A stretch of 64,000 nucleotides of DNA from Miltoncostaea oceani (GTDB taxonomy: Bacteria; Actinomycetota; Thermoleophilia; Miltoncostaeales; Miltoncostaeaceae), in NCBI RefSeq assembly GCF_018141545.1, contig NZ_CP064356.1:1488001-1552000 (forward strand), given 5' to 3'. Shown one piece after another: positions 1 to 64,000 of the stretch; within the stretch, counting starts at the first letter, position 1; each line of letters opens with the position of its first letter. The position numbers were made by a program, and so were the translations under genes. The notes beneath the pieces were generated by a model. That model was not told the DNA's origin, searched no databases, and worked only from the letters and a program-made list of their open reading frames with translations.

Positions 1-196
1 GTTCGACCAGGCCGCCGACCTCACCGGCGTGGTGCTGACGAAGGTCGACGGGGCCGCCCGCGGGGGCATCGCCCTCGCGATCCGGCGCGAGCTCGGGATC
101 CCCGTGAAGATGGTCGGCTCCGGCGAGAAGCTCGAGGACCTGCAGCCGTTCGACGCGCAGGCCTTCGCCCGCGCGGTCTTCGCCCCCGACGACTGA
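1..196 (+). CDS. ftsY: Signal recognition particle receptor FtsY, C-terminal end (partial)
   Basis: The window opens inside this gene; the readable frame begins at base 2 and ends with TGA at 194-196, giving about 64 residues. They contain TKVDGAARGG, the guanine-specificity and closing-loop segment of SRP-type GTPases, then GEKLEDLQPFD and a terminal FARAVF, which is the usual end of FtsY (Ffh carries an M domain here instead). FtsY is the membrane-associated receptor that docks Ffh-ribosome complexes to the translocon. Ffh follows 68 bases downstream on the same strand, so both halves of the targeting GTPase pair are adjacent. Everything upstream of the last GTPase motifs lies outside the window. 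Confidence 0.9.
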   Translation, partial: FDQAADLTGVVLTKVDGAARGGIALAIRRELGIPVKMVGSGEKLEDLQPFDAQAFARAVFAPDD

Positions 197-221
197 GCGG
201 GCGCCCCCCGGGCGCGCCCGC
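197..221 (+). terminator. GC hairpin just after ftsY
   Basis: An 8-bp perfect inverted repeat (GCGGGCGC at 197-204, GCGCCCGC at 214-221) with a 9-base loop starts at the base after the ftsY stop. There is no T-run, so this is a terminator-like hairpin rather than a classical intrinsic terminator. Confidence 0.4.
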
Positions 222-246
222 GCTCCCACAGGGGCGGGCGCTGCTC

Positions 247-252
247 TAGAGT
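247..252 (+). promoter_or_regulatory. Putative -10 hexamer for ffh
   Basis: TAGAGT fits the TANNNT pattern seen before many genes in this window. It lies exactly 6 bases before a TTG at 259 and 12 bases before the ATG at 265, so transcription would start at or next to the translation start. No convincing -35 box is visible. Confidence 0.4.
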
Positions 253-264
253 GAGCGGTTGCCG

Positions 265-1584
265 ATGTTCGAAGCCCTTACACAGAAGCTCGAGGGGATC
301 TTCTCCGGCCTGCGTGGCCGCGGGAAGCTGACCGAGTCCGACATCGACCAGGCGATGCGCGCGATCCGCCTGTCGCTGCTCGAGGCCGACGTCAGCCTGC
401 CCGTGGTGAAGCAGCTGACGACGGCGATCGCGGCGCGGGCCAAGGGCTCCGAGGTGATGGACTCCCTCACGCCCGACCAGCAGGTCGTGAAGATCGTCAG
501 CGACGAGCTGACCGCGCTGATGGGCGACGCCAACGTCGCGTTGCCGCTCGCCTCGAAGCCGCCGACCATCGTGCTGATGGCGGGCCTGCAGGGCTCCGGC
601 AAGACGACGTGCTCGGCGAAGCTCGCCCGCCACTTCCACGCCCAGGGCCGCGCGCCGATGCTGGTGGCCTGCGACGTCTACCGCCCCGCCGCCGCGGAGC
701 AGCTGTCGGTGCTGGGCGGCCAGATCGGCGTCCCCGTGCACCGCGAGGACGGCGTCACCGACCCCGTCGCCATCGCGCGCAACGGAATCGAGGCCGCCCG
801 CCGGACCGGCCGCGACCTCGTGATCGTGGACACCGCCGGCCGCCTCTCGATCGACGCCGACATGATGGACGAGCTCGTCCGCATCAAGGCCGCGATCGAC
901 CCGACGAGCGTCGTGCTCGTGGTCGACGCCATGACCGGTCAGAGCGCCGTCGAGGTCGCCAAGGCGTTCGGCGACGCGGTCGACTTCGACGGCGTCGCCC
1001 TGACGAAGCTCGACGGCGACGCCCGCGGCGGCGCCGCCCTGTCGGTGCGCGCCGTGTCCGGCAAGCCGATCCTGTTCATCGGCACCGGCGAGAAGATCGA
1101 CGCGCTCGAGCCCTTCTACCCCGACCGCATGGCCTCGCGCATCCTCGGGATGGGCGACGTCATGACGCTGATCGAGAAGGCGCAGGCGACCGTCGACGTC
1201 GGCGACGCCAAGCGCCTGGAGCAGAAGATCCGCGGAGGGTCGCTGACCCTCGAGGACTTCCTCGACCAGATGCAGCAGGTCCGGAAGATGGGGCCCATGT
1301 CGCAGGTGCTGGGCATGATCCCCGGGTTCCGCAACGCCACGAAGGGCAAGGACCTGCAGGTCGACGACGGACAGCTCGACCGGGTGGAGGCCATCGTGCG
1401 CAGCATGACGCTGCAGGAGCGCCGCCGACCCGAGATCATCAACGGCAGCCGCCGCCGGCGCATCGCGTCCGGCAGCGGCACCAGCGTGCAGGAGGTCAAC
1501 CAACTCCTGTCGCAGTTCAAGCAGATGCAGAAGCTGATGAAGCAGATGGGCCGTGGCGGCCTGCCTGCCCTCCTCGGCCGATAA
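265..1584 (+). CDS. ffh: Signal recognition particle protein Ffh (SRP54)
   Basis: A 439-residue protein. An N-terminal helical domain (about 1-90) precedes the GTPase domain with P-loop GLQGSGKTT (108-116), DTAGR and [10 protein letters not shown], and a methionine-rich C-terminal M domain ending [13 protein letters not shown] that binds SRP RNA and signal sequences. It delivers nascent membrane and secreted proteins to FtsY, encoded just upstream. The ATG at 265 is chosen because MFEAL matches the conserved N-terminus of the family; a TTG at 259 would add two residues and sits exactly 6 bases after a TAGAGT hexamer, so a leaderless TTG start is the alternative. No clear ribosome-binding site precedes either. 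rpsP follows after 20 bases. Confidence 0.95.
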
Positions 1585-1604
1585 CCAGAGACGACAGGAG
1601 CACC

Positions 1605-1850
1605 GTGGTCAAGATCCGCCTCGCCCGTGTGGGCGGCAAGAAGAACGCCATCTACCGCGTGGTGGTGGCCGACGCCCGTTCGCCGCGCGACGGTCGCAAC
1701 ATCGACACGATCGGCCGCTACAACCCCCAGACCCACCCCTCCATCGTCGAGATCGACGTGGCGAAGGCCGACAAGTGGCTCGCCGACGGCGCCCAGCCGA
1801 CCTCGGCCGTGCGCAAGCTGATCAAGATCGCCCGGGCCCAGGCGGCCTGA
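1605..1850 (+). CDS. rpsP: 30S ribosomal protein S16
   Basis: An 81-residue protein beginning [14 protein letters not shown] and containing [10 protein letters not shown], both diagnostic of S16, a small-subunit assembly protein. The GTG start at 1605 is supported by an AGGAG box at 1596-1600 four bases upstream and by the family N-terminus. It is the first gene after ffh in the conserved run rpsP-khpA-rimM-trmD, whose products all act on the ribosome, rRNA or tRNA. Only 2 bases separate its stop from the khpA start, implying co-translation. Confidence 0.96.
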
Positions 1851-1852
1851 CC

Positions 1853-2101
1853 GTGGCCGGCAACGGCCCGCTCGGGGCCATGATCGCCGCGCTCGCGAAG
1901 GGTCTCGTCGACCACCCGGAGCAGGTCGAGGTCGTCGAGGACGGCGGCCCGGACGCCCGGGTGCTGTCGCTGCACGTCGCCGACGAGGACCTCGGTCAGG
2001 TGATCGGCCGGGGCGGCAGGGTCGCCCGGGCGCTGCGCACGATCCTGCGCGCGGCCGCCACGGCGCGCGGCGAGCGCGCCACCCTCGAGATCGTCGACTG
2101 A
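1853..2101 (+). CDS. khpA: KH-domain RNA-binding protein KhpA (YlqC family)
   Basis: An 82-residue single KH domain. The nucleic-acid-binding GXXG loop is visible as VIGRGGRVARAL, followed by the usual amphipathic helix and a short terminal strand. Members bind RNA with little sequence preference and, in Gram-positive bacteria, work with KhpB in cell-division and small-RNA biology (family knowledge). The position between rpsP and rimM is the standard one. The GTG start lies 2 bases after the rpsP stop; another in-frame start would truncate the conserved N-terminal helix. Confidence 0.9.
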   Translation: MAGNGPLGAMIAALAKGLVDHPEQVEVVEDGGPDARVLSLHVADEDLGQVIGRGGRVARALRTILRAAATARGERATLEIVD

Positions 2102-2117
2102 CGGCGGCGCCCGCGCG

Positions 2118-2636
2118 ATGAGGCCGGCGACCGTCGTCATCGGCACCATCGGGCGTCCGCACGGCACCGGCGGCGCGGTCCACGCGCGTCCGTCCGGGCC
2201 GACCCTCGCGACGCTCGGCCCGGGGGACGAGGTGGAGGTGCGCCCCCGCGAGGGGGAGCCCCGCACCCTCGTCGTCACCGGCCGCAGCGGCATGGACCGC
2301 AGCCCGATCCTCGCGTTCGCCGGCATCGGCGACCGGGCGGCGGCGGGGGAGCTCACCGGGGCGGTGCTGGCCGTCGTGGAGGACCGGGTGCGGGGGCTCG
2401 ACGACCCCGACACGTTCTTCGTGCGCGACCTCGTCGGCTGCGAGGTGCTGCTCGGCGACCGCCCCCTCGGCCCGGTGACGGAGGTGTTCTCCGGTCCCGC
2501 GAACGACGCGCTGCAGGTCGCGGCGGAGGGCGGGCCCGTGCTGCTGCCGTTCACGGCCGACGCGGTGATCGACCTCGACGTCCCGGGGCGGCGGATCGTG
2601 GTCCGCCCCGACCTGCTGGGTGACGACGGGCCGTGA
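2118..2636 (+). CDS. rimM: Ribosome maturation factor RimM
   Basis: A 172-residue protein with the two-domain RimM plan: an N-terminal barrel starting VVIGTIGRPHGTGGAV (the family signature for its first strand and turn), and a C-terminal PRC barrel containing FVRDLVGCEV and VLLPFTADAVIDLDV. RimM assists maturation of the 30S head and binds S19. Its stop codon overlaps the trmD start by 4 bases, and khpA ends 16 bases upstream, so it is an internal operon gene. Length is normal. Confidence 0.95.
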   Translation: MRPATVVIGTIGRPHGTGGAVHARPSGPTLATLGPGDEVEVRPREGEPRTLVVTGRSGMDRSPILAFAGIGDRAAAGELTGAVLAVVEDRVRGLDDPDTFFVRDLVGCEVLLGDRPLGPVTEVFSGPANDALQVAAEGGPVLLPFTADAVIDLDVPGRRIVVRPDLLGDDGP

Positions 2637-3310
2637 GGATCGACGTCTTCACGTTGTTCCCGGAGTGGTTCGACTGGATGCGGCGCCCGCGCCACCTCAC
2701 CAACGCCGCCGTGCACTCCGGTCTCGAGGTGCGGTGCTTCTCCCCCCGCGACACGACGCCGCTGCGGCAGGGGCAGGTCGATGACGCCCCCTACGGCGGG
2801 GGGCCGGGCATGGTGCTGCGGGTCGACGTGATGGCCGCGTCGCTCGAGGCCGTCTACGGCGAGCCCGCCGCGGAGGTCCGCGACCACCGCCGCGTCGTGG
2901 TGCTGACGCCCCGGGGGCGGCCGTTCACCGACGCCGTCGCCCGCGAGCTGGCGCACGAGCCAGAGCTCGCGCTGCTCTGCGGCCGGTACGAGGGCTTCGA
3001 CGAGCGGGTCCACACCGTCCTCGCCAACGACGAGATCTGCCTGGGGCCCTTCGTGCTCGCCGGCGGGGAGGTCGCCGCGATGGCCGTGATCGACGCCGTC
3101 GCCCGCCAGCTCCACGGGGCGCTCGGCAACCGGGAGAGCCTCGACGCCGAGTCGTTTTCAGAGGGCCTCGGCGGCGGCGTCGAGCACCCGCACTACACCC
3201 GTCCCGCCGAGTTCCTCGGCGTGGGGGTGCCCCCCGTGCTCCTCTCGGGCGACCACGGCGCCGTCGCCCGCTGGCGCGCCGAGCGGGTGCTGCCGCCCCG
3301 TACCGGCTGA
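2633..3310 (+). CDS. trmD: tRNA (guanine-N1)-methyltransferase TrmD
   Basis: A 225-residue SPOUT methyltransferase that makes m1G37 in tRNAs reading CNN codons, using S-adenosylmethionine. Visible motifs are DDAPYGGGPGM (50-60), the trefoil-knot cofactor loop CGRYEGFDERV (116-126), and GNRESLDAESF followed by HPHYTRP near the C-terminus. The GTG start at 2633 overlaps the rimM stop as GTGA. In most bacteria rplS follows directly; here a membrane-protein gene intervenes. A GC-alternating stretch at about 3325-3340 follows the stop, but no T-tract. Confidence 0.96.
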   Translation: MRIDVFTLFPEWFDWMRRPRHLTNAAVHSGLEVRCFSPRDTTPLRQGQVDDAPYGGGPGMVLRVDVMAASLEAVYGEPAAEVRDHRRVVVLTPRGRPFTDAVARELAHEPELALLCGRYEGFDERVHTVLANDEICLGPFVLAGGEVAAMAVIDAVARQLHGALGNRESLDAESFSEGLGGGVEHPHYTRPAEFLGVGVPPVLLSGDHGAVARWRAERVLPPRTG

Positions 3311-3376
3311 CCCCGGCCGGCGCCGCGCGCACGCGCGCGCCGCGCGACGGACGGGGAGTTCCGGGCCGCGCGGCGA

Positions 3377-4435
3377 ATGTCTGCTGCGGACCGGCCCGAT
3401 CCCGTGGGGCGGCCGATGGCCGCGCCGGCGCGCGCGGCGCCGACGGAGGAGGCCGTGCCGACCATCACCGACGCCGATGTGACCCGCATGACGAGCGGCC
3501 TGCTCTTCGACGAGCTGGACCGTGCGCGCAAGCTCAGCCGCTACTGGGTGCTGCTCACCCTCGCGGCGCTGATCGCGTCGGCGGGCGTCGTCGCCGACTC
3601 CACGGCGACCGTGATCGGCGCGATGATCGTCGCCCCGCTGATGACCCCGATCCTCGGGACCGTCCTCAGCGTCGTGATCGGGGACCTGCGCAACCTCGCG
3701 ATCTCCCTGCTGCTGGTCGTCACCGGGGCGGTCCTCGTCGTCGCGATCGGCTGGGCCGTCGGGACGTTCGTGCCGGTGGACACCGTCGCGGCGACGAGCC
3801 CCCAGGTCGCCGGCCGCGTCCAGCCCCGGCTGATCGACCTGGTGGCGGCGCTCGCCACCGGGGTCGTCGGCGCCTTCGCCCTCGTCCGGTCCGACGTGTC
3901 GGACACGCTGCCCGGCGTCGCGATCGCCATCTCCCTGGTGCCGCCGCTCGCCGTCGTCGGCCTCACCCTCGAAGGCGGCGCGGGTGACGAGTCGGCAGGC
4001 GCCCTGCTGCTCTTCCTCACCAACGTCGGCGCGATCCTCCTCAGCGGCCTCGTGGTCCTGACGATCTACCGGGTCAGCACCGCCCGCTCCGTGCGGGCCC
4101 GCCGCCGCCTCGACCACCGTGCCGCCACCGCCGTCGTGGTGGTCGCGGTCCTCGCGCTCGCGCTGCCCCTGTCGGCGACGTCGCAGCGGGTCGCCGCCGA
4201 CAGCCTGCGCGACGCCGAGGTGACCGACGTCGCGACGACGTGGGCGGAGGCCCGGGGCTGGGAGCTCGTCGGCGTCGAGAACACCCCCGACGGGGTCGAG
4301 GTGCGGGCTGCCGGGCCGCTGCCCGTGCCGGATCCGGGGACGCTTCGGACCGCGCTCGACCGGGACGGCCTGGCCGATCTCGACGTGCGGCTGGAGCTCG
4401 TGCCCGTCGAGCGGACCGACCTCCCCGGGCGCTGA
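3377..4435 (+). CDS. DUF389 family integral membrane protein
   Basis: A 352-residue protein. After a 45-residue Ala/Pro-rich N-terminus come about six hydrophobic segments (residues 55-235), the first containing SAGVVADSTATVIGAMI and VAPLMTPILG, the signature of the DUF389 / TIGR00341 hydrophobic family; a soluble C-terminal domain of about 105 residues follows. Function is unknown for the family. The gene sits between trmD and rplS, which are normally adjacent, so it looks like an insertion into the ribosomal operon. The start is the first ATG of the frame; an internal ATG 15 codons later is possible. No strong ribosome-binding site is seen. Confidence 0.85.
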   Translation: MSAADRPDPVGRPMAAPARAAPTEEAVPTITDADVTRMTSGLLFDELDRARKLSRYWVLLTLAALIASAGVVADSTATVIGAMIVAPLMTPILGTVLSVVIGDLRNLAISLLLVVTGAVLVVAIGWAVGTFVPVDTVAATSPQVAGRVQPRLIDLVAALATGVVGAFALVRSDVSDTLPGVAIAISLVPPLAVVGLTLEGGAGDESAGALLLFLTNVGAILLSGLVVLTIYRVSTARSVRARRRLDHRAATAVVVVAVLALALPLSATSQRVAADSLRDAEVTDVATTWAEARGWELVGVENTPDGVEVRAAGPLPVPDPGTLRTALDRDGLADLDVRLELVPVERTDLPGR

Positions 4436-4491
4436 TCCCGCACCCCGGCGGGGGACGGCGGGCGGGGCTGCCCGGGTCCCGGTGCCCTTGC

Positions 4492-4497
4492 TATGCT
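4492..4497 (+). promoter_or_regulatory. Putative -10 box for rplS
   Basis: TATGCT lies 58 bases before the rplS ATG and would give a leader of roughly 50 bases. The leader contains a short hairpin (CCGGG at 4511-4515 with CCCGG at 4523-4527). A private promoter for rplS makes sense because the DUF389 gene separates it from trmD. No good -35 box is visible. Confidence 0.4.
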
Positions 4498-4555
4498 GCC
4501 CGTCGTTTTGCCGGGACCCGAACCCGGGGCGAGCCGAGCGAGGAGCTTCACCGAG

Positions 4556-4906
4556 ATGACCGTCATCGAGAGCCTTGAGCGCGAGCAGCTGCGCGACGAC
4601 ATCCCGGACTTCAAGGCCGGTGACACGGTCAAGGTCCACTTCCGCGTCATCGAGGGCTCGCGTCAGCGCGTCCAGGTCTTCGAGGGCACGGTCATCAAGC
4701 GCCAGGGCTCGACGAACCGCGAGACCTTCACCGTCCGCAAGCAGAGCTTCGGCGTCGGCGTCGAGCGCACGTTCCCCGTCCACTCGCCGAAGATCGAGAA
4801 GATCGAGCGGACGATGGAGGGCGACGTGAACCGCGCGAAGCTCTACTACCTGCGCGGCAAGATCGGCAAGAAGGCCCGCATCCGCGAGAAGCAGCGCACC
4901 TCGTAG
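4556..4906 (+). CDS. rplS: 50S ribosomal protein L19
   Basis: A 116-residue L19, located at the 30S-50S interface. Diagnostic segments are [42 protein letters not shown] and the C-terminal [17 protein letters not shown]. The ATG at 4556 is preceded by AGGAG at 4541-4545; an earlier GTG frame start would add non-homologous residues. The usual downstream gene for signal peptidase I is absent; instead a strongly folded untranslated segment and then rnhB follow. Confidence 0.96.
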
Positions 4907-4915
4907 TGGCCTGAG

Positions 4916-5053
4916 CCGGGAGTTCGTATGCAGTTCCCGAGCGAATCGCACGCGAGGCAAGGACGCAGGTCAGACCCGGTATCGGGAATACGGGTCGGCC
5001 GAGGACGCCGCATCGCGTAGCGATGCAGCCGGGAAATGCCATCGAACTCCTGG
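4916..5053 (+). ncRNA. Candidate structured RNA between rplS and rnhB
   Basis: This 138-base segment is visibly less GC-rich than its surroundings and folds on paper into a closed multi-stem structure. Outer stem: 4916-4926 with 5043-5053, 11 pairs including one G-U. It continues after a 3x3 internal loop as 4930-4932 with 5037-5039 and 4934-4939 with 5030-5035. Inside are a hairpin at 4973-4996 (GACCCG with CGGGTC, extended by TAT/ATA), a small stem 4997-4999/5007-5009 and a perfect 6-bp hairpin 5010-5015/5021-5026 with loop CGTAG. The heptamer AGGACGC occurs twice (4960-4966, 5002-5008). It lies just after rplS and ends 21 bases before the likely rnhB start. I do not recognise a known RNA family; it could be a cis-regulatory leader for rnhB or a separate small RNA. 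Confidence 0.55.
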
Positions 5054-5074
5054 ACCAGGACACCTAGGTCGCGC

Positions 5075-5806
5075 GTGGCGCCCCGGCGCCGCCCCGGCGC
5101 GCATCGCAGGTCGGCGCGCCTCTTCGCACACGACCGCGCCCTCGGCACCGCCCGGGTCGCGGGCGTCGACGAGGCGGGGCGCGGGTGCCTCGCCGGTCCG
5201 CTGGTCGTCGCGGCCGTCTGCCTCGACCTCGGGGCGCTGACCCCCGCCGGGCGCCGCGCGCTCGGCGACCTCGACGACTCGAAGCGCCTCGCCCACGACG
5301 TGCGCGAGCGCGTCGCCGCCGCGGTCATGCGCCACGCCGAGCAGGTGGTGGTGCTGATGGCCTCGCCCCGCACCATCGACCGCGACGGCCTGCACCGCAC
5401 CAACCTGCGCCTCATGCGGGAGGCCCTGGCGCGCCTCGCGCCCTGCCCGGGCGTCTGCCTGGTCGACGGCTTCCGCCTCGGGCCGACGGCCGTCGAGCAC
5501 CGGGCCGTGGTGGGCGGCGACGGCCGCAGCGCGAGCATCGCCGCCGCGTCGGTCATCGCCAAGACCACCCGCGACCGCCTCATGGCGGGTCCCGTGGCCG
5601 CCGCGTGGCCGCGGTTCCGCTTCGACGAGCACGTCGGGTACGCCACGCCGGTGCACCACGAGGCGCTGCGCGTGGAGGGGCTCTCGCCGCTGCACCGCCG
5701 CTCGTTCAACTCGGCGGCGTACCCCGAGGGCGCGTACGTCATGGCGGGGCCGCCGCCCCCGGCAGGTGGCGCACCCGCGCCCGGAGGCGTCCCGGCCGCA
5801 CGGTGA
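5075..5806 (+). CDS. rnhB: Ribonuclease HII
   Basis: A 243-residue enzyme that cleaves the RNA strand of RNA-DNA hybrids and removes single ribonucleotides from DNA. The active-site DE pair is in GVDEAGRGCLAGP (about 30-42), followed by LDDSKRL, CLVDGF with another acidic residue, ASVIAKTTRDR and HVGYAT. The GTG at 5075 is preferred; an ATG at 5036 in the same frame lies inside the structured segment and would add 13 residues with no family resemblance. The 3-prime end overlaps the convergent yraN by 68 bases, and the Pro/Gly/Ala-rich tail after SFNSAAY is probably non-essential. rnhB-yraN-comM-dprA is a standard bacterial neighbourhood. Confidence 0.92.
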   Translation: MAPRRRPGAHRRSARLFAHDRALGTARVAGVDEAGRGCLAGPLVVAAVCLDLGALTPAGRRALGDLDDSKRLAHDVRERVAAAVMRHAEQVVVLMASPRTIDRDGLHRTNLRLMREALARLAPCPGVCLVDGFRLGPTAVEHRAVVGGDGRSASIAAASVIAKTTRDRLMAGPVAAAWPRFRFDEHVGYATPVHHEALRVEGLSPLHRRSFNSAAYPEGAYVMAGPPPPAGGAPAPGGVPAAR

Positions 5807-6098
5807 TCAGGTCCATGCGCACCTCCGCGCCGTCGGGTGGGGGGTGCAGGGCGAGCCAGGCGCGGGCGGCGCGCCGCATCCGGGCGCGTTGCGCCGCGGT
5901 CAACGGCTCGTCGAGGGCCGCCGCGTCGGACCGGGTCTTGACCTCGCACAGCACCAGCGCACCGCCGCGGGCGACGACGAGGTCGATCTCGCCACCCGCG
6001 GCGCGCCAGCGCCGGGCGAGCACCGTCCAGCCGCGCCGCCGCAGGAACCGCTCCGCCGCCCGCTCGCCCCGCCGCCCCGTTGCGTGCCCGCCGTCCAT
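5739..6098 (-). CDS. yraN: YraN / UPF0102 family endonuclease-like protein
   Basis: A 119-residue protein with the restriction-endonuclease-like core of UPF0102: GRRGERAAERFLRRRG at the N-terminus, GGEIDLVV and LVLCEVKTR carrying the D-(E)XK-type acidic and lysine residues. Its biochemical role is unsettled. The ATG at 6098 gives the family N-terminus. It normally reads in the same direction as rnhB; here it is inverted and its 3-prime end overlaps rnhB by 68 bases, which marks a local rearrangement. Confidence 0.88.
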   Translation of the reverse strand: MDGGHATGRRGERAAERFLRRRGWTVLARRWRAAGGEIDLVVARGGALVLCEVKTRSDAAALDEPLTAAQRARMRRAARAWLALHPPPDGAEVRMDLITVRPGRLRARVRHLPGAAAPP

Positions 6099-6179
6099 GG
6101 CGCCCACGGTCGTCCACCGGGGGCGCACCGTTCCACCCCCGTCCGTGCCGGGGCTGTCACGTGCGTGTGACGGGTGGCG

Positions 6180-7232
6180 TCAGCCCCAGCGGAACCCGGT
6201 GGGGGACGCCGCCACCGGCAGCGGGGGGCCGGGCAGGCCGTCCGGGGGGTTCGGGTCGTTGTAGCCGCCGGGCGCGATGTCGTTCGGGGCGTCCGGGTGG
6301 AAGAGGGAGGCGAGGTACTGCACCTGCCCGCGCCCCGGGCCGAGCTCGGTCTGCCCGCCCGAGTAGGCGGCGATCCCCTCGCGCTCCAGGTGGTCGTAGG
6401 CCGCGAACAGCCGCGAGAGCGGGCCGAAGCGCGACGGCTTCATGTTCACGGTGCGGGGGGTCCACTCGAGCGCGAGGATGTCGTCCACGGAGTGCAGGGG
6501 CGCGTCCCACGTCACCCGGTCCTCGTGGCCGGCGAGGGTCGCGCGCAGGTCGGGGGTGAGGCGGGGGTCCTCGATCATCGCGTCGGGGAACGCCGCGAGG
6601 ATGCGGCGGTACGTGGCCGGGTCGCTCGGCACGCCGAACGGGACCGTCTCGTACTGGCCCTTCATGTCGAGGGTCTCGACCACGCCGAGGCCCGCCAGCT
6701 CCGCCATCAGCTCGTCGCTCCAGTCGTCGGTCGGGTCGAGCTTGAAGCGCAGCGTCGGGTCGTGGGCGAGCCACGTCGTCACCTTGCGGGAGGTGGGGGG
6801 CTCGTCGAGCCGGGTGGAGACCACGAACCGCACGGGGGAGGGCGTGCGGCCGAGGGCCTCGGCCAGCGAGATCCCGGCCTGGCGCAGCGCGAGGTCGAGC
6901 GCGGCGCTCTCGTACGCCCAGCGCCGGTAGTCCCCCGACATCGGGTAGACGGGCGGGCCGGCGTGGAAGAGGTCGAGGCCGTCGAGGTGGCGGGACAGGG
7001 AGTCGATCGTCCACGTGCCCGCGAGGGGCAGCACCGGCCCGGCGGCCGCCTGCGACTCGTGCTCGCCCGGGTCGTAGCAGACGTCCTCGCCGACGCCCTC
7101 CTCGCCGGCGCCGTGCAGCCGGATGACCGTCGTGAGGCGGCGGAAGTCCTCGCCGAGCTCCAGGGCCCGCACCTCGAGGTCGTAGCCCTCCACGCGCAGC
7201 GGCAGGTCCCTGATCCGGTCGTACGTGCTCAT
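6180..7232 (-). CDS. Enolase-superfamily protein (mandelate racemase / muconate lactonising type), substrate unknown
   Basis: A 350-residue protein with an N-terminal capping region and a C-terminal barrel. Plausible superfamily residues are the lysine in RFKLDP, metal ligands in LDMKGQY, IEDPRL and TWDAPL at successive strand ends, and the second-face lysine in VNMKPSRFG, which resembles o-succinylbenzoate synthase and muconate-lactonising enzymes. The canonical KxK pair is reduced to one lysine, so the reaction cannot be assigned. The ATG at 7232 has an AGGGGGAG ribosome-binding site. It is the first of three minus-strand genes inserted between yraN and comM; there is no menaquinone gene beside it to argue for OSBS activity. 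Confidence 0.78.
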   Translation of the reverse strand: MSTYDRIRDLPLRVEGYDLEVRALELGEDFRRLTTVIRLHGAGEEGVGEDVCYDPGEHESQAAAGPVLPLAGTWTIDSLSRHLDGLDLFHAGPPVYPMSGDYRRWAYESAALDLALRQAGISLAEALGRTPSPVRFVVSTRLDEPPTSRKVTTWLAHDPTLRFKLDPTDDWSDELMAELAGLGVVETLDMKGQYETVPFGVPSDPATYRRILAAFPDAMIEDPRLTPDLRATLAGHEDRVTWDAPLHSVDDILALEWTPRTVNMKPSRFGPLSRLFAAYDHLEREGIAAYSGGQTELGPGRGQVQYLASLFHPDAPNDIAPGGYNDPNPPDGLPGPPLPVAASPTGFRWG

Positions 7233-7303
7233 CGCGGCTCCCCCTGTCGTGATCGGGTGGATGCTCGCACCAACGGGCGGCGGGTGCCCGCCGGATCCCT
7301 CGC

Positions 7304-9295
7304 TCAGCGGCCCCGGCGGGGCACGACGAAGGAGCGCAGCAGCACGACCCGCCCGGGGGGCCCCGTCACGGTGACGCGCACGCGGTACGCCCCCGGCCGC
7401 AGGGCCCCGAGCGCGAGGCGCCGCGTGCCGGCCGCGTACGCCCGTGGCCGCACGCCGCGGACCGTCGTGAAGCGGGTGGGCCGCCGGGGCACGGCGGGGA
7501 GGCGGCGCTGCACGACGGCGACGACCCGGGCGCGCTGCGGCAGCCGGACGGCGACCGTCCAGCCCCGTCCCGCGCGCGCCACGCCCCGGAGCGCGGGACG
7601 CGCCGCGACCACGAGGGCGGCGGGAGCCGCGGCGGGGGGCGCCGGCGCGGCGGGAGGGGCGGGCGGGGGCGTGCGCGAGACGGCGTCCGCGCCGAGCGTC
7701 ACCCCGCCCATGCCGAGCACGACGAGCCGGTGGTGCAGCGGCGTCCCGGCGGGGAGGCGGGAGACGTCCTCGGTGACGGTGCGCGCCGCCCCGGGCGGCA
7801 GCGGGCGCGTCGGGGTGCTCGCCCCGTACTCCGCCGTCGGCCCGTGGTCGAACCGGTACGCCAGACGCTCCGACGACGCCGGCACCGTCCCCGACAGCCG
7901 CGCCCCGCCGCCCCCGAGGTCCACGGCGGGGCCCGTCGTGCCGCCCGGCCCGGGCCCCGGCGCGGGGATGGCGGCGAGCGCGCCGGGGGCGTCGAGGCGT
8001 GCCCCCGTCGCGACCTTCCCTGTCAGGCCGGGCCGCGGCTCCGCCCCCTCGAGCAGGGCACGCCGCACGTCGCGGGTGGAGGCCGCGGGGGACCGGGCGA
8101 GCACGAGGGCCGCGACGCCCGCGGTGTGGGGGACGGCGAAGGAGGTGCCGGACTGCGGGGTGGCCCCGGCCCCCGGCGGGGGCGGGCCGATGATGGCCAC
8201 GCCGGGGGCCGCCAGGTCCACGCGGGTGGCGCCGTAGTTCGAGAAGGACGCCAGCGCGTCGGACGGGTCGGTGGCGGCGACGCAGACGACGTTCTCGAGG
8301 GCGAGCGAGCAGGGGAAGACGCGTCCCGCCAGCTCGTTGCTGTCGCCGACCGCGTCGTCGCCCCCGTTCCCGGCCGCCGCGACCACGAGCATCTGCGGCG
8401 CGGTGGCGATGGCCTCGGCGATCGCGGGGGACGCGGTGCCGCCGAAGCTGGCGGTGAGGACGCGCGCCCCCATCGAGGCGGCGTAGGTGATCCCGGCCGC
8501 GAGGTCGGCCGTGGTGCCGAACCCGGTGGCGTCGAGGCCGCGCACGGGGATGATCCGCGACGTCCACGTGACGCCGGCGATTCCGGTGCCGTCCCCGCCC
8601 CGGGCGCCCATGACGCCGGCGACGGTCGTGCCGTGGCGCGTCGGCCCCTCGTCGGCCGGGTCGGCGTCGCCGGCCACGAGGTCCCATCCCCGCCAGTCGT
8701 CGACGAACCCGTTGCCGTCGTCGTCGATCCCGTTGCCCTCCCGCCCGTCGCCCGCCTCGCCCGGGTTGACGACGCCGATGTTGGGGGCGAGGTCGGGGTT
8801 GGCCGCGTCGACCCCGCCGTCGAGCACGGCGACCCGGACCCGGTCGCTCCCGGTCGTCACGTCCCATGCCGCGGGGGCGCCGATGTCGGCGCCGGGCGCG
8901 CCGGACGACCCGAGCACCGGCTGCCCCGTGTTGAGGAGCCCCCACTGGGAGCCGAAGAAGGGGTCCGAGGGGACGACCATGGCGCGGTGGAACCGGTTCG
9001 CCTCCGCCCAGCGGACGGCGGGGTCGTCGCGCAGGCGCGCGAGCGCGCGGGGGACGGAGCCCGCGAACCCGACGCGGGCGCGCCGCGCGCCGCGGGCGGT
9101 GACGGGCGCGTCGAGGATGACGCCGGTGCGGCGCTCGAGCGCCGCCCGCGCGGCGCCCGTCGCCGTGTCGGCGAGCCCGACGACGACCTCCCCGGGCACG
9201 ACGTCGCCCGGCTGCGGGGGCGCGGCGACGGCCGGCGCCGCGGCGGCGAGCAGGGCGCCGAGGACGGCGAGGGATGCGCGGATGGTTGCGGTCAT
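7304..9295 (-). CDS. Secreted subtilisin-like serine protease (S8 family)
   Basis: A 663-residue protein. A Sec signal peptide (about 1-25, ending AVAA), an inhibitor-like propeptide (about 30-105), then the S8 catalytic domain with Asp159 (VAVLDGGVD), His221 (RHGTTVAG), Asn310 (AAAGNGG) and Ser385 (GTSFAVPH). An acidic loop GNGIDDDGNGFVDD (188-201) resembles a calcium site and is common in bacterial subtilases. After about 430 come a Pro/Gly linker and a beta-rich C-terminal region with an Ala/Pro spacer, probably for surface interaction. A nutritional or cell-wall role is possible; nothing nearby indicates a substrate. Confidence 0.9.
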   Translation of the reverse strand: MTATIRASLAVLGALLAAAAPAVAAPPQPGDVVPGEVVVGLADTATGAARAALERRTGVILDAPVTARGARRARVGFAGSVPRALARLRDDPAVRWAEANRFHRAMVVPSDPFFGSQWGLLNTGQPVLGSSGAPGADIGAPAAWDVTTGSDRVRVAVLDGGVDAANPDLAPNIGVVNPGEAGDGREGNGIDDDGNGFVDDWRGWDLVAGDADPADEGPTRHGTTVAGVMGARGGDGTGIAGVTWTSRIIPVRGLDATGFGTTADLAAGITYAASMGARVLTASFGGTASPAIAEAIATAPQMLVVAAAGNGGDDAVGDSNELAGRVFPCSLALENVVCVAATDPSDALASFSNYGATRVDLAAPGVAIIGPPPPGAGATPQSGTSFAVPHTAGVAALVLARSPAASTRDVRRALLEGAEPRPGLTGKVATGARLDAPGALAAIPAPGPGPGGTTGPAVDLGGGGARLSGTVPASSERLAYRFDHGPTAEYGASTPTRPLPPGAARTVTEDVSRLPAGTPLHHRLVVLGMGGVTLGADAVSRTPPPAPPAAPAPPAAAPAALVVAARPALRGVARAGRGWTVAVRLPQRARVVAVVQRRLPAVPRRPTRFTTVRGVRPRAYAAGTRRLALGALRPGAYRVRVTVTGPPGRVVLLRSFVVPRRGR

Positions 9296-9347
9296 GGCGG
9301 CGGGGGCGACGGGCCCGGGGGGAACCTCGTCGCCGGGAGGCGTCCCG

Positions 9348-9680
9348 TCAACCGGCGCCGGTGGCCTCCGGGTAGCTGATGATCTCGGTCGCGAGCGAGC
9401 CCGGCCCCTGCAGGTAGATGCTGCGCGTCGCGTCCCGGTGGGTCGCGATGGTCGCGCCGTTCTCCTGCGCGAGGCGCTCGAGCTCGTCGTCGCTCACGCG
9501 GAACGCGAGGTGGGCGGGGTGCTGGTCGGCGAGGACGAAGGCGAGCTTCGCCCCGCCGGACTCGACGAGCGCCCACGTGGGGTCCTCGTGGAGGACCCGG
9601 CTGCCGGGGACCGTGCGCACCTGCCAGGCGACGGCCTCGGCGATGTCGGGGACCTGCTGCGCGACGTGGTCGAACTCCAC
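9348..9680 (-). CDS. Glyoxalase/VOC-superfamily protein
   Basis: A 110-residue protein beginning VEFDHVAQQVPDIAEAV, the first beta-alpha unit of a vicinal-oxygen-chelate fold, followed by HLAFRVSDDELERLA and a terminal strand LATEIISYPE. The likely metal ligands are His at FDH, His at AHLAF and Glu at TEII. Similar small proteins include methylmalonyl-CoA epimerase relatives, but no substrate can be assigned. The GTG at 9680 is preceded by AGGAGGAG four bases upstream; a longer frame to 9719 lacks homology-like sequence. Confidence 0.78.
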   Translation of the reverse strand: MEFDHVAQQVPDIAEAVAWQVRTVPGSRVLHEDPTWALVESGGAKLAFVLADQHPAHLAFRVSDDELERLAQENGATIATHRDATRSIYLQGPGSLATEIISYPEATGAG

Positions 9681-9809
9681 GGTGCTCCTCCTGTGGCGGG
9701 GACCCCCAGGGTAGGACACGGGACGTCACGCGCGACAGCACCCGTCCGGCACGCCCCCGTCACGGACCGGTGCGGAGTCGTGCGCGCCGCCGGTGCCAGG
9801 GTCCGGGAC

Positions 9810-11342
9810 GTGGTCGCCCGACTCGTCAGCCCCGCGGTCCTCGGCATCGAGACCTCCACCGTCCAGGTCGAGGTCGACCTGCGCGCGGGGCTCCCGTCGT
9901 TCGCCATCGTCGGGCTCGCCGACGTGGCGGTGCAGGAGGCGCGCGAGCGCGTCCGGTCCGGGCTCGCCAACCAGGCGTTCACCGTCCCCCCGCGGCGGAT
10001 CGTGGCGAACCTCGCCCCCGCCGACCTGCGCAAGGCCGGCCCCCAGTACGACCTCCCGATCGCCCTCGCGATCCTCGTCGCGTCGGGGCAGGTGCCCCCC
10101 TCGGCCCTCGCCGGGGTCGGGGCGGTGGGGGAGCTGGCCCTCGACGGCACGCTGCGCCCCGTCCCCGGTGCGCTCGCCATGGCCGAGCACGCCGCGCGCC
10201 GCGGCTGGCGGCGGCTCGTCGTGCCGGCGGCCAACGCCGGCGAGGCGGGGCTGGTGCCCGGCGTCGAGGTGCTCGGGGCGGCGTCGCTGCGCGCGGCGGC
10301 CGACCAGCTCGAGGGCCGCGTCGCGCCGTCCGTGCCCCGCGTCGACGCCGCGGCCCTGCTCGCGGCGGCCGGCGCGTCCCCGGGCCCGGACATGGCGGAG
10401 GTGCGCGGGCAGGCCACCGCGCGCCGTGCCCTGGAGGTGGCGGCCGCGGGCGGCCACTCCCTGCTGATGACCGGCCCGCCCGGCGCCGGCAAGACGATGC
10501 TGGCGCGCCGGATGCCCGGCATCATGCCGCCGCTGACCCTCGACGAGGCGATCGCGGTGACCCGCATCCACTCGGTCGCCGGCCTCATCGACCCGGCGTC
10601 GCCCCTCGTCGTCCGGCGGCCGTTCCGGGCCCCGCACCACACGGTCTCCGCCCCGGGCCTGGTCGGCGGGGGACGGGTGCCGCGGCCGGGCGAGGTCAGC
10701 CTCGCCCACCACGGGGTCCTGTTCCTCGACGAGGTCTGCGCGTTCGCCCCGTCGGCGCTCGACGCCCTGCGGCAGCCTCTCGAGGAGGGGGCGATCGACG
10801 TCACCCGGTCGATGACGAGCGCCCGCTTCCCGGCGCGGCCGCTGCTGGTCTGCGCCGGCAACCCGTGCCCGTGCGGCTTCGACGGCGACCCCGTGCGGCG
10901 GTGCGTCTGCCCGCCGGGGCGGGCCGAGGCGTACCGCGCGCGCCTGTCCGGGCCGGTCGCCGACCGCATCGACCTGCACGTCGACGTCCCCCGCCTGCCG
11001 CGCGACGAGCTGATGGGGCGCGGCGCCGCGGAGGACAGCGCGACGGTGCGGAACCGGGTGGCGGAGGCGCGCGACCGGGCCGCCGCGCGCGGCCAGGCGC
11101 GCCCGAACGCGGAGCTCGGGCCCGCGGCCGCGCGGGAGGCCGCCGCCCTCGACCGGCCCGCGACGCTCCTGCTGGGCCGGGCGGTCGACCGGCTCGGGAT
11201 GTCGGCGCGGGCGCACGACCGGGTGCTCCGGGTGGCGCGCAGCGTCGCCGACCTCGAGGGCTCCGACGCGGTGCGGGCCGAGCACGTCGCCGAGGCGATC
11301 GGCTACCGCGCCACCACGGGGGCCGGGAGCGCCGCCGCGTGA
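9810..11342 (+). CDS. comM: ComM / YifB family AAA+ ATPase (Mg-chelatase-like)
   Basis: A 510-residue protein. An N-terminal Lon-protease-like domain (GETS/VQVEVDLRAG, then GAVGELALDGTLRPVPG) precedes the AAA+ module with Walker A GPPGAGKTML (about 222-231), VLFLDEV, and the family cysteine cluster in CAGNPCPCGF and RRCVCPPGR (about 348-370). ComM is a hexameric helicase that promotes branch migration during natural transformation. The GTG at 9810 gives the usual MxARLxSPAVLGIE start. Its stop overlaps the dprA start (GTGA), and DprA acts in the same DNA-uptake pathway. Confidence 0.92.
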   Translation: MVARLVSPAVLGIETSTVQVEVDLRAGLPSFAIVGLADVAVQEARERVRSGLANQAFTVPPRRIVANLAPADLRKAGPQYDLPIALAILVASGQVPPSALAGVGAVGELALDGTLRPVPGALAMAEHAARRGWRRLVVPAANAGEAGLVPGVEVLGAASLRAAADQLEGRVAPSVPRVDAAALLAAAGASPGPDMAEVRGQATARRALEVAAAGGHSLLMTGPPGAGKTMLARRMPGIMPPLTLDEAIAVTRIHSVAGLIDPASPLVVRRPFRAPHHTVSAPGLVGGGRVPRPGEVSLAHHGVLFLDEVCAFAPSALDALRQPLEEGAIDVTRSMTSARFPARPLLVCAGNPCPCGFDGDPVRRCVCPPGRAEAYRARLSGPVADRIDLHVDVPRLPRDELMGRGAAEDSATVRNRVAEARDRAAARGQARPNAELGPAAAREAAALDRPATLLLGRAVDRLGMSARAHDRVLRVARSVADLEGSDAVRAEHVAEAIGYRATTGAGSAAA

Positions 11343-12502
11343 GCGGCCCCGCCGACTGGACGCTCGGCCTCGCGCGCCTCGCGCAGGCGCTCGGCCGGGA
11401 CCTCCAGCGCGCGGCGCGCGCGGCGGGCGGACCGGAGCGGCTGTGGCGGGCCGACCGGGCGGCCCTCGGGCGCGCGTTGCGGTGCGAGGGCGCCGAGCTC
11501 GCGGCGGCCCACGCCGCCCGGGGGCGGATCGATCCGGCCGCCGACCGCCGTCTGCTCGCCGCGGCGGGGATCGGCCACGCCGGGATGGGGGAGGCCGGCT
11601 ACCCGGCGGGGCTGCGGGCCCTCACCGACCCGCCGTTCGGCCTCTTCTGGCGGGGGGACCCCGCCGTCCTCGCCGCGCTGGACGAGCACCCCGTCGTCGC
11701 GGTCGTCGGCAGCCGCCGTGCGACGGCACCGGGGCGGGCGTTCGCCCGTGGCCTGTCGGCCGACCTCGCCGGGCGCGGCGCCGTGGTGGTCAGCGGCCTC
11801 GCGCACGGCATCGACGCCGCCGCCCACGAGGGGGCCCTCGACGGCGGGGGCCCCACGGTCGCGGTGCTCGGGTGCGGCGTCGACGTGCCCTACCCGCGTC
11901 GCAACCGGCCCCTGGCCGAGCGCATCCGCGGCGACGGCCTGCTGATCTCCGAGTTCTGGCCGGGAACGCCCCCGGCGCCGTGGCGGTTCCCGGCGCGGAA
12001 CCGGATCGTCGCCGGCATGGCGGGCGCCGTCGCCGTCGTGGAGGCGGGTCGCCGGTCGGGGGCGCTGATCACCGCCGACTTCGGCCTGGAGCTCGGCCGC
12101 CCGGTGCTCGCCGTGCCCGGGTGGCCGGGAGCGCTCGCCTCCGAGGGCGCGAACGGCCTGCTGCGCGCGGGGGCCGCCCTGCTGGAGGACGCCGACGACG
12201 TCGTCGCCGAGATGCCCCACGCGGCGTGGGGGGAGCACGGCGCCGGAACGTCCGGGGGACCCGATCCCGAGGGGCTGGAGGGGCGCATCCACGCGCTGCT
12301 GGCGCGGGAGCCGCGAGCCGCCGACGGCCTGGCGGAGGCGCTCGGCGAGGACGCCGCCGCCGTGGCGGGAGCCCTCGCGCTGCTGGAGGTCGAGGGGCTC
12401 GCCATCCGGGGCGAGGGGCAGCGGTGGTGGGCGGCGCCGCTCCGCGGGACCATCGAGTCGCGACACCGCCGGGATCGCCGCACGTCCGTCGGGGACGGCT
12501 GA
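11339..12502 (+). CDS. dprA: DNA processing protein DprA
   Basis: A 387-residue protein. The Rossmann-like core carries VVGSRRATAPG, SGLAHGIDAAAHEGAL, DGLLISEFWPG, RFPARNRIVAG and SGALITADFGLELGRPV, all hallmark DprA/Smf motifs. An N-terminal helical region precedes it and a C-terminal winged-helix (DML1-like) segment of about 70 residues follows. DprA protects incoming single-stranded DNA and loads RecA on it. It is translationally coupled to comM by a 4-base overlap. Confidence 0.94.
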   Translation: MSGPADWTLGLARLAQALGRDLQRAARAAGGPERLWRADRAALGRALRCEGAELAAAHAARGRIDPAADRRLLAAAGIGHAGMGEAGYPAGLRALTDPPFGLFWRGDPAVLAALDEHPVVAVVGSRRATAPGRAFARGLSADLAGRGAVVVSGLAHGIDAAAHEGALDGGGPTVAVLGCGVDVPYPRRNRPLAERIRGDGLLISEFWPGTPPAPWRFPARNRIVAGMAGAVAVVEAGRRSGALITADFGLELGRPVLAVPGWPGALASEGANGLLRAGAALLEDADDVVAEMPHAAWGEHGAGTSGGPDPEGLEGRIHALLAREPRAADGLAEALGEDAAAVAGALALLEVEGLAIRGEGQRWWAAPLRGTIESRHRRDRRTSVGDG

Positions 12503-12541
12503 CGGCGGAGGGCTGCGGGCCCGCCGGGGCCTCTCGGCCGT

Positions 12542-12955
12542 TCAGAGGCTGCCCTGGAGCTCGTAGACCCGGTAGCGGCCGGGTCCGAGTCGCAGGTAGA
12601 CGAGCGTGGCGCATCCGGAGGCGGACGGCTCACGTCGCCGCACCTCCCGCTCGGTGGTCGCCGCCACGAGGTCGTGCCGGGGGCCGAGCGGGGGGACCCG
12701 CATGACGACCACCGGATCCGCGCCGAGCGTGCGCGCCACCTCCGCGTGGGAGACGGCCGGACCCGGGCCGCGGTCGTAGTCCCGGCCGCACCAGTGTATG
12801 CGCGGGGGCACCCCCTGACCCGGCCACAAGTGGTAGGTCGCCCGGTACCAGACCGCCCCGCTCGCCCCGGCGAGCACCACCAGGAGGAGCGTGGCACCGG
12901 TCAGGAGACGCCACCGCGACGCGATACGTCGGAGGGCGGTGCCGGACGCGGTCAT
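12542..12955 (-). CDS. Small single-pass membrane protein, unknown function
   Basis: A 137-residue protein. A basic N-terminus (MTASGTALRRIASRWR) and one hydrophobic helix (about 17-34, LLTGATLLLVVLAGASG) place an extracytoplasmic domain of about 100 residues outside. That domain contains RIHWCGRDYDRG and a second Cys at SGCATL, suggesting a disulphide. No family was recognised. The ATG at 12955 has a GGGAGG immediately before it; upstream frame is Ser/Pro-rich and unlikely to be translated. It ends 39 bases from the convergent dprA stop. Confidence 0.65.
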   Translation of the reverse strand: MTASGTALRRIASRWRLLTGATLLLVVLAGASGAVWYRATYHLWPGQGVPPRIHWCGRDYDRGPGPAVSHAEVARTLGADPVVVMRVPPLGPRHDLVAATTEREVRRREPSASGCATLVYLRLGPGRYRVYELQGSL

Positions 12956-13004
12956 CCTCCCGAGTCTGGCAGCGGAGGGGGACCGCGCCGCCGCGGACCC
13001 CGGG

Positions 13005-15149
13005 TCAGCGGGTGGTGGCCCTCCGGCGGTGGCCGCCGCTCGGGAGGTCGGCCTCGTCGTAGCGGTCGAGGACGCCCTCGGCCAGCTCGGCGACGGTGCG
13101 CCGCAGCGCGACCGGCTCGAAGAGCACCGCGTCACCCTGGTACTTGAGCAGCTCCTTCACGAGCCACTCCTCGCTCGCGTACGGGATCTCGACGAGGGCG
13201 GAGCCGTCGGCGAAGCGCTCGCGGGAGCTGTGCTTCTCCAGCATCCAGCGGGCGAGCGACGGCGCGCACCACACCGAGGCGCTCTGCGCCACCGTCTCAC
13301 CGGGCTGGGGGTGGTGACCCCACGGCATGTACGGACCGGCGGTCGCGATCTCGGGACGGCGCGGGAAGCGCTCCTCCAGCAGCACCGCGCTGCGCAGCCG
13401 GTCGAGGCGGAACGTCCGCTGCGCCTCGGCGCGGCGGCAGTACGCCACGACGTACCAGGCGTCCTGGGCGTTCACGAGCAGGTGCGGCTCGATCACGCGC
13501 TTCGTGATCGCGCCCCGCGACTCCGTCCAGTAGTCGATCTCCAGCAGGCGGTCCTCACGGATCGCCTGGCTCACGGCCGTCGCCAGCCCCGTGTTCTGCG
13601 ACTGCGCCCGCCCCAGCTCGACGGTCGGGAGGCTGTCCTCGCCGATCGCGGCCTCCACCTTCGCCCGCACGGAGCTCAACGAGCTGCCCGCCTCGGTCGG
13701 CAGGCGGTCGCCGATGAAGTCGAGCGTCCACAGCAGCGCCTTCGCCTCCAGCGGCGACAGGCGGGCCGGCCGTGCGAAGCGGTCCCCGTACGTCTCCTTC
13801 TGCACCACCACGGTGTCGCCGTCGATCTGGGCGAACAGGGCGTAGCAGCCGCCACCGAAGTTGATGAGGTTCAGCAGGCCGATGTCGTCCTCGAGCGTGC
13901 GCTTGTCGAGGTTCAGCGCGGCCCGGAGGTCGGCGATCGGGATCTGCGCCTCCGCCGAGTCGCCGCAGGCGGCGAGCAGGCGCGTCATGAGGGCGAGCAG
14001 GCGGGCGAACCGCTCCGCCGGCACCACGCGCTCCGGCGGCTGCTGGGCCGCGGGGACCTCCGCGCCGGTTGCGGCGGACGGCTCGGGCGCCGCGGCGACC
14101 CGCAGCGGGGGCGAGGGGGCGGGCCGGGGGCCGTCCACCTGGTGGCGCTCCGCGACCAGGGTCAGGGCGGCGGTGACGTCCTCCCGGAGCTCCGTCGGCT
14201 CGATCACGCGCGCCTCGGTGCCGAGGCCGAGGATCCAGGCCACCAGCTCCCGCCGGTTCGCGTAGTCGGTCGTGTACACGCCGGCCCCGTCGGCGCCGAT
14301 GGCCGTCGCCCCGTACGCGCCGAACATCTGCTCCACCCACCACGCGATGGTGGGGGTGAGGGCGATCGTCGCCGTCTGGTGGGGGCCCTCGAGCTGCCAC
14401 GGGGCGCGGTCGCGGTACCGCGACAGGTCGAAGTCCTGCGGCGCCCGGAAGTCGTGCTCGGCGCGGGTCTTGAACGTGATCCGCCCCTCGACCCGCGACA
14501 GGCGGAAGATGCGGGTGTCGCTGCGCTCGTGGGAGTAGCCGACCATGTACCAGTTGCCCGCCGAGTAGAGCAGGCTGTACGGGTCGACCTCGCGCTCGGA
14601 GCGCTCGTCCCGGCCGATCGAGTAGTAGGTGAAGCGGATCGTCTTGCGGCGGCTGATCGCCGACTCGATCTTGCTCAGGTGGTTCGCGATCTCCGCCGAG
14701 TAGTCGCCGCCCAGCAGGTTGACCGACACCGTCCGCGCGGCGTGGTCGTCGAGCGGGCTCGGGCGCCCCAGCGTGAGGTGCTGCAACGCGAGGCGCAACG
14801 GCTCCGCGTAGGCGAACTGCCCCTCCAGCAGGTACAGGCACGTCTGCAGGGCCGACAGCTCGGCCTCGTCGAAGTCGAGCTCCGGCAGGTAGTAGTTCTC
14901 GGGGGGCAGCGCGTAGAGGTCGCCCTGGAAGGGGTCGTCGCCGGGGCGCTCCACCGCCAGGCGCAGCCCCATCGCCTCGATCTCCGCCCGGTCGGCGTAG
15001 AACCGGCGCAGGAACGCCTGCTCGGTCATGCCGCCGTATCCCTCCACCGCCTCGTGGATCTCGTCGGCCGTCACCGGCCGCTGCTGAGACATCAGGAAGG
15101 CGACCAGGGAGAGCTGGCGGACCAGCTTGTCGTCGTCTCTCATCGCCAT
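13005..15149 (-). CDS. pafBC: Fused PafB-PafC WYL-domain transcriptional regulator
   Basis: A 714-residue protein made of two tandem copies of the same plan: N-terminal winged helix (DDDKLVRQLSLVAFLM, about 5-80), a WYL domain with NWYMVGYSHE, a Pro/Ala linker (about 330-360), a second helix-turn-helix unit beginning ERFARLLALM, and a second WYL domain with DAWYVVAYCRR. PafBC is the LexA/RecA-independent DNA-damage activator of actinobacteria; in many species it is encoded as two genes beside the proteasome-ligase gene pafA. Fusion into one chain is documented in some actinobacteria. No pafA or proteasome gene is nearby. ATGs at 15149 and 15143 are both possible starts. Confidence 0.85.
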   Translation of the reverse strand: MAMRDDDKLVRQLSLVAFLMSQQRPVTADEIHEAVEGYGGMTEQAFLRRFYADRAEIEAMGLRLAVERPGDDPFQGDLYALPPENYYLPELDFDEAELSALQTCLYLLEGQFAYAEPLRLALQHLTLGRPSPLDDHAARTVSVNLLGGDYSAEIANHLSKIESAISRRKTIRFTYYSIGRDERSEREVDPYSLLYSAGNWYMVGYSHERSDTRIFRLSRVEGRITFKTRAEHDFRAPQDFDLSRYRDRAPWQLEGPHQTATIALTPTIAWWVEQMFGAYGATAIGADGAGVYTTDYANRRELVAWILGLGTEARVIEPTELREDVTAALTLVAERHQVDGPRPAPSPPLRVAAAPEPSAATGAEVPAAQQPPERVVPAERFARLLALMTRLLAACGDSAEAQIPIADLRAALNLDKRTLEDDIGLLNLINFGGGCYALFAQIDGDTVVVQKETYGDRFARPARLSPLEAKALLWTLDFIGDRLPTEAGSSLSSVRAKVEAAIGEDSLPTVELGRAQSQNTGLATAVSQAIREDRLLEIDYWTESRGAITKRVIEPHLLVNAQDAWYVVAYCRRAEAQRTFRLDRLRSAVLLEERFPRRPEIATAGPYMPWGHHPQPGETVAQSASVWCAPSLARWMLEKHSSRERFADGSALVEIPYASEEWLVKELLKYQGDAVLFEPVALRRTVAELAEGVLDRYDEADLPSGGHRRRATTR

Positions 15150-15185
15150 GATCGCGTGCTCACAACCCGTCTGTCGGGGCGTCCG

Positions 15186-15191
15186 ATGATA
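15186..15191 (-). promoter_or_regulatory. Putative -10 box for pafBC
   Basis: On the minus strand this reads TATCAT, about 37 bases before the pafBC ATG, predicting a leader of about 30 bases. No clear -35 box is visible, as is usual in this window. Confidence 0.35.
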
Positions 15192-15264
15192 GCCCAGGCG
15201 CCCCCGCCGGGCCGTGCGGCCGGGCCCGCCGATCCCGCTCCGAGCGGGGACCGCGCGCGGACGC

Positions 15265-16293
15265 TCACGGCGGCGTCCCCGTCGCGGGGGCGGCGGCGCG
15301 GGAGGCCATCAGATCGCGGTGCGCGGCGCCCGACAGCACCAGCTCGAGGGGCACGAGCACGGCCACCGGCACGAGGGCCCACGCCATCCCGGGGGCGATG
15401 AGGGCGGCGGTGCCGAGACCCCCCGCCATGCCCAGCAGGATCACCCCCAGCTCGCTGCGGGTGACCGACGCCGGGTCGTCGGGGACGACGACCACGTGCA
15501 GCGCCAGGCACGCCGCGAACGCGGCCGCCGCGACGACGAAGGCGCCGTCGACGAGCGCCGTCAGCACCACCGCCCCCGCGAGGGCGATCGCCGCCCACGC
15601 GACGGCGTACCGCCGTCCCGCGCCGCCCAGCAGGACGATGGTGGTCGTCTTCGGCGGCAGCGCCCGGCTGTCGGGGACCCGGTCCAGGTAGTGGTGCATC
15701 ATCAGCATCGCCACGCACGAGGCGCCGTAGGCGATCCCCGCGAGGGCGGCGCCCCCCGACAGGCCGCCGGTCTGCAGGACGTAGGCGCCGCTGGTGCAGC
15801 CCCACACGCAGGTGAACGCGATCGCCTCCCCGCCGAACGGGCGGTACGCCGCCCGGATCGGCGGGAGCGTGTAGAGCACCGCCCCCGCGAGGCCGGCGGC
15901 GCCGTACACGACGAGGATCCACCCCCACCGCGCCGCGGCGACCGTCCCGAGCACGGCGGCCGCGAGCGCCGCCGCGACCGCGACGCCCGCCAGCGCCCGC
16001 GGCCCGAGCAGGCCGGAGGCGATCACCTTGCTGCCCCCGCTGATGACCCGCGGCGAGGGGTCGCGGTCGGTGCCGGAGCGCCAGTCCGAGATCTCGTTGA
16101 CGCTGTGCGCGACGAGCCCCTGCAGGAGGACGCCGATCGCCACGGCCACGAGGTAGCCGGTCACGGACCCCTCCCCCTCGTCGCGCCATGCGAGGGCCGT
16201 CCCGAGCGTGATGGCGGTGAAGGACCACTGCAGGACCGGGATCACCCGGATCTCCAGCCAGAGGCCCAGCACCGCACGGCGGACGCCGCCCAT
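15265..16293 (-). CDS. UbiA-family polyprenyltransferase (menaquinone-type candidate)
   Basis: A 342-residue protein with eight to nine hydrophobic segments. The first aspartate-rich motif is present as NEISDWRSGTD (66-76) and the second as LDRVPDSRA in the later half, both required for Mg-diphosphate binding in UbiA enzymes. These transfer a polyprenyl chain to an aromatic acceptor. Because mqnE of the futalosine pathway lies 8 kb away, a MqnP/MenA-like role in menaquinone synthesis is a reasonable inference, but the acceptor cannot be read from sequence. A TACAGT hexamer lies 5 bases before the ATG. Confidence 0.8.
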   Translation of the reverse strand: MGGVRRAVLGLWLEIRVIPVLQWSFTAITLGTALAWRDEGEGSVTGYLVAVAIGVLLQGLVAHSVNEISDWRSGTDRDPSPRVISGGSKVIASGLLGPRALAGVAVAAALAAAVLGTVAAARWGWILVVYGAAGLAGAVLYTLPPIRAAYRPFGGEAIAFTCVWGCTSGAYVLQTGGLSGGAALAGIAYGASCVAMLMMHHYLDRVPDSRALPPKTTTIVLLGGAGRRYAVAWAAIALAGAVVLTALVDGAFVVAAAAFAACLALHVVVVPDDPASVTRSELGVILLGMAGGLGTAALIAPGMAWALVPVAVLVPLELVLSGAAHRDLMASRAAAPATGTPP

Positions 16294-16298
16294 GGGGC

Positions 16299-16304
16299 AC
16301 TGTA
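16299..16304 (-). promoter_or_regulatory. Putative -10 box, near-leaderless UbiA gene
   Basis: Minus-strand TACAGT ends 5 bases before the ATG at 16293. It lies back-to-back with the promoter of the divergent small gene at 16339. Confidence 0.45.
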
Positions 16305-16326
16305 CCGTCGCCGCCGCACCCGCTGG

Positions 16327-16332
16327 TACCCT
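16327..16332 (+). promoter_or_regulatory. Putative -10 box, leaderless small gene
   Basis: TACCCT ends exactly 6 bases before the ATG at 16339, placing the transcription start on the start codon. Confidence 0.5.
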
Positions 16333-16338
16333 GCGGGC

Positions 16339-16605
16339 ATGCCCGTCTTCCAGCACGTCCACGACATCCCCGACGAGGACGAGCTCGCGCAGCTCGTCGG
16401 CGCGGCCACCCCGCACTTCGCCTTCCAGATCCGCGACCGGGTGGCCCAGTACGCGGCCGCGCTGCCGCCGGACCACCGGCGCCAGGCCGAGCTCGCGCGT
16501 CACCTCGAGCGGCTCGACGTGCTCGGCTACGGCGGCGAGAACGGCGGCGTGACGGTGCCCGACCTGCCACCCCGCCCGCCGGTGGCGCCCCGCACCACGG
16601 CTTAG
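16339..16605 (+). CDS. Small conserved-looking hypothetical protein
   Basis: An 88-residue acidic protein (MPVFQHVHDIPDEDEL) with predicted helices over residues 14-65, a Gly-rich turn and a Pro-rich tail. No family recognised. It is considered real because it has its own divergent promoter, an ATG exactly 6 bases after a TACCCT hexamer, and low-bias amino-acid content unlike the Arg/Pro-rich shadow frames around it. The stop overlaps the convergent Nudix gene by 4 bases. Confidence 0.65.
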   Translation: MPVFQHVHDIPDEDELAQLVGAATPHFAFQIRDRVAQYAAALPPDHRRQAELARHLERLDVLGYGGENGGVTVPDLPPRPPVAPRTTA

Positions 16606-17210
16606 GTCGCGAGCGCCTCGCGGGTGACGGCGCACAACGTGCGCAGCACCCGGGCGGTCGCCCCCCACACGTCCTCGCCGGCGAGCGGGTAGCGCAGCTC
16701 CCGCACCGAGGGGGACGGCGGCAGCACGGCGTCGGCCGCGAGCAGGTCCGCGACGCGCCCGTGGATGATCCGGGCCACCTCGGCGTCGCTCGGCACCGCA
16801 ACCATCGGCCGGTCGAGGACCGCGACGAAGGGGTGGATGATGAACCCCGAGACCATCGTGTGGACGTCGTCGAGCTCGCCGATCACCCGCAGGCCCTCGC
16901 GCCCGATCCCCACCTCCTCCTCCGTCTCGCGCAGGGCGGCGTCGCGCTCCGAGGCGTCGTGCACCTCCACCACCCCGCCGGGCAGTGAGATCTGCCCGGG
17001 GTGCGACGGCAGGTCGTCGCTGCGCTTCGTGAGCAGCAGGTGCGGTTCCTCGTGGCGCTCGTAGAGCAGGACCAGGACGGCGGCGCGCCGCCCCGGACCG
17101 GGCTGGGGCGTCGGGCGCCGGTCGCGCAGGGTCGCCTCGAGCGCCGTCGAGAGGTCGGCGAGGGGCGGGACCCCGGGGGCGGCGTGAGGGCGTCCGGGGC
17201 GGGCGGGCAT
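16602..17210 (-). CDS. Nudix hydrolase, CoA pyrophosphatase type
   Basis: A 202-residue protein. The UPF0035/CoA-pyrophosphatase signature LLTKRSDDLPSHPGQISLPGG leads straight into the Nudix box (GGVVEVHD...ALRETEEEVGIG), whose REXXEE residues bind the catalytic metal. Relatives hydrolyse CoA or its derivatives to phosphopantetheine and 3-prime,5-prime-ADP. The start at 17210 (MPARPGRPH) has a TACACT hexamer 7 bases upstream; a longer frame to 17252 would add 14 residues. Confidence 0.88.
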   Translation of the reverse strand: MPARPGRPHAAPGVPPLADLSTALEATLRDRRPTPQPGPGRRAAVLVLLYERHEEPHLLLTKRSDDLPSHPGQISLPGGVVEVHDASERDAALRETEEEVGIGREGLRVIGELDDVHTMVSGFIIHPFVAVLDRPMVAVPSDAEVARIIHGRVADLLAADAVLPPSPSVRELRYPLAGEDVWGATARVLRTLCAVTREALAT

Positions 17211-17217
17211 CCGGCCG

Positions 17218-17223
17218 AGTGTA
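17218..17223 (-). promoter_or_regulatory. Putative -10 box, near-leaderless Nudix gene
   Basis: Minus-strand TACACT ends 7 bases before the ATG at 17210, predicting a leader of about one base. Confidence 0.45.
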
Positions 17224-17354
17224 CGACCGTGCCGCGCGGCCATGGTCCCCACCCGTCGGCCGCAGGGGCGGCCGCGGTCGCGTGACCCGGCGCGCGGGCA
17301 TGGTCGTAGTGGGGCGCCCGGCGCGACCAGCGGGTCGTCTGCAACAGTCCGGGC

Positions 17355-18041
17355 GTGACCGGAGCCACCGCCGACGCCGCCGTGCAGGACCTCGTCGAGG
17401 CCCTCGGGCGCGCGCGCGACGCCGCCGCGGCGATCGCGGGCGCCGCCCCGCTCGGGGTGCGCGCCGTCGAGCCGGCCCCGGGGCGGCGCAGCTACCTCGT
17501 CGCGTTCGACGGCCCGGCGTTCCTGTGCCTGCGGGCGGACCTCCGGCCCGAGGACACCCTGCGCGCCGCGCGGGAGGCCGCGTCGGCGAGCCTGCTGTGG
17601 GAGCAGGTCGAGACCCTCGTCGACGCCGAGGCCCTACGGGGGCTCGTGGCGGCGGTGGGTCGCCTGCTGGCCCTCGGGGAGGACCCCCACGGCATCCTGT
17701 CGGTCCTGGAGACGGTCGCCGCCCGGGCGCTCGAGCTGGCGGCGTGGCGCGACGCGCCGGTCCGGGCGGTGGCGTCCCTGCCCGACCTCGACGCCGCCGT
17801 GGCGCTGCACGGCCGCCTGTCCGGGGCGTATGCGCGTTTCATGCGCGTCTCCGAGCCTCTGGTGTCCGACCAGGAGTCGTTGTCGGCCGAGCTGCTCGAC
17901 GGGCTGCGCTCCCTCGAGCAGTCAGCGGGCTGGGCGGGGGCGGCCGAGCGGCTCGCCGACCGGGTCGCCGCCGCCCTGCCGGTGTGCGAGGAGCTCGCCG
18001 ACGAGGTCGTCGCCGCGCACGTCACGCGGCTGCGCCCGTGA
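17355..18041 (+). CDS. Hypothetical helical protein
   Basis: A 228-residue Ala/Leu-rich protein. After a short beta-containing N-terminal part (RSYLVAFDGPAFLCLRADLRP, about 45-65) it is predicted almost entirely alpha-helical, with no membrane segment and no signal peptide. I recognise no family. Its GTGA overlap with the next gene indicates one operon with the ABM-like protein. The start GTG at 17355 has no clear ribosome-binding site. Confidence 0.6.
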   Translation: MTGATADAAVQDLVEALGRARDAAAAIAGAAPLGVRAVEPAPGRRSYLVAFDGPAFLCLRADLRPEDTLRAAREAASASLLWEQVETLVDAEALRGLVAAVGRLLALGEDPHGILSVLETVAARALELAAWRDAPVRAVASLPDLDAAVALHGRLSGAYARFMRVSEPLVSDQESLSAELLDGLRSLEQSAGWAGAAERLADRVAAALPVCEELADEVVAAHVTRLRP

Positions 18042-18337
18042 GCCTCCACGGCACCGAGGTCGCGTTCCGCCTCGGCCCCGGCACGCTGGAGGAGGCCCGG
18101 GAGATCGGCGCGCGCCTCGCCGCCGCGGCGGCCGGCTGCCGCCGCCACGTGCTGTTCGTCGACGCGGACGCCGGGGAGTACGGCTGCCTCGCGGAGTGGG
18201 ACGACCCCGCCGACGCCGCCGGCTTCGCCGACCGCCCGGAGGCGCGGGCGGTGCTCGCCGCGCTCGCCGAGCGGCTGGGCAGGGAGCCCCGCGTGCGCCT
18301 CTACGCCATGGAGGAGGGGCCGCCGGGACCCCCGTAG
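18038..18337 (+). CDS. Small dimeric alpha/beta-barrel (ABM-like) protein
   Basis: A 99-residue protein with the beta-alpha-beta-beta-alpha-beta order of antibiotic-biosynthesis-monooxygenase-like domains: TEVAFRLGPGT, a helix LEEAREIGARLAAAA, HVLFVDADAGEYGCLAEW, a helix over RPEARAVLAALAERL, and VRLYAMEE. Such domains include monooxygenases, muconolactone isomerase-like proteins and simple binding proteins; catalytic residues cannot be assigned. It starts inside the stop of the preceding gene (GTGA). Confidence 0.6.
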   Translation: MSLHGTEVAFRLGPGTLEEAREIGARLAAAAAGCRRHVLFVDADAGEYGCLAEWDDPADAAGFADRPEARAVLAALAERLGREPRVRLYAMEEGPPGPP

Positions 18338-18345
18338 GCCCGGTC

Positions 18346-18351
18346 TATACT
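18346..18351 (+). promoter_or_regulatory. Putative -10 box, leaderless dehydrogenase gene
   Basis: TATACT, close to the bacterial consensus, ends exactly 6 bases before the GTG at 18358, so the mRNA would begin with the start codon. Confidence 0.6.
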
Positions 18352-18357
18352 CGCCCG

Positions 18358-19452
18358 GTGGAGCCGCGGACCTTGGTGGTCATGGAGGGGGACCAGACCG
18401 GCCAGGAGCTGCTGGAGGAGGCGCTCCGCGTCCTCGCGCCCGACGTGATCGGGCTGCCGCTCACGTTCGAGCGGTACGACCTCTCCCTCGAGAACCGCCG
18501 TCGCACGCGCAACCAGGTGGTGTTCGACGCCGCCGAGGCCAACGTGCGCCACGGCTTCGGCCTCAAGGCCGCGACGATCACCCCCGAGGGCGCCGGCGAC
18601 GTCGGCAGCCCCAACGCGCTGCTGCGCGAGGCGATCGGCGGCAAGGTCATCATCCGGACGGGGCGGCGCCTGTCGGGCGTGCGACCCCTCGGCGGCATCC
18701 ACGCCCCGATCTCGGTCGTCCGGATGGCGGTCGACGACGCCTACAACGCCCGCGAGTACCGCGAGGGGGAGGGCGACGACGAGCTCGCCTGGCGCGTCGA
18801 GCGCATCTCCCGCCGCACGTGCCGCGCCGTCGCCGAGTTCGCCTTCCAGCAGGCGCGCCGGATGCACGCCACCGTCTTCGGCGGGCCCAAGTGGACCGTC
18901 TCACCCGTCTACGAGGGGATGCTGAAGGAGGAGCTCGACGCCGCCGCCGCGCGCCACCCCGACGTGCGGTACCGGCCGATCCTGATCGACGCCCTCTACG
19001 CGGCCCTCGTCAGCCACTCCGGCGACGCCCTCGTCGTCCCCGCCCTGAACCGCGACGGCGACTGCCTCTCGGACATGATCCTCCAGCTCTTCGGGTCGAT
19101 CGCCGGCGCCGAGTCCCAGCTGCTCGCGTTCGGCGAGGACTTCCGCGCCAGCGCCGTCATGGCGGAGGCCCCCCACGGCACCGCGCCGACCCTGCAGGGC
19201 AAGAACGTCGCGAACCCGCTGGCGATGATCCTGGCGGGCGCGTCGGTGCTGCCGTACATGGGCGACGAGCAGTTCCCCGTCGCGTCGCGGGCGATCTACG
19301 AGGGCGCCCTCGAGGCGATCGCCGAGGGGGTCCGCACCGCCGACCTCGGGGGCGAGAGCGCGATGGACGAGTTCACCGACGAGGTCATCAAGCGGGTGCG
19401 CACCAAGCTCGACGTGTGGTCGGCCCTGGGAGAGAGCGCCCTCCGCTACTGA
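18358..19452 (+). CDS. Isocitrate/isopropylmalate dehydrogenase family protein
   Basis: A 364-residue beta-decarboxylating dehydrogenase homologue. Recognisable elements are the N-terminal GDQTGQEL (GDGIG equivalent), the catalytic-lysine segment FGGPKWTVSPVYEG, the metal-binding NRDGDCLSDMI and the nucleotide-binding HGTAPTLQGKNVANPLA. The usual phosphorylation/substrate loop ENTEG is not conserved (VVRMAVDDAYNAREY in that region), so the substrate is open: isocitrate, isopropylmalate, tartrate and homoisocitrate enzymes all share this fold. No leu or TCA genes are adjacent. The GTG start is leaderless with respect to TATACT at 18346. Confidence 0.82.
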   Translation: MEPRTLVVMEGDQTGQELLEEALRVLAPDVIGLPLTFERYDLSLENRRRTRNQVVFDAAEANVRHGFGLKAATITPEGAGDVGSPNALLREAIGGKVIIRTGRRLSGVRPLGGIHAPISVVRMAVDDAYNAREYREGEGDDELAWRVERISRRTCRAVAEFAFQQARRMHATVFGGPKWTVSPVYEGMLKEELDAAAARHPDVRYRPILIDALYAALVSHSGDALVVPALNRDGDCLSDMILQLFGSIAGAESQLLAFGEDFRASAVMAEAPHGTAPTLQGKNVANPLAMILAGASVLPYMGDEQFPVASRAIYEGALEAIAEGVRTADLGGESAMDEFTDEVIKRVRTKLDVWSALGESALRY

Positions 19453-19541
19453 GCCGGTCGGCTCGTCCCGTTGGGGCGATGCCCGTGGGACGGCCCGCTC
19501 GTACCGTCGCTCCGACGACGCCGAGCCCACGGAGGCGCGCG

Positions 19542-21914
19542 ATGAGCACCCCGCCCGACCGGCACGCCCGGGCCATGCTGCCGATCCCGGACCGGCCGCC
19601 GCCCGGTCTCACCACGTACGACGCCAAGGACCCCGAGACGGCGTACCCGCCGATCGAGCCGCTGCTGCCGCCGCCCGGCGCCCCGAACGTCCTGATCGTC
19701 CTCCTCGACGACGTGGGGTTCGGCGCCTCGTCGGCGTTCGGGGGCCCGTGCCGGACGCCGACCGCCGAGCGCATGGCCGCGGGCGGGCTGCGGTACAACC
19801 GCTTCCACACGACCGCCCTCTGCGCGCCGACCCGCCAGGCGATGCTGACGGGGCGCAACCACCACTCCGTCGGCATGGGGTCGATCACGGAGACCGCGAC
19901 GTCGGCGCCGGGCAACAGCTCGCTGCGACCGAACACGAAGGCGCCGCTGCCGATGACCCTGAAGCTCAACGGCTACTCGACGGCCCAGTTCGGCAAGTGC
20001 CACGAGGTACCGGTGTGGCAGACCTCCCCCCTCGGCCCCTTCGACGCGTGGCCCTCGGGCGGTGGCGGGTTCGAGACGTTCTACGGGTTCATCGGCGGTG
20101 AGAACAACCAGTGGGAGCCCGCCCTCTACGATGGCACGACCGCCGTGGAGCCGCCGGCGACCCCCGAGGAGGGGTACCACCTCACCGAGGACCTCGCCGA
20201 TCGCGCCGTCGGGTGGATCCGGCAGCAGAAGGCGCTGATGCCCGACCGGCCGTTCTTCGTCTACTTCGCCCCGGGCGCCACGCACGCCCCGCACCACGTC
20301 CCGAAGGACTGGGCTGACCGCTACGCGGGCGAGTTCGACGAGGGCTGGGACGTCCAGCGCGAGAGGACGTTCGCCCGCCAGAAGGAGATGGGGGTCATCC
20401 CCCCCGACGCCGAGCTCACGACCCGGCATGCCGAGATCCCGGCGTGGGACGAGATGCCCGACGAGCTCACGCCGGTGCTCGCCCGGCAGATGGAGGTCTA
20501 CGCCGGTTTCCTCGAGCACACCGACCATCAGGTCGGCCGCGTGATCGACGCCATCGAGGACCTCGGGATCCTCGACGACACGATCATCTACTACATCATC
20601 GGGGACAACGGCGCGTCGGCCGAGGGCACCGTCAACGGCGCCTTCAACGAGATGGCCAACTTCAACGGGATGGCCGCGCTCGAGACGCCCGAGTTCTTGA
20701 TCGCCCGGATCGACGACTTCGGGTCGCCCGACTCGTACAACCACTACGCGGTCGGCTGGGCGTGGGCGATGGACACCCCCTTCCAGTGGACCAAGCAGGT
20801 CGCCTCCCACTGGGGCGGCACCCGCAACGGGACGATCGTGCACTGGCCGCGGGGCATCGAGGAGCGCGGCGGGCTGCGGAGCCAGTTCACCCACGTGATC
20901 GACGTCGCCCCGACGATCCTCGAGGCCGCCGGCCTGCCCGAGCCGACGATGGTGAACGGCGTGCTCCAGTCGCCGATCGAGGGCACGAGCATGCTCTACT
21001 CGTTCAACGACGCCGCCGCGCCCGAACGCCACGACCTGCAGTACTTCGAGATGTTCGGCAACCGGGGCATCTACCACCGGGGCTGGAGCGCGGTCACCAA
21101 GCACCGCACGCCGTGGGTGATGGTCGGCGGCGAGCTGCCCGCCTTCGACGCCGACGTCTGGGAGCTCTACGACGGCGCGGCCGACTACAGCCAGGCCACG
21201 GACCTCTCGGCGGAGATGCCGGAGCGGCTGGCGCACCTCCAGCGCCTCTGGCTGATCGAGGCGACGAAGTACAACGTCCTGCCCCTCGATGACCGGACGG
21301 CGGAGCGGATCGAGGCGTCGATGGCGGGGCGCCCGACGCTGATCCGGGGCGACAGCCAGCTGTTCTTCCCCGGGATGGGGCGGCTTTCGGAGAACAGCGT
21401 GGTCAGCATCAAGAACCGCTCGTTCTCGGTGACGGCGGAGGTTGAGGTCCCGGTCGGCGGCGCGGACGGGGTGATCATCGCCCAGGGCGGCCGCTTCGGG
21501 GGGTGGGCGGTGTACGCCCGGGACGGCCACGCGAAGTTCGTCTACAACGTGCTGGGCGTCCAGGAGTTCGCGACGGTCGCCGACGTGGCGATCCCCCGGG
21601 GGACGCACCAGGTGCGGGTCGAGTTCGCCTACGACGGGGGCGGGCTCGCGAAGGGCGGCGACGTGACGATCTACCACGACGGCGAGCCCGTCGGCGCGGG
21701 TCGCGTCGAGCGCACGCAGCCGATGGTCTTCTCGGCGGACGAGACGACCGACATCGGCTACGAGTCGGGGACGACCGTGACGCCTGACTACTCGGCGACG
21801 TCCAGCCGCTTCACGGGCCGGATCAACTGGGTGCAGCTCGATGTCGGCGTCGCCGACGACGACCACCTCATCGACCCCGAGGAGCGTCTCCGGGTCGCGA
21901 TGGCGCGGCAGTGA
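19542..21914 (+). CDS. Arylsulfatase (formylglycine-dependent, type I)
   Basis: A 790-residue sulfatase. Metal ligands are in IVLLDDVGFG (Asp56-57); the formylglycine site is CAPTR (Cys94) followed by QAMLTGRN, matching CXPXR; GDNGAS and a late KQVASHWGG complete the active site. It hydrolyses sulfate esters. The last ~200 residues form a beta-rich C-terminal domain (NRSFSVTAEVEVP onward) seen in the large mycobacterial-type arylsulfatases. There is no signal peptide, so a cytoplasmic location is likely. The ATG at 19542 has GGAGG seven bases upstream. A sulfatase-activating (formylglycine-generating) enzyme is not present in the window. Confidence 0.92.
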   Translation: MSTPPDRHARAMLPIPDRPPPGLTTYDAKDPETAYPPIEPLLPPPGAPNVLIVLLDDVGFGASSAFGGPCRTPTAERMAAGGLRYNRFHTTALCAPTRQAMLTGRNHHSVGMGSITETATSAPGNSSLRPNTKAPLPMTLKLNGYSTAQFGKCHEVPVWQTSPLGPFDAWPSGGGGFETFYGFIGGENNQWEPALYDGTTAVEPPATPEEGYHLTEDLADRAVGWIRQQKALMPDRPFFVYFAPGATHAPHHVPKDWADRYAGEFDEGWDVQRERTFARQKEMGVIPPDAELTTRHAEIPAWDEMPDELTPVLARQMEVYAGFLEHTDHQVGRVIDAIEDLGILDDTIIYYIIGDNGASAEGTVNGAFNEMANFNGMAALETPEFLIARIDDFGSPDSYNHYAVGWAWAMDTPFQWTKQVASHWGGTRNGTIVHWPRGIEERGGLRSQFTHVIDVAPTILEAAGLPEPTMVNGVLQSPIEGTSMLYSFNDAAAPERHDLQYFEMFGNRGIYHRGWSAVTKHRTPWVMVGGELPAFDADVWELYDGAADYSQATDLSAEMPERLAHLQRLWLIEATKYNVLPLDDRTAERIEASMAGRPTLIRGDSQLFFPGMGRLSENSVVSIKNRSFSVTAEVEVPVGGADGVIIAQGGRFGGWAVYARDGHAKFVYNVLGVQEFATVADVAIPRGTHQVRVEFAYDGGGLAKGGDVTIYHDGEPVGAGRVERTQPMVFSADETTDIGYESGTTVTPDYSATSSRFTGRINWVQLDVGVADDDHLIDPEERLRVAMARQ

Positions 21915-21942
21915 CGCGGGCTCCCCGCCCGTGTCCGCGCGG

Positions 21943-21969
21943 CCGCCGGGGGCTCAGCGCCCCCGGCGG
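21943..21969. terminator. Bidirectional GC hairpin between convergent genes
   Basis: A perfect 10-bp inverted repeat (21943-21952 with 21960-21969, CCGCCGGGGG) and 7-base loop lies 28 bases after the sulfatase stop. The loop carries the stop codon of the minus-strand small membrane gene. No T-tract on either side. Confidence 0.5.
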
Positions 21970-22052
21970 TTGCGGACGACGATCGCGATCACGATGAACG
22001 CGACGATGGCGACCACCATCAGCAGCGGCACCAGGTCCCGCGGGTGCGTCAC
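21954..22052 (-). CDS. 32-residue single-span membrane peptide
   Basis: A GTG-started frame of 33 codons encodes MTHPRDLVPLLMVVAIV and continues AFIVIAIVVRNRRGR: a polar N-terminus, one uninterrupted hydrophobic helix of about 20 residues and a strongly basic C-terminus, so by the positive-inside rule the tail is cytoplasmic. Its GTG overlaps the stop of the upstream MarR-like gene by 4 bases, the same coupling used by verified operons here, which supports translation. Function unknown; small membrane peptides of this kind often modulate a larger membrane protein. Confidence 0.6.
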   Translation of the reverse strand: MTHPRDLVPLLMVVAIVAFIVIAIVVRNRRGR

Positions 22053-22489
22053 CCGTCGTCGGAGGTCGTCGGCCCCTCGGCCAGGAACTCCAGCAGGTCC
22101 TCGACGGTGAACCGGCCGGCCTGCATCGAGGCGACCAGGCCGTAGACGGCGGCGGTGTGCGGGCGGTCCACGACGTAGGCGCGCATCGCGTCGTTCGCGT
22201 CCGACTCGATGCGGGCCGCCTTGCCGAGCCCGTTGTCGGTGACCTCGACGCCGCTGCCCTTCACGAGGGCCATGTGGAGGTCGACGAGGCGCGAGCAGAG
22301 CGGCGCGACCTCCTCGGGGCTCGCGCCGAGGCGCGCTGCGAGGTCGGTGACGGGGTTCGGCCCCGGGTTCGCGACCAGCTCGCGCAGGATCAGGTACGAG
22401 CCCGGCGACAGGCCGGCGGCGCTCACGACCTCGTCAAGGACCCCGGCGAGCTCGGCCAGGAGCTGGAGGTCGTCCTCGTCGCGGAGCAC
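22049..22489 (-). CDS. MarR-like winged-helix regulator
   Basis: A 146-residue helical protein. LSPGSYLILRELVAN (helix 2), NPVTDLAARLGASPEEVAPLCSRLV (recognition region) and DNGLGKAARIES (wing/helix 5) follow the MarR order, with a longer C-terminal dimerisation helix. The wing is less basic than in typical MarR proteins (VKGSGVEVTDNG), so DNA binding could be weak or altered. It abuts the upstream hypothetical gene with no spacer and overlaps the downstream membrane peptide, forming a compact operon. Confidence 0.7.
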   Translation of the reverse strand: MLRDEDDLQLLAELAGVLDEVVSAAGLSPGSYLILRELVANPGPNPVTDLAARLGASPEEVAPLCSRLVDLHMALVKGSGVEVTDNGLGKAARIESDANDAMRAYVVDRPHTAAVYGLVASMQAGRFTVEDLLEFLAEGPTTSDDG

Positions 22490-22816
22490 CTAGGGCCCGT
22501 AGCGGTGGGGCGGGGCGGGGCGCGTCGTGCTGCGCGTCTCGCCGGCCCACGTGCGGCCGGTGATGCCGCGGTCGTCGAGGATCCGCAGGGCGGACCGCAC
22601 CACGCCGGCGCGCGCGCCGTGCCCGTGGGTGTTCGCGACGGTGATCTGGAAGTCGTGCTCGCCGGGCCCCTTCTGGGGGCGGGCGTTCGCCCGCGCCAGG
22701 GCGACCCGCGCGTCGGACAGGGTGCGGGCGTCGTCGAGGGTCACGTAGACCTCGAAGAACGACCAGTCCGCGGGCTGCTCGGCCAGCAGGCCGTCGAAGG
22801 CCGTGGCGTGGTTCAT
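22490..22816 (-). CDS. Hypothetical protein
   Basis: A 108-residue soluble protein, ATG at 22816 with a GGAGGGAG ribosome-binding site. WSFFEVYVTLDDARTL and HDFQITVANTHGHG look like two beta strands separated by a helix (ARVALARANARP). The C-terminus is Arg/Pro rich. No family recognised. First gene of the small operon with the MarR-like regulator and membrane peptide, directly downstream of the DUF1802 gene. Confidence 0.6.
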   Translation of the reverse strand: MNHATAFDGLLAEQPADWSFFEVYVTLDDARTLSDARVALARANARPQKGPGEHDFQITVANTHGHGARAGVVRSALRILDDRGITGRTWAGETRSTTRPAPPHRYGP

Positions 22817-22850
22817 GCGGCTCCCTCCGTTCGTCGGACCTGCGCGGGGG

Positions 22851-23426
22851 TCAGCGGACCACCCCGGCCGCCGTCAGCGCCGCCTCGACCTCGCCGGACG
22901 CGCGGGCGAAGGCCGCGTCGTCGAGCGCGGGCACGAGGCCCTCGGGGGCCCCGATGGCGGGGGGCAGCTCGATCCAGCTGACGCAGCCGCCGTGCGACGG
23001 GGCGTCCTCGAGGACCGGGACGGGGTCGACCGTCCAGACGCGGAGGATCGCCGCCCACAGCGGGTGCTTGCGGCGCCACCGCAGCCGCTCCGCCGCGTAG
23101 TCGGCGGTCAGCACGTGCAGGTGGTCGATCGCGGCGAGGGCGTCGGGGTCGGCGATCGGGTGCGCCTCGACCAGCTCGGCGTACACCGCGAGCGGCAGGC
23201 GCTCCGGGTCGTCCCGCTGGGCCAGGGGGTCGCCGAAGCGCACGCGCGCCTCGGGCTTCACGAGCTCGGGGCGCTGGTGCGCGTAGGTGGGGAAGAGGTA
23301 GAAGCTGCGGTGCGGCAGCTCGAACCGCTTCTCGCCGATGCCGCCCTTGCGGACGATGAGCACCTGGTCGCCCGCGGCGAGGGCCGCGACGGCGACGGCC
23401 CATTCCTTCAGCGCGTGTTCAGCCAC
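22851..23426 (-). CDS. DUF1802 family protein
   Basis: A 191-residue protein beginning ALKEWAVAVAALAAGDQ and followed by VLIVRKGGIGEKRFEL and FYLFPTYAHQRPELVK, the family signature of DUF1802. The function is unknown; some authors note association with replication or repair genes, which I cannot judge here. The GTG at 23426 lies exactly 6 bases after a minus-strand TAGGCT, so it is apparently leaderless, and it is divergent from mqnE. Confidence 0.78.
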   Translation of the reverse strand: MAEHALKEWAVAVAALAAGDQVLIVRKGGIGEKRFELPHRSFYLFPTYAHQRPELVKPEARVRFGDPLAQRDDPERLPLAVYAELVEAHPIADPDALAAIDHLHVLTADYAAERLRWRRKHPLWAAILRVWTVDPVPVLEDAPSHGGCVSWIELPPAIGAPEGLVPALDDAAFARASGEVEAALTAAGVVR

Positions 23427-23432
23427 GTCCGC

Positions 23433-23438
23433 AGCCTA
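23433..23438 (-). promoter_or_regulatory. Putative -10 box, leaderless DUF1802 gene
   Basis: Minus-strand TAGGCT ends exactly 6 bases before the GTG at 23426. Confidence 0.5.
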
Positions 23439-23479
23439 GCGCGGGACGGGTGTCCGATCATGGTGACGGGGGGCCCTGA

Positions 23480-23485
23480 TAAGTT
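23480..23485 (+). promoter_or_regulatory. Putative -10 box, leaderless mqnE
   Basis: TAAGTT ends exactly 6 bases before the mqnE ATG at 23492. The 65-base divergent gap holds both this and the DUF1802 promoter. Confidence 0.5.
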
Positions 23486-23491
23486 GGACGC

Positions 23492-24577
23492 ATGATCGAC
23501 GCCATCCTCTCGCGAGCGGCCGACGGCGAGCGCATCACGCCGGACGAGGCCATCACCCTCCACCGCGACGCCCCGCTGGAGGATCTCGGCGCGGCCGCCG
23601 ACGCCGTGGTCCGTCGCCGGTACGGGGACGAGATCACCTACAACGTCAACGCCCACCTCAACCCGACCAACATCTGCGTCGTCGGGTGCGGGTTCTGCGC
23701 GTTCGCGGTGTGGACCGAGAAGGACGAGCGCGCCTACGCCTACAGCGTGGACCAGCTCGTCGACCGCGCGGTCGAGCTCTCGGACCTCGGCATCACCGAG
23801 CTGCACATCGTCGGCGGCATGACGAAGGAGTACGACCTCCCGTACTACGAGGAGCTCTTCTCCGAGCTGAAGGCGACGCTGCCGCACGTCTCGCTGACGG
23901 CGCTGACGGCCGTCGAGGTCGACTTCATCGCCCGCATCTCGAAGGTGTCCCACGCCGAGGCCCTCCAGCGCCTGCGCGCCGCCGGCCACGACACGATGCC
24001 GGGTGGCGGCGCCGAGGTCTTCAGCCCCCGCGTGCGGAAGATCATCGCCGACCGCAAGGTCCCCGCCGAGGTCTGGCTCGCCGTGCACCGCGAGGCGCAC
24101 GCCCAGGGCCTCCGGACCAACGCGACCCTCCTGTTCGGGCACTTCGAGACGCCCGAGGAGCAGGTCGACCACATGGCGCAGCTCCGCGCGCTGCAGGACG
24201 ACACGGGCGGGTTCCAGGCCTTCATCCCGCTGCCGTTCCTGCCGGGCAACACCGACTTCGCGTACCTGCCGGGCCCGAGCCGCGAGGAGAAGCTGCGCAC
24301 CATCGCGACGGCCCGCCTGTTCCTCGACAACTTCGCCCACATCAAGGGCCACTGGGTCATGCTCGGCGAGGAGATCACCTCGGAGGCCCTCGGGTACGGG
24401 CTGGACGACCTGTCGGGCACGCTCACCGAGGAGCGCATCGCCCACGCGACGACCGTGCAGACGCCGCTCGGCCTGTCCGAGGAGCGCATGCGCGGCCTGA
24501 TCGCCGCCGGGGGCAAGCGCCCCGCCGAGCGCGGGACCCTCTACGACCGCGTCCACCGCGACGGGGTGGCGGCCTAG
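23492..24577 (+). CDS. mqnE: Aminodeoxyfutalosine synthase MqnE (radical SAM)
   Basis: A 361-residue radical-SAM enzyme. The cluster motif is CVVGCGFC within HLNPTNICVVGCGFCAF, with TELHIVGG, PGGGAEVF, TNATLLFGH, QDDTGGFQAFIPL and GLDDLSGTLTEERI, the full set of MqnE/MqnC family motifs; TLLFGHFET and HIKGHWVM favour MqnE. It joins 3-[(1-carboxyvinyl)oxy]benzoate to S-adenosylmethionine in the futalosine route to menaquinone. The other mqn genes are not adjacent, so the pathway is dispersed. It appears leaderless. Confidence 0.9.
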   Translation: MIDAILSRAADGERITPDEAITLHRDAPLEDLGAAADAVVRRRYGDEITYNVNAHLNPTNICVVGCGFCAFAVWTEKDERAYAYSVDQLVDRAVELSDLGITELHIVGGMTKEYDLPYYEELFSELKATLPHVSLTALTAVEVDFIARISKVSHAEALQRLRAAGHDTMPGGGAEVFSPRVRKIIADRKVPAEVWLAVHREAHAQGLRTNATLLFGHFETPEEQVDHMAQLRALQDDTGGFQAFIPLPFLPGNTDFAYLPGPSREEKLRTIATARLFLDNFAHIKGHWVMLGEEITSEALGYGLDDLSGTLTEERIAHATTVQTPLGLSEERMRGLIAAGGKRPAERGTLYDRVHRDGVAA

Positions 24578-24583
24578 CCCCGG

Positions 24584-25198
24584 GTGTGGTCGCCCCGCGC
24601 ACGCGCCGAGCGGCGCCTGCGCGAGCGGGGACGCCCCGCGTGGGCGGAGGTGACGGCCGCCGAGCGGGTCGGGGACGGCCGGTGGCTCCTGCGCCTGCGG
24701 GTCGCCGACGGCGGCGCCGCGCCCTTCGCCGCGACGGCGGAGGTCGATGACGCCGACCCGGCGGGCCCGCCGGTGGGCGGCCGGGTGGAGGTGCTGCACG
24801 GACCGCGGCGCGGTGGCCGTGTCCTCGCGCTCGGCGCGCCGTCGCCCCCGGCGGCGCCCCGCGCGGAGCCCCTCGACCCGGGGCCCCCTCCGGACCTGGC
24901 GATGGTGCTGCGCGGGTTGACGCGCGCGCTGGGCGACGGGTCGCTGAAGGCGGGCCTGCCGGTCGTCGTGCAGGCCGACGACCCGGCCGCCCCGCCGTCG
25001 CCGCTGGCGGGCCTGTCGCTCGACGCGCTCGCCGCCCGGGCGGGGGACGACCCGGGTGCGGTGGTCGACGAGGCCACCCGCCGGGTGGGGGCGGGGGAGG
25101 CGACGATGGGCGACGTGCTGGCGGCCGCACGCCGGGCGGGACTGGGGCGGGCCGAGCTGGCGCGCCTGGTGAGGGCGGGGCGGCGGCCGGCTAGTTGA
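24584..25198 (+). CDS. Hypothetical protein with small beta N-domain
   Basis: A 204-residue protein. The first 80 residues (RGRPAWAEVTAAERV, WLLRLRVADG, GGRVEVLHGPRRGGRVLAL) form a beta-rich region like the DUF3592/SHOCT-associated domains that process cell-size-independent small ligands; a Pro-rich linker and a short helical C-terminus (ARRAGLGRAELARLVRAGRR, SHOCT-like) follow. Assignment is tentative. It follows mqnE after 6 bases and its stop overlaps the convergent ABC permease gene. Confidence 0.55.
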   Translation: MWSPRARAERRLRERGRPAWAEVTAAERVGDGRWLLRLRVADGGAAPFAATAEVDDADPAGPPVGGRVEVLHGPRRGGRVLALGAPSPPAAPRAEPLDPGPPPDLAMVLRGLTRALGDGSLKAGLPVVVQADDPAAPPSPLAGLSLDALAARAGDDPGAVVDEATRRVGAGEATMGDVLAAARRAGLGRAELARLVRAGRRPAS

Positions 25199-26006
25199 CG
25201 GGGCGCCGGCGCAGGCCGGTGACGCAGACGAGCGCGAGCAGGACGCACCAGGCGAGTGTCCAGACGACGGTGTCCCACTCCGCCGCGGGCACGATGACGG
25301 TGTTCTGGTTGATCTCGACCCGGGGGGCGGCGGGGCCCGCGACGTCGCGGAACTGCATGTCGGCGATCATCGGCGAGGTCACCGCGCGCGGCGAGATCCA
25401 GTAGAGGAACGAGACGCCGGCGTCGGCGGTGCCGATCAGCCCCTGATCGGCGGCGGCCTTCAGGTTGACGGCCGCCTGGGCGACGACGTAGACCGACGCG
25501 CCGAACACGCCCGCCGCGGCGGGGGCGACGATCGCGCTCGCGGCGGCGCAGGCGAGGAGGGCGAGGACGAGCCCCTCCCCGACCGCGAGTGCGTGGACCG
25601 CGAGGGGCCCGTCGAGGCCGAGCCCGAGCGCGAGGGCGCCGGCCTGGACGATGACGGTCCACGCGGCGAGTGCGCCGACGAGGATCACGAGGCGCGCGCC
25701 GACGGCGCCGGCGATGACCTGCGGGCGCGAGGCGCCCCCGCCGAGGAGCATCCCGAAGTGGCCGCCCGTGGCGTCGCGGTTGAGGGCGGCGCTGCCGAGG
25801 GCGATCGCCAGCGCGAGGCCGCCGAGGAGGAGCAGGGAGGCGGTGCCGCGGCGCAGGGCGTCCTCGCGGGCGAGGCCCTCGTGGGTGGCGGCGACGACGA
25901 CGGCGACGACGGCGAGCGCCGCGCCGGCGGCGACGCCGACCTGCACCCAGGGGCGGCGGGCGACGCGACGGGCCTCGAGCGTGACGAGGGTCAGGAGCCA
26001 GCTCAC
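25191..26006 (-). CDS. ABC transporter permease
   Basis: A 271-residue protein with six hydrophobic segments (about 20-40, 58-78, 95-125, 135-160, 165-190, 240-262) and a large extracytoplasmic loop between the last two (GLIGTADAGVSFLYWISPR onward). This is the ABC-2-type permease layout. It overlaps the ATP-binding subunit gene by 4 bases. Substrate unknown; such two-gene systems usually export lipids, drugs or peptides. Confidence 0.78.
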   Translation of the reverse strand: MSWLLTLVTLEARRVARRPWVQVGVAAGAALAVVAVVVAATHEGLAREDALRRGTASLLLLGGLALAIALGSAALNRDATGGHFGMLLGGGASRPQVIAGAVGARLVILVGALAAWTVIVQAGALALGLGLDGPLAVHALAVGEGLVLALLACAAASAIVAPAAAGVFGASVYVVAQAAVNLKAAADQGLIGTADAGVSFLYWISPRAVTSPMIADMQFRDVAGPAAPRVEINQNTVIVPAAEWDTVVWTLAWCVLLALVCVTGLRRRPVN

Positions 26007-26629
26007 CGGGTGACCCCGTCCTGGAGCGCCATGCGGCGGCCGAGGGCCGGGGCGAGGCCGCCGGGGCGCCCGGCGGCGGCGAGCACCGCCGCGCCGCGGG
26101 CGCGGGCGGCGGCGATCTCGCGGAGCGTGTCGCCGAGGACCCAGGGATCGTCGAGCACGACGAGGTCGGGGTCGCCGGCGATGGCGAGGGCGAGCGACAG
26201 GCGCCGCCAGCCCTCGGCGTCGAGCCGGCCGGTGCGCCAGTCGGCGACGTACCCGAGCCCGGCGCGGTCGAGGGCGTCGGAGGTCGCGCCGGCCGTCGGC
26301 GCCGCCGAGCGGAGCGCCAGCACCTCGCGCACCGCCTCGGACACCCGCAGGCCGGACGCGAAGCCGTCGCCCTGTGGTCCGTAGCCGATGCGGCGGCGGG
26401 CGCGGGCGTCGCCGACCGCGACGCCGAAGAGGGTCGCGCTGCCGCGGTGCTCGACCAGGCCGAGCAGCCCCCGCAGCAGGCTCGTCTTGCCCGCGCCGGG
26501 GGAGCCGGTCAGGAGCAGCCCCTCGCCGGGGCCGAGGAGCAGCGACACGCCCCGCACGGCCGGCTCGGGGCCGCCGTGGTAGCGCACCTCCATGTCCTCG
26601 GCCGCCACCACGGCCCGTGACTCGCTCAC
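26003..26629 (-). CDS. ABC transporter ATP-binding protein with degenerate signature
   Basis: A 208-residue nucleotide-binding subunit. Walker A is GSPGAGKTSLL and the Q-loop GYGPQGDG. The signature LSGGQ is replaced by DAEGWRRLS, and Walker B reads DLVVLDDP, with aspartate where the catalytic glutamate normally sits. The H-loop histidine is not obvious at the end (VLAAAGRPG). It may bind ATP but hydrolyse it poorly. GTG start; overlaps the phosphohexomutase gene upstream and the permease downstream. Confidence 0.75.
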   Translation of the reverse strand: MSESRAVVAAEDMEVRYHGGPEPAVRGVSLLLGPGEGLLLTGSPGAGKTSLLRGLLGLVEHRGSATLFGVAVGDARARRRIGYGPQGDGFASGLRVSEAVREVLALRSAAPTAGATSDALDRAGLGYVADWRTGRLDAEGWRRLSLALAIAGDPDLVVLDDPWVLGDTLREIAAARARGAAVLAAAGRPGGLAPALGRRMALQDGVTR

Positions 26630-27975
26630 GCGGTGCGGATCACCTCGAGCACCTCGTCGCGGCGGCGCTCCATGTCGTCCTCCGACACCAGCGACTCCAG
26701 GTTGAGGCGCAGGAGGGGCTCGGTGTTGGACGAGCGGACGTTGAAGTGCCAGTCGTCGTAGGCGACGGACAGGCCGTCGATCTCGGTCTGGCGGCCGTCG
26801 GAGTAGCGGGCGCGGATGCGCTCGATCGCGGCGGGCGCGTCATCGACGGTCGAGTTGATCTCGCCGGAGATGTGGTACCGCTCGCGGAACTCGGCGATCA
26901 TCTCCGACAGCGGCCGCCCGGTGACGGCGACCATCTCCATCACCAGCAGCGCCGGGATGAGGCCGCTGTCGGCGAACGAGAAGTCCTTGAAGTAGTAGTG
27001 GCCGCTGACCTCTCCGGCGAAGACCGCGTCGATCTCGCGCATGCGCCGCTTGATGAAGGCGTGGCCGACCCGGAACATGTCGGGGGTGCCGCCCGCGGCG
27101 GTGATGGCGTCGGGGACGGCCCGCGACGCGCGCAGGTCGTAGACGACGGGGGCCGGGCCGGTCCGCGCCAGCAGGTGGCGGGCGAGGAGGGCGGTGAGGA
27201 AGTCGCCGGCCACGAACTCGCCGGCGTCGTCGATGAAGAAGCAGCGGTCGGCGTCGCCGTCGAAGGCGATGCCGAGGTCGGCCTTCTCCTTGAGCACCTT
27301 CGCCATGATGAACTCGCGGTTCTCGGGGAGCAGCGGGTTCGGCTCGTGGTTCGGGAACGTCCCGTCCAGCTCGAGGAAGAACGGCACGGCGTCGATGTCG
27401 AGGCGCGCGATGACCGGCGGCAGGTAGAGGCCGGACATGCCGTTCGCGGCGTCGAGGACGACGCGCAGGCCGCGGATCGCGGACGGGTCGACGAACGTCA
27501 GGCACTTCTCGACGAAGCGGTCGAGCAGGCCCTCCTCGCGGGAGCGCGTGCCGGGGGTCGCGGCGGTCGGCGGGCCGGCGGCGGCGACGCGCCCGACCTC
27601 GCCGATGCCGGCGTCGCCGGAGAGGGGCAGCGCGCCGGCGGTGACCATCTTCACGCCGGTGTACTGCGGCGGGTTGTGGCTCGCGGTGATGACGGCGCCG
27701 CCGTCGAAACCGCCCTCGGCGACCGCGAAGTAGAGCATCTCGGTGGCGCAGAGCCCGAGCTCGACCACGTCGGCGCCCGCGGCGATCGCGCCCTCGGTGA
27801 AGGCGGCGGCGACGGAGGGGGAGGACAGCCGGGTGTCGTGGCCGACGGCGACGCGCCGGGCGCCGGTCACCGCGACGAACGCGGCGCCGATGCGCTCCGC
27901 GCCCTCCTCGTCGAGCTCGCCGGGGTAGAGGCCGCGGACGTCGTAGGCCTTGAAGACCGCCGGGTCCATGGTCAT
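26626..27975 (-). CDS. Phosphomannomutase / phosphoglucomutase
   Basis: A 449-residue alpha-D-phosphohexomutase. All four domain motifs are present: catalytic serine in TASHNPP, Mg-binding DGDADRC, sugar-binding GEVSGH and phosphate-binding RSSNTEP. It interconverts 1- and 6-phosphates of glucose or mannose, feeding nucleotide-sugar and cell-envelope synthesis. The ATG at 27975 overlaps the HIT-protein stop (ATGA). Which hexose is preferred cannot be told; bifunctional enzymes are common in actinobacteria. Confidence 0.92.
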   Translation of the reverse strand: MTMDPAVFKAYDVRGLYPGELDEEGAERIGAAFVAVTGARRVAVGHDTRLSSPSVAAAFTEGAIAAGADVVELGLCATEMLYFAVAEGGFDGGAVITASHNPPQYTGVKMVTAGALPLSGDAGIGEVGRVAAAGPPTAATPGTRSREEGLLDRFVEKCLTFVDPSAIRGLRVVLDAANGMSGLYLPPVIARLDIDAVPFFLELDGTFPNHEPNPLLPENREFIMAKVLKEKADLGIAFDGDADRCFFIDDAGEFVAGDFLTALLARHLLARTGPAPVVYDLRASRAVPDAITAAGGTPDMFRVGHAFIKRRMREIDAVFAGEVSGHYYFKDFSFADSGLIPALLVMEMVAVTGRPLSEMIAEFRERYHISGEINSTVDDAPAAIERIRARYSDGRQTEIDGLSVAYDDWHFNVRSSNTEPLLRLNLESLVSEDDMERRRDEVLEVIRTA

Positions 27976-28457
27976 GACGCGAACCCGGGGCGCAGGAGGG
28001 CGTAGGTCTCGTCGAGGTGCTGCGGCATCACGCGTACGTCTCCCAGGGCCGGCATGAAGTTGGTGTCGCCCACCCAGCGCGGCACCAGGTGCATGTGGAC
28101 GTGGTCGGCGATCCCGGCCCCGGCCGCGCGCCCCTGGTTCACGCCGATGTTGAAGCCCTGGGGCCTCATCCGCTCCTCGACGACCGCCTGTGCGCGCTGG
28201 ATCAGGACCATGATCTCCGTGAGGGTGGCCTCGTCGAGGAGGCGCACCGAGTCCACGTGCGCGTAGGGGACCACCATCAGATGCCCGTTGTTGTACGGGT
28301 AGAGGTTCATGATCACGAACGCGCGGGCGCCACGGTACAGGATGTACGTGCGCTCATCGTCGTCGCGGGCGGGCAGGTCGCAGAAGACGCAGGCCGGCCC
28401 CTCGAAGCCGTGTTCCTTCTCGGCCGCGATGTAGGCCATGCGCCACGGCGACCACAT
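27972..28457 (-). CDS. HIT-family hydrolase/phosphorylase (Ap4A phosphorylase-like)
   Basis: A 161-residue histidine-triad protein. The triad is HVHMHLVPRW near residue 120, preceded by NIGVNQGRAAGAGIADH. The N-terminus MWSPWRMAYI and CVFCDLP match the actinobacterial Ap4A-phosphorylase subgroup (Rv2613c type) that cleaves diadenosine tetraphosphate. The ATG at 28457 gives exactly that N-terminus. Overlaps the phosphohexomutase start by 4 bases. Confidence 0.9.
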   Translation of the reverse strand: MWSPWRMAYIAAEKEHGFEGPACVFCDLPARDDDERTYILYRGARAFVIMNLYPYNNGHLMVVPYAHVDSVRLLDEATLTEIMVLIQRAQAVVEERMRPQGFNIGVNQGRAAGAGIADHVHMHLVPRWVGDTNFMPALGDVRVMPQHLDETYALLRPGFAS

Positions 28458-28489
28458 GATGTCGGGCCCCCGGTCCGGGGGTGGGCCGC

Positions 28490-29494
28490 CTACAGCCACC
28501 GCTTGTGCCGGAACCAGAGGATCAGGCCGGCGGCCACGACGACCATCAGCAGGAGCGGCGCCACGAGGGACAGCGCGCCGTCCTCGCTGAAGGGGAGGAC
28601 CTCCACGTTCATGCCGTAGATGCTCGCGATCAGCGTCATGGGCAGCAGGATCGCGGACATGATCGTGAGGTAGCGCAGGATGTCGTTGAGGCGGTGGGTG
28701 ATGACCGTCTCGTTGGTGGCCTCGAGCGCCTCGGCCACCTCCTTGTAGTTCTCCAGCAGGTCCCAGATGCGCTCGCTCTTGTCGACGATGTCGTCGAAGT
28801 AGATCTCGAGGTCCTGGGGGGCGTAGCGCTGGTTGCTGCGCTCCAGCAGCCGCAGCGTGGACCGCTGGGGCTTCACGATCTTGCGGTAGTTGATGATCTC
28901 CTGCTTGATGTTCGAGATGTCGCGGACGAGGTCCTCGCTCTCGCCCTCGAACAGCTCGTCCTCGATCGAGTCGAGCTTGAACCCGATCTTGTCGAGGATC
29001 GGGAAGCAGTAGTCGTACATCGTGTCGACGATCTCGTAGAGCAGGTAGCCGGAGCCCTTGCTCATGTACTGCTCGCGGGCGTCCTCGCTGCGCTCGCAGC
29101 GGGACCACAGCGCGCTGAGCGGCTTGAGCGGCTCGTTCGGGAGCGTGATGACGAGGTCCTCGGCCACGAAGACGTTCAGCTCCGCCGCCTGCAGCCGTCC
29201 CGTGCGCTTGTCGAAGCGCGGGAAGTGCAGGACGATGAACAGGTACTCGGCGTACTCGTCGATCTTGGCGCGCTGGCGCCGCCGCGAGAGGACGTCCTCG
29301 AGGTCGAGGGGGTGGAACTCGTGGTGCTCCGCGAGCCACGCCGTCTCGATCTCGGTCGGCGCCTCGATGTTCAGCCAGGTGAGCCCGTGGCTCTCGAGGC
29401 GCTGGACGTCCGGCCGGGCGCGGCCGTCACCGGAGTCCCCGACGGGGACCGGCCGGCCCGTCTGGCCTCGGCGGATCTTCGGAAGGTTCGCCAT
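28490..29494 (-). CDS. corA: Magnesium/cobalt transporter CorA
   Basis: A 334-residue protein with a long cytoplasmic alpha/beta N-terminal domain rich in Asp/Glu, an extended stalk helix (about 200-275) and two C-terminal membrane helices. The first ends with the CorA signature YGMN (IASIYGMNVEV), the pore-entry selectivity motif, and the protein ends with the basic WFRHKRWL sphincter-side tail. CorA forms pentameric Mg channels. ATG at 29494 gives MANLPKIRRG; an upstream frame to 29578 is Pro/Arg rich. Confidence 0.94.
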   Translation of the reverse strand: MANLPKIRRGQTGRPVPVGDSGDGRARPDVQRLESHGLTWLNIEAPTEIETAWLAEHHEFHPLDLEDVLSRRRQRAKIDEYAEYLFIVLHFPRFDKRTGRLQAAELNVFVAEDLVITLPNEPLKPLSALWSRCERSEDAREQYMSKGSGYLLYEIVDTMYDYCFPILDKIGFKLDSIEDELFEGESEDLVRDISNIKQEIINYRKIVKPQRSTLRLLERSNQRYAPQDLEIYFDDIVDKSERIWDLLENYKEVAEALEATNETVITHRLNDILRYLTIMSAILLPMTLIASIYGMNVEVLPFSEDGALSLVAPLLLMVVVAAGLILWFRHKRWL

Positions 29495-29608
29495 CGTCCG
29501 CCCGCGCGGTGGTGGTCTCGATGGGTGGGATCGACGGCACGGGCGGATTCTGGCACACCGCGGCCCCCCGGCCGTCACCGGCCGCCGGGCCGCCCGTCAC
29601 CGGGGCGT

Positions 29609-30097
29609 TCAGGAGCCGGGGCGCTGGCGGGTCGTCGGGACCACCATCGCGGCGACGGCGGCCTGCAGCTTGGCGGCGATCGCGTGCAGCTGGGCGCGTT
29701 CGGCGTCGCTGAGGACCGACGACATGATGCGCTCCTCGAGGGCGGCGACGTGGGCGCCGAGCAGCCGCGCGGTCTCGAGGCCGAGGGGCGTCGCGCTGAT
29801 GAGCCGGCGGCGGCCGTCGTGGGGGTGGGGCGCCCGGGAGATCATCTCCCGCGCCGCGAGCTGGTCGAGCACCATCGTCACGTGGTTCGACCCCATGGTG
29901 AGGAGGCGGGCGAGCTGCCAGGGCTCGAGGGGGTCGGGGGCGTGGGCCGCGAGGGTGGCGAGCACCCGGTACTGGACGAGCGTGATGTTCCCCTGGCGGC
30001 GGGCGAGGCGGTCGAAGACGCCCTCGAGGTCCGAGCCGAGGGCGATCAGCCGGCCGGAGGCGTCGTCGCGTCCGTCCGGGGTGGCGGCCGTGTCCAT
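29609..30097 (-). CDS. MarR-family transcriptional regulator
   Basis: A 162-residue MarR protein. Helix-turn-helix and wing are visible in LEPWQLARLLTMGSNHVTMV, LDQLAAREMISR and the wing DGRRRLISATPLG; a C-terminal dimerisation helix follows. It is divergent from a zinc-dependent dehydrogenase with 62 bases between starts that contain an 11-spaced 6-bp inverted repeat, so it probably represses itself and the dehydrogenase. The ATG at 30097 lies exactly 6 bases after TACACT. Confidence 0.88.
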   Translation of the reverse strand: MDTAATPDGRDDASGRLIALGSDLEGVFDRLARRQGNITLVQYRVLATLAAHAPDPLEPWQLARLLTMGSNHVTMVLDQLAAREMISRAPHPHDGRRRLISATPLGLETARLLGAHVAALEERIMSSVLSDAERAQLHAIAAKLQAAVAAMVVPTTRQRPGS

Positions 30098-30103
30098 GGC
30101 CCG

Positions 30104-30109
30104 AGTGTA
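30104..30109 (-). promoter_or_regulatory. Putative -10 box, leaderless marR-type gene
   Basis: Minus-strand TACACT ends exactly 6 bases before the ATG at 30097; the operator lies just upstream where -35 contacts would be. Confidence 0.5.
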
Positions 30110-30115
30110 CGATGA

Positions 30116-30138
30116 CTCACAGATCACTCATGTGTGAG
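30116..30138. promoter_or_regulatory. Candidate MarR operator
   Basis: CTCACA at 30116-30121 and TGTGAG at 30133-30138 are exact inverted copies 11 bases apart, in the middle of the divergent gap. Size and position fit a MarR dimer site controlling both genes. Confidence 0.5.
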
Positions 30139-30159
30139 CAATCGAGCTGGAGGTGCCGG

Positions 30160-31239
30160 ATGAGGTCCGCCCGTTACCACGGACTGCAGGACGTCCGCGT
30201 CGAGACGATCCCCGAGCCGACGATCCTGAAGGGCAGCGACGCGCTGGTGCGCGTCACGAAGGCCGGCATCTGCGGCTCGGACCTGCACTTCTTCAACAAC
30301 GGCCCGGATCTCGGCATGGTCGCCGGCACCCGCCTCGGCCACGAGTTCGTCGGTGTGGTGGAGGCCGTCGGCGGCGACGTGAGGAACCTGAAGGTGGGGG
30401 ACCGCGTCGTCGCCCCGTTCGTGTTCTCGGACGGCTCGTGCTTCTACTGCAGCGACGGCGTCCACAGCTCGTGCACGTCGGGTGGGATCTTCGGCAGCCC
30501 CTTCTGGGGTGAGCACGCCGGCGGGGAGGTCGAGGGCGGCCAGTCGGAGTTCGTGCGCGTTCCGGAGGCGGACGGCACCCTCGTCGTCATCCCGGGCGCG
30601 CTGGCGGCGGCGGAGCACGACACGGCGGTGCTGCCGCTCGGCGACGTGTTCGCCACCGGCTACCACGGCGCGGTCCAGACGGGAGTGAAGGGCGGGGACA
30701 CCGTCGTCGTCATCGGTGACGGCGCGGTCGGCCTCTGCGCCGTCCAGGCCGCGGCGCTGAAGGGTGCGGAGAACGTCGTCCTCGTCGGCCACCACGCCGA
30801 CCGGGTGGCGATCGGGACGGCGAACGGCGCGACCCACTCCGCCGACGACAAGGCCGGCGACCCCGCCGCCCTCGTCGCGGAGCTCACCGAGGGCCGGGGC
30901 GCGGACGCCGTCATCGACTCGATCTCCGGTGACGCGTCGATCAAGCAGGCCCTGTCGCTCGTCCGCGACGGCGGCGCCGTGTCGATGCTCGGCATGTCGC
31001 ACTTCTTCCAGCCCGTCGAGCAGCCGATCTCGGCGGTCTTCATGCGGAACGTCAGCCTCCACCCGGGTGTCTGCCCGTCGCGGGCCTACATCCCGGAGCT
31101 GCTGACGGAGCTGGAGAAGGGGACCATCTCGCCCGGCGTCGTCTTCACCCACGACCTCCCGCTCGAGGAGGCCGTCCACGGCTTCGAGATCATGGACACC
31201 CGCGCCGAGGGCTCCATCAAGGTCGCCCTCACCCCGTAG
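30160..31239 (+). CDS. Zinc-dependent alcohol/polyol dehydrogenase (MDR family)
   Basis: A 359-residue medium-chain dehydrogenase. Catalytic zinc ligands are Cys in KAGICGSDLH and His-Glu in LGHEFVGVVE; the structural-zinc lobe is only partly conserved (GSCFYCSDGVHSSC, three cysteines visible); the NAD(P) Rossmann fold is VVVIGDGAVGLCAVQAA. It oxidises an alcohol or polyol; substrate unknown. ATG at 30160 has GGAGG eight bases upstream. Divergent MarR gene and shared operator suggest induction by a small phenolic or aldehyde-type ligand (inference). Confidence 0.9.
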   Translation: MRSARYHGLQDVRVETIPEPTILKGSDALVRVTKAGICGSDLHFFNNGPDLGMVAGTRLGHEFVGVVEAVGGDVRNLKVGDRVVAPFVFSDGSCFYCSDGVHSSCTSGGIFGSPFWGEHAGGEVEGGQSEFVRVPEADGTLVVIPGALAAAEHDTAVLPLGDVFATGYHGAVQTGVKGGDTVVVIGDGAVGLCAVQAAALKGAENVVLVGHHADRVAIGTANGATHSADDKAGDPAALVAELTEGRGADAVIDSISGDASIKQALSLVRDGGAVSMLGMSHFFQPVEQPISAVFMRNVSLHPGVCPSRAYIPELLTELEKGTISPGVVFTHDLPLEEAVHGFEIMDTRAEGSIKVALTP

Positions 31240-31292
31240 GACCCGCCCGCCCCGGTGCCCGCGACGGCGGGCGCCGGGGCCCGTGGTGCCGG

Positions 31293-31955
31293 GGTCCATT
31301 CGGCCGCGACCGCGAGGTCCATTTGGCCGCGGCCGCGGGGTCCACGTGGCCGGCGACGGTCCATCCGGCCGCGGCCCCAGCTCCAATCGCACTCCGGGAA
31401 ACGGCCACTTGGCCGCGACCGCGAGGTCCACTTGGCCGTGGCCGCGGGGTCCACTTGGCCAGCGACGGTCCATCCGGCCGCGACCGCGAGGTCCACTTGG
31501 CCGTGGCCGCGGGGTCCACTTGGCCGGCGACGGTCCATCCGGCCGAGGCCCCAGCTTTGAGTGCACTCCGGGAAACGGCCACTTGGCCACGACCGCGAGG
31601 TCCATTTGGCCGACGACCCGAGGTCCATTCGGCCGTGACCGCGAGGTCCACTTGGCCGGCGCCCGGGGTCCACTTGGCCGGCGCCCGAGGTTCACTTGGC
31701 CGGCGACGGTCCATTCGGCCGAGGCCCCAGCTCCAATCGCACTCCGGCAAACGGCCACTTGGCCGTGGCCGCGGGGTCCACTTGGCCGGCGACGGTCCAT
31801 CCGGCCGAGGCCCCAGCTTTGAGTGCACTCCGAGAAACGGCCACTTGGCCGGACCCGCGAGGTCCACTTGGCCGGAGAGGTCAGCGCATCCCGGCGTCCC
31901 TGCGGGGTTCGGACGTGGACGGCCACGTGGCCGCTCCACCGAGGTCCAATCGGCC
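31293..31955. repeat. Higher-order array of about 25 degenerate 19-23 bp repeats
   Basis: The 840-base gap between the dehydrogenase and the response regulator (31240-32079) holds no believable gene. From 31293 to 31955 it consists of about 25 units with core GGTCCANTTGGCC or GGTCCATCCGGCC, followed by a 6-10 base tail (CGACCGCGA, GTGGCCGCGG or GGCGAC). Four units read GGCCACTTGGCC and one GGCCACGTGGCC, a perfect 12-bp palindrome. Longer spacer blocks beginning CCCCAGCT occur at 31375, 31549, 31725 and 31811 and alternate between two versions. Units of 22-23 bases are not multiples of three, and translation rotates the same peptide fragments (AKWT, QVD, PSG) through all frames, so it is not protein-coding. 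Confidence 0.85.
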
Positions 31956-32002
31956 GGACCGTCCGAGGAGGGGCCGGGGCGCAACGCCGCCGGAACGAGC
32001 AA

Positions 32003-32022
32003 CGCCCCCGGCGAGGGGGGCG
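32003..32022. terminator. GC hairpin before convergent response-regulator gene
   Basis: Stem CGCCCCC at 32003-32009 with GGGGGCG at 32016-32022, loop 6 bases. A second similar hairpin lies at 32053-32068. The octamer GCAACGCC occurs three times around them (31981, 31999, 32050). No T-tract. They could terminate either convergent transcript. Confidence 0.35.
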
Positions 32023-32079
32023 CAGACGGGACCTGAGAGGACGACGCGGCAACGCCCCGGGGGGGGCGGCCACGGCGGG

Positions 32080-32778
32080 TTACTCGATCAGGCCGTTCCG
32101 GTAGGCGTACCGCGTCGCCTCGGTGCGGTTCCCCACGCCGAGCTTGCGGTAGATGTTCGAGAGGTGGAACTTGACCGTCTGCTCGGTCACGTAGAGCTTG
32201 CTCGCGATGTCGAGGTTCGACAGCCCCTCCGCGACGAGGCGGAGGATCGAGAGCTCGCGGTCCGTCAGGCCGCCGGGGTGGCCGGAGCCGGAGCCGGTGG
32301 GGGCGGAGCCGCCGTCACCGCCGCGACCGCGGGGGTGGTAGACGGTGCCCTCGACGACCTGCCGGATGGTGGAGGGCAGGTCGAGCGGGTTGATCGACTT
32401 CACGACGTAGCCGGAGGCGCCCTGGTGCAGCGCCTGGTCGATGTGCTCGGAGTCCTCGAACATCGACAGGATGATGATCTTGAGGTCCGGGTAGTCCTTG
32501 CGCAGCGCGGCGAGGGTGGTGAGGCCGTCGCCCTTCGGCATACGCAGGTCGAGGATCACGACGTCCGGCCGCACCCGCGGCACGAGGGTCAGCATCTCCT
32601 CGCCGCTCATCGCCTCGCCGACGACCTTGATGTCGGGGGCGGTCTCGAGCGCCCGCTTGATCCCGTCCAGCATCAGCCGGTGGTCGTCCGCGATGGCGAC
32701 CCGGAGCGGGGTGGTTGCGGGGGTGGTCGGGGGGTTCGACACGTCGGTTGTGGCCACGTTCCGTGTATCGGCGCTCAT
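32080..32778 (-). CDS. NarL/FixJ-type response regulator
   Basis: A 232-residue protein. REC domain with acidic pocket IADDH and phospho-acceptor Asp in VVILDLRMPKG, Thr/Ser and Lys switch residues in ILSMFED and VVKS; linker of Gly/Ser; C-terminal LuxR helix-turn-helix LTDRELSILRLVAEGLSN through KFHLSNIYRKLGV. It is a transcription factor activated by phosphorylation. The sensor kinase at 33490 is its likely partner (inference from proximity). It is preceded by a REC-only protein gene on the same strand. Confidence 0.93.
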   Translation of the reverse strand: MSADTRNVATTDVSNPPTTPATTPLRVAIADDHRLMLDGIKRALETAPDIKVVGEAMSGEEMLTLVPRVRPDVVILDLRMPKGDGLTTLAALRKDYPDLKIIILSMFEDSEHIDQALHQGASGYVVKSINPLDLPSTIRQVVEGTVYHPRGRGGDGGSAPTGSGSGHPGGLTDRELSILRLVAEGLSNLDIASKLYVTEQTVKFHLSNIYRKLGVGNRTEATRYAYRNGLIE

Positions 32779-32880
32779 GGCGGTCGCCTTGAGCGTGGTC
32801 GCGCCACACTAACGATTCCACCGGACCTCACCAACGTCCGTCACCGCCACGGGGTCGCGCGGGACCCCGCATCGTGAGGA

Positions 32881-33261
32881 TCAGGCGGTTCCCGGCACCG
32901 GGCCGTAGCGCTTGATCGCGTCCACGATCTCGCGGGCGGGCCCGCCCTTCACGAGGTACTCGGCGGCGCCCCCGGCCAGGCCGGCGGCGATCTCCTGCTC
33001 CTTGTCGCCGACGGAGAGCATCAGGACCGTCACGTCCGGGTGCTGCGCCTTCAGGGCGTAGGTGGCCTCCAGGCCGTCCAGGCCCGGCATCGAGACGTCC
33101 ATGAGGACCACGTCGGGCTGCAGCTCGTCGGCGAGCTCCAGGGCGGCGGCACCGTCACCGGCCTCGGCCACGACCACGATGTCGGGGTCGCGCTCGAGCA
33201 GTCGGCGCAGGACGCCGCGGAAACGAGCATTGTCGTCCGCCAGGAGAACACGCACCAGCAA
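32881..33261 (-). CDS. Single-domain (REC-only) response regulator
   Basis: A 126-residue receiver domain and nothing else: VLLADDN acidic pair, phospho-acceptor in VVLMDVSMPG, MLSV and the switch Lys in YLVKGG. It lacks a DNA-binding domain, so it acts by protein contact or phosphate buffering. The start is a TTG at 33261 with GGGAGG seven bases upstream; a GTG at 33255 is an alternative. Divergent from the histidine kinase. Confidence 0.85.
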   Translation of the reverse strand: MLVRVLLADDNARFRGVLRRLLERDPDIVVVAEAGDGAAALELADELQPDVVLMDVSMPGLDGLEATYALKAQHPDVTVLMLSVGDKEQEIAAGLAGGAAEYLVKGGPAREIVDAIKRYGPVPGTA

Positions 33262-33351
33262 CGAGCACCCTCCCTCTCAGGGATCCGCGGACGAGCGATC
33301 CGCGATGAACGGGACCCTACGCCCCGTTCCCGCCGTGGTCGCCTAGACGCC

Positions 33352-33381
33352 TTGGTAGTTCGGTGCAACAAGAGGTATAGG
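33352..33381 (+). promoter_or_regulatory. Candidate promoter in the divergent gap before the sensor kinase
   Basis: The gap 33262-33489 has no gene. Its AT-richer part holds TTGGTA (33352-33357), an 18-base spacer and TATAGG (33376-33381) pointing at the kinase. An octamer pair GATCCGCG spaced by 7 bases lies at 33280-33302 on the regulator side. Confidence 0.35.
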
Positions 33382-33475
33382 CGAATGTTTCCCGGACGGC
33401 GAGCCCCCGACCGGGGGATCATGCGCTAGCGGAGCCGCGCGCGCGCCCGCGGGGGACCGCTGACGGGGCATCCAC

Positions 33476-33481
33476 TAGCAT
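33476..33481 (+). promoter_or_regulatory. Second -10 candidate, near-leaderless kinase
   Basis: TAGCAT ends 8 bases before the kinase ATG at 33490. It competes with the upstream candidate at 33352-33381. Confidence 0.35.
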
Positions 33482-33489
33482 TCGTCCGG

Positions 33490-34698
33490 ATGCCGCCCGT
33501 CCCCGACCCCTCGCTCCCCGACGCGGTCGCGGCCCTCATCGCGGTGACGTCGTGCGACACGGACCCCGCCCGCGGGGACGCCGCCGTGCGGGACGTCGCG
33601 GAGGCCGTGCGGTCCGCCGCGTCGGCGGATCTGGCGATCGTGTGGACCCACGACCCCCGTGAGGCCACGGGACGGCTCGTCGCGGCGGCCGGCGTGCCCG
33701 AGCCCGCGGCGGCGATCGTGGCCGAGGCGATGGACGCCCACCCCGCCACCGGCGAGGTCGAGCTCGAACCCGGCGGCGACGACCCCCTCCAGGCGGCGCT
33801 CGCCGCCCTCGGGGCCCCCCGCGGCCTCGCGCTGCCCGTCGCCACCGCCTCCGGCGGCCTCCTCGTCGTCGCCGGCGAGGCCCCCGAGGTCGCCGACCCG
33901 GTGCGCCGCCACGCCGTCCGGGTGGGGGCGGAGCGCATCGGCGCCGTGCTCGACGCCGCCCGCATGCGCGACAACCTCGAGCGCGCCATGGCCCAGATCC
34001 TCGCCACCGACGAGCGGATGCTCGGCCGCATGGGCCTCGACATCCACGACGGCCCCACCCAGCAGCTCTCCGTCGCGCTCCTCGAGGTCCAGCTCCTCGA
34101 GGCCGACCTCGCCGACGCCGACGACGGCGGGCTGCCGAGCCCCGACACCCTCCGCCCCGCCCTCGGGCGCATCTACGAGACCGTCGGGGGCGCGCTCCAC
34201 GAGATGCGCGAGCTGATCGGCCACCTGCGCCCCGCCCAGTTCGAGGACCGCCGCCTCAACGACATCCTCCAGGACGCCGTCACCGCCTTCGCCGCCCGGG
34301 CCGACTGCGAGACCGACGTCGAGTGGGAGGGGGAGTTCGCGGTCAACGGCGTCTCCATCACCCAGCGCATCACCCTCTACCGGATCCTCCAGGAGACCCT
34401 CACCAACGCCCAGCGGCACGGTCGGGCCACCCGCGTCCGGGTGCGGGCCGTCGACGCGGAGGAGGGCGTGACCATGGAGGTCACCGACGACGGCGTCGGG
34501 TTCGACCCCGAGGCCGTCCAGCGGCGCAAGCCCGGGATGCCCCTCGCGCGGTTCGGCCTGTACGGCATGCGCGACCGCGCCCAGATCCTCGGCGGCTCGT
34601 TCGACATCACCAGCGTCCCCGGGGAGGGTTCCACGGTGCGGGTGTTCCTGCCGCGGTGGAACGGCGCGGCACCGGAGGTGAGCGTCGATGTGGCCTGA
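33490..34698 (+). CDS. GAF-domain sensor histidine kinase (HisKA_3 / NarX-DegS type)
   Basis: A 402-residue cytoplasmic kinase with no membrane helix. GAF-like sensor domain (about 35-155), dimerisation/phosphotransfer helix with H-box DIHDGPTQQL (His about 186), and HATPase_c with N-box ETLTNAQRHG, G1 DDGVGFD and G2 GLYGMRDRA. The partner is probably the NarL-type regulator at 32080. Unusually, its last 11 bases overlap trpF, coupling a sensor to tryptophan biosynthesis genes. Confidence 0.9.
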   Translation: MPPVPDPSLPDAVAALIAVTSCDTDPARGDAAVRDVAEAVRSAASADLAIVWTHDPREATGRLVAAAGVPEPAAAIVAEAMDAHPATGEVELEPGGDDPLQAALAALGAPRGLALPVATASGGLLVVAGEAPEVADPVRRHAVRVGAERIGAVLDAARMRDNLERAMAQILATDERMLGRMGLDIHDGPTQQLSVALLEVQLLEADLADADDGGLPSPDTLRPALGRIYETVGGALHEMRELIGHLRPAQFEDRRLNDILQDAVTAFAARADCETDVEWEGEFAVNGVSITQRITLYRILQETLTNAQRHGRATRVRVRAVDAEEGVTMEVTDDGVGFDPEAVQRRKPGMPLARFGLYGMRDRAQILGGSFDITSVPGEGSTVRVFLPRWNGAAPEVSVDVA

Positions 34699-35338
34699 CG
34701 GGAGCGGGGTCGCCGTCAAGGTGTGCGGCATCACCCGCGCCGCGGACGCGGCCGCCTGCGTGCGGCTCGGCGTCTGGGGCATCGGGTTCGTCTTCGCGGA
34801 CGCCAGCCCCCGCCGCGTCGGGGAGCGGGAGGCCGCCGCGCTCGCGGGCGCCGTGCCCGCCACCACGGCCCGCGTCGGCGTCTTCGTCGGGGCGTCCCCC
34901 CGGGAGATGGCGGCCGTCGCCCGCCGGGTCGGGCTGACGCACCTGCAGGTGCACGGCGACGCCGACCCCGACGCCGCGCGCGCCGCGAGCGGGCTCCCCG
35001 TGGTCCAGGGCATCCGCGTCGACGGCCCCGCCGCCCTCGACCGGGCACGGGCGAGCACCGCCGACCTCGTGCTGCTCGACGCCGCCGTCGCGGGACTGCA
35101 CGGCGGCACCGGCACCACCTTCGACTGGTCGCTGCTCGGATCGGCGGGGCTCGGCCGCCCCTACGCCCTCGCCGGGGGGCTGCGCCCCGGCAACGTCGCG
35201 GACGCCGTCGTGCGCCTGCGCCCCTCGCTCGTGGATGTGTCCAGCGGCGTGGAGTCGGCCCCCGGGGAGAAGGACGCCGACCTCGTCGCCGCCTTCGTCG
35301 CCGCGGTCGGCGGCGCCCGACGGAAGGCCCTCGCGTGA
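34688..35338 (+). CDS. trpF: Phosphoribosylanthranilate isomerase TrpF
   Basis: A 216-residue TIM barrel. [12 protein letters not shown] carries the catalytic cysteine, LQVHGD and GGTGTTFDW are the usual mid-barrel motifs, and [11 protein letters not shown] and DVSSGVES bind the phosphate. It performs the third step of tryptophan synthesis. The ATG at 34688 lies inside the upstream kinase gene (11-base overlap); its stop overlaps trpB (GTGA). trpC, trpD and trpE are not in the window. Confidence 0.95.
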
Positions 35339-36528
35339 CCCCCGACGGAGAGCTGCGGACCCGGTACGGGATCTTCGGCGGGCGCTACGTGCCGGAGACG
35401 GTGATCGGCGCCCTCGACGAGCTCACCGAGGCGTACCTGCGCTACCGCGACGACGTCGCGTTCCGCGCCGAGCTGGAGGGCCTGCTCGACCGCTACGTCG
35501 GCCGGCCCACGCCGCTCTACCGCGCGAAGGGCCTGGAGCGCGACTACGGCATCGAGCGCGTCTACCTCAAGCGCGAGGACCTCTGCCACACGGGGGCGCA
35601 CAAGATCAACAACGCCCTCGGCCAGGTCCTCCTCGCGTCGAAGATGGGCAAGAGGCGGATCATCGCGGAGACCGGCGCCGGCCAGCACGGCGTCGCCACC
35701 GCCACCGCGGCCGCGCTCTTCGGCCTCGAGTGCTGCGTCTACATGGGCCGCGTCGACATGGCGCGCCAGCGCCTCAACGTCATCCGGATGCGGATGCTCG
35801 GCGCCGAGGTGCGGCCGGTCGACTCCGGCATCGGCACCCTCAAGGACGCCCTCAACGAGGCGATCCGCGACTGGGTGACGAACGTGGGGGAGACCCACTA
35901 CGTCATCGGGACCGCGGCGGGGCCGGCGCCCTACCCGGAGATCGTCGCCGAGCTGCAGTCGGTCATCGGACGCGAGGCACGCGACCAGATGCTCGCCGAG
36001 GAGGGGCGCCTGCCCGCGGCGGTCGTCGCCTGCGTCGGCGGCGGCTCGAACGCGATCGGCATCTTCCGCGAGTTCGTCCCCGACGCCGGGGTGGCGCTCG
36101 TCGGCGTCGAGGCCGGCGGGGAGGGCATCGACAGCGGACGCCACGGGGCGTCCCTCGGCCACGGCCAGCCCGGGGTGCTGCACGGCACCTTCTCGTACCT
36201 GCTGCAGGACCCCGACGGGCAGGTCACCGAGCCCCACTCGATCTCGGCGGGACTCGACTACCCCGGCGTCGGGCCGGAGCACAGCCACCTCCGCGACACG
36301 GGCCGCGTGCGGTACGTCAGCGCCACCGACGCCGAGGCGCTCGCGGCGTTCCAGGTCTGCTCCCGCGCGGAGGGCATCATCCCCGCGCTGGAGAGCTCCC
36401 ACGCCCTCGCCCTGCTCGCCCGCGAGGGCGCCGAGCTGGGCGCCACCGGCCCGGTGCTCGTCTGCCTCTCCGGGCGCGGGGACAAGGACGTCGACGCCGT
36501 CGGGGCGGCCCTCGGGCTCGATGACTGA
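35335..36528 (+). CDS. trpB: Tryptophan synthase beta chain
   Basis: A 397-residue PLP enzyme. [13 protein letters not shown] at the N-terminus, pyridoxal lysine in [43 protein letters not shown] and GGGSNAIG phosphate loop are typical of the TrpB1 class that partners TrpA. It joins indole with serine. GTG start inside the trpF stop; its end overlaps the trpA start by 8 bases. Confidence 0.96.
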
Positions 36529-37330
36529 GGGCGGGGAGCGCATCCGGGCGGCCTTCCGCGACGCGGGCCGGCCCCTCTTCATGCCGTACGTCATGGGCGG
36601 CTACCCCGACCTCGCCGCGAGCGCCGACCACGCCGCCGCGGCGTCCGCCCACTCCGACCTCATCGAGCTCGGCATCCCCTTCTCCGACCCGCTCGCCGAC
36701 GGGGCGACGATCCAGGCGGCCGGCCAGCGGGCCCTCGAGGGCGGCACCCGCCCCGAGGACGTCATCGAGATCGCCGAGGGGCTCCGCGGCGGGCCGCCGG
36801 TCGTGCTGATGACCTACGTCAACGTCGTGCTCGCCGCGGGCCCGCGGGCGTTCATGGAGCGCGCCGCCCGCGCCGGCGTCGCCGGGGTGATCCTCCCGGA
36901 CCTGCCGATCGACGAGGGCGACGAGGTGCGCGAGCAGGCCGCCCGCGCCGGGGTCTCCGTGACCCCCCTCGCGGCGCCGACCAGCGGCGACGACCGCCTC
37001 GCCGCGATCGGCCGCCGCGCCGACGGGTTCGTCTACTGCGTCGCGGTGACCGGCGTGACGGGGGGCGAGGTCGAGGTCGACGCGCGCCTGCGCGACTTCC
37101 TCGCGCGGGCCCGCGCCCGCATCGACGCCCCCCTCGCGGTCGGGTTCGGCATCCGCACGCCCGCCCACGTCGCCGCGATCGGCGGCATCGCCGACGGCGT
37201 CATCGTCGCGAGCGAGCTGATCCGCCGCATCGACGCGGCGCCCGACGCCGCCGCGGCGCGCGCCGAGGTCGAGGACTTCTGCCGGGACGCCGTCGCCGCC
37301 CTGCGGGGCCTGGCGGTCGCGCCCGGGTGA
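36521..37330 (+). CDS. trpA: Tryptophan synthase alpha chain
   Basis: A 269-residue TIM barrel that releases indole from indole-3-glycerol phosphate. Catalytic Glu is in [15 protein letters not shown] with the Asp of SDPLADG; VTGVTGG and VGFGIRTP are phosphate-binding. ATG overlaps the trpB stop. It ends in a GTGA overlap with an amidase gene, so the trp operon continues into an unrelated envelope gene. Confidence 0.95.
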
Positions 37331-38034
37331 TCGCCGCCCCGCCGGCGCTGCACGCGCCGCCCGCCGCCGCCCCCGTCGTGTGGGTGCAGGCCGGGCACCA
37401 GGCGCCGCGGGAGCCGGGGTACGCCGACCAGACCGGCGCCGGGTCCGGCCCCTTCGGCGACGAGATCGGCTTCACCACCCGGCTCCAGACGCGCGTCGTG
37501 GCGCGCCTGCGCGCCGCTGGGATCGACGCCCGCCGCACCCCGGGCAGGGTGACGCCGCTCGGGGCCCGCGGGGCGGTCTTCATCAGCCTGCACCACGACG
37601 CCGCGGGCGGGCGGGCGGGCGTCGGCCACGCCGTCGCCGGCACGCGCGAGAACTGGTACCGCGGCGAGGGCGGCGGCACCCCGAGCCCGACGCCATACCC
37701 CGACAGCGCCCCGCACCGGCGGGCGTTCCCCGTGACGGTCGCCGTGGAGCGCCGCTCCGACGACCTGGCGCGGCGCATCGCCTCGTCGTTCGGGCGCCTG
37801 TACCGCACCGCCCCCGGCGCGGACGGGACCTTCGGCGGCGTGGAGCCCCGCGACGGCAACCCCCGCATGACCCGGTTCCACGGCTTCTTCCGCACCCGCG
37901 CCTCCGCCCGCGTGATCTTGGAGGCCGGCGCCCCCGGCGCCGACGACGCCTTCCTGCGCCGCGTCGACCCGATCGCCGTCGCCGTCACTGCCGCGATCCG
38001 CAGCCACCTGCGGGCCCGCGGGCTGCTCCGCTAG
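37327..38034 (+). CDS. N-acetylmuramoyl-L-alanine amidase-like protein (Amidase_3 fold)
   Basis: A 235-residue protein. Zinc-ligand candidates are His in VQAGHQAP, Glu in GDEIGFT and His in FISLHHDA, with catalytic Glu in VILEAGAP, the arrangement of amidase_3 cell-wall hydrolases. There is no clear signal peptide: the N-terminus is a short Ala/Pro stretch, so the export route is unclear. Translationally coupled to trpA. Assignment rests on motif order; overall similarity looks distant. Confidence 0.7.
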   Translation: MIAAPPALHAPPAAAPVVWVQAGHQAPREPGYADQTGAGSGPFGDEIGFTTRLQTRVVARLRAAGIDARRTPGRVTPLGARGAVFISLHHDAAGGRAGVGHAVAGTRENWYRGEGGGTPSPTPYPDSAPHRRAFPVTVAVERRSDDLARRIASSFGRLYRTAPGADGTFGGVEPRDGNPRMTRFHGFFRTRASARVILEAGAPGADDAFLRRVDPIAVAVTAAIRSHLRARGLLR

Positions 38035-38426
38035 GCGCCCGCCGCGGCGGCGAGCATGCCGAGCACGAGGGCGGAGCGCGCGGTCCAGGCGGCGGTGCGC
38101 ACCCAGTTGCCCGCCACGAGCCGCCGGTGCCCGGCGGCGTCGAAGCCGCCCAGCATCTCCCGGTGGCGGGGCACCTGCAGCAGCCAGGTGGAGGCCCAGA
38201 TCACCGCGACGAGGACGAGGCCGAGGACGGTGACCCACCGCGCCACGCCGTCCGGCGTCCACACCACCAGGCCCGCGGCGGTCACCGCCTCCACCACCAT
38301 CGGCGCGGCGACCACCCACCCCGTGCGGCGCTGGTGCTCGGCCGCGAGGGCGGCGAAACCCTCCCGGCCGGCGTGGGCGAGGAGCGGGTAGTGGACGACC
38401 TGGACGAACCAGATCAGGCCCGTCAT
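38031..38426 (-). CDS. Small four-helix membrane protein, start uncertain
   Basis: From the ATG at 38426, 131 residues with four hydrophobic segments. The opening TGLIWFVQVVHYPLL looks like the middle of a first membrane helix, and the frame upstream (to a stop at 38484) encodes LTLLLVNAAATLA, which completes it. That stretch contains no ATG, GTG or TTG, only CTG (38463-38465 and 38430-38432). The true start may therefore be a CTG near 38465, just before the kinase stop. Function unknown. Confidence 0.6.
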   Translation of the reverse strand: MTGLIWFVQVVHYPLLAHAGREGFAALAAEHQRRTGWVVAAPMVVEAVTAAGLVVWTPDGVARWVTVLGLVLVAVIWASTWLLQVPRHREMLGGFDAAGHRRLVAGNWVRTAAWTARSALVLGMLAAAAGA

Positions 38427-38469
38427 CGCCAGCGTCGCCGCCGCGTTGACGAGGAGGAGGGTCAGGGGG

Positions 38470-39927
38470 TCAGCAGGACCCGGTCAGGACGGTCTCGCCG
38501 CTGACCGCGTAGCACTGGCTGGCGTCCGGGGCGACGGGGGTCGAGGACGACACCACCGCGCCGGCGTCGTCGGAGCCGACGCGCACGATGTACCAGGACC
38601 CCGGCGACAGGCCGCTGAGCGCCGTGGACCGCCCCTGCGCGACACCCGACGCCAGCCCCTCGGCCTCGCCCTGCTCGCGGCCGACGCGCAGCCCCGCCGC
38701 CCGGCCCGCCTTCTGGCCCTCCTTGCGGCCCTGGGCGAGGCCCTCCCGCTTGCCGTCCGCCTGTCCCTTCTTGCGCCCCGCCTCGAAACCCGTCTGCTGG
38801 CCCTCGATCTTGCCGGCCTCGAACCCGCGCGCCTCGGCCCCCGAGGCGTCGGCGCTGTTCGCCCCGAGCATCCACCCGCCGACCCCGGCGGCGCCGATCA
38901 GCAGCGCCGCCGCGACCGCCGCGGCGATCGCGACGTCGCGTCCCATCGCCATCGCGCGCCGGCGGGCGGCGTCGCCGAACGCCTGCGTGGGGCGCTCCGG
39001 CTCCGGGGTGGGCGACCCCTCCGTCGTGAACCGGCCGAGGGCGGCGTCCCACGGGTCGCCCTCGCCCGGCAGGGGCGCCCCGACGACCGTCGGCCGGAGG
39101 GTCGCGCTGCCGAGGGCCCGGCGCAGCTCCTGGACGAGCTCCCGCGCGCTGCCCGGGCGGGCCGCCGGGTCCTTCGCCATGCCCCGGGCGAGCACGTCGT
39201 CGACCGCCGTCGGCAGCGACCCCGCGATCGCGGACGCGTCCGGCACCGGGTCGCGGACCTGGGCGAGCAGCACCGCGCTCGCCTCGCGCCGCACGAACGG
39301 GGCGCGGCCGGTGAGGGTCTCGAACGCGACCACCGCGAGGGAGTAGCGGTCCGACTCGGGCGTGGCCTGCTCGCCCTCCACCTGCTCCGGCGACACGTAC
39401 TCGGCGGTGCCGAGCCAGTCGCCCCGGCGGGTGAGGCCGGGCATGTCGTCGAAGCGCACCAGCCCGAAGTCGCTGAGCCACGCGGAGCCGTCGCCGTCGA
39501 GGAGGATGTTGGCGGGCTTGATGTCCCGGTGGACCGTCCCGCGGGCGTGGGCGAAGTCGATGGCCTCCGCCATGTCCGACAGCACGGCGATCGCCTCGTC
39601 GGGGGGCAGGGGGCCGGTGCGGGCGATCCGCTCCGCCAGGCTGTCGCCGGGGATGAGGCGCATCGACATGAACGCCTGCCCGTCGATGTCGCCCGCGTCG
39701 TAGACGGGGACGATCCGCGGGTGCTCCAGACGGCCGGCGGCGATCGCCTCGCGCCGGAACCGCTCCATCGACCCGCCGCGCTCCAGGTAGCCCTCGCCGA
39801 AGACCTTCAGCGCGACCGGCCGGTCCAGGTCGAGCTGGGTCGCCCGGTACACGACGGCCTGGCCCCCGCGGCCGATCTCGGCCTCGATGCGGTAGCGGCC
39901 GAACTCCTCTCCGGGGACGAGCCTCAG
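38470..39927 (-). CDS. Membrane Ser/Thr protein kinase (PknB-like) with extracytoplasmic GxxxG repeat
   Basis: A 485-residue Hanks-type kinase if begun at CTG 39927. Gly-rich loop IGRGGQAVV (18-26), Lys41 in VALKVF, catalytic HRDIKPAN (134-141), DFG (153-155) and GTAEYVSPEQ. A membrane helix spans about 332-354. Outside, residues 368-432 carry a glycine every fourth position (17 in a row, Gxxx), then a small domain with two cysteines. The first conventional start codon (GTG, residue 26) would delete the nucleotide loop, while CTG has a perfect AGGAGG 7 bases upstream. Confidence 0.88.
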   Translation of the reverse strand: MRLVPGEEFGRYRIEAEIGRGGQAVVYRATQLDLDRPVALKVFGEGYLERGGSMERFRREAIAAGRLEHPRIVPVYDAGDIDGQAFMSMRLIPGDSLAERIARTGPLPPDEAIAVLSDMAEAIDFAHARGTVHRDIKPANILLDGDGSAWLSDFGLVRFDDMPGLTRRGDWLGTAEYVSPEQVEGEQATPESDRYSLAVVAFETLTGRAPFVRREASAVLLAQVRDPVPDASAIAGSLPTAVDDVLARGMAKDPAARPGSARELVQELRRALGSATLRPTVVGAPLPGEGDPWDAALGRFTTEGSPTPEPERPTQAFGDAARRRAMAMGRDVAIAAAVAAALLIGAAGVGGWMLGANSADASGAEARGFEAGKIEGQQTGFEAGRKKGQADGKREGLAQGRKEGQKAGRAAGLRVGREQGEAEGLASGVAQGRSTALSGLSPGSWYIVRVGSDDAGAVVSSSTPVAPDASQCYAVSGETVLTGSC

Positions 39928-39934
39928 CGCCGGA

Positions 39935-39940
39935 CCTCCT
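39935..39940 (-). promoter_or_regulatory. Ribosome-binding site deciding a CTG start
   Basis: Minus-strand AGGAGG, complementary to the 16S rRNA tail, lies 7 bases before CTG 39927. The frame upstream has no ATG, GTG or TTG back to a stop at 39984. Confidence 0.7.
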
Positions 39941-40031
39941 GGCGGTGGCCCCGCACGGGGGCCTTCGGGACGCGGTTCACCCTAGAACGGTTCGCCCTCG
40001 GCCCCGACCCTCCTTGGCACCGGGTCCCCGC

Positions 40032-40382
40032 TCACATCTCGATGAGGACCGCCAGCACGCTGATCAGGCCGAGCGCCACCCCGAAGGCGGCCATCGCGAG
40101 GGCCGCGCGGGACGACAGCGGCGCGTAGCGGCCCTCGGCGAGTGCGCGCTCGACCTCGCGTTGCCGGACGACCCCGTAGACCATCAGCAGGATCCCGAAG
40201 AGCCCGAAGCCGACGCCGAGGACGATGAAGGGCCAACGCGTCACGGTCGCGACGCCGGGGACCACCGCTCCCGCACCGACACCCACGGCGATCGAGGTGA
40301 GTCCGCCGCGCAGCCAGGCGAGGAACGTCCGCTCGTTCGCGAGCCGGGTGCGGCGGGTGGCGTCGGCGAGCTGCTCGTCCAT
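40032..40382 (-). CDS. DUF202 family membrane protein
   Basis: A 116-residue protein with three hydrophobic helices (about 27-47, 52-72, 95-115) and the DUF202 signature LANERTFLAWLRGGLTSIAV near the N-terminus. Function unknown (YidH-like). A TAGCCT hexamer lies 7 bases before the ATG. It is divergent from recQ. Confidence 0.82.
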   Translation of the reverse strand: MDEQLADATRRTRLANERTFLAWLRGGLTSIAVGVGAGAVVPGVATVTRWPFIVLGVGFGLFGILLMVYGVVRQREVERALAEGRYAPLSSRAALAMAAFGVALGLISVLAVLIEM

Positions 40383-40389
40383 GCCGCGA

Positions 40390-40395
40390 AGGCTA
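40390..40395 (-). promoter_or_regulatory. Putative -10 box, near-leaderless DUF202 gene
   Basis: Minus-strand TAGCCT ends 7 bases before the ATG at 40382. Confidence 0.45.
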
Positions 40396-40459
40396 ACCCC
40401 TCACCGGAGGCGCACCCCGGGCGGGGCGGGCCGTCCGGCCGGGATGCCACCCTGAGGGG

Positions 40460-42484
40460 GTGCCCGCCGCCCTCGAGCAGTCCGTGATCGCCGGGGCCGA
40501 GCTCCCCCTGGGCGCCCTGGCCGAGCTGGCGCGCTGGGTCGAGGCCGCCGAGACCGCGGGATCCGAGGGCCCGGCGGCGCACGCGCGCATCGAGGAGCTG
40601 CTCGCGGACCTCCGCGCCCACTGGGGCGGGCTCGACCACGCGGGGCGCCGCCGCCTCGGGCACCTCGTCACCGCGCTGACGGCCCGCCGCCCGCCCGCCG
40701 GCGACGTCGACGCGGTCCCCCGCGCCGAGCCCCTGCCCGCGGTGCTCGCCCGCCTCGGCGTCCGGCGCCTGCGCCCCGGCCAGGACCTCGCCATCGCCGC
40801 CGGCCTCGCCGGGCGCGACGCCCTCGTCGTCATGGCGACCGGCTCGGGCAAGTCGCTCTGCTACCAGGCCCCCGCCGCCGCGCTCGACGGGCTGACCGTC
40901 GTCGTCTCGCCCCTCATCGCCCTCATGACCGACCAGCTCGGCGGGCTGCAGCGGGCGGGCGTGGCCGCGGCGGCCCTGCACTCCGGGTTGTCCGACGAGG
41001 AGGGCCGCGCCGCCCTCGACGCCGCGCGGACCGGGCGGCTCTCGCTGCTCTACGTCGCCCCCGAGCGGTTCCACTCCGCCGCGTTCCGGCGGGCGCTGTC
41101 CGAGGCCCGCGTCGCGCTGCTCGTGATCGACGAGGCCCACTGCGTCTCCGAGTGGGGCCACGAGTTCCGCCCCGACTACCGGCGCGTCGGCCAGTTCCGC
41201 CGCGACCTGCGGCCGCGGGCGACGATGGCCCTCACGGCGACGGCCACCGAGCGGGTCCGCGCCGACATCGCCCGCCGCCTCGGCCTGGACGACCCCGTCG
41301 AGGTCGTCGGAGGGTTCGACCGACCCAACCTCACGTTCGACGCCGCGTGGGTCGAGGGCCGGGGCTCGACGGCCCGCAAGCGCCGGGCGCTGATGGCCGC
41401 GCTCGCGAGCGCCGGCGGCGGCAAGGCGATCGTCTACTGCGGCACCCGGCGCGCCACCGACGAGACCGCCCAGATGCTCCGCGCCGAGGGGTTCAGCGCC
41501 GTCGCCTACCACGCGGGCCGCGCCGACCGCTCCGAGGCGCAGGAGGAGTTCACCGCCGGCCGCGCCCAGGTGGTCGCCGCCACCAACGCGTTCGGCATGG
41601 GCGTCAACGTCCCCGACGTGCGGCTCGTGGTGCACACCGCCCTGCCCGACTCGCTGGAGCAGCTCTACCAGGAGGCCGGGCGCGCCGGCCGCGACGGCGA
41701 GCCGTCCCGGCACGTCATCCTGGCGGGACCCGGCGACGAGGTCGCGATCCGCCGCCGCATCACCTTCGCGCGCCTCGAGCCCTCGGAGGTGGACGAGCTG
41801 CTGGCGCGCCTCGCCGCCCGCGCCGCGCCCGACGGCTCCTTCGAGATGGGCCGCTCCGAGGTCGACGACGCCGTCGGCTTCCGCCTGGCGATGGCCGAGC
41901 GCGTCGGGGCCCTCGAGGTCGAGGGCGCACCCGGCGGGGGTCGCCGGGGGCGCCTCGCCGTCGCGCGCCTGTCGCCCGACCAGCGGCGCGACCTCGGGGA
42001 GCAGGTCGGCGCGGAGCTGCGCCGCCGCCACGTCAGCCTCGACCAGGCCGTCGCCTACATCCGCGGCGACGCCTGCCGCCGCCAGGTCTTCCTCGACCAC
42101 TTCGGCGACCCCTCGGAGCCCGCCCCCGAGGAGCGCTGCTGCGACCACTGCGCGCCGCCCGCCGACCTCGCGTCGGCCGCGGTGGCGGCGCCCGGGGACA
42201 CCGGTGGCGGCACCCGCGGGGCGCCCGAGCCCGCGGAGGCGCTCGACGTCGCCGCGCGGAGGGTGTTCGACGTGCTGCGCGCGTGGCGCGGGGAGGTGGC
42301 GAAGGAGCTGGGGTGGCCCGCGTTCCGCGTCGCGTCCAACCGGACGCTGGCGGGCATCGCGCAGGCCGCGCCCCGCGACGAGCGCGCGCTGTCGGCCGTC
42401 CGCGGCGTCGGGCCGTGGCTGCTCGAGACGCACGGGCCGCGCATCCTGGAGATCGTCGGGCGAGCGGGGGAGGGCGGGGCGTGA
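40460..42484 (+). CDS. recQ: ATP-dependent DNA helicase RecQ
   Basis: A 674-residue SF2 helicase. Motif I ATGSGKSLCYQ, motif II DEAHCVSEWGHEFRP, motif VI QEAGRAGRDGEPS; then a zinc-binding RQC segment (CRRQVFL...CCDHC), and a C-terminal HRDC domain (about 600-665). An N-terminal extension of about 90 residues precedes the helicase core and is unusual for RecQ. GTG at 40460 has GAGGGG directly before it, too close for a ribosome-binding site, while CACCCT ends 6 bases upstream, as in leaderless genes here. Overlaps the thioesterase gene by 4 bases. Confidence 0.93.
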   Translation: MPAALEQSVIAGAELPLGALAELARWVEAAETAGSEGPAAHARIEELLADLRAHWGGLDHAGRRRLGHLVTALTARRPPAGDVDAVPRAEPLPAVLARLGVRRLRPGQDLAIAAGLAGRDALVVMATGSGKSLCYQAPAAALDGLTVVVSPLIALMTDQLGGLQRAGVAAAALHSGLSDEEGRAALDAARTGRLSLLYVAPERFHSAAFRRALSEARVALLVIDEAHCVSEWGHEFRPDYRRVGQFRRDLRPRATMALTATATERVRADIARRLGLDDPVEVVGGFDRPNLTFDAAWVEGRGSTARKRRALMAALASAGGGKAIVYCGTRRATDETAQMLRAEGFSAVAYHAGRADRSEAQEEFTAGRAQVVAATNAFGMGVNVPDVRLVVHTALPDSLEQLYQEAGRAGRDGEPSRHVILAGPGDEVAIRRRITFARLEPSEVDELLARLAARAAPDGSFEMGRSEVDDAVGFRLAMAERVGALEVEGAPGGGRRGRLAVARLSPDQRRDLGEQVGAELRRRHVSLDQAVAYIRGDACRRQVFLDHFGDPSEPAPEERCCDHCAPPADLASAAVAAPGDTGGGTRGAPEPAEALDVAARRVFDVLRAWRGEVAKELGWPAFRVASNRTLAGIAQAAPRDERALSAVRGVGPWLLETHGPRILEIVGRAGEGGA

Positions 42485-42873
42485 GCGAGGACCAGGGGGC
42501 CGCGGCGCCTCCCGAGACGCGGATGTGCCGGTTCGTCTTCCCGGGCGACACGAACCACCTGGGGACGCTCTACGGCGGGACCCTGATGGCGTGGATGGAC
42601 TCCGCGGCGGCGGTCGCCGGGGTCCGCCGCGCGGGTTCGGTGGCCGTGGTGACGGCGGCGGTCGACCGGCTGGAGTTCCGGGTCGCGATCCGCGAGGGCG
42701 AGCTCGTCGAGCTGGTCGCCCGCGTCGACTCGGTGGGCCGGACCAGCATGCAGGTGGTCGTGGAGGCCCACCGCGAGGACCCCGCCGGTCACACCCGCGA
42801 GCTCTGCACCACCGGCGTCTTCACGATGGTCGCCCTCGGCGCCGACGGACGACCGACGGCCGTGCGCGACTAG
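42481..42873 (+). CDS. Acyl-CoA thioesterase (YciA-type hotdog fold)
   Basis: A 130-residue single hotdog domain. RFVFPGDTNHLGTLYGGTLMAWMD is split by the catalytic region NHLGTLYGG, with the Asp of AWMDSAA following; VELVARVDSVGRTSM forms the core strands. YciA-like enzymes hydrolyse acyl-CoA to control CoA pools. Translationally coupled to recQ, with no obvious functional link. Convergent overlap of 4 bases with the TetR gene. Confidence 0.88.
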   Translation: MSEDQGAAAPPETRMCRFVFPGDTNHLGTLYGGTLMAWMDSAAAVAGVRRAGSVAVVTAAVDRLEFRVAIREGELVELVARVDSVGRTSMQVVVEAHREDPAGHTRELCTTGVFTMVALGADGRPTAVRD

Positions 42874-43469
42874 GACGAGGGGCGGGCGCCGACGGCGCGG
42901 AGGGTGGCGTCGGCGACGCGCTCCTCCCAGCCGGGGTCGAACGGGTCGCCCGCCAGGTGCCGGGCGTAGTAGGCGCCGACGCACATCTCCACGGCGGTCG
43001 CGACGTCGGCGTCCTCCGCGATCCCGCCGCGGTCGCGCGCGGCCTCCAGGGCGTCGCGCAGCAGCCGGCGTCCCGGGTGGAGGCTCCGCTCGCGGAGGGC
43101 GGCGATCAGGTCGGGCAGGTGCTCCGCCTCCGCCAGGCACACGCCGGTGAGGGACATGCCCACCCGGTCGAACACGCTGCGCAGGTGGCGGAGCTGGGCG
43201 ACCAGGTCGGTCCGGAGGTCGCCCGACAGCGCCGGCGCGCCGCCCATGCGCAGCCGCTCGAAGGCGGCGGCGACGAGCTCCGCCTTGCCGGCGTACCGCA
43301 GGTACACCGTCGGCTTCGCGACCCCGGCGCGTGCGGCGACGGCCTCCATCGACATGGCGCTGTAGCCGACCTCGCCGAGCAGGGCCGCCGCGGCGTCGAG
43401 GATGGCGGCGTCGACATCGGCCGACCGGGGACGGCCGCGGGGACGGGCGGGGCGGGGCGGGGATGCCAT
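42870..43469 (-). CDS. TetR/AcrR-family transcriptional regulator
   Basis: A 199-residue TetR protein. DNA-binding domain: DAAILDAAAALLGEVGYSAMS, MEAVAARAGVAKPTVYLRYAGK (helix-turn-helix), then a C-terminal ligand domain. It is divergent from an MFS drug exporter with a symmetric operator between them, so it is the probable local repressor. The ATG lies 7 bases after TAGGAT. Confidence 0.9.
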   Translation of the reverse strand: MASPPRPARPRGRPRSADVDAAILDAAAALLGEVGYSAMSMEAVAARAGVAKPTVYLRYAGKAELVAAAFERLRMGGAPALSGDLRTDLVAQLRHLRSVFDRVGMSLTGVCLAEAEHLPDLIAALRERSLHPGRRLLRDALEAARDRGGIAEDADVATAVEMCVGAYYARHLAGDPFDPGWEERVADATLRAVGARPSS

Positions 43470-43476
43470 CGGTACG

Positions 43477-43482
43477 ATCCTA
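43477..43482 (-). promoter_or_regulatory. Putative -10 box of the TetR gene
   Basis: Minus-strand TAGGAT, 7 bases before the ATG at 43469, with the palindrome at 43489-43508 directly upstream. Confidence 0.45.
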
Positions 43483-43488
43483 TCCGCA

Positions 43489-43508
43489 TTTACTGTACGT
43501 TGCGTAAA
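43489..43508. promoter_or_regulatory. Candidate TetR operator
   Basis: The 20-bp sequence reads TTTAC-NNN-ACGT-NNN-GTAAA, 14 of 20 bases symmetric. It lies in the AT-richer centre of the divergent gap between the TetR and MFS genes. Confidence 0.6.
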
Positions 43509-43531
43509 GCACGAGCGACCGCGGAGGCCCG

Positions 43532-45001
43532 ATGTCCGGTTCGACCCCTTCCCTGGCGGCGTCCCGCACCCGCCGCCCCCCGAGGCCGGGCCTCCTGCTC
43601 CTCGCCCTCACCGTCGCCGGCGGGTCCTTCGCGCTCATGCAGGCGGTGGTCGTCCCCGCGCTCCCCGAGCTGCAGCGCGACCTGGACAGCACGACGGCCT
43701 GGGTCGCCTGGACGGTGTCGATCTACCTGCTGAGCGCGTCGGTCGCGACGCCGCTGCTGGGGCGCCTCGGCGACCAGTACGGCAAGGACCGCATGCTGCT
43801 CGTGACGCTCGCGATCTTCACCGTGGGGTCGATCCTCAGCATCTTCGCGTGGGACATCACGTCGCTGATCGTGTTCCGCGCGATCCAGGGCGTCGGCGGC
43901 GCCGTCTACCCGCTGTGCTTCTCGATCATCCGCGACGAGATGCCGCCGAAGCGCATGGGCGTGGCGATGGGGCTCATCTCGGCGATGCTCGGCGTGGGCG
44001 GCGGGCTCGGCCTGGTGATGAGCGGGATCATCGTGGACAACGGCTCGTGGCGGATCCTCTTCGTCGTCGGCGCCGTGATCGGCCTGATCGCCATGGGGCT
44101 CGTCCGCGCCGCCGTGCCGCCGTCGCCGTCGCGGGCGCGGGCGTCCCTCGACATCCCGGGGGCGCTGCTGCTGTCGGCCGGCCTGATCTGCGTCCTCGTG
44201 GCGCTCACCGAGAGCCGGTCGTGGGGCTGGGGCTCGCCGCTGCAGATGAGCGTTCTCGGCGCCGGCCTCGTGATCCTGGTGCTCTGGGGCTGGATCGAGT
44301 CGCGCACGGCGCAGCCGCTCGTGGACATGCGGATGATGGCCCGCCGGCCCGTCCTCTTCACGAACCTCGCCGCGCTGTTCTGCGGCTTCACGATGTACGC
44401 GATCTTCACGGTTCTGCCGCTGTTCGCGCAGATGCCGAGCGGGCTCCCCGTGGACGCCCAGGCGCTCGTGACCTACGGCTTCGGCGCCAGCGTCACGGTG
44501 TCGGCGCTCTACCTCATCCCGGGCGCGCTGGTGATGCTGCCCGCCGGCCCCTACGGCGGCGTCCTCGGCCGCCAGATCGGCTTCAAGTACGCCCTCGCGA
44601 TCGGCCTCCTCGTCACGGCGATCGGCTCCGCCATGCTCGCCGCGATCCACGCGGAGCCGTGGCAGCTGATGCTCGGCTACGCCGTCGGCGCCGCCGGCGT
44701 CGCGGTGGCGTTCGGCGCGATGCCGAAGCTGATCGCCGACGCGGTGAGCCCCACCGAGACCGGCATCGCGACGGGGATGAACACGGTCGTGCGCACCGTC
44801 GGCAGCGCCATCGGCGCGCAGGCGGCGATCACCCTGCTCGCGAGCGACACCATCGCGGGCACCGACATCCCCGCCGAGGGCGGCTTCAGCACCTCGTTGT
44901 GGCTGGGCGCGGCCGCCGCCCTCGTCGCGGCGCTGCTCGCCCTCGGCATCTCCCCGCGCCGCCGCGTGCCCCGGGAGGCGGTCGCCGCCTCCCGGGGCTG
45001 A
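43532..45001 (+). CDS. MFS drug exporter, DHA2 (14-helix) family
   Basis: A 489-residue transporter with about 14 hydrophobic helices. Motif A is GRLGDQYGKDRML between helices 2 and 3, motif C-like GVGGGLGLVMSG in helix 5. DHA2 proteins export drugs or toxic lipophiles with proton antiport. ATG at 43532 has GGAGG six bases upstream. Regulated in all likelihood by the divergent TetR protein. Confidence 0.9.
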   Translation: MSGSTPSLAASRTRRPPRPGLLLLALTVAGGSFALMQAVVVPALPELQRDLDSTTAWVAWTVSIYLLSASVATPLLGRLGDQYGKDRMLLVTLAIFTVGSILSIFAWDITSLIVFRAIQGVGGAVYPLCFSIIRDEMPPKRMGVAMGLISAMLGVGGGLGLVMSGIIVDNGSWRILFVVGAVIGLIAMGLVRAAVPPSPSRARASLDIPGALLLSAGLICVLVALTESRSWGWGSPLQMSVLGAGLVILVLWGWIESRTAQPLVDMRMMARRPVLFTNLAALFCGFTMYAIFTVLPLFAQMPSGLPVDAQALVTYGFGASVTVSALYLIPGALVMLPAGPYGGVLGRQIGFKYALAIGLLVTAIGSAMLAAIHAEPWQLMLGYAVGAAGVAVAFGAMPKLIADAVSPTETGIATGMNTVVRTVGSAIGAQAAITLLASDTIAGTDIPAEGGFSTSLWLGAAAALVAALLALGISPRRRVPREAVAASRG

Positions 45002-45006
45002 CCGCC

Positions 45007-47202
45007 CTACTCGGTGGCGGTCGCCGGGGTCGCCGGGGCGACCGGCGCCGGGTCGAGCCCGAGGGGCGTGTCGCCCCGGCGCTCGGGGGGCGGCAGGCTG
45101 GGCTCGACGCGCAGGATCCGCGCGGCCCAGACCGGCAGCCACCAGTTCCAGCGCCCCAGCACGGCCACGAAGGCGGGCAGCAGCATGCTGCGCACCACCG
45201 TCGCGTCGAGCAGGATGCCGATGGCCAGCGCGGTCGCGAAGACCTTGATGTCGGTCCCCGGCGTCGCCGAGAGGGCGACGAACGCGAGGAACAGGATCAG
45301 CGACCCCGCCGTCACCAGGCGCCCGGTGCGGGCGAGGCCGGCGACCACCGCGCGGTCGGTCGACCCGTCGCGGTCGTACTCCTCCCGCATGCGGCTCAGG
45401 ATGAAGACCTCGTAGTCCATCGAGAGCCCGTAGAGGAACGCGAACACCATCAGCGGCACCCAGACCGTGAGCGCCCCCGTCGGCTCGATGTCGAAGAGCA
45501 GCCCCGACCCGTGGCCGTTCTGCCAGAAGACGACCATGAAGCCCCACACCGCGCCGATCGACAGGATGTTGAAGACCACGGCCTTCAACGGCAGCAGCAG
45601 CGAGCGGAAGACCCGGGCCAGCAGGATGAAGGTGACCGCGAGGATCACCAGCACCACCCAGACGAAGTTCCCGTAGACGGCGTCGTTGAAGTCGACGTTG
45701 CCGGCCACGATGCCGCCGACGAGCGGCTCGCCCGGCAGGTCGCCCACGGCGTCGCGCACCCCGGCGACCGTGGAGGCGCTGTCCTCCTCGAGGGGGAAGA
45801 CGTTCACGATCGCGGTGTCGCCGACGCGCCACCGCGCGTCGTCCGGGGCGATCGCCCCGCGGACGCCCGCGACCCCGGCGGCGGCGTCGCGGACGGCAGC
45901 GGGGTCGCCGCCCGTGACCGCGACCTCGTACGGCGCCAGGACGCCGGGGCCGATGCCCGAGTCCGTCAGGGCGTCGACCGCGGTCCGTCCCTCGCCGCTC
46001 GACGCGAGGGCGTCGGCGCGCGGGGTCCCGGTCGAGAAGCCGAACACCGGGATGAACAGGAGGAGCAGGATCAGCAGCGCCACCGCGCCGACGATCCACC
46101 GGCGCCGGACGACGAAGCGGCCCCACGGCACCCAGCCGCCGCCGGCGTTGGAGGTGCGGCGGCGGAAGCCCCACCGGTCGAGCCGCGGCCCGACCGTCGC
46201 GAGCACGACCGGCAGGAGCGTCACCGCGACCAGCGTGCTGATGACGGGGATCAGCATGCCGCCGTAGCCGATGCTGCGCAGGAACGGCACGGGGAGCACC
46301 ACGAGGGACAGGAGCCCGATCGCGACGGCGAGCCCGCTGAAGATCACCGCCCTCCCGGCGTGCTCCATGGTCGCGACGACGGCGTCGTCGCGGTCGCGCC
46401 CGGCGGCGACCTCCTCGCGCCAGCGCATGACGATCAGCAGCGAGTAGTCGATCGCCACTCCGAGGCCGATCAGCGAGATCAGGAACTGCACGACCACCGA
46501 GACCTCGGTCACCTCGGCGAGGGGCCAGAGCGCGAGGAAGGTCGTCGGGATGGCGATCGCCGCCATCAGCAGCGGGACGAACGCCATCGTCGACCCGAAG
46601 ACGAAGGCGAGCACGATGAGGGCGCCGAGGCCGCCGATCAGCGTCTCGGCGAGCACGCTCGGGCCCGCCGACTCGTCGTCGCCGGTCGCGAGCACGTCGA
46701 GGCCGGTGATGAGGACCGGTGCGCCCTCCACCGACACGCCGGCCGCGGCGGCCCGTGCCTGGTCGATGGCCTCCCCGGCCGGTTCGAACGCGACCTGCGC
46801 GGCGGGGAAGTAGACGACGCCGTAGGTCGTGCGGCCGTCCTCCGAGACGAAGACGCGGTCGCCGGTGCTGGCGAAGTCGGCGGAGCGGGAGCCGGGGATC
46901 GCGTCGCCGACGGCCCGGAACGCCTCGCCGATCTGGTCGCGGACACCGGGGGAGTCGACCGTCGTGCCCTCCGGCAGCTGCACGACGGGGACCAGGGGCC
47001 CGGAGACGCGTGGCCCGCCGTTGCCGTAGCGCTGCTCGATCAGGTTCGCGGCGTCGCTGCTCTCGCGCCCGGGCAGCTCGAACTCGTCGGAGAGCGCGTC
47101 GACCGCCGGCCCCACCGACGCGAACGCCGCGACGGCGATCACGACCCATGCCAGCACCACCACGAGGCGGTGCCCCAGGACCCAACGCGTGAACGACGTC
47201 AC
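45007..47202 (-). CDS. MMPL/RND-family transporter
   Basis: A 731-residue protein with 11-12 membrane helices and two extracytoplasmic loops (about 40-190 and 410-510). RND-type motifs include the proton-relay Asp in GLGVAIDYSLL and its counterpart YGLSMDYEVFIL in the second half. MMPL proteins move lipids or heme-like compounds across the actinobacterial membrane. GTG 47202 has GGGAGG five bases upstream. Its promoter carries a LexA-type palindrome. Confidence 0.9.
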   Translation of the reverse strand: MTSFTRWVLGHRLVVVLAWVVIAVAAFASVGPAVDALSDEFELPGRESSDAANLIEQRYGNGGPRVSGPLVPVVQLPEGTTVDSPGVRDQIGEAFRAVGDAIPGSRSADFASTGDRVFVSEDGRTTYGVVYFPAAQVAFEPAGEAIDQARAAAAGVSVEGAPVLITGLDVLATGDDESAGPSVLAETLIGGLGALIVLAFVFGSTMAFVPLLMAAIAIPTTFLALWPLAEVTEVSVVVQFLISLIGLGVAIDYSLLIVMRWREEVAAGRDRDDAVVATMEHAGRAVIFSGLAVAIGLLSLVVLPVPFLRSIGYGGMLIPVISTLVAVTLLPVVLATVGPRLDRWGFRRRTSNAGGGWVPWGRFVVRRRWIVGAVALLILLLLFIPVFGFSTGTPRADALASSGEGRTAVDALTDSGIGPGVLAPYEVAVTGGDPAAVRDAAAGVAGVRGAIAPDDARWRVGDTAIVNVFPLEEDSASTVAGVRDAVGDLPGEPLVGGIVAGNVDFNDAVYGNFVWVVLVILAVTFILLARVFRSLLLPLKAVVFNILSIGAVWGFMVVFWQNGHGSGLLFDIEPTGALTVWVPLMVFAFLYGLSMDYEVFILSRMREEYDRDGSTDRAVVAGLARTGRLVTAGSLILFLAFVALSATPGTDIKVFATALAIGILLDATVVRSMLLPAFVAVLGRWNWWLPVWAARILRVEPSLPPPERRGDTPLGLDPAPVAPATPATATE

Positions 47203-47236
47203 GATGCCTCCCGGCGTCTCGGATCAGGACGGGGCG

Positions 47237-47266
47237 ACGCTACCGCAGCGGGCGGCCCGTTGTCGA
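47237..47266 (-). promoter_or_regulatory. Candidate promoter of the MMPL gene
   Basis: Minus-strand TCGACA (47266-47261), 18-base spacer, TAGCGT (47242-47237), about 35 bases before the GTG start. One of few promoters here with a -35 resembling TTGACA. Confidence 0.45.
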
Positions 47267-47277
47267 ACATGTGTTCC
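47264..47277. promoter_or_regulatory. LexA (SOS) box-like palindrome
   Basis: CGAACATGTGTTCC matches the Gram-positive LexA consensus CGAACRNRYGTTYC at every fixed position (GAAC-N4-GTTC). It touches the -35 of the MMPL promoter (3 bases shared) and lies 123 bases before the divergent helicase gene. Confidence 0.5.
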
Positions 47278-47381
47278 TCCCATCGGCGGTGCGCGGTCCG
47301 GCGCGCGGGGACGCGCCGCCATCATGACCGTCCGGGCGGCCCGGATTCATCGCCCGGCGGCCATGCATCCGCGCGGGCGGC

Positions 47382-47387
47382 TATCGT
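47382..47387 (+). promoter_or_regulatory. Putative -10 box for the SF2 helicase gene
   Basis: TATCGT ends 12 bases before the ATG at 47400, predicting a 6-base leader. Confidence 0.4.
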
Positions 47388-47399
47388 GCCCGGCCGCGG

Positions 47400-49034
47400 A
47401 TGACCCGATCGATCAGACTCCGCCGCTGGCAGAAGGCGGCCCTCGACACCTTCCGGGAACGGCCCGGCCCCGACTTCCTGGCCGTGGCCACCCCGGGCGC
47501 GGGGAAGACCACGTTCGCGCTCGCCGCGGCCCGGCAGGACCTCGCCCTCGCGCCGCGCCGGCGCCTGATCGTCGTCGCGCCCACCCAGCACCTCAAGACC
47601 CAGTGGGCCGACGCCGCCGAGGGCCTCGACCTGCACCTCGAGCCGTCGTGGACGGCCTCGGACGGCGGGCTGCCCGCCGACGTCCACGGCATGGTCACGT
47701 CGTACCAGCAGGTCGCCTCCAGCGCCGCGGCGATCGCGGCGATCGCGCGCGACGCGTTCGTGGTTCTCGACGAGGCGCACCACTCCGGTGAGGAGCGCGC
47801 CTGGGGCGACGGCACCCGCGCGGCGTTCGCCGGGGCCGCGGTGCGCCTGAGCCTGTCCGGCACCCCGTTCCGCTCGGACACCCGCGCGATCCCGTTCGTG
47901 CGGTACGACGACGACGGCCTCGCGCAGGCCGACGTGGAGTACGGCTACGCCGACGCGCTCGCCGACGGCGGCGTGGTGCGCACCGTCCGGTTCCCCCGCA
48001 CCGACGGGGAGATGGAGTGGGTCGCCGCCGACGGCACGCTCGCCTCGGCGACGTTCGCCGACCGCCTCGACGCCGTCGGGTCCGCTCAGCGCCTTCGGAC
48101 GGCGTTGTCGGTCGGCGGCGAGTGGCTCCCGGACGTGCTGTCACGCGCCCACGAGCGCCTGATGCTGACGCGCCGCACGCACCCCGGCGCGGGGGGCATG
48201 GTCATCGCGATCGACCAGGAGCACGCCCGCGGCATCGCCGACATCATGCGCCGCCGCCTCGGCGTGCACCCCGTCGTCGCCGTGTCGGAGGACCCGGGCG
48301 CGACGCGGCGGATCGCGGCGTTCGCGACGGGCACCGACCCCTGGATCGTCGCCGTCCGGATGATCTCGGAGGGCGTCGACATCCCCCGCCTGCGGGTCGG
48401 CGTCTTCGCGACCACGACGACCACCGAGCTGTTCTTCCGCCAGGCGGTCGGTCGGCTGGTGCGCTGGACGCGCGGCCTCGGCGCCCAGCCGAGCCACATG
48501 TTCATCCCCGACGACCCGCGCCTGCGGGCCCACGCGGCCGCCATCGCCGAGCAGCGGCGCCACAGCCTGCGCCGCCCCGACGGCGAGGAGGGAGAGGTCG
48601 AGCCGGCGGACGAGATCGAGGAGGTCGCGCCCCCGGAGCGGGAGGACCAGATGTCGCTGTTCGCGGCGATCTCCGCGGTGGCGACGGGGTCGGCGCCCGA
48701 CGCCGACGCCGGGGTGGGCGCCCCGCCCCCCGTCGCGACCGAGCCCCTCGACGAGGGCCTGCTGCTCGAGCTCGCCCCCGCCCCCCTGCTGGTGGCGCCG
48801 GCCGAGCCCGCCACCGAGGAGGAGCGCGGCCTGCCCGTCCGCGAGCGCCGCCGCCGCCTGCGCGACAGCAACGCCTCGCTGGTGCGTCACATCTCCCGCA
48901 TCACCGGCCTGTCGCACTCGCAGGTCAACGCCGAGCTCAACCGCCGCGTCGGGGTCGAGCGGGTCGGGGAGGCGACGATGGAGCAGCTCGAGCGGCGGCG
49001 CGCCCACGCGGCGCGGTGGCTCGCCGCCGCCTGA
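47400..49034 (+). CDS. SF2 DEAH-box helicase of actinobacterial type
   Basis: A 544-residue protein. Walker A ATPGAGKTTF (29-38), DEAH in VVLDEAHH, motif III-like LSGTPFR, and in the second lobe MISEGVDIPRLRVG and motif VI QAVGRLVRW. After about 390 comes an acidic linker with EREDQMSLF (a possible QMSLF-type clamp-binding peptide) and a C-terminal helical domain RDSNASLVRHISRITGLSHS. It resembles XPB/UvsW-like helicases; a repair role is inferred. A LexA-like box lies 123 bases upstream. Confidence 0.85.
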   Translation: MTRSIRLRRWQKAALDTFRERPGPDFLAVATPGAGKTTFALAAARQDLALAPRRRLIVVAPTQHLKTQWADAAEGLDLHLEPSWTASDGGLPADVHGMVTSYQQVASSAAAIAAIARDAFVVLDEAHHSGEERAWGDGTRAAFAGAAVRLSLSGTPFRSDTRAIPFVRYDDDGLAQADVEYGYADALADGGVVRTVRFPRTDGEMEWVAADGTLASATFADRLDAVGSAQRLRTALSVGGEWLPDVLSRAHERLMLTRRTHPGAGGMVIAIDQEHARGIADIMRRRLGVHPVVAVSEDPGATRRIAAFATGTDPWIVAVRMISEGVDIPRLRVGVFATTTTTELFFRQAVGRLVRWTRGLGAQPSHMFIPDDPRLRAHAAAIAEQRRHSLRRPDGEEGEVEPADEIEEVAPPEREDQMSLFAAISAVATGSAPDADAGVGAPPPVATEPLDEGLLLELAPAPLLVAPAEPATEEERGLPVRERRRRLRDSNASLVRHISRITGLSHSQVNAELNRRVGVERVGEATMEQLERRRAHAARWLAAA

Positions 49035-49040
49035 GGTCCC

Positions 49041-50165
49041 TCAGGCGGGCACCTCGGCGCCCGTGAGCGGCTCGGCCCGGGCGGGCCGCTCCGCCGGGGC
49101 GGAGCGGCGACGCAGGGCCGTCCGCAGGGCGGCGCCCGCGGCGGCGCCGAGCGGGCCGCGCGCCGGCACGAGGACCGTGGACATCCGCAGGCGGTCGGGC
49201 CACATCGCGTTGACGGTGGCGTTGTCGGCCGACGCGATGGTGTCGAGCAGCGCCAGCTCCGGCCGGTCGTGGAAGCCGCGCATCGTGTCGATGTCGAGCA
49301 GCTTGCCGGGCGAGTAGGTCGCCATCGACTCGTCGAAGGCCTGCTTCACGCCGAAGATCCGGTCGCCGGCGACCATGTTGCACTTCATCGCGACGGGGCG
49401 GCCGCCGGCGGTGAGGGTGAGCAGCTCGAGCCGCCCGAGGGCGCGCAGGCCCGCGCAGGCCTCCCGGAAGAAGTCGGCGTGGGCGGGGTCGGCGGCGAGC
49501 GCGCTGCCCTCCCGGCCCTTCCAGCCGGAGGCCTCCATCGCGAGGAAGGTCTCGACCCCCTGCGGGTCGCGCGCGAGGTCCACGACGGCGACCGGGCCGT
49601 GCCGCTCCTCGAGGCGGCGCCGGTGGCGGGCGAGCTCCTGGCGGCGCTTGCTCTTCATGCCGTCCATGTAGGTGAAGGAGGACCGGCGCCGCAGGCCGGC
49701 GCGCTCGTAGCTCGCGACCTCGATCCCCGCGCCGCCGGCGGCGACGTCGAGGGCCTGGCGCAGCGGCCCGGCCGGGATCTGGGTGAACGCGGCGAACAGG
49801 CCGGCGGTGGGCCGGCGCATCGCGCCGAGCAGCGCGGTCAGGGCGGGGACGGGGTCCGCGCCGTCCACGAGCGGCGCCTCCAGCCCGCAGAAGGGGTGCG
49901 CCCACACCGCCGTGCACGGCAGGCGGAGGCGGCCCCACGCGGCGACGCGGTGGACGGGGGCGCACGCCGTCCAGCGGCCGTCCCCGTCGGCCACGACGAG
50001 CAGGCGCACGGCGCCGGGACGGGCGAGCGCCCGCACCGCGGGCAGCAGCAGCTCCGGCTCGAAGAACACGTTCGGCTCGGCCGCCCGCGCGGCCAGGTCA
50101 CGCCATCGTGCGAGATCGTCGGGGGTAAGCCCATCCATGGGGACGGCCCGGGTGGTCACACTCAT
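49041..50165 (-). CDS. GNAT-fold acyltransferase, BioF2/FemAB-like
   Basis: A 374-residue protein of the BioF2-like acetyltransferase domain (CelD/PelG-like): paired GNAT folds with SSFTYMDGMKSKRRQELARH and FLAMEASGWKGREGSAL as the hallmark segments, followed by GGRPVAMKCNMV and TYSPGKLLDIDTM. Relatives attach acyl or aminoacyl groups in polysaccharide and cell-wall pathways. Long 45-base leader with GAGGAGAGG ribosome-binding site before ATG 50165. Confidence 0.82.
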   Translation of the reverse strand: MSVTTRAVPMDGLTPDDLARWRDLAARAAEPNVFFEPELLLPAVRALARPGAVRLLVVADGDGRWTACAPVHRVAAWGRLRLPCTAVWAHPFCGLEAPLVDGADPVPALTALLGAMRRPTAGLFAAFTQIPAGPLRQALDVAAGGAGIEVASYERAGLRRRSSFTYMDGMKSKRRQELARHRRRLEERHGPVAVVDLARDPQGVETFLAMEASGWKGREGSALAADPAHADFFREACAGLRALGRLELLTLTAGGRPVAMKCNMVAGDRIFGVKQAFDESMATYSPGKLLDIDTMRGFHDRPELALLDTIASADNATVNAMWPDRLRMSTVLVPARGPLGAAAGAALRTALRRRSAPAERPARAEPLTGAEVPA

Positions 50166-50217
50166 CGAAGCCTCTCCTCTTCGGGCGACGCCGTCCGGTG
50201 GGACGTCGCGTGAGATG

Positions 50218-50223
50218 AGGGTA
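50218..50223 (-). promoter_or_regulatory. Putative -10 box of the GNAT gene
   Basis: Minus-strand TACCCT, predicting a leader of about 45 bases that contains a strong ribosome-binding site (50171-50179). Confidence 0.4.
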
Positions 50224-50341
50224 CGGCGGGGGCCGGTCCCGGCTCACGCCCCGGACGTCCAGTCCGGGCGGCGGAGGAGGGGGCTCCGCACTGGACCCAT
50301 GGGGGTTGCCCGGGTGGTCGCGGATCCGGCCCGCATCCCTC

Positions 50342-50347
50342 TATCCT
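50342..50347 (+). promoter_or_regulatory. Putative -10 box, near-leaderless channel-like gene
   Basis: TATCCT ends 8 bases before the GTG at 50356. An imperfect inverted repeat (GTCCAGT 50257-50263 with ACTGGAC 50290-50296, inner GCGGAG/CTCCGC) lies 46 bases upstream. Confidence 0.4.
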
Positions 50348-50355
50348 GGGCGGTC

Positions 50356-51009
50356 GTGGCCGGAATCGACCCCACCCTCGACCCCCGCGGCGCGGCGTGG
50401 GAGAAGCGGCTCCACCGCCCCGTCCTGGCCGCGGCGATCCTGGCGATCCCGACGGTCCTGCTCTACTTCTCGTCGCTCGGCGGCTGGGTGGCGGTGCTCG
50501 CGGTGTCGCTCGCCTGGGGCATCTGGCTCGTCTTCCTCGTCGAGGTCGTGATCATGCTGAGCGTGGTCCGCGAGCGGTGGGCGTGGCTGCGGGGCCATGC
50601 GTTCGGCGTGGTGATCCTCCTCGCCACGTTCCCGTTGCTCACGAGCATCCTCGAGGGGCTGCTCGCGGCGCGCGCCCTGTCGTCGCTGCAGGGCGCCCGC
50701 CTGCTGCAGGTGCTGTACCTGGCGAAGGCCGCGAAGCTGATCAAGTCGGCGCTGATCCTGCGCCGCAGCGGACGGGCCCCGACGCACCCCGCCCTGCTGA
50801 GCGCCGCCGCACTCGTGGGGGCGACCGCGCTCGTCGGCATCGGCGACCGCATCGTGTCGGGGGAGAAGCACCCGACGCCGTTCCACGGCACCTACGACGT
50901 GCTGACGGACGACGTCCCCGACGCCGCGCTCGCCGTGGCGCTGGTGGTCGCGGGCCTCGCGGCCGTCCTCCTGACCGCGCTCGGGATGCGCCGCCGCCGG
51001 GAGGCCTGA
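50356..51009 (+). CDS. Voltage-gated-channel-like membrane protein without a recognisable pore filter
   Basis: A 217-residue protein with about six hydrophobic segments. The order WEKRLHRPVLAAAILAIP, GIWLVFLVEVVIML, LRGHAFGVVILLATFPLL and a basic amphipathic segment (LYLAKAAKLIKSALILRRSG) resembles S1-S4 of voltage-gated ion channels. Where the pore loop would be, FHGTYDVLTDDVPDAALAV has no TVGYG-like filter. It may be a sensor-only or modulatory protein; it adjoins the KtrB gene convergently, which makes a role in ion homeostasis attractive but unproven. Confidence 0.65.
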   Translation: MAGIDPTLDPRGAAWEKRLHRPVLAAAILAIPTVLLYFSSLGGWVAVLAVSLAWGIWLVFLVEVVIMLSVVRERWAWLRGHAFGVVILLATFPLLTSILEGLLAARALSSLQGARLLQVLYLAKAAKLIKSALILRRSGRAPTHPALLSAAALVGATALVGIGDRIVSGEKHPTPFHGTYDVLTDDVPDAALAVALVVAGLAAVLLTALGMRRRREA

Positions 51010-51012
51010 GGC

Positions 51013-52356
51013 TCACCCCACCAGCGGGTGCTCCTCGGGGTGGCGGTACAGCAGCTCCCGCTCGCGCAGGACGAGCGCGACGAAGAGGGTGAGGGGCCCG
51101 ACCCGCCCCATCAGCATCAGCAGCATCAGGACGGCCTGACCCGGCGTCCCGAGCCCCGGGGTGACGCCCGCGGAGAGACCGACGGTGGCGAAGGCCGACG
51201 TGCACTCGAAGAGGGCGGCCGACAGCGGCAGGTCGTCGGTGAGCATGAGGGTGAGGGTCGCGGCGACCACGACGTTGACGGCGATCGCGGCGACGGTGAA
51301 CGCCTGGCGCACCACGCGCCGCGGCATCCGGCGGCGGAACGCGGTCGGGTCGCGGTCGCCCCGCAGCTCCGACCAGACGACCACGACGAGCACGGCGAGG
51401 GTCGTGACCTTGATGCCGCCGGCGGTGCTGCCGCTGCCGCCGCCCGCGAACATCAGCATGTCGGTGACCAGGAGCGACGCGTCGCCGGCCTCGGCGTAGT
51501 CGATCGCGTTGAAGCCGGCGGTCCGCGGCATGACGCCGGCCGTGAAGCCGCCGACCAGCCGGTCGCCCCAGCCGAGCGCCCCGAGCGTCGCCGTGTTCGA
51601 CCACTCGAGCGCGGTCATCGCGGCGGTCCCGGCGACGAGCAGCACGCCCGTCGTCAGCAGGGTCAGCTTGGTGTGGACGCTCCACGTCGCCGGGCGCCGC
51701 AGCCGGCGGTGCAGGTCGATCCACACGGGGAAACCGATGCCGCCGACGATCACCGCGAGGCACGCGGTGATCAGGAACCAGGGGTCCCCGGCGAGCCCGA
51801 TCAGGTTGTCGGAGTACAGCGAGAAGCCGGCGTTGTTGTACGCGGAGACGGCGTGGAAGACCCCCTGCCAGGCGGCGTCCCCCGCCGGGCGGCCGTCGAT
51901 CGCGAGGCGGACCCCGAGGACGAGGGCGACGACGGCCTCGACGGCGAGGCTGACGCCGACGATCACCAGGACGAGGCGGCGCAGGTCGCCGATGGCCGGC
52001 GACTGGGTCTCGGCCTGGGCGGCGATGCGGCCGCGCAGCCCGATCCGCTTCGCCACCAGCAACAGGAGGACGGACGCGGTGGTCATGATCCCGAGGCCGC
52101 CGAGCTGGATCAGCGCGAGGATCACCGCCTGCCCGAAGGGGGTCCAGTACGTGGCGGTGTCGACCGTCGCGAGGCCCGTCACGGTCACGGCGGAGGTGGA
52201 GGTGAAGAGGGCCGTCCCGAAGGACGCCGCCCCGGCCCCCTCCCGGGCCCCGGGCAGGGTCAGCACGGCGGCGCCGACGAGGATGACCGCGACGAAGGCG
52301 GCCACGACGAGGCGGGCGGGGTGGCGGAACGCGGGCCTGGCGGCGGTGGGTGGCAC
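51013..52356 (-). CDS. ktrB: K+ transporter KtrB/TrkH family
   Basis: A 447-residue transporter with four M1-P-M2 repeats. The four selectivity segments are AVTVTGLA, AYNNAGFS, MPRTAGFN and FATVGLSAG, each with the conserved glycine. GGGSGSTAGGIK is the typical intramembrane loop. KtrB pairs with a cytoplasmic KtrA/TrkA ring; no such gene lies next to it in the window. GTG 52356 is preceded by GAGGTGA. Confidence 0.92.
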   Translation of the reverse strand: MPPTAARPAFRHPARLVVAAFVAVILVGAAVLTLPGAREGAGAASFGTALFTSTSAVTVTGLATVDTATYWTPFGQAVILALIQLGGLGIMTTASVLLLLVAKRIGLRGRIAAQAETQSPAIGDLRRLVLVIVGVSLAVEAVVALVLGVRLAIDGRPAGDAAWQGVFHAVSAYNNAGFSLYSDNLIGLAGDPWFLITACLAVIVGGIGFPVWIDLHRRLRRPATWSVHTKLTLLTTGVLLVAGTAAMTALEWSNTATLGALGWGDRLVGGFTAGVMPRTAGFNAIDYAEAGDASLLVTDMLMFAGGGSGSTAGGIKVTTLAVLVVVVWSELRGDRDPTAFRRRMPRRVVRQAFTVAAIAVNVVVAATLTLMLTDDLPLSAALFECTSAFATVGLSAGVTPGLGTPGQAVLMLLMLMGRVGPLTLFVALVLRERELLYRHPEEHPLVG

Positions 52357-52428
52357 GGGTCACCTCGGGCGGCGGCGGGTCCCCTCGGGCGGCGGCATCC
52401 TCGCAGGCGCACGCCCCGACGGCCCGTC

Positions 52429-52434
52429 TACCAT
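52429..52434 (+). promoter_or_regulatory. Putative -10 box, leaderless small gene
   Basis: TACCAT ends exactly 6 bases before the ATG at 52441. Confidence 0.45.
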
Positions 52435-52440
52435 GTGGGG

Positions 52441-52620
52441 ATGGAGCCCCCGGTCGTGACGGTGCGCGCACCCGACGGCACGCGCCTCGCCGACGTCACG
52501 GTCGAGGGCGGGCACGCCCGCATCGACCCGCCGGATGCGGCGTCGCACCCGCTGGTCGCGGCGGTCGCCGGCCAGATGGAGCGGACCGCCACCCGGCCGC
52601 GCCCCCGCCCCTCCTGCTGA
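52441..52620 (+). CDS. Small hypothetical protein
   Basis: A 59-residue protein with a beta-rich first half (PVVTVRAPDGTRLADVTVEG, GHARIDPP) and a basic Pro/Arg tail ending in Cys. No family recognised. Supported by the exact leaderless promoter spacing and by composition in its first 45 residues; it ends 10 bases before the convergent M42 peptidase stop. The chance of a spurious frame remains. Confidence 0.5.
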   Translation: MEPPVVTVRAPDGTRLADVTVEGGHARIDPPDAASHPLVAAVAGQMERTATRPRPRPSC

Positions 52621-52630
52621 GCCCCTCGGG

Positions 52631-53818
52631 CTAGTCCACCCCGATGGGGCCGTCGCGCGGTCCCTCCTCGTTCGCGGGCTGCACCGCCAGCGACGGGAAG
52701 TCCTCCAGCTCGCCCCGCCCCCCGGCGTCCCACTCGGGGAACACGAGGTCGGTCTGCAGGTAGAGCCCGATCAGCTCGGCCAGGTGCACGAGGCCGCCCA
52801 TGTGGGTGCGCTCGTGGCCGTGCGTCGCGTCGACCCCGAAGCCGAGCAGGGCCGTCCGCGTGTCGGCGCCCGACTCGAGGGTGGCGGCCAGGTCGGAGCG
52901 GTAGTGGACGAACACGTCGCGCACGCAGGGCACGCCGTGCTCGGAGGCGAGCGCCGCGATCCGGCGTGACAGGTGGTAGTCGAACGGGCCGACGCCGTCC
53001 GCCATCGCCACGCAGACGGCGTCCTCCCGCGACTGCTGCTCGGGCGCGACCACGGCGGTGTCGACGGAGACGATCTCGGCGACGCGCGAGTCGACGCCGT
53101 GGCTGGCGCCGTGACCGACCTCCTCGGTGCAGGTGATCAGCAGGTGCGCGTTGACCGGCACGTGCACGCCGGTCTCGACGACGGCCTTCACGCCGGCGAG
53201 GACCGCGGCGACGCCGGCCTTGTCGTCGAGGTGCCGGGCCTTCACGAAGCCGCTGGGGGTGATGAGCGGCGTCGAGATGAGCGCGACGAAGTCGCCGACG
53301 TCGATGCCGAGGGAGCGCAGCCCGGCCGCGTCCTCCACCGACTCGTCGACGCGCACCTCCACGTGGTCCCAGCCGACGCCCTGCGAGTCGACCTCGTCGT
53401 TGTAGCGGTGGCCGCTCGCCTTGAGGGCGAGGATGGTGCCGGTGATGACCTGGTCGAGGTCGTCGGTGAAGATCCGCACCTGCGCGCCCTCGGAGAAGCG
53501 CGCGCTGTGGGTCCCGATCGGCCGGACCGCGAGGCGCCCGTTCTCCTTCAGGCCGCGCACCATGCACCCGATCGTGTCCGTGTGGACGACGAGGGTGCGG
53601 TCGACGTCGTCGCGGTCGCCGTCGAGGCTCGCGATGATCGCCCCGCGGCGCGTGATCGAGAAGGGGAGCCCGAGGCCCTCGAGGCGCTCGCCGACGTACT
53701 GCATGACGTGATCGGTCCGGCCCGACGGGCTGGGGATCTCGAGGAGCTCCACGAGGACGGTCTCGAGGTACTCCCGGTCGATGCCGAGACGGCGCGGCGG
53801 GGGCGGGCGTGGGACCAA
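52631..53818 (-). CDS. M42-family metallopeptidase of the NAGGN osmolyte system
   Basis: A 395-residue di-metal aminopeptidase. Ligands: His in VVHTDTIG, Asp in ARHLDDKAG, catalytic Glu-Glu in TCTEEVGHG, Asp in VSVDTAVV and His in ERTHMGG. It is the third gene after asnO and ngg, the arrangement of the osmoprotectant NAGGN-associated M42 peptidases (TIGR03106), thought to turn over or process the dipeptide. TTG 53818 is chosen because GAGGAG lies five bases upstream and it yields the correct N-terminus. Confidence 0.9.
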   Translation of the reverse strand: MVPRPPPPRRLGIDREYLETVLVELLEIPSPSGRTDHVMQYVGERLEGLGLPFSITRRGAIIASLDGDRDDVDRTLVVHTDTIGCMVRGLKENGRLAVRPIGTHSARFSEGAQVRIFTDDLDQVITGTILALKASGHRYNDEVDSQGVGWDHVEVRVDESVEDAAGLRSLGIDVGDFVALISTPLITPSGFVKARHLDDKAGVAAVLAGVKAVVETGVHVPVNAHLLITCTEEVGHGASHGVDSRVAEIVSVDTAVVAPEQQSREDAVCVAMADGVGPFDYHLSRRIAALASEHGVPCVRDVFVHYRSDLAATLESGADTRTALLGFGVDATHGHERTHMGGLVHLAELIGLYLQTDLVFPEWDAGGRGELEDFPSLAVQPANEEGPRDGPIGVD

Positions 53819-53859
53819 CGGTGCTCCTCGGGGGTCGGGGCGACGGGTCCCGGAGGATG

Positions 53860-55629
53860 TCAGGTGGCGGACTCCACCGGCACCCAGCGCCGGGGCACGC
53901 CGCGGGTGCCGGGGAAGAGCATGTCGAGGTAGCGCTCCGCCGTCGGCTGCGGCTCGTGGTTCGCCAGGCCGGGGCGCTCGTTCGCCTCGATGAAGACGTG
54001 CTCGGGTCCCGCGGGGTCGGGGACCAGCAGGTCGAGGCCGGTCAGGGGGATCTCCAGCGCGCGGCTCGCGGCGACGCACGCGGCGGCGAGGTCGGGGTGG
54101 AGCTCCGCGGTGACGTCGTGGATCGTCCCGCCGGTGTGGAGGTTCGCGGTGCGGCGCACCTCGAGCGTCTCTCCCGCGGGGAGGACGTCGTCCAACGTGT
54201 GGCCCGCGGCGCGCACGACGTCCTCGGTCGCGGCGTCGAGCGGGATCGTCGACTCGCCCCCCGTCGCCGCGGCCCGCCGCCGGCTCTGGGCCTCGATCAG
54301 GGCCCGGATGTCCTTGCGGCCGTCCCCCGTCACCGCGGCGGGGCGCCGCACGGCGGCCGCGACGACGGCGTGGTCGATGACGACGACGCGCAGGTCCTGG
54401 CCGGGGCAGAGCTCCTCGAGCAGCACGTCGGCGCAGTGGCGGGTCGCGAGGGCGACGGCCTCCTCGAGGGCCGTCTCGGTCGTGACGCCGACGGTGATGC
54501 CGCGTCCCTGCTCGCCCCGCGCCGGCTTGACCACGAGCGGACCCGCCTCGCGCAGGAACGCCACGTCCTCGGCGCCGCGGGTCGCGTCGACGCCGCGCGG
54601 CACCCGCAGCCCCGCCTTCGCGAGCACCCGGCGCGTGACGCGCTTGTCGTCGCACCGGCTCATGGCGACGGCGCTCGTCAGCTCCGACAGGGACTCGCGC
54701 ATCGTGATGCGGCGGCCGCCGTGGGTGAGGCGCATCTCGCCCCACTCGGCGTCGAGGATCTCGACCCCGACGCCCCGGCGCCGCGCCTCGACGGCGATGA
54801 TCTTCGCGTAGGGGTTGAGGTCGTCGTGCCCGTGGGTGCCGGGGGCGACGAACAGCTCCTCGTTGATCGGGTTCTTGCGCTTCACGAACAGCTCGGGGAT
54901 GCGCGTGAAGCCGAGCCGCTCGTAGAGCCGGATGGCGCCGGTGTTGTCGGCCAGCACCGACAGGTCGACGTAGCGGCGGCCGAGGGCGACGAGGCGGTCG
55001 GCGAGCGCCGCGAGCAGCGCCTGTCCCGTGCCGGGGGGCGCGGCGTTCATGTCGACCGTCAGGCACCAGAGGCTGCTGCCGCCGTCGGGGTCGCCGAACA
55101 CGGCGACGTGGTCGACGCCGGTGATGGTGCCGACGACGGTGTCGGTGGGGGTGTGCACGGCGACGAGGTGCAGGAACTCTTCGGTGCCGGCGTTGCCGAT
55201 CAGGGTGTCGACGGGCGCCGTCAGCATGCCGTTCGCGGCGTAGATGCGGTTGACGGCGTCGGCGTCGGCCGCGTCGCGGAGGGGCCGCACCTCGACCGAC
55301 CCGAGGCGGGCCTCGATCTCGGCGGGCAGCTCCAGCCGGTACGTGTGCGACGGGTCGATGAACAGCTCGGCGTGGCGCCGCGCCACCAGCACGTGCGGCT
55401 CGGCCAGGTACACGCAGATGTCGCGGGCCCCGTCGGCCTCGGCGCGCAGCGCGTCGGCGGCGCGCTCCGCGTCGGGGAACGTGTTGCCGAACACGAGGCG
55501 CCCCCACCCGCAGTCGAGGACGACCGACTCGGGTCCCGGGGCGGGGGACGGCGGCTCGGCCGGTCCCTGCGCCGACGGGTCGCCCCCCGGCCCGACCTTC
55601 TCGCGGGCCGGTGTCGGGTCGGTCGTCAT
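53860..55629 (-). CDS. ngg: N-acetylglutaminylglutamine synthetase (GNAT + ATP-grasp)
   Basis: A 589-residue bifunctional protein. N-terminal GNAT acetyltransferase (about 110-265, with PPGTGQALLAALADRLV as the acetyl-CoA loop and YERLGF), C-terminal ATP-grasp ligase (about 330-580, with PLVVKPARGEQGRGITVGV, VLLEEL and VFIEANERPG). It acetylates and condenses glutamine residues in synthesis of N-acetylglutaminylglutamine amide, a compatible solute made under salt stress. Lies 16 bases downstream of asnO. Confidence 0.92.
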   Translation of the reverse strand: MTTDPTPAREKVGPGGDPSAQGPAEPPSPAPGPESVVLDCGWGRLVFGNTFPDAERAADALRAEADGARDICVYLAEPHVLVARRHAELFIDPSHTYRLELPAEIEARLGSVEVRPLRDAADADAVNRIYAANGMLTAPVDTLIGNAGTEEFLHLVAVHTPTDTVVGTITGVDHVAVFGDPDGGSSLWCLTVDMNAAPPGTGQALLAALADRLVALGRRYVDLSVLADNTGAIRLYERLGFTRIPELFVKRKNPINEELFVAPGTHGHDDLNPYAKIIAVEARRRGVGVEILDAEWGEMRLTHGGRRITMRESLSELTSAVAMSRCDDKRVTRRVLAKAGLRVPRGVDATRGAEDVAFLREAGPLVVKPARGEQGRGITVGVTTETALEEAVALATRHCADVLLEELCPGQDLRVVVIDHAVVAAAVRRPAAVTGDGRKDIRALIEAQSRRRAAATGGESTIPLDAATEDVVRAAGHTLDDVLPAGETLEVRRTANLHTGGTIHDVTAELHPDLAAACVAASRALEIPLTGLDLLVPDPAGPEHVFIEANERPGLANHEPQPTAERYLDMLFPGTRGVPRRWVPVESAT

Positions 55630-55645
55630 GGCGTGGGGTCTCCTC

Positions 55646-57430
55646 TCACCGCACTCCGTGGGTCTGGAGCCAGAGCTCCAGCAGCCCGAGCTGCCACAGC
55701 TTGTTGCCGCGCAACGGGGTCAGCTCGCTGTTGGGGTCGCGCAGCAGCCCGTCGACGTATCCCTGCCGGAACAGGCCGCGCTCGCGGGCGTCGGGGGCGT
55801 GCAGCGCGTCGCGCACCCGGTCGAGGACGTCGCCCTCCAGGTGGGTGACGCCGGGGACGGGGAAGTAGCCCTTGGGGCGGTCGATGACCTCGTGGGGCAG
55901 CACCCGCCGCCCGATGTCCTTCAGCACGCCCTTGCCGCCCTGGGCCAGCTTCAGGCCGGGCGGGCAGCTCGCCGCCATCTCCACGAACTCGTGGTCGAGG
56001 AACGGCACCCGCGCCTCCAGGCCGTGCGCCATCGTCATGTTGTCGACGCGCTTCACGGGGTCCTCGACGAGCATGACGCCGGTGTCGATGCGCAGCGCCG
56101 CGTCGACGGCCGTCTCGGCGCCGGGGGCGGAGAAGTGGCCGTTGACGTACTCGCGCGGCGGGTCGCCGGGCCAGCGGTACGCCTCGCCGATCACCTCGGC
56201 CATGCCGGCGGCGTCGCGGTCGAAGAACGCCTCGCCGTAGATGCCGAGGGCGTCCTCGCGGCCGACGTCGATGAGCGGCGGGTACCAGTGGTAGCCGCCG
56301 AGGATCTCGTCGGCGCCCTGCCCCGACTGCACGACCTTCAGGTGCTTCGCGACGGCCTCGCTGAGCAGGTAGAACGCGACGCAGTCGTGGCTCACCATCG
56401 GCTCCGACATGGCGCCGACGGCGCGCTCCAGCGGGCCGAGCAGGTCGCGCGCGGCGATCCGGATCTGGTGGTGGTCGGTCGCGAACCGCTCGGCGATGAC
56501 GTCGGAGTAGCGGAACTCGTCGCCCTCGCGGCCGCCGACCGACTCGAAGCCGATCGAGAACGTCGCGAGGTCGTGCTGCCCCTCGCCGGCGAGGAGGGCC
56601 ACCACGAGGCTCGAGTCGAGCCCCCCGGAGAGCAGCACGCCGACGGGCACGTCGGCGACCATCCGCCGCCGCACGGCGGTGGTGAGGGAGCCGAGCAGCG
56701 CGTCCTGCCAGTCGCGGTCGCTCCAGCCGGCGCGCTCCGGGTCGCGGGTGAACGACGCCTTCCAGTAGAGGCGGTCCTCCTGGCGGCCGTCGGGGTGGAT
56801 GGTGCGCACCGTGGCGGGGGGCAGCTTCTGGACGCCGCGGAGGATGGTCCGCGGGGCCGGGACCACCGAGTGGAACGTCAGGTAGTGGTGCAGCGCCACC
56901 GGGTCGATGGCGGTGTCGACGCCGCCGCCGGCGAGCAGCGCGGGGAGGGTGCTGGCGAAGCGGACCGCGTCGGCGGTCTCCGCGACGTAGAGGGGCTTGA
57001 TGCCGAGCCGGTCGCGGGCGAGCACGACGCGGCCGCTGTCGCGCTCGACGATCGCGACGGCGAACATGCCGATCAGGTGGTCCACGAAGGAGGCGCCCCA
57101 CTGGGCGTACGCCTTCAGCACCACCTCGCTGTCGCCCTGCGAGGCGAAGACGTGGCCGAGGCCGCTCAGCTCCTCGCGGAGCTCCCGGTAGTTGTAGATG
57201 CAGCCGTTGAAGACGCCCGACAGGCCGGCGACCGCGTCGACGAGCGGCTGGCCGCTGGCCGCGGTCAGGTCGATGATCTTGAGGCGGCGGTGGGCGAGGC
57301 CCACGGACCCCTGCGACCACGCGCCCGACGCGTCCGGACCCCGGTCCGACATGGTGGCCGACATCCGCCCCAGCGCGACGAGATCGGCGGGGGCGCCGTC
57401 CCGCCTGATCTCCCCGGCGATTCCACACAT
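55646..57430 (-). CDS. asnO: NAGGN amidotransferase, asparagine-synthase type
   Basis: A 594-residue class-II glutamine amidotransferase. Cys2 of MCGIAGEI is the N-terminal nucleophile after Met removal, with DRGPDASG and a glutaminase domain to about residue 210; the synthetase domain has the PP-loop LSGGLDSS (268-274) and VQSGQGADEILGGYHWY. It amidates the C-terminus of the dipeptide in the NAGGN pathway rather than making asparagine, inferred from the neighbouring ngg and M42 genes. ATG 57430 gives the invariant MCGI start. Confidence 0.93.
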   Translation of the reverse strand: MCGIAGEIRRDGAPADLVALGRMSATMSDRGPDASGAWSQGSVGLAHRRLKIIDLTAASGQPLVDAVAGLSGVFNGCIYNYRELREELSGLGHVFASQGDSEVVLKAYAQWGASFVDHLIGMFAVAIVERDSGRVVLARDRLGIKPLYVAETADAVRFASTLPALLAGGGVDTAIDPVALHHYLTFHSVVPAPRTILRGVQKLPPATVRTIHPDGRQEDRLYWKASFTRDPERAGWSDRDWQDALLGSLTTAVRRRMVADVPVGVLLSGGLDSSLVVALLAGEGQHDLATFSIGFESVGGREGDEFRYSDVIAERFATDHHQIRIAARDLLGPLERAVGAMSEPMVSHDCVAFYLLSEAVAKHLKVVQSGQGADEILGGYHWYPPLIDVGREDALGIYGEAFFDRDAAGMAEVIGEAYRWPGDPPREYVNGHFSAPGAETAVDAALRIDTGVMLVEDPVKRVDNMTMAHGLEARVPFLDHEFVEMAASCPPGLKLAQGGKGVLKDIGRRVLPHEVIDRPKGYFPVPGVTHLEGDVLDRVRDALHAPDARERGLFRQGYVDGLLRDPNSELTPLRGNKLWQLGLLELWLQTHGVR

Positions 57431-57454
57431 GGGGCGGGAGTCTTGCAGTCGTCC

Positions 57455-57488
57455 GGGCGCGCCGCCCGCGCGGCGTCGCGGCGCGCCC
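57455..57488. terminator. GC hairpin between SRPBCC gene and NAGGN operon
   Basis: Perfect 10-bp inverted repeat GGGCGCGCCG (57455-57464) with CGGCGCGCCC (57479-57488), 14-base loop, just past the SRPBCC stop and 25 bases before the asnO start. No T-tract. Confidence 0.45.
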
Positions 57489-57498
57489 CGGGCCGGGC

Positions 57499-57912
57499 TC
57501 AGGCCGCGGCGCCCTCCAGGCGGTCCCGCAGCGACTCCAGGCCGGCCGTCATGACGCCCGACAGCCGGGCCTCGATGTCGTACCCCTCGACGTCCGAGGT
57601 GGCGGTCTGGCGCCACAGCACCCGCGACCCGCCGGGGGCCTCGACGACCCGGATCGTGGCGCGGTGGCTCGTCAGGCCGGGGATGCCCGACTCGACGACG
57701 TAGGAGTAGGTCCGGGCGGCGTCGTCGCGGTCGACGAGCCGCTCGAGCAGCTGCGCGCCGTTGCCCATCGTCACGGTGCGCAGGTCGCCGTCGACGGCGA
57801 TGTCGCTCACGGGGCCGAACCAGTCCCGGATCGCCACGGGGTCGCCGGCCAGCCGCCAGGCCGCGTCGGGGTCCACGCCCACGTCCACGCCCACCTCGAA
57901 GTCGTTCGCCAT
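57499..57912 (-). CDS. SRPBCC-fold protein
   Basis: A 137-residue START-like domain: FEVGVDVGVDPDAAWRLAGD, WFGPVSDIAVDG, LRTVTMGNGAQLLERL and a long C-terminal helix LSGVMTAGLESLRDRLEG. The family binds hydrophobic ligands (polyketide cyclase/dehydrase-like); ligand unknown. ATG 57912 has AGGAGG six bases upstream. Divergent from the macro-domain gene. Confidence 0.8.
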   Translation of the reverse strand: MANDFEVGVDVGVDPDAAWRLAGDPVAIRDWFGPVSDIAVDGDLRTVTMGNGAQLLERLVDRDDAARTYSYVVESGIPGLTSHRATIRVVEAPGGSRVLWRQTATSDVEGYDIEARLSGVMTAGLESLRDRLEGAAA

Positions 57913-57966
57913 CAGGGTCCTCCTCGTCCGCCGGGTCGTCGCGGTGGAGGGTACCCGCGGGGCGGG

Positions 57967-57972
57967 TATCGT
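57967..57972 (+). promoter_or_regulatory. Putative -10 box, leaderless macro-domain gene
   Basis: TATCGT ends exactly 6 bases before the GTG at 57979. Confidence 0.5.
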
Positions 57973-57978
57973 CGGGCC

Positions 57979-58512
57979 GTGATCATCGAGTTCCTCGTCG
58001 CCGACCTGCTCCGCCAGCCGGTCGACGCGATCGTCAACCCCGCCAACGAGCGCCTCGCCCACGGCGGGGGCGTCGCCGGCGCGATCGCCGCGGCCGCGGG
58101 TCCCGAGCTGTCCGCGGCGTCGCGGGCGATCGGCCACTGCCCGACGGGCGGCGCGGTGGTGACGGTGGCCGGCGAACTGCCGCAGCGGGCGGTGATCCAC
58201 GCCGTCGGCCCGGTGTGGGCGGGCGGCGACGCGGGCGAGGAGGACCTGCTGGCGGCGTGCCACCGGGCGGTGGTCGCGCGGGCCCGCGAGAACGGCCTCG
58301 CCACCCTCGCGCTGCCGGCGATCTCGACGGGCATCTTCGGGTTCCCGGTGGACCGCGCCGCCCCCGTGGCGGTGGCGGCGCTGCGGGAGGCGATGGCCGC
58401 CGCCCCCGGCGTGACCCTCGCGCGGTTCTGCTTCCTCGACCCGGCCGTCCGCGACGCCTACGCCGCGGCGGCCGGAGGGGCTACGCCGACGCCGCCGCCG
58501 CCCGCGCGCTGA
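57979..58512 (+). CDS. Macro-domain ADP-ribose-binding protein
   Basis: A 177-residue macro domain. AIVNPANERLAHGGGVAGAI provides the adenine/ribose pocket and ALPAISTGIFGFPVDRAA the phosphate loop, both intact. MacroD-like proteins remove ADP-ribose or O-acetyl-ADP-ribose. The tail after YAAAAGG is Pro-rich. Its last 32 bases overlap the convergent glycosylase gene. Confidence 0.9.
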   Translation: MIIEFLVADLLRQPVDAIVNPANERLAHGGGVAGAIAAAAGPELSAASRAIGHCPTGGAVVTVAGELPQRAVIHAVGPVWAGGDAGEEDLLAACHRAVVARARENGLATLALPAISTGIFGFPVDRAAPVAVAALREAMAAAPGVTLARFCFLDPAVRDAYAAAAGGATPTPPPPAR

Positions 58513-59371
58513 GCCGGGTCACGGGCCGGCCGCCGAGCGCGGCGAGCGGGTGGCGCAGCAGGTAGACGCTCGCGAGGCCCGCCCACTCGCCGTAGGGGGC
58601 GAGCATCGCCGCCGTCTCCTCCGGGGCGGGCCACTCGCCGTGGACCGCCGCCCACAGCCGCATCAGGCCGAGGTCGCCGACGAGGCCGTGGTCGTACCGC
58701 CCGTACCCGCGCATCGCGATGACCCCGGCCGACCAGGGGCCGAGGCCCGGTTCGCGGGTCACCGCCGCGACGATCTGGGCGGTGGTGCGTCCCGCCAGCC
58801 GGTCGAGCGAGGGGCCGCGGGCGACGCGCACCATCGCGCCCGCCCGGCGTGCCGCGAGTCCCGTGGACGCGCAGCGGGCGGGGTGGAGGGCGGCGACGTC
58901 CTCCTGGGACGGCGGCACCCGCAGGCCGTCGGCGTCGGGTCCGCAGAGGCGCAGCACCGCCCGGTGCAGGCGCGCCGCCTCGCGGCCGGTGACGAGCTGC
59001 CCGCAGACCGCGGCGACGAGGGCGTGGGCGGGGGTCGCGAGGCGGATCGGCCGCAGGCCCGGCCACCGCCACGCGGCGACCCGTGCCAGGGGGTCGCGGC
59101 GCGCCTGGCGCAGGAACGGCGCGTGGTCGACGTCGAGGGCCAGCAGGAAGCGCAGCCGCTCGTGGGCGCGCTCCGGGTCGGCCCCGGTGACGCGCGCGTC
59201 GATCGACCCGTCGGGGCGCTGGCGCAGCAGCACCCGGGCCGGGGCGCCGTCGACGCGGTCCCAGAGCTCCAGCACGCCGCCCCGCATCCGGCGGGTGCCG
59301 CCGGCGGTGCCGCCGGTCGAGTCGGCGAGGTCGTAGGGCGGCCGCGGCCGCAGCGTCGTCTCGAGCAGCAC
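58481..59371 (-). CDS. DNA-3-methyladenine glycosylase II (AlkA-like)
   Basis: A 296-residue protein. An AlkA-type N-terminal beta domain (LETTLRPRPPYDLADS to about 100) and HhH-GPD core: hairpin in REPGLGPWSAGVIAMRG and the catalytic Asp in HGLVGDLGLMRLW. It excises alkylated purines. GTG 59371 lies 7 bases after a TACCCT hexamer. A long frame continues far upstream but has no homology-like sequence. Confidence 0.85.
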   Translation of the reverse strand: MLLETTLRPRPPYDLADSTGGTAGGTRRMRGGVLELWDRVDGAPARVLLRQRPDGSIDARVTGADPERAHERLRFLLALDVDHAPFLRQARRDPLARVAAWRWPGLRPIRLATPAHALVAAVCGQLVTGREAARLHRAVLRLCGPDADGLRVPPSQEDVAALHPARCASTGLAARRAGAMVRVARGPSLDRLAGRTTAQIVAAVTREPGLGPWSAGVIAMRGYGRYDHGLVGDLGLMRLWAAVHGEWPAPEETAAMLAPYGEWAGLASVYLLRHPLAALGGRPVTRLSARAAAASA

Positions 59372-59378
59372 CCCCGGG

Positions 59379-59384
59379 AGGGTA
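59379..59384 (-). promoter_or_regulatory. Putative -10 box, near-leaderless glycosylase gene
   Basis: Minus-strand TACCCT ends 7 bases before the GTG at 59371. Confidence 0.4.
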
Positions 59385-59409
59385 GCCCCGCGGGCGGCGG
59401 GCGCGCCGC

Positions 59410-60498
59410 TCAGTCGGGGGGCAGCGTCTCGGGCAGGCCGGCGGCCGCGAGGAGGGGGGAGGGGGGGATCGGGGTGGCGCCCGTCGCGAGGCACGTGAAG
59501 GCCTCCGCGGTGCCGAAGGCGTCGACCGCGGCGATCCGGTCGCCGCGGAGGGTGATGACGTCGAGGACGGCCGCGACGTACCGCCCGCGGCTCGCGTCCC
59601 ACCCGTAGCAGCCGAGGGCGAGCTGGCCGTTGACGCGCGTCGGGGCGTGCCGCCACCGGACCGTCATGGCGTGGTTCACCAGGAATCCGCGGAGCGCCTC
59701 GTGGCCGCGGTACCAGGTGGGCAGCGGCGGCATCGACCAGGTGGCGTCCTCGGTCAGCATCGCGAGGAGGGCGTCGACGTCGCCGCCCTGCAGCGCCCGG
59801 GCGTAGCGGTCGGCGAGCTCCCCCACCCGTTCGTCGCCGAGGTCGCGGAGGGTCGCCTGCTGGCTGCGCTCCGGCAGGCGCGCCGCGAGGGTCGCCCGCG
59901 CCCGCTGCAGGGCGCTGTTGACCGACGCGACGGTCGTCTCCAGCGTCTCGGCCGTCTCCCGGGCCGAGAACCCGAGGACGTCGCGCAGGATGAGGGCGGC
60001 GCGCTGGCGGGCCGGCAGCATCTGCAGCGCCGCGACGAACGCGAGCTCGACGCCCTCGCGTTGCTCGTAGCGGGCCTCGGGGCCGGCCGACGCGTCCTCG
60101 GGGATCCGCGCGTCGGGGTAGGGCTCGATCCAGATCGACTCGACGAGCGGGGCGCCCGGCGGGTCGGACGGGCCGGCGGCCGACCCCCGCGCCGTCGCGA
60201 GGACCCGCGCGGGGCGGCGGGCGATCACGTCGAGCGAGGTGTTCGTCGCGATCCGGTAGAGCCACGCCCGCAGGGAGCTGCGCCCGTCGAACCGGGGCAG
60301 CCCGCGCCGCGCGCGCAGCAGGGCGTCCTGGAGGGCGTCCTCGGCGTCGTGGACGGAGCCCAGCATGCGGTAGCAGTGGGCCTGCAGCTCGTCGTGGCGG
60401 CCCTCGACGAGCATGCGGTAGGCGTCCTCGTCGCCGTCGCGGGCGGCCTCGATGAGGTGGCGCTCGCGGTCCGCGGACGGTGTCGGTGCGCTCCCCAC
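59410..60498 (-). CDS. ECF sigma factor with C-terminal SnoaL-like domain (TIGR02960 type)
   Basis: A 362-residue protein. Sigma region 2 is DEDAYRMLVEGRHDELQAHC with YRMLGSVHDAEDALQDALLR and FDGRSSLRAWLYRIATN; region 4 is LQMLPARQRAALILRDVLGFSARETAETL. The last ~130 residues form a SnoaL-like fold (ADRYARALQGGDVDALLAML), typical of sigma factors regulated through this tail instead of an anti-sigma factor. Its GTG lies exactly 6 bases after TAGGTT. Confidence 0.9.
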   Translation of the reverse strand: MGSAPTPSADRERHLIEAARDGDEDAYRMLVEGRHDELQAHCYRMLGSVHDAEDALQDALLRARRGLPRFDGRSSLRAWLYRIATNTSLDVIARRPARVLATARGSAAGPSDPPGAPLVESIWIEPYPDARIPEDASAGPEARYEQREGVELAFVAALQMLPARQRAALILRDVLGFSARETAETLETTVASVNSALQRARATLAARLPERSQQATLRDLGDERVGELADRYARALQGGDVDALLAMLTEDATWSMPPLPTWYRGHEALRGFLVNHAMTVRWRHAPTRVNGQLALGCYGWDASRGRYVAAVLDVITLRGDRIAAVDAFGTAEAFTCLATGATPIPPSPLLAAAGLPETLPPD

Positions 60499-60504
60499 GG
60501 TGGC

Positions 60505-60510
60505 AACCTA
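60505..60510 (-). promoter_or_regulatory. Putative -10 box, leaderless sigma-factor gene
   Basis: Minus-strand TAGGTT ends exactly 6 bases before the GTG at 60498. Confidence 0.45.
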
Positions 60511-60577
60511 GATGAGACCGATGAGTCCGTGCCGGCCCGGGGGTCGACAGGGGACACACGCGACGAGGGGAGACACC

Positions 60578-60967
60578 ATGTTCGGCGACGTTCCCGCCTT
60601 CTCGGGGTTCTCGGTTGACGACGTGGACCGCGTCCGGGGCTTCTACGCGGACGTGCTCGGCCTGGAGGTGGCCGACGAGCACGGGATGCTGGACCTGCGG
60701 CTCGCGACGGGGGGCCACGTGCTCGTGTACCCGAAGGGGGACGACCACGTGCCGGCCGCCTTCACGGTGCTGAACTTCCCGGTCGCGGACATCGACGCGG
60801 CCGTGGACGGGCTGGCCGCGGCCGGGGTGACGTTCGAGACGTACCCGGGGATGCCGGAGCCCGACTCCCGCGGCATCCACCGCGGTCTCGGCGACGGACC
60901 GGACATCGCCTGGTTCACCGACCCGGCGGGCAACGTGCTGGCGGTGATGCAGCTCCCCGCCGACTGA
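60578..60967 (+). CDS. VOC-family (glyoxalase-like) protein
   Basis: A 129-residue protein: AFSGFSVDDVDRVRGFYADVLG opens the first beta-alpha unit, FTVLNFPVADIDAAVDGL the second, with GIHRGLGDGPDIAWFTDPAGNVL at the end. The first metal ligand position is Ser rather than His, so metal binding is doubtful. Divergent from the sigma-factor gene; small VOC proteins of this kind often accompany SnoaL-type sigma factors (inference). ATG with GGGGAGA upstream. Confidence 0.82.
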   Translation: MFGDVPAFSGFSVDDVDRVRGFYADVLGLEVADEHGMLDLRLATGGHVLVYPKGDDHVPAAFTVLNFPVADIDAAVDGLAAAGVTFETYPGMPEPDSRGIHRGLGDGPDIAWFTDPAGNVLAVMQLPAD

Positions 60968-62015
60968 CGGGGCCGCCGGCGTCCCGCCCCGGCGGCGCCG
61001 GGATCAGGCCGGGGGCCACCGCTCGGCCGGCGCCGCCGGGGGGATCTCGTCCATGCCGCCAGGCGGGGTCCATCGCCTCGTAGGGCCGCACGGCGGGCTC
61101 GCGCCACGTCGCGTAGCTCTCGCAGGCGGCGTCGGCGTCCGGGGCGCGGCCGATCGCCTCGGCGAGGGCGTGGGCGTCCTGCAGGCCGATCCCGGCGCCG
61201 ACCCCGGTGTCGGGCCCGAACGTGTGCGCCGAGTCGCCGATCGCGACGACCCCGGGGACCCACCAGCTCGGGCACCGCAGCAGGGCGGGCTCGGTGTAGC
61301 GCACCTGGTCCCAGGAGGTGATGGCGCCGACGATCTCCTCCGCCTCGGGCAGCAGCTCGGCGAAGGTCCGGGTGAAGACGCCGATGTCGGGGGCCGTGGC
61401 GGCGTCGCGCCCGACGGGGTCCACGCGGCGGGAGCCCGAGGAGCCCTCGGGCCATCCGAGCATCGTGATCATCCCGCCGTCCGACAGGTAGCGGAAGCCG
61501 AAGAGCTGCCGGGGCGCGGTGGGGCTCAGGAACCCGAGGTAGGCGTCGCGCAGCGGCGACAGCTCGGAGGGGATGCCGGCCATGTCGCGCACCGCGGACG
61601 CCCGGCCGTCGCAGGCGACGACGAGGTCGGCCGCGACGTCGGCGCGTCCGCCGGGGCCCTCGGTGACGACGCCGGTCACGCGGTCGCCGTCGCGGAGCAG
61701 GGCGACGACGGCCTCGCCGTGGGCCACGGGGACGTCCTCCGCGAGCGTGCCCATCACGATGCCGTAGTCGACGGCGATGCCGACGGGCACGCCGTCCGGT
61801 CCGGTGCCGACGTCGCGCCCCGCGGCGCGCAGCCGGGACAGCAGCCCGAGCTCCTCGAACGCGTCGTAGCCCTGGTACCCGAGCATGAAGCCGCGCGGCA
61901 TCCAGACCCCCGCGGGCGCCCGCTCGAGCACGACGGGGTCGTGGCCGCGGGCGCGCAGGAGCCGCGCGAGCGTCAGCCCCACCATCCCGCCGCCCACGAT
62001 GACCGTCCGGATCAC
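60915..62015 (-). CDS. FAD-dependent monooxygenase, 3-prime end probably frameshifted
   Basis: A 366-residue frame. FAD-binding VIVGGGMVGLTLARLL at the N-terminus, the middle CDGRASAVRD and the second FAD motif AIGDSAHTFGPDTGVG are those of aromatic-ring/PHBH-type hydroxylases. The last ~45 residues after EAMDPAW are Arg/Pro/Gly-rich and overlap the convergent VOC gene by 53 bases. The minus-strand frame shifted by one base gives GGMDEIPPAAPAERWPPA and a stop at 61004, which looks like a natural end. A frameshift near 61062 is likely. Starts in the stop of the GGDEF gene (GTGA). Confidence 0.8.
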   Translation of the reverse strand: MIRTVIVGGGMVGLTLARLLRARGHDPVVLERAPAGVWMPRGFMLGYQGYDAFEELGLLSRLRAAGRDVGTGPDGVPVGIAVDYGIVMGTLAEDVPVAHGEAVVALLRDGDRVTGVVTEGPGGRADVAADLVVACDGRASAVRDMAGIPSELSPLRDAYLGFLSPTAPRQLFGFRYLSDGGMITMLGWPEGSSGSRRVDPVGRDAATAPDIGVFTRTFAELLPEAEEIVGAITSWDQVRYTEPALLRCPSWWVPGVVAIGDSAHTFGPDTGVGAGIGLQDAHALAEAIGRAPDADAACESYATWREPAVRPYEAMDPAWRHGRDPPGGAGRAVAPGLIPAPPGRDAGGPVSRRGAASPPARCPPGR

Positions 62016-64000
62016 GCCGGCGAGACTACCCCCGTCCGCCGGGCGGCGGCCCCGGCGAGGTCGCCGCGCACGACCTCCACGAGGACGGCGGCGACCTGCG
62101 GGTCGAACTGGGTGCCGGCGCAGGCGGCGATCTCGGCGAGGGCCGCCCCCGGCGGGATCGCGTCGCGGTAGGGGCGCCGCGGGGAGGTCATGGCCTCGTA
62201 CGCGTCGCAGGCGAACACGATGCGCGACGCCCGCGGGATGTCCTCCCCGGCGAGGCCGTCGGGGTACCCGGCCCCGTCCCACCGCTCGTGGCTGGACCGC
62301 ACGAGGGCGGCGATCGGGGCGAGGGAGGGTGCGACCCGCAGGATGCGCTCGCCGATGACGGTGTGGCGGCGCACGAAGGCGAGCTCGGCGGCGTCGAGCG
62401 GCGCGGGCTTGTCGAGGATGGAGTCGGGGATGGCGACCTTCCCGACGTCGTGGAGGCGCGCCGCCCGCCGGACCTCGCCCCGGGCGGTCTCGCCGAGGCC
62501 GAGGCGCCGGGCGACGCGGTCGGCCAGGTCGGCGACGCCGTCGGTGTGCTCCTCCAGGTCGGGGTGGCGCTCGGCGAGCGCGCGGACGAGGACGTCGGCG
62601 CTCTGGCTCCCGGCGCTCTGGCGGCCGATCCCCTTGTGGGCGTACATGCGGTGGTCGGCGACGAGCATCGCCGCGTCGGGGGTGGTGGCGTCCACCGGCA
62701 GGCGCGCGACGCCGTGGGCGGCCGTGACCTGGAAGCCGTCGCCCCGCTCCCGCAGGGCCTCGTGGACCCGGTCGAGGGTGTCGCCGAGCCGTCCCCCTCC
62801 CGGGACCAGCACGCAGAACTCGTCGCCGCCGAGGCGGTAGGCGGCGCCGGGCGCGGCGGCGGCGAGGCGGGCCGAGAGCCGCACCAGCAGCGCGTCGCCG
62901 GCGGGGTGGCCGAAGCGGTCGTTGTAGCCCTTGAACCCGTTCAGGTCGAGCATGACGAGGGTGAGGGGCGACCGCTCGCGGGCGGCGGCCGCGAGGTCGC
63001 GCTCGAGCCGCCGCCGGTTGGCGAGCCCGGTGAGGCCGTCGGTGTCGGCCTCGTGCCGCAGGCGGGCCGCCGCCGCGCCGCGCTCGCGGCGGCGCCCGTT
63101 CGCCTGCCCGAACAGCACGGCGAACAGGAGCGCGACGGCGGCGGCGCCGAGGGCGGGCGTCAGGACCGCGGTGGACGTCGCGGCGGGCGCCCCGGGGAGC
63201 GCGACCTTTACGGTCCAGGTGGTCCCGGCGACCCGGGCGACGCCGACCGCGTCGCGGGGGCGACCGGGGCCGATGTCGGCGAGGGTGGTGCCCCGGTCGG
63301 TGATGCGCAGGCCGCCGCCCTCGGGCAGCAGCGCGGCGGCGGGGGCCGCCAGGCCGGTGAGGGGGAAGACCCCGCCGACGTATCCGCCCAGCCCCGACCG
63401 GCGGGCGGCGACCGTCGACGGCGACGGGTCCGGTCCGTACACGGCGGCGAGCAGGGCGACCGCCGTCGGGCGGCCCCGGTCGAGCGACAGCGCGGGGGTG
63501 ACGACGGGCCGGGCCCCGTCGCGCGCCCGCGCCAGCGTCGCCCGCAGGGCCGGCCGGCCGGCGAGGTCGACGCCGAGGCTCCCGCGCGCCGCCGGTGACG
63601 CCGGGGCGGTGAAGGTGAGCGGGAAGTGCTCCCCCCGCGCGGGCGCCGCGGTGATCCGGCCGGAGGCGTCGGGCGCGCGGATCGTGCCGTGGAGGCGCTC
63701 GTACCGGGGGCGGGACGCGGCGGGCACGCGCTCGGCCCAGTTGAGCGAGAGCACCTGCGAGTCGACGAGCTCGACGGCGGCGAACCGGCCGAAGGCTGCG
63801 GCGTCGACCGCCGGCCCCCCGGCGGCGAACAGCCCCCGCGCGGCGGTCAGGTTCGACCCGGCGGCGTCGAGCTCGTCGCGGATCGTCGCCGCCGCGCGCC
63901 CGGCCCACTCCGTGTGGGCGTCGCGGTGGTCGGCACGGGCGTGGGTGGCCACCGCCGCCGACGCGGCCAGGCCGGCTCCCGCGATCGCGACCACGACGAC
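62012..64000 (-). CDS. CHASE-GGDEF-HD-GYP cyclic-di-GMP signalling protein (5-prime end outside window)
   Basis: At least 662 residues; the frame runs off the right edge. A membrane helix at the start, a CHASE-like extracytoplasmic sensor (about 35-250), a second helix (about 265-290), GGDEF with intact YRLGGDEFCV and DLNGFKGYND, then an HD-GYP phosphodiesterase with HDVGKVAIPD, HTVIGERIL and HERWDGAGYP. It can in principle both make and degrade cyclic di-GMP. The same strand continues with a coupled monooxygenase gene. Confidence 0.9.
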   Translation of the reverse strand, partial: VVVVAIAGAGLAASAAVATHARADHRDAHTEWAGRAAATIRDELDAAGSNLTAARGLFAAGGPAVDAAAFGRFAAVELVDSQVLSLNWAERVPAASRPRYERLHGTIRAPDASGRITAAPARGEHFPLTFTAPASPAARGSLGVDLAGRPALRATLARARDGARPVVTPALSLDRGRPTAVALLAAVYGPDPSPSTVAARRSGLGGYVGGVFPLTGLAAPAAALLPEGGGLRITDRGTTLADIGPGRPRDAVGVARVAGTTWTVKVALPGAPAATSTAVLTPALGAAAVALLFAVLFGQANGRRRERGAAAARLRHEADTDGLTGLANRRRLERDLAAAARERSPLTLVMLDLNGFKGYNDRFGHPAGDALLVRLSARLAAAAPGAAYRLGGDEFCVLVPGGGRLGDTLDRVHEALRERGDGFQVTAAHGVARLPVDATTPDAAMLVADHRMYAHKGIGRQSAGSQSADVLVRALAERHPDLEEHTDGVADLADRVARRLGLGETARGEVRRAARLHDVGKVAIPDSILDKPAPLDAAELAFVRRHTVIGERILRVAPSLAPIAALVRSSHERWDGAGYPDGLAGEDIPRASRIVFACDAYEAMTSPRRPYRDAIPPGAALAEIAACAGTQFDPQVAAVLVEVVRGDLAGAAARRTGVVSPA

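Follow-up and report, generated by a model that had tools for sequence, protein, structure and literature searches.

Background

The bacterial MITEs RUP, Correia/NEMIS and ERIC have been reviewed (PMC2229807, PMC10969869). They are 100-200 bp long, intergenic, bounded by terminal inverted repeats and flanked by a target duplication. Their transcripts would form long stem-loops, and related autonomous insertion sequences (IS) are found elsewhere. The element described here lies in a 64-kb stretch of the Miltoncostaea oceani genome (64,000 nucleotides, hereafter the window, in which all positions are counted) and resembles them in size, intergenic location, terminal repeats, target duplication and predicted stem-loops, a related autonomous IS being seen for one type of terminal repeat. 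However, it is GC-rich, uses a YTAR target, is low-copy and old in its own genome, carries one core under several terminal-repeat types throughout its class, and shows a G.U-tolerant covariation restricted to one strand.

Small mobile repeats with a conserved RNA structure are also known, as for CIR and Correia (PMC2229807). Like the Caulobacter CIR (PMC2229807), the present element is a dispersed intergenic repeat whose RNA secondary structure is conserved across phylogeny, but CIR consists of two arms and a linker with a GANTC loop motif whereas the present element folds into a single long hairpin, imperfect and with internal loops that are conserved. REP sequences and their associated RAYTs offer another comparison since REPs are likewise dispersed extragenic palindromes; they are however short and tied to Y1 transposases, while the present element is about 160 bp long with terminal repeats and a target duplication (PMC2817692).

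IS5-family elements (NCBIfam NF033581) share with this family the terminal repeats CAGGCTGYTGAA and a 4-bp YTAR target in isolate FR_37. Only the ends are in common, the present element being devoid of transposase, and the type-A ends of the window copy match none of the IS elements found. Integron attC sites and the ends of IS200/IS605 elements are processed by tyrosine recombinases or Y1 transposases, without a 4-bp target duplication. The present element would resemble them if one folded DNA strand were the substrate; an attC-like recombination of this kind would be consistent with the strand bias described below.

The element behaves like a bacterial MITE and shares most of the features by which MITEs are recognized. 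Most copies are 157-164 bp long, within the usual range of about 100-300 bp. They have terminal inverted repeats and a target-site duplication, are present in several copies with insertion polymorphism and, at about 157 bp, are too short to encode a transposase of their own. An autonomous element with the same ends was seen for the type-C ends (in FR_37) while none was found for the type-A ends. In the open-access literature, to which the survey was confined, we found no description of the core sequence or of Thermoleophilia MITEs. What is new is that one core occurs class-wide under several types of terminal repeat, that one strand is selected, and that lineages differ in this respect from resident copies.

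Organization of the element and its insertion site

The genes rplS and rnhB are co-directional and the element sits between them. The whole unit, a MITE-like mobile palindromic element, occupies positions 4907-5062 of the forward strand, as defined by the common boundaries and length of the eight copies in the genome. The window copy measures 156 bp and most sibling copies 157 bp. The left terminal inverted repeat (TGGCCTGAGCCGGGAGTTCG, 4907-4926, forward strand; family consensus TGTCCTGAKTCAGAAGTTCG) has its counterpart on the reverse strand at 5043-5062. Between them lies a conserved core of about 100 nt (4936-5034, forward strand; covariance model R1), common to elements with different terminal repeats. 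On the same strand, a first AGGACGC (4960-4966) forms the left side of a conserved internal loop and a second (5002-5008) its right side, opposite the first. They enclose a central hairpin (4970-4999, forward strand) whose sequence is free to vary among copies while its pairing is retained.

A preliminary description of this DNA had reported a closed multi-stem RNA candidate at 4916-5053. Its 11-bp outer stem (4916-4926 with 5043-5053), its nested stems and both heptamers are indeed present, but the element is larger, extending over 4907-5062 plus the GTAG and CTAG flanks. The segment is indeed lower in GC, at 64% compared to 75% over the whole window, but this is a weak signal since rplS itself is at 65%.

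The left flanking tetranucleotide, GTAG (4903-4906, forward strand), is a copy of the target and includes the rplS stop codon TAG (4904-4906). On the right, the target duplication CTAG (5064-5067, forward strand) follows an extra C at 5063. The layout is GTAG-element-C-CTAG, in which the left target copy has decayed to GTAG; congeners have CTAG at this place, without the insertion. In three genomes of the same genus (G001, G002 and G003) rplS ends in CTAG and is followed by rnhB without the element, which is also missing from the gap in nearly all family members inspected. In most of the relatives inspected rnhB directly follows rplS, so that the earlier comment on the usual place of a signal peptidase gene has no bearing on this locus. 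The element contributes an in-frame ATG to rnhB (ORF 5036-5806, the contributed part being 5036-5062 of the window), and the native rnhB start is likely a GTG immediately past the element.

Two other copies can be compared with their empty sites. The congener G001 has an empty CTAG at the position of copy L003 (CCGCTAG, then the next gene). Copy L004 is arranged as CTAG-element-CTAG, against a single CTAG at the empty site L406 in G003; the sequences are GGCCTAGACCTCGCGGTACCG (empty) and GGCTAG-element-CTAGAACTCGCGGTACCG (filled), and the pair displays a clean 4-bp CTAG target duplication. Flanks were also considered for 91 elements whose terminal repeats match and which have a YTAR on the left; their lengths cluster at 157-164 bp. 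A right-side YTAR is present in 46 of the 91 and the two tetranucleotides are identical in 31 (0 at random offsets), with CTAG on both sides in 28. CTAG is scarce, with 14 occurrences in the window against about 138 expected from base composition, and the flank is a plausible stop codon of the adjacent gene in 42 of the 91 elements. The rarity of CTAG and the stop codon that the flank often supplies thus explain why the element fits so neatly between rplS and rnhB.

Copies, distribution and genomic context

The window element is one of eight copies in its own genome, the seven others being 84-89% identical to it (query 4900-5070). At least eight copies are present in each of G001 and G007 and several in G019. 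The core pattern was found at more than 120 places in named genomes and at dozens in isolate FR_37; among the matches listed, all are Thermoleophilia or otherwise Actinomycetota records. The core covariance model matched 118 of 249 Thermoleophilia genomes, from 11 families, and outside this class 10 genomes from two families; in a draw across the phylum, 275 of 296 genomes had no core-model match. What appeared to be a new RNA gene belongs to a mobile family, found in roughly half of the sampled Thermoleophilia genomes, whose copies would otherwise be reported again and again from many gaps as candidate structured RNAs. Plasmids, phages and IMG/VR gave no match, for which reason a phage or plasmid origin was rejected. 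Assembly contigs stop within elements L058 (end of G005:C95) and L066 (end of G078:C152), so that draft genomes probably contain more copies than their assemblies show.

Orientation was taken from a heuristic gene caller for the 158 copies with callable neighbours: 45 lie in sense and 56 in antisense to them, while convergent genes surround 32 and divergent genes 25. A regulatory role for the host deduced from gene context was rejected given this lack of orientation bias. A riboswitch or other cis-regulatory RNA would also be expected to keep a fixed orientation and position; the orientation of the 158 copies is random and the site is empty in relatives, although a conserved covarying structure, another property of such RNAs, is present. 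A discrete RNA dedicated to the rplS-rnhB locus, as the preliminary description had it, is not supported by a gap that is empty in relatives and a repeat that is dispersed and randomly oriented to host genes; a conserved, covarying single-strand fold is supported.

Conserved fold and internal loop

The segment has a folding energy of -77.4 kcal/mol (z = -6.55), whereas dinucleotide shuffles average -50.3 +/- 4.1 and none of 200 is as stable. It matches no known RNA class, in line with the preliminary description: Rfam 15 gave nothing at gathering thresholds or at E up to 5. In a set of 57 diverse cores, both partners of a pair have changed in 134 cells, against 47 +/- 6 after shuffling, and 93% of cells are paired against 32-44% with slid partners. 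Full-length type-A elements (n=26) show 96 covarying cells against 26 +/- 5 shuffled, and helix 1 of alignment A3 is 91% paired, in keeping with terminal inverted repeats. The covariation looked for at the outset is thus strong, but is seen across copies of a mobile element and not across orthologous rplS-rnhB gaps.

Column conservation is highest at the internal-loop positions around AGGACGC, above that of the stems, and these positions are mostly without Watson-Crick pairing. The pattern used for retrieval fixed the left half of the core, where invariance is partly a matter of ascertainment; the right half lay outside the pattern. In the RNAalifold register the heptamers are opposed as G-C, G.A, A.G and C-G, from which we infer that a GGAC/GGAC motif with tandem G.A pairs, noncanonical in nature, is possible between them. 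Three copies from outside the class (L271, L273 and L276) carry a variant loop, AGGCCGC/GAGAACGC instead of AGGACGC/GAGGACGC, a coordinated change of both loop sides.

Selection on one strand

For each element, the left arm and the reverse-complemented right arm were aligned with symmetric DNA scoring, and isolated mismatches were counted. In 112 non-redundant elements, the stem mismatches read on the AGGACGC strand comprise 374 G.U against 34 A.C; 46-48 positions favour G.U and 11 favour A.C. The G.U excess extends into the terminal repeats. As equal numbers of G.U and A.C are expected for a symmetric DNA palindrome, this ratio indicates selection for the fold of one strand. Natural variation, as judged from the aligned elements, shows that the fold of one strand only is kept.

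The stems of subfamily consensus sequences contain 50 G.U and no A.C, while mutations private to single copies within subfamilies include 45 that create G.U and 21 that create A.C, plus 56 transversions, in a set of modest size chosen in part by covariance-model score. A first, smaller set gave 18:16 (G.U:A.C), and the tightest clusters 7:6. The fold is kept by lineages and largely not by single copies, although some constraint on resident copies is possible since private mutations still lean towards G.U. Together with random orientation, the weak bias of private mutations relative to lineages points to selection acting mainly at propagation rather than on a host regulatory RNA. Because lineages show G.U far in excess of A.C and resident copies only a weak bias, selection acting on the mobile element can be distinguished from selection on the host, which opens a direct question: must one strand of a MITE fold for it to move? 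Preservation of the one-strand fold during the spread of the family suggests that folding is part of the way in which the element is copied. The folded strand may be ssDNA or RNA, both being compatible with the sequence data.

Terminal-repeat types and possible transposase partner

The common core is found with the terminal-repeat types TGTCCTGAKTCAGAAGTT, CAGGCTGTTGAAGAATGACG, GAGCTCGTTTCAGAATGACG, GGAGGGCTTGGCGGAACGG and GGGGCCTGTCCAGAAAGTGG. FR_37 contains about 90 matches to the end of the second type (CAGGCTGTTGAAGAATGACG). This isolate also holds an intact IS5-family element with a 394-aa transposase (NCBIfam transpos_IS5_4) and ends CAGGCTGCTGAAAAAG, identical YTAR flanks being present in 7 of its 9 copies. 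The type-C MITEs resemble it in their ends and in their YTAR target, a likeness that links one terminal-repeat type to IS5-family transposition. A transposase with type-A terminal repeats, the type of the window copy, was not found. A search of the genome of the window for the FR_37 IS5 transposase gave no homologue at E <= 1e-15, in agreement with the age of the element copies there, and the single PF01609 match of that genome lacks convincing type-A ends.

IS701 was also considered as a partner and rejected: the IS701-type elements of FR_37 have ends TAGTACTTTGTTA and have merely inserted at the CTAG of the MITE. For four of the five (L307, L308, L309 and L310), the insertion point coincides with the CTAG that flanks a MITE copy. 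MITEs therefore serve in FR_37 as landing sites for another YTAR-targeting IS.

Propagation of the element

The most probable explanation, in our opinion, is that the window element is an old copy of a non-autonomous, MITE-like element moved in trans by an IS5-type transposase, and whose propagation requires a folded single strand in cis. Mobilization would be ensured by an IS5-type DDE transposase that targets YTAR. The element inserted into the CTAG that holds the rplS stop codon and so left both reading frames intact. One folded strand, either strand-specific ssDNA or RNA, would be required in cis during propagation, and resident copies would then decay under little constraint, without a fixed role for neighbouring genes. 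A broader reading is more tentative and may well not hold: the family could represent a DDE-type bacterial mobile element whose propagation needs one folded strand, the fold and not a gene being selected, with the same core under several sets of terminal repeats class-wide. The structure concerned would be the predicted tandem G.A internal loops facing the twin AGGACGC.

It is rather unlikely that the element moved as ordinary dsDNA and that the fold of its transcript was selected, for example as an RNase-III-type stem or a 3'-end structure making insertions tolerable or useful to the host. The one-strand G.U bias suits RNA well, the private mutations still lean towards G.U (45:21), and NEMIS/Correia transcripts have been proposed as RNase III targets (PMC2229807). 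However, constraint is much weaker on private mutations than on lineages and, orientation to neighbouring genes being random, transcription would yield the wrong strand for about half of the copies. Even less probable is an ordinary symmetric palindromic MITE with a functionless core, in which the arms would pair simply because the sequence is palindromic and is corrected by hairpin template switching. Arm complementarity can persist without selection in long palindromes, and short derivatives limited to the terminal repeats do exist, but such a symmetric process predicts as many G.U as A.C mismatches (374:34 observed) and leaves aside that the mostly non-Watson-Crick internal-loop positions are the most conserved. 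A small RNA copied by a reverse transcriptase and then integrated would account for one-strand folding and for selection at propagation, yet terminal inverted repeats and 4-bp YTAR duplications fit DDE transposition, and we consider this very improbable. Least credible of all is a cis-acting structured RNA of the rplS-rnhB operon (riboswitch, terminator or leader), the original proposal, which could invoke the stable fold, the covariation and the place between two co-directional genes but is already contradicted by the gap without element in three congeners and in almost every family member inspected, and is further opposed by the lack of orientation preference in 158 copies and by the absence of an Rfam match.

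Short derivatives and nested copies

Short derivatives of about 40-96 bp with the same terminal repeats but no core were observed in G002, G001 and G050 (L202:779-820, L222:1501-1552 and L203:1426-1521, respectively); the ends alone thus occur as mobile remnants. FR_37 also contains nested copies (L084, L087, L095, L096, L103, L110, L179 and L184) in which an element of one terminal-repeat type interrupts the core of another type, with little variation in the position (GGCAAG/GACGCAG). These correspond either to independent insertions or to an amplified composite.
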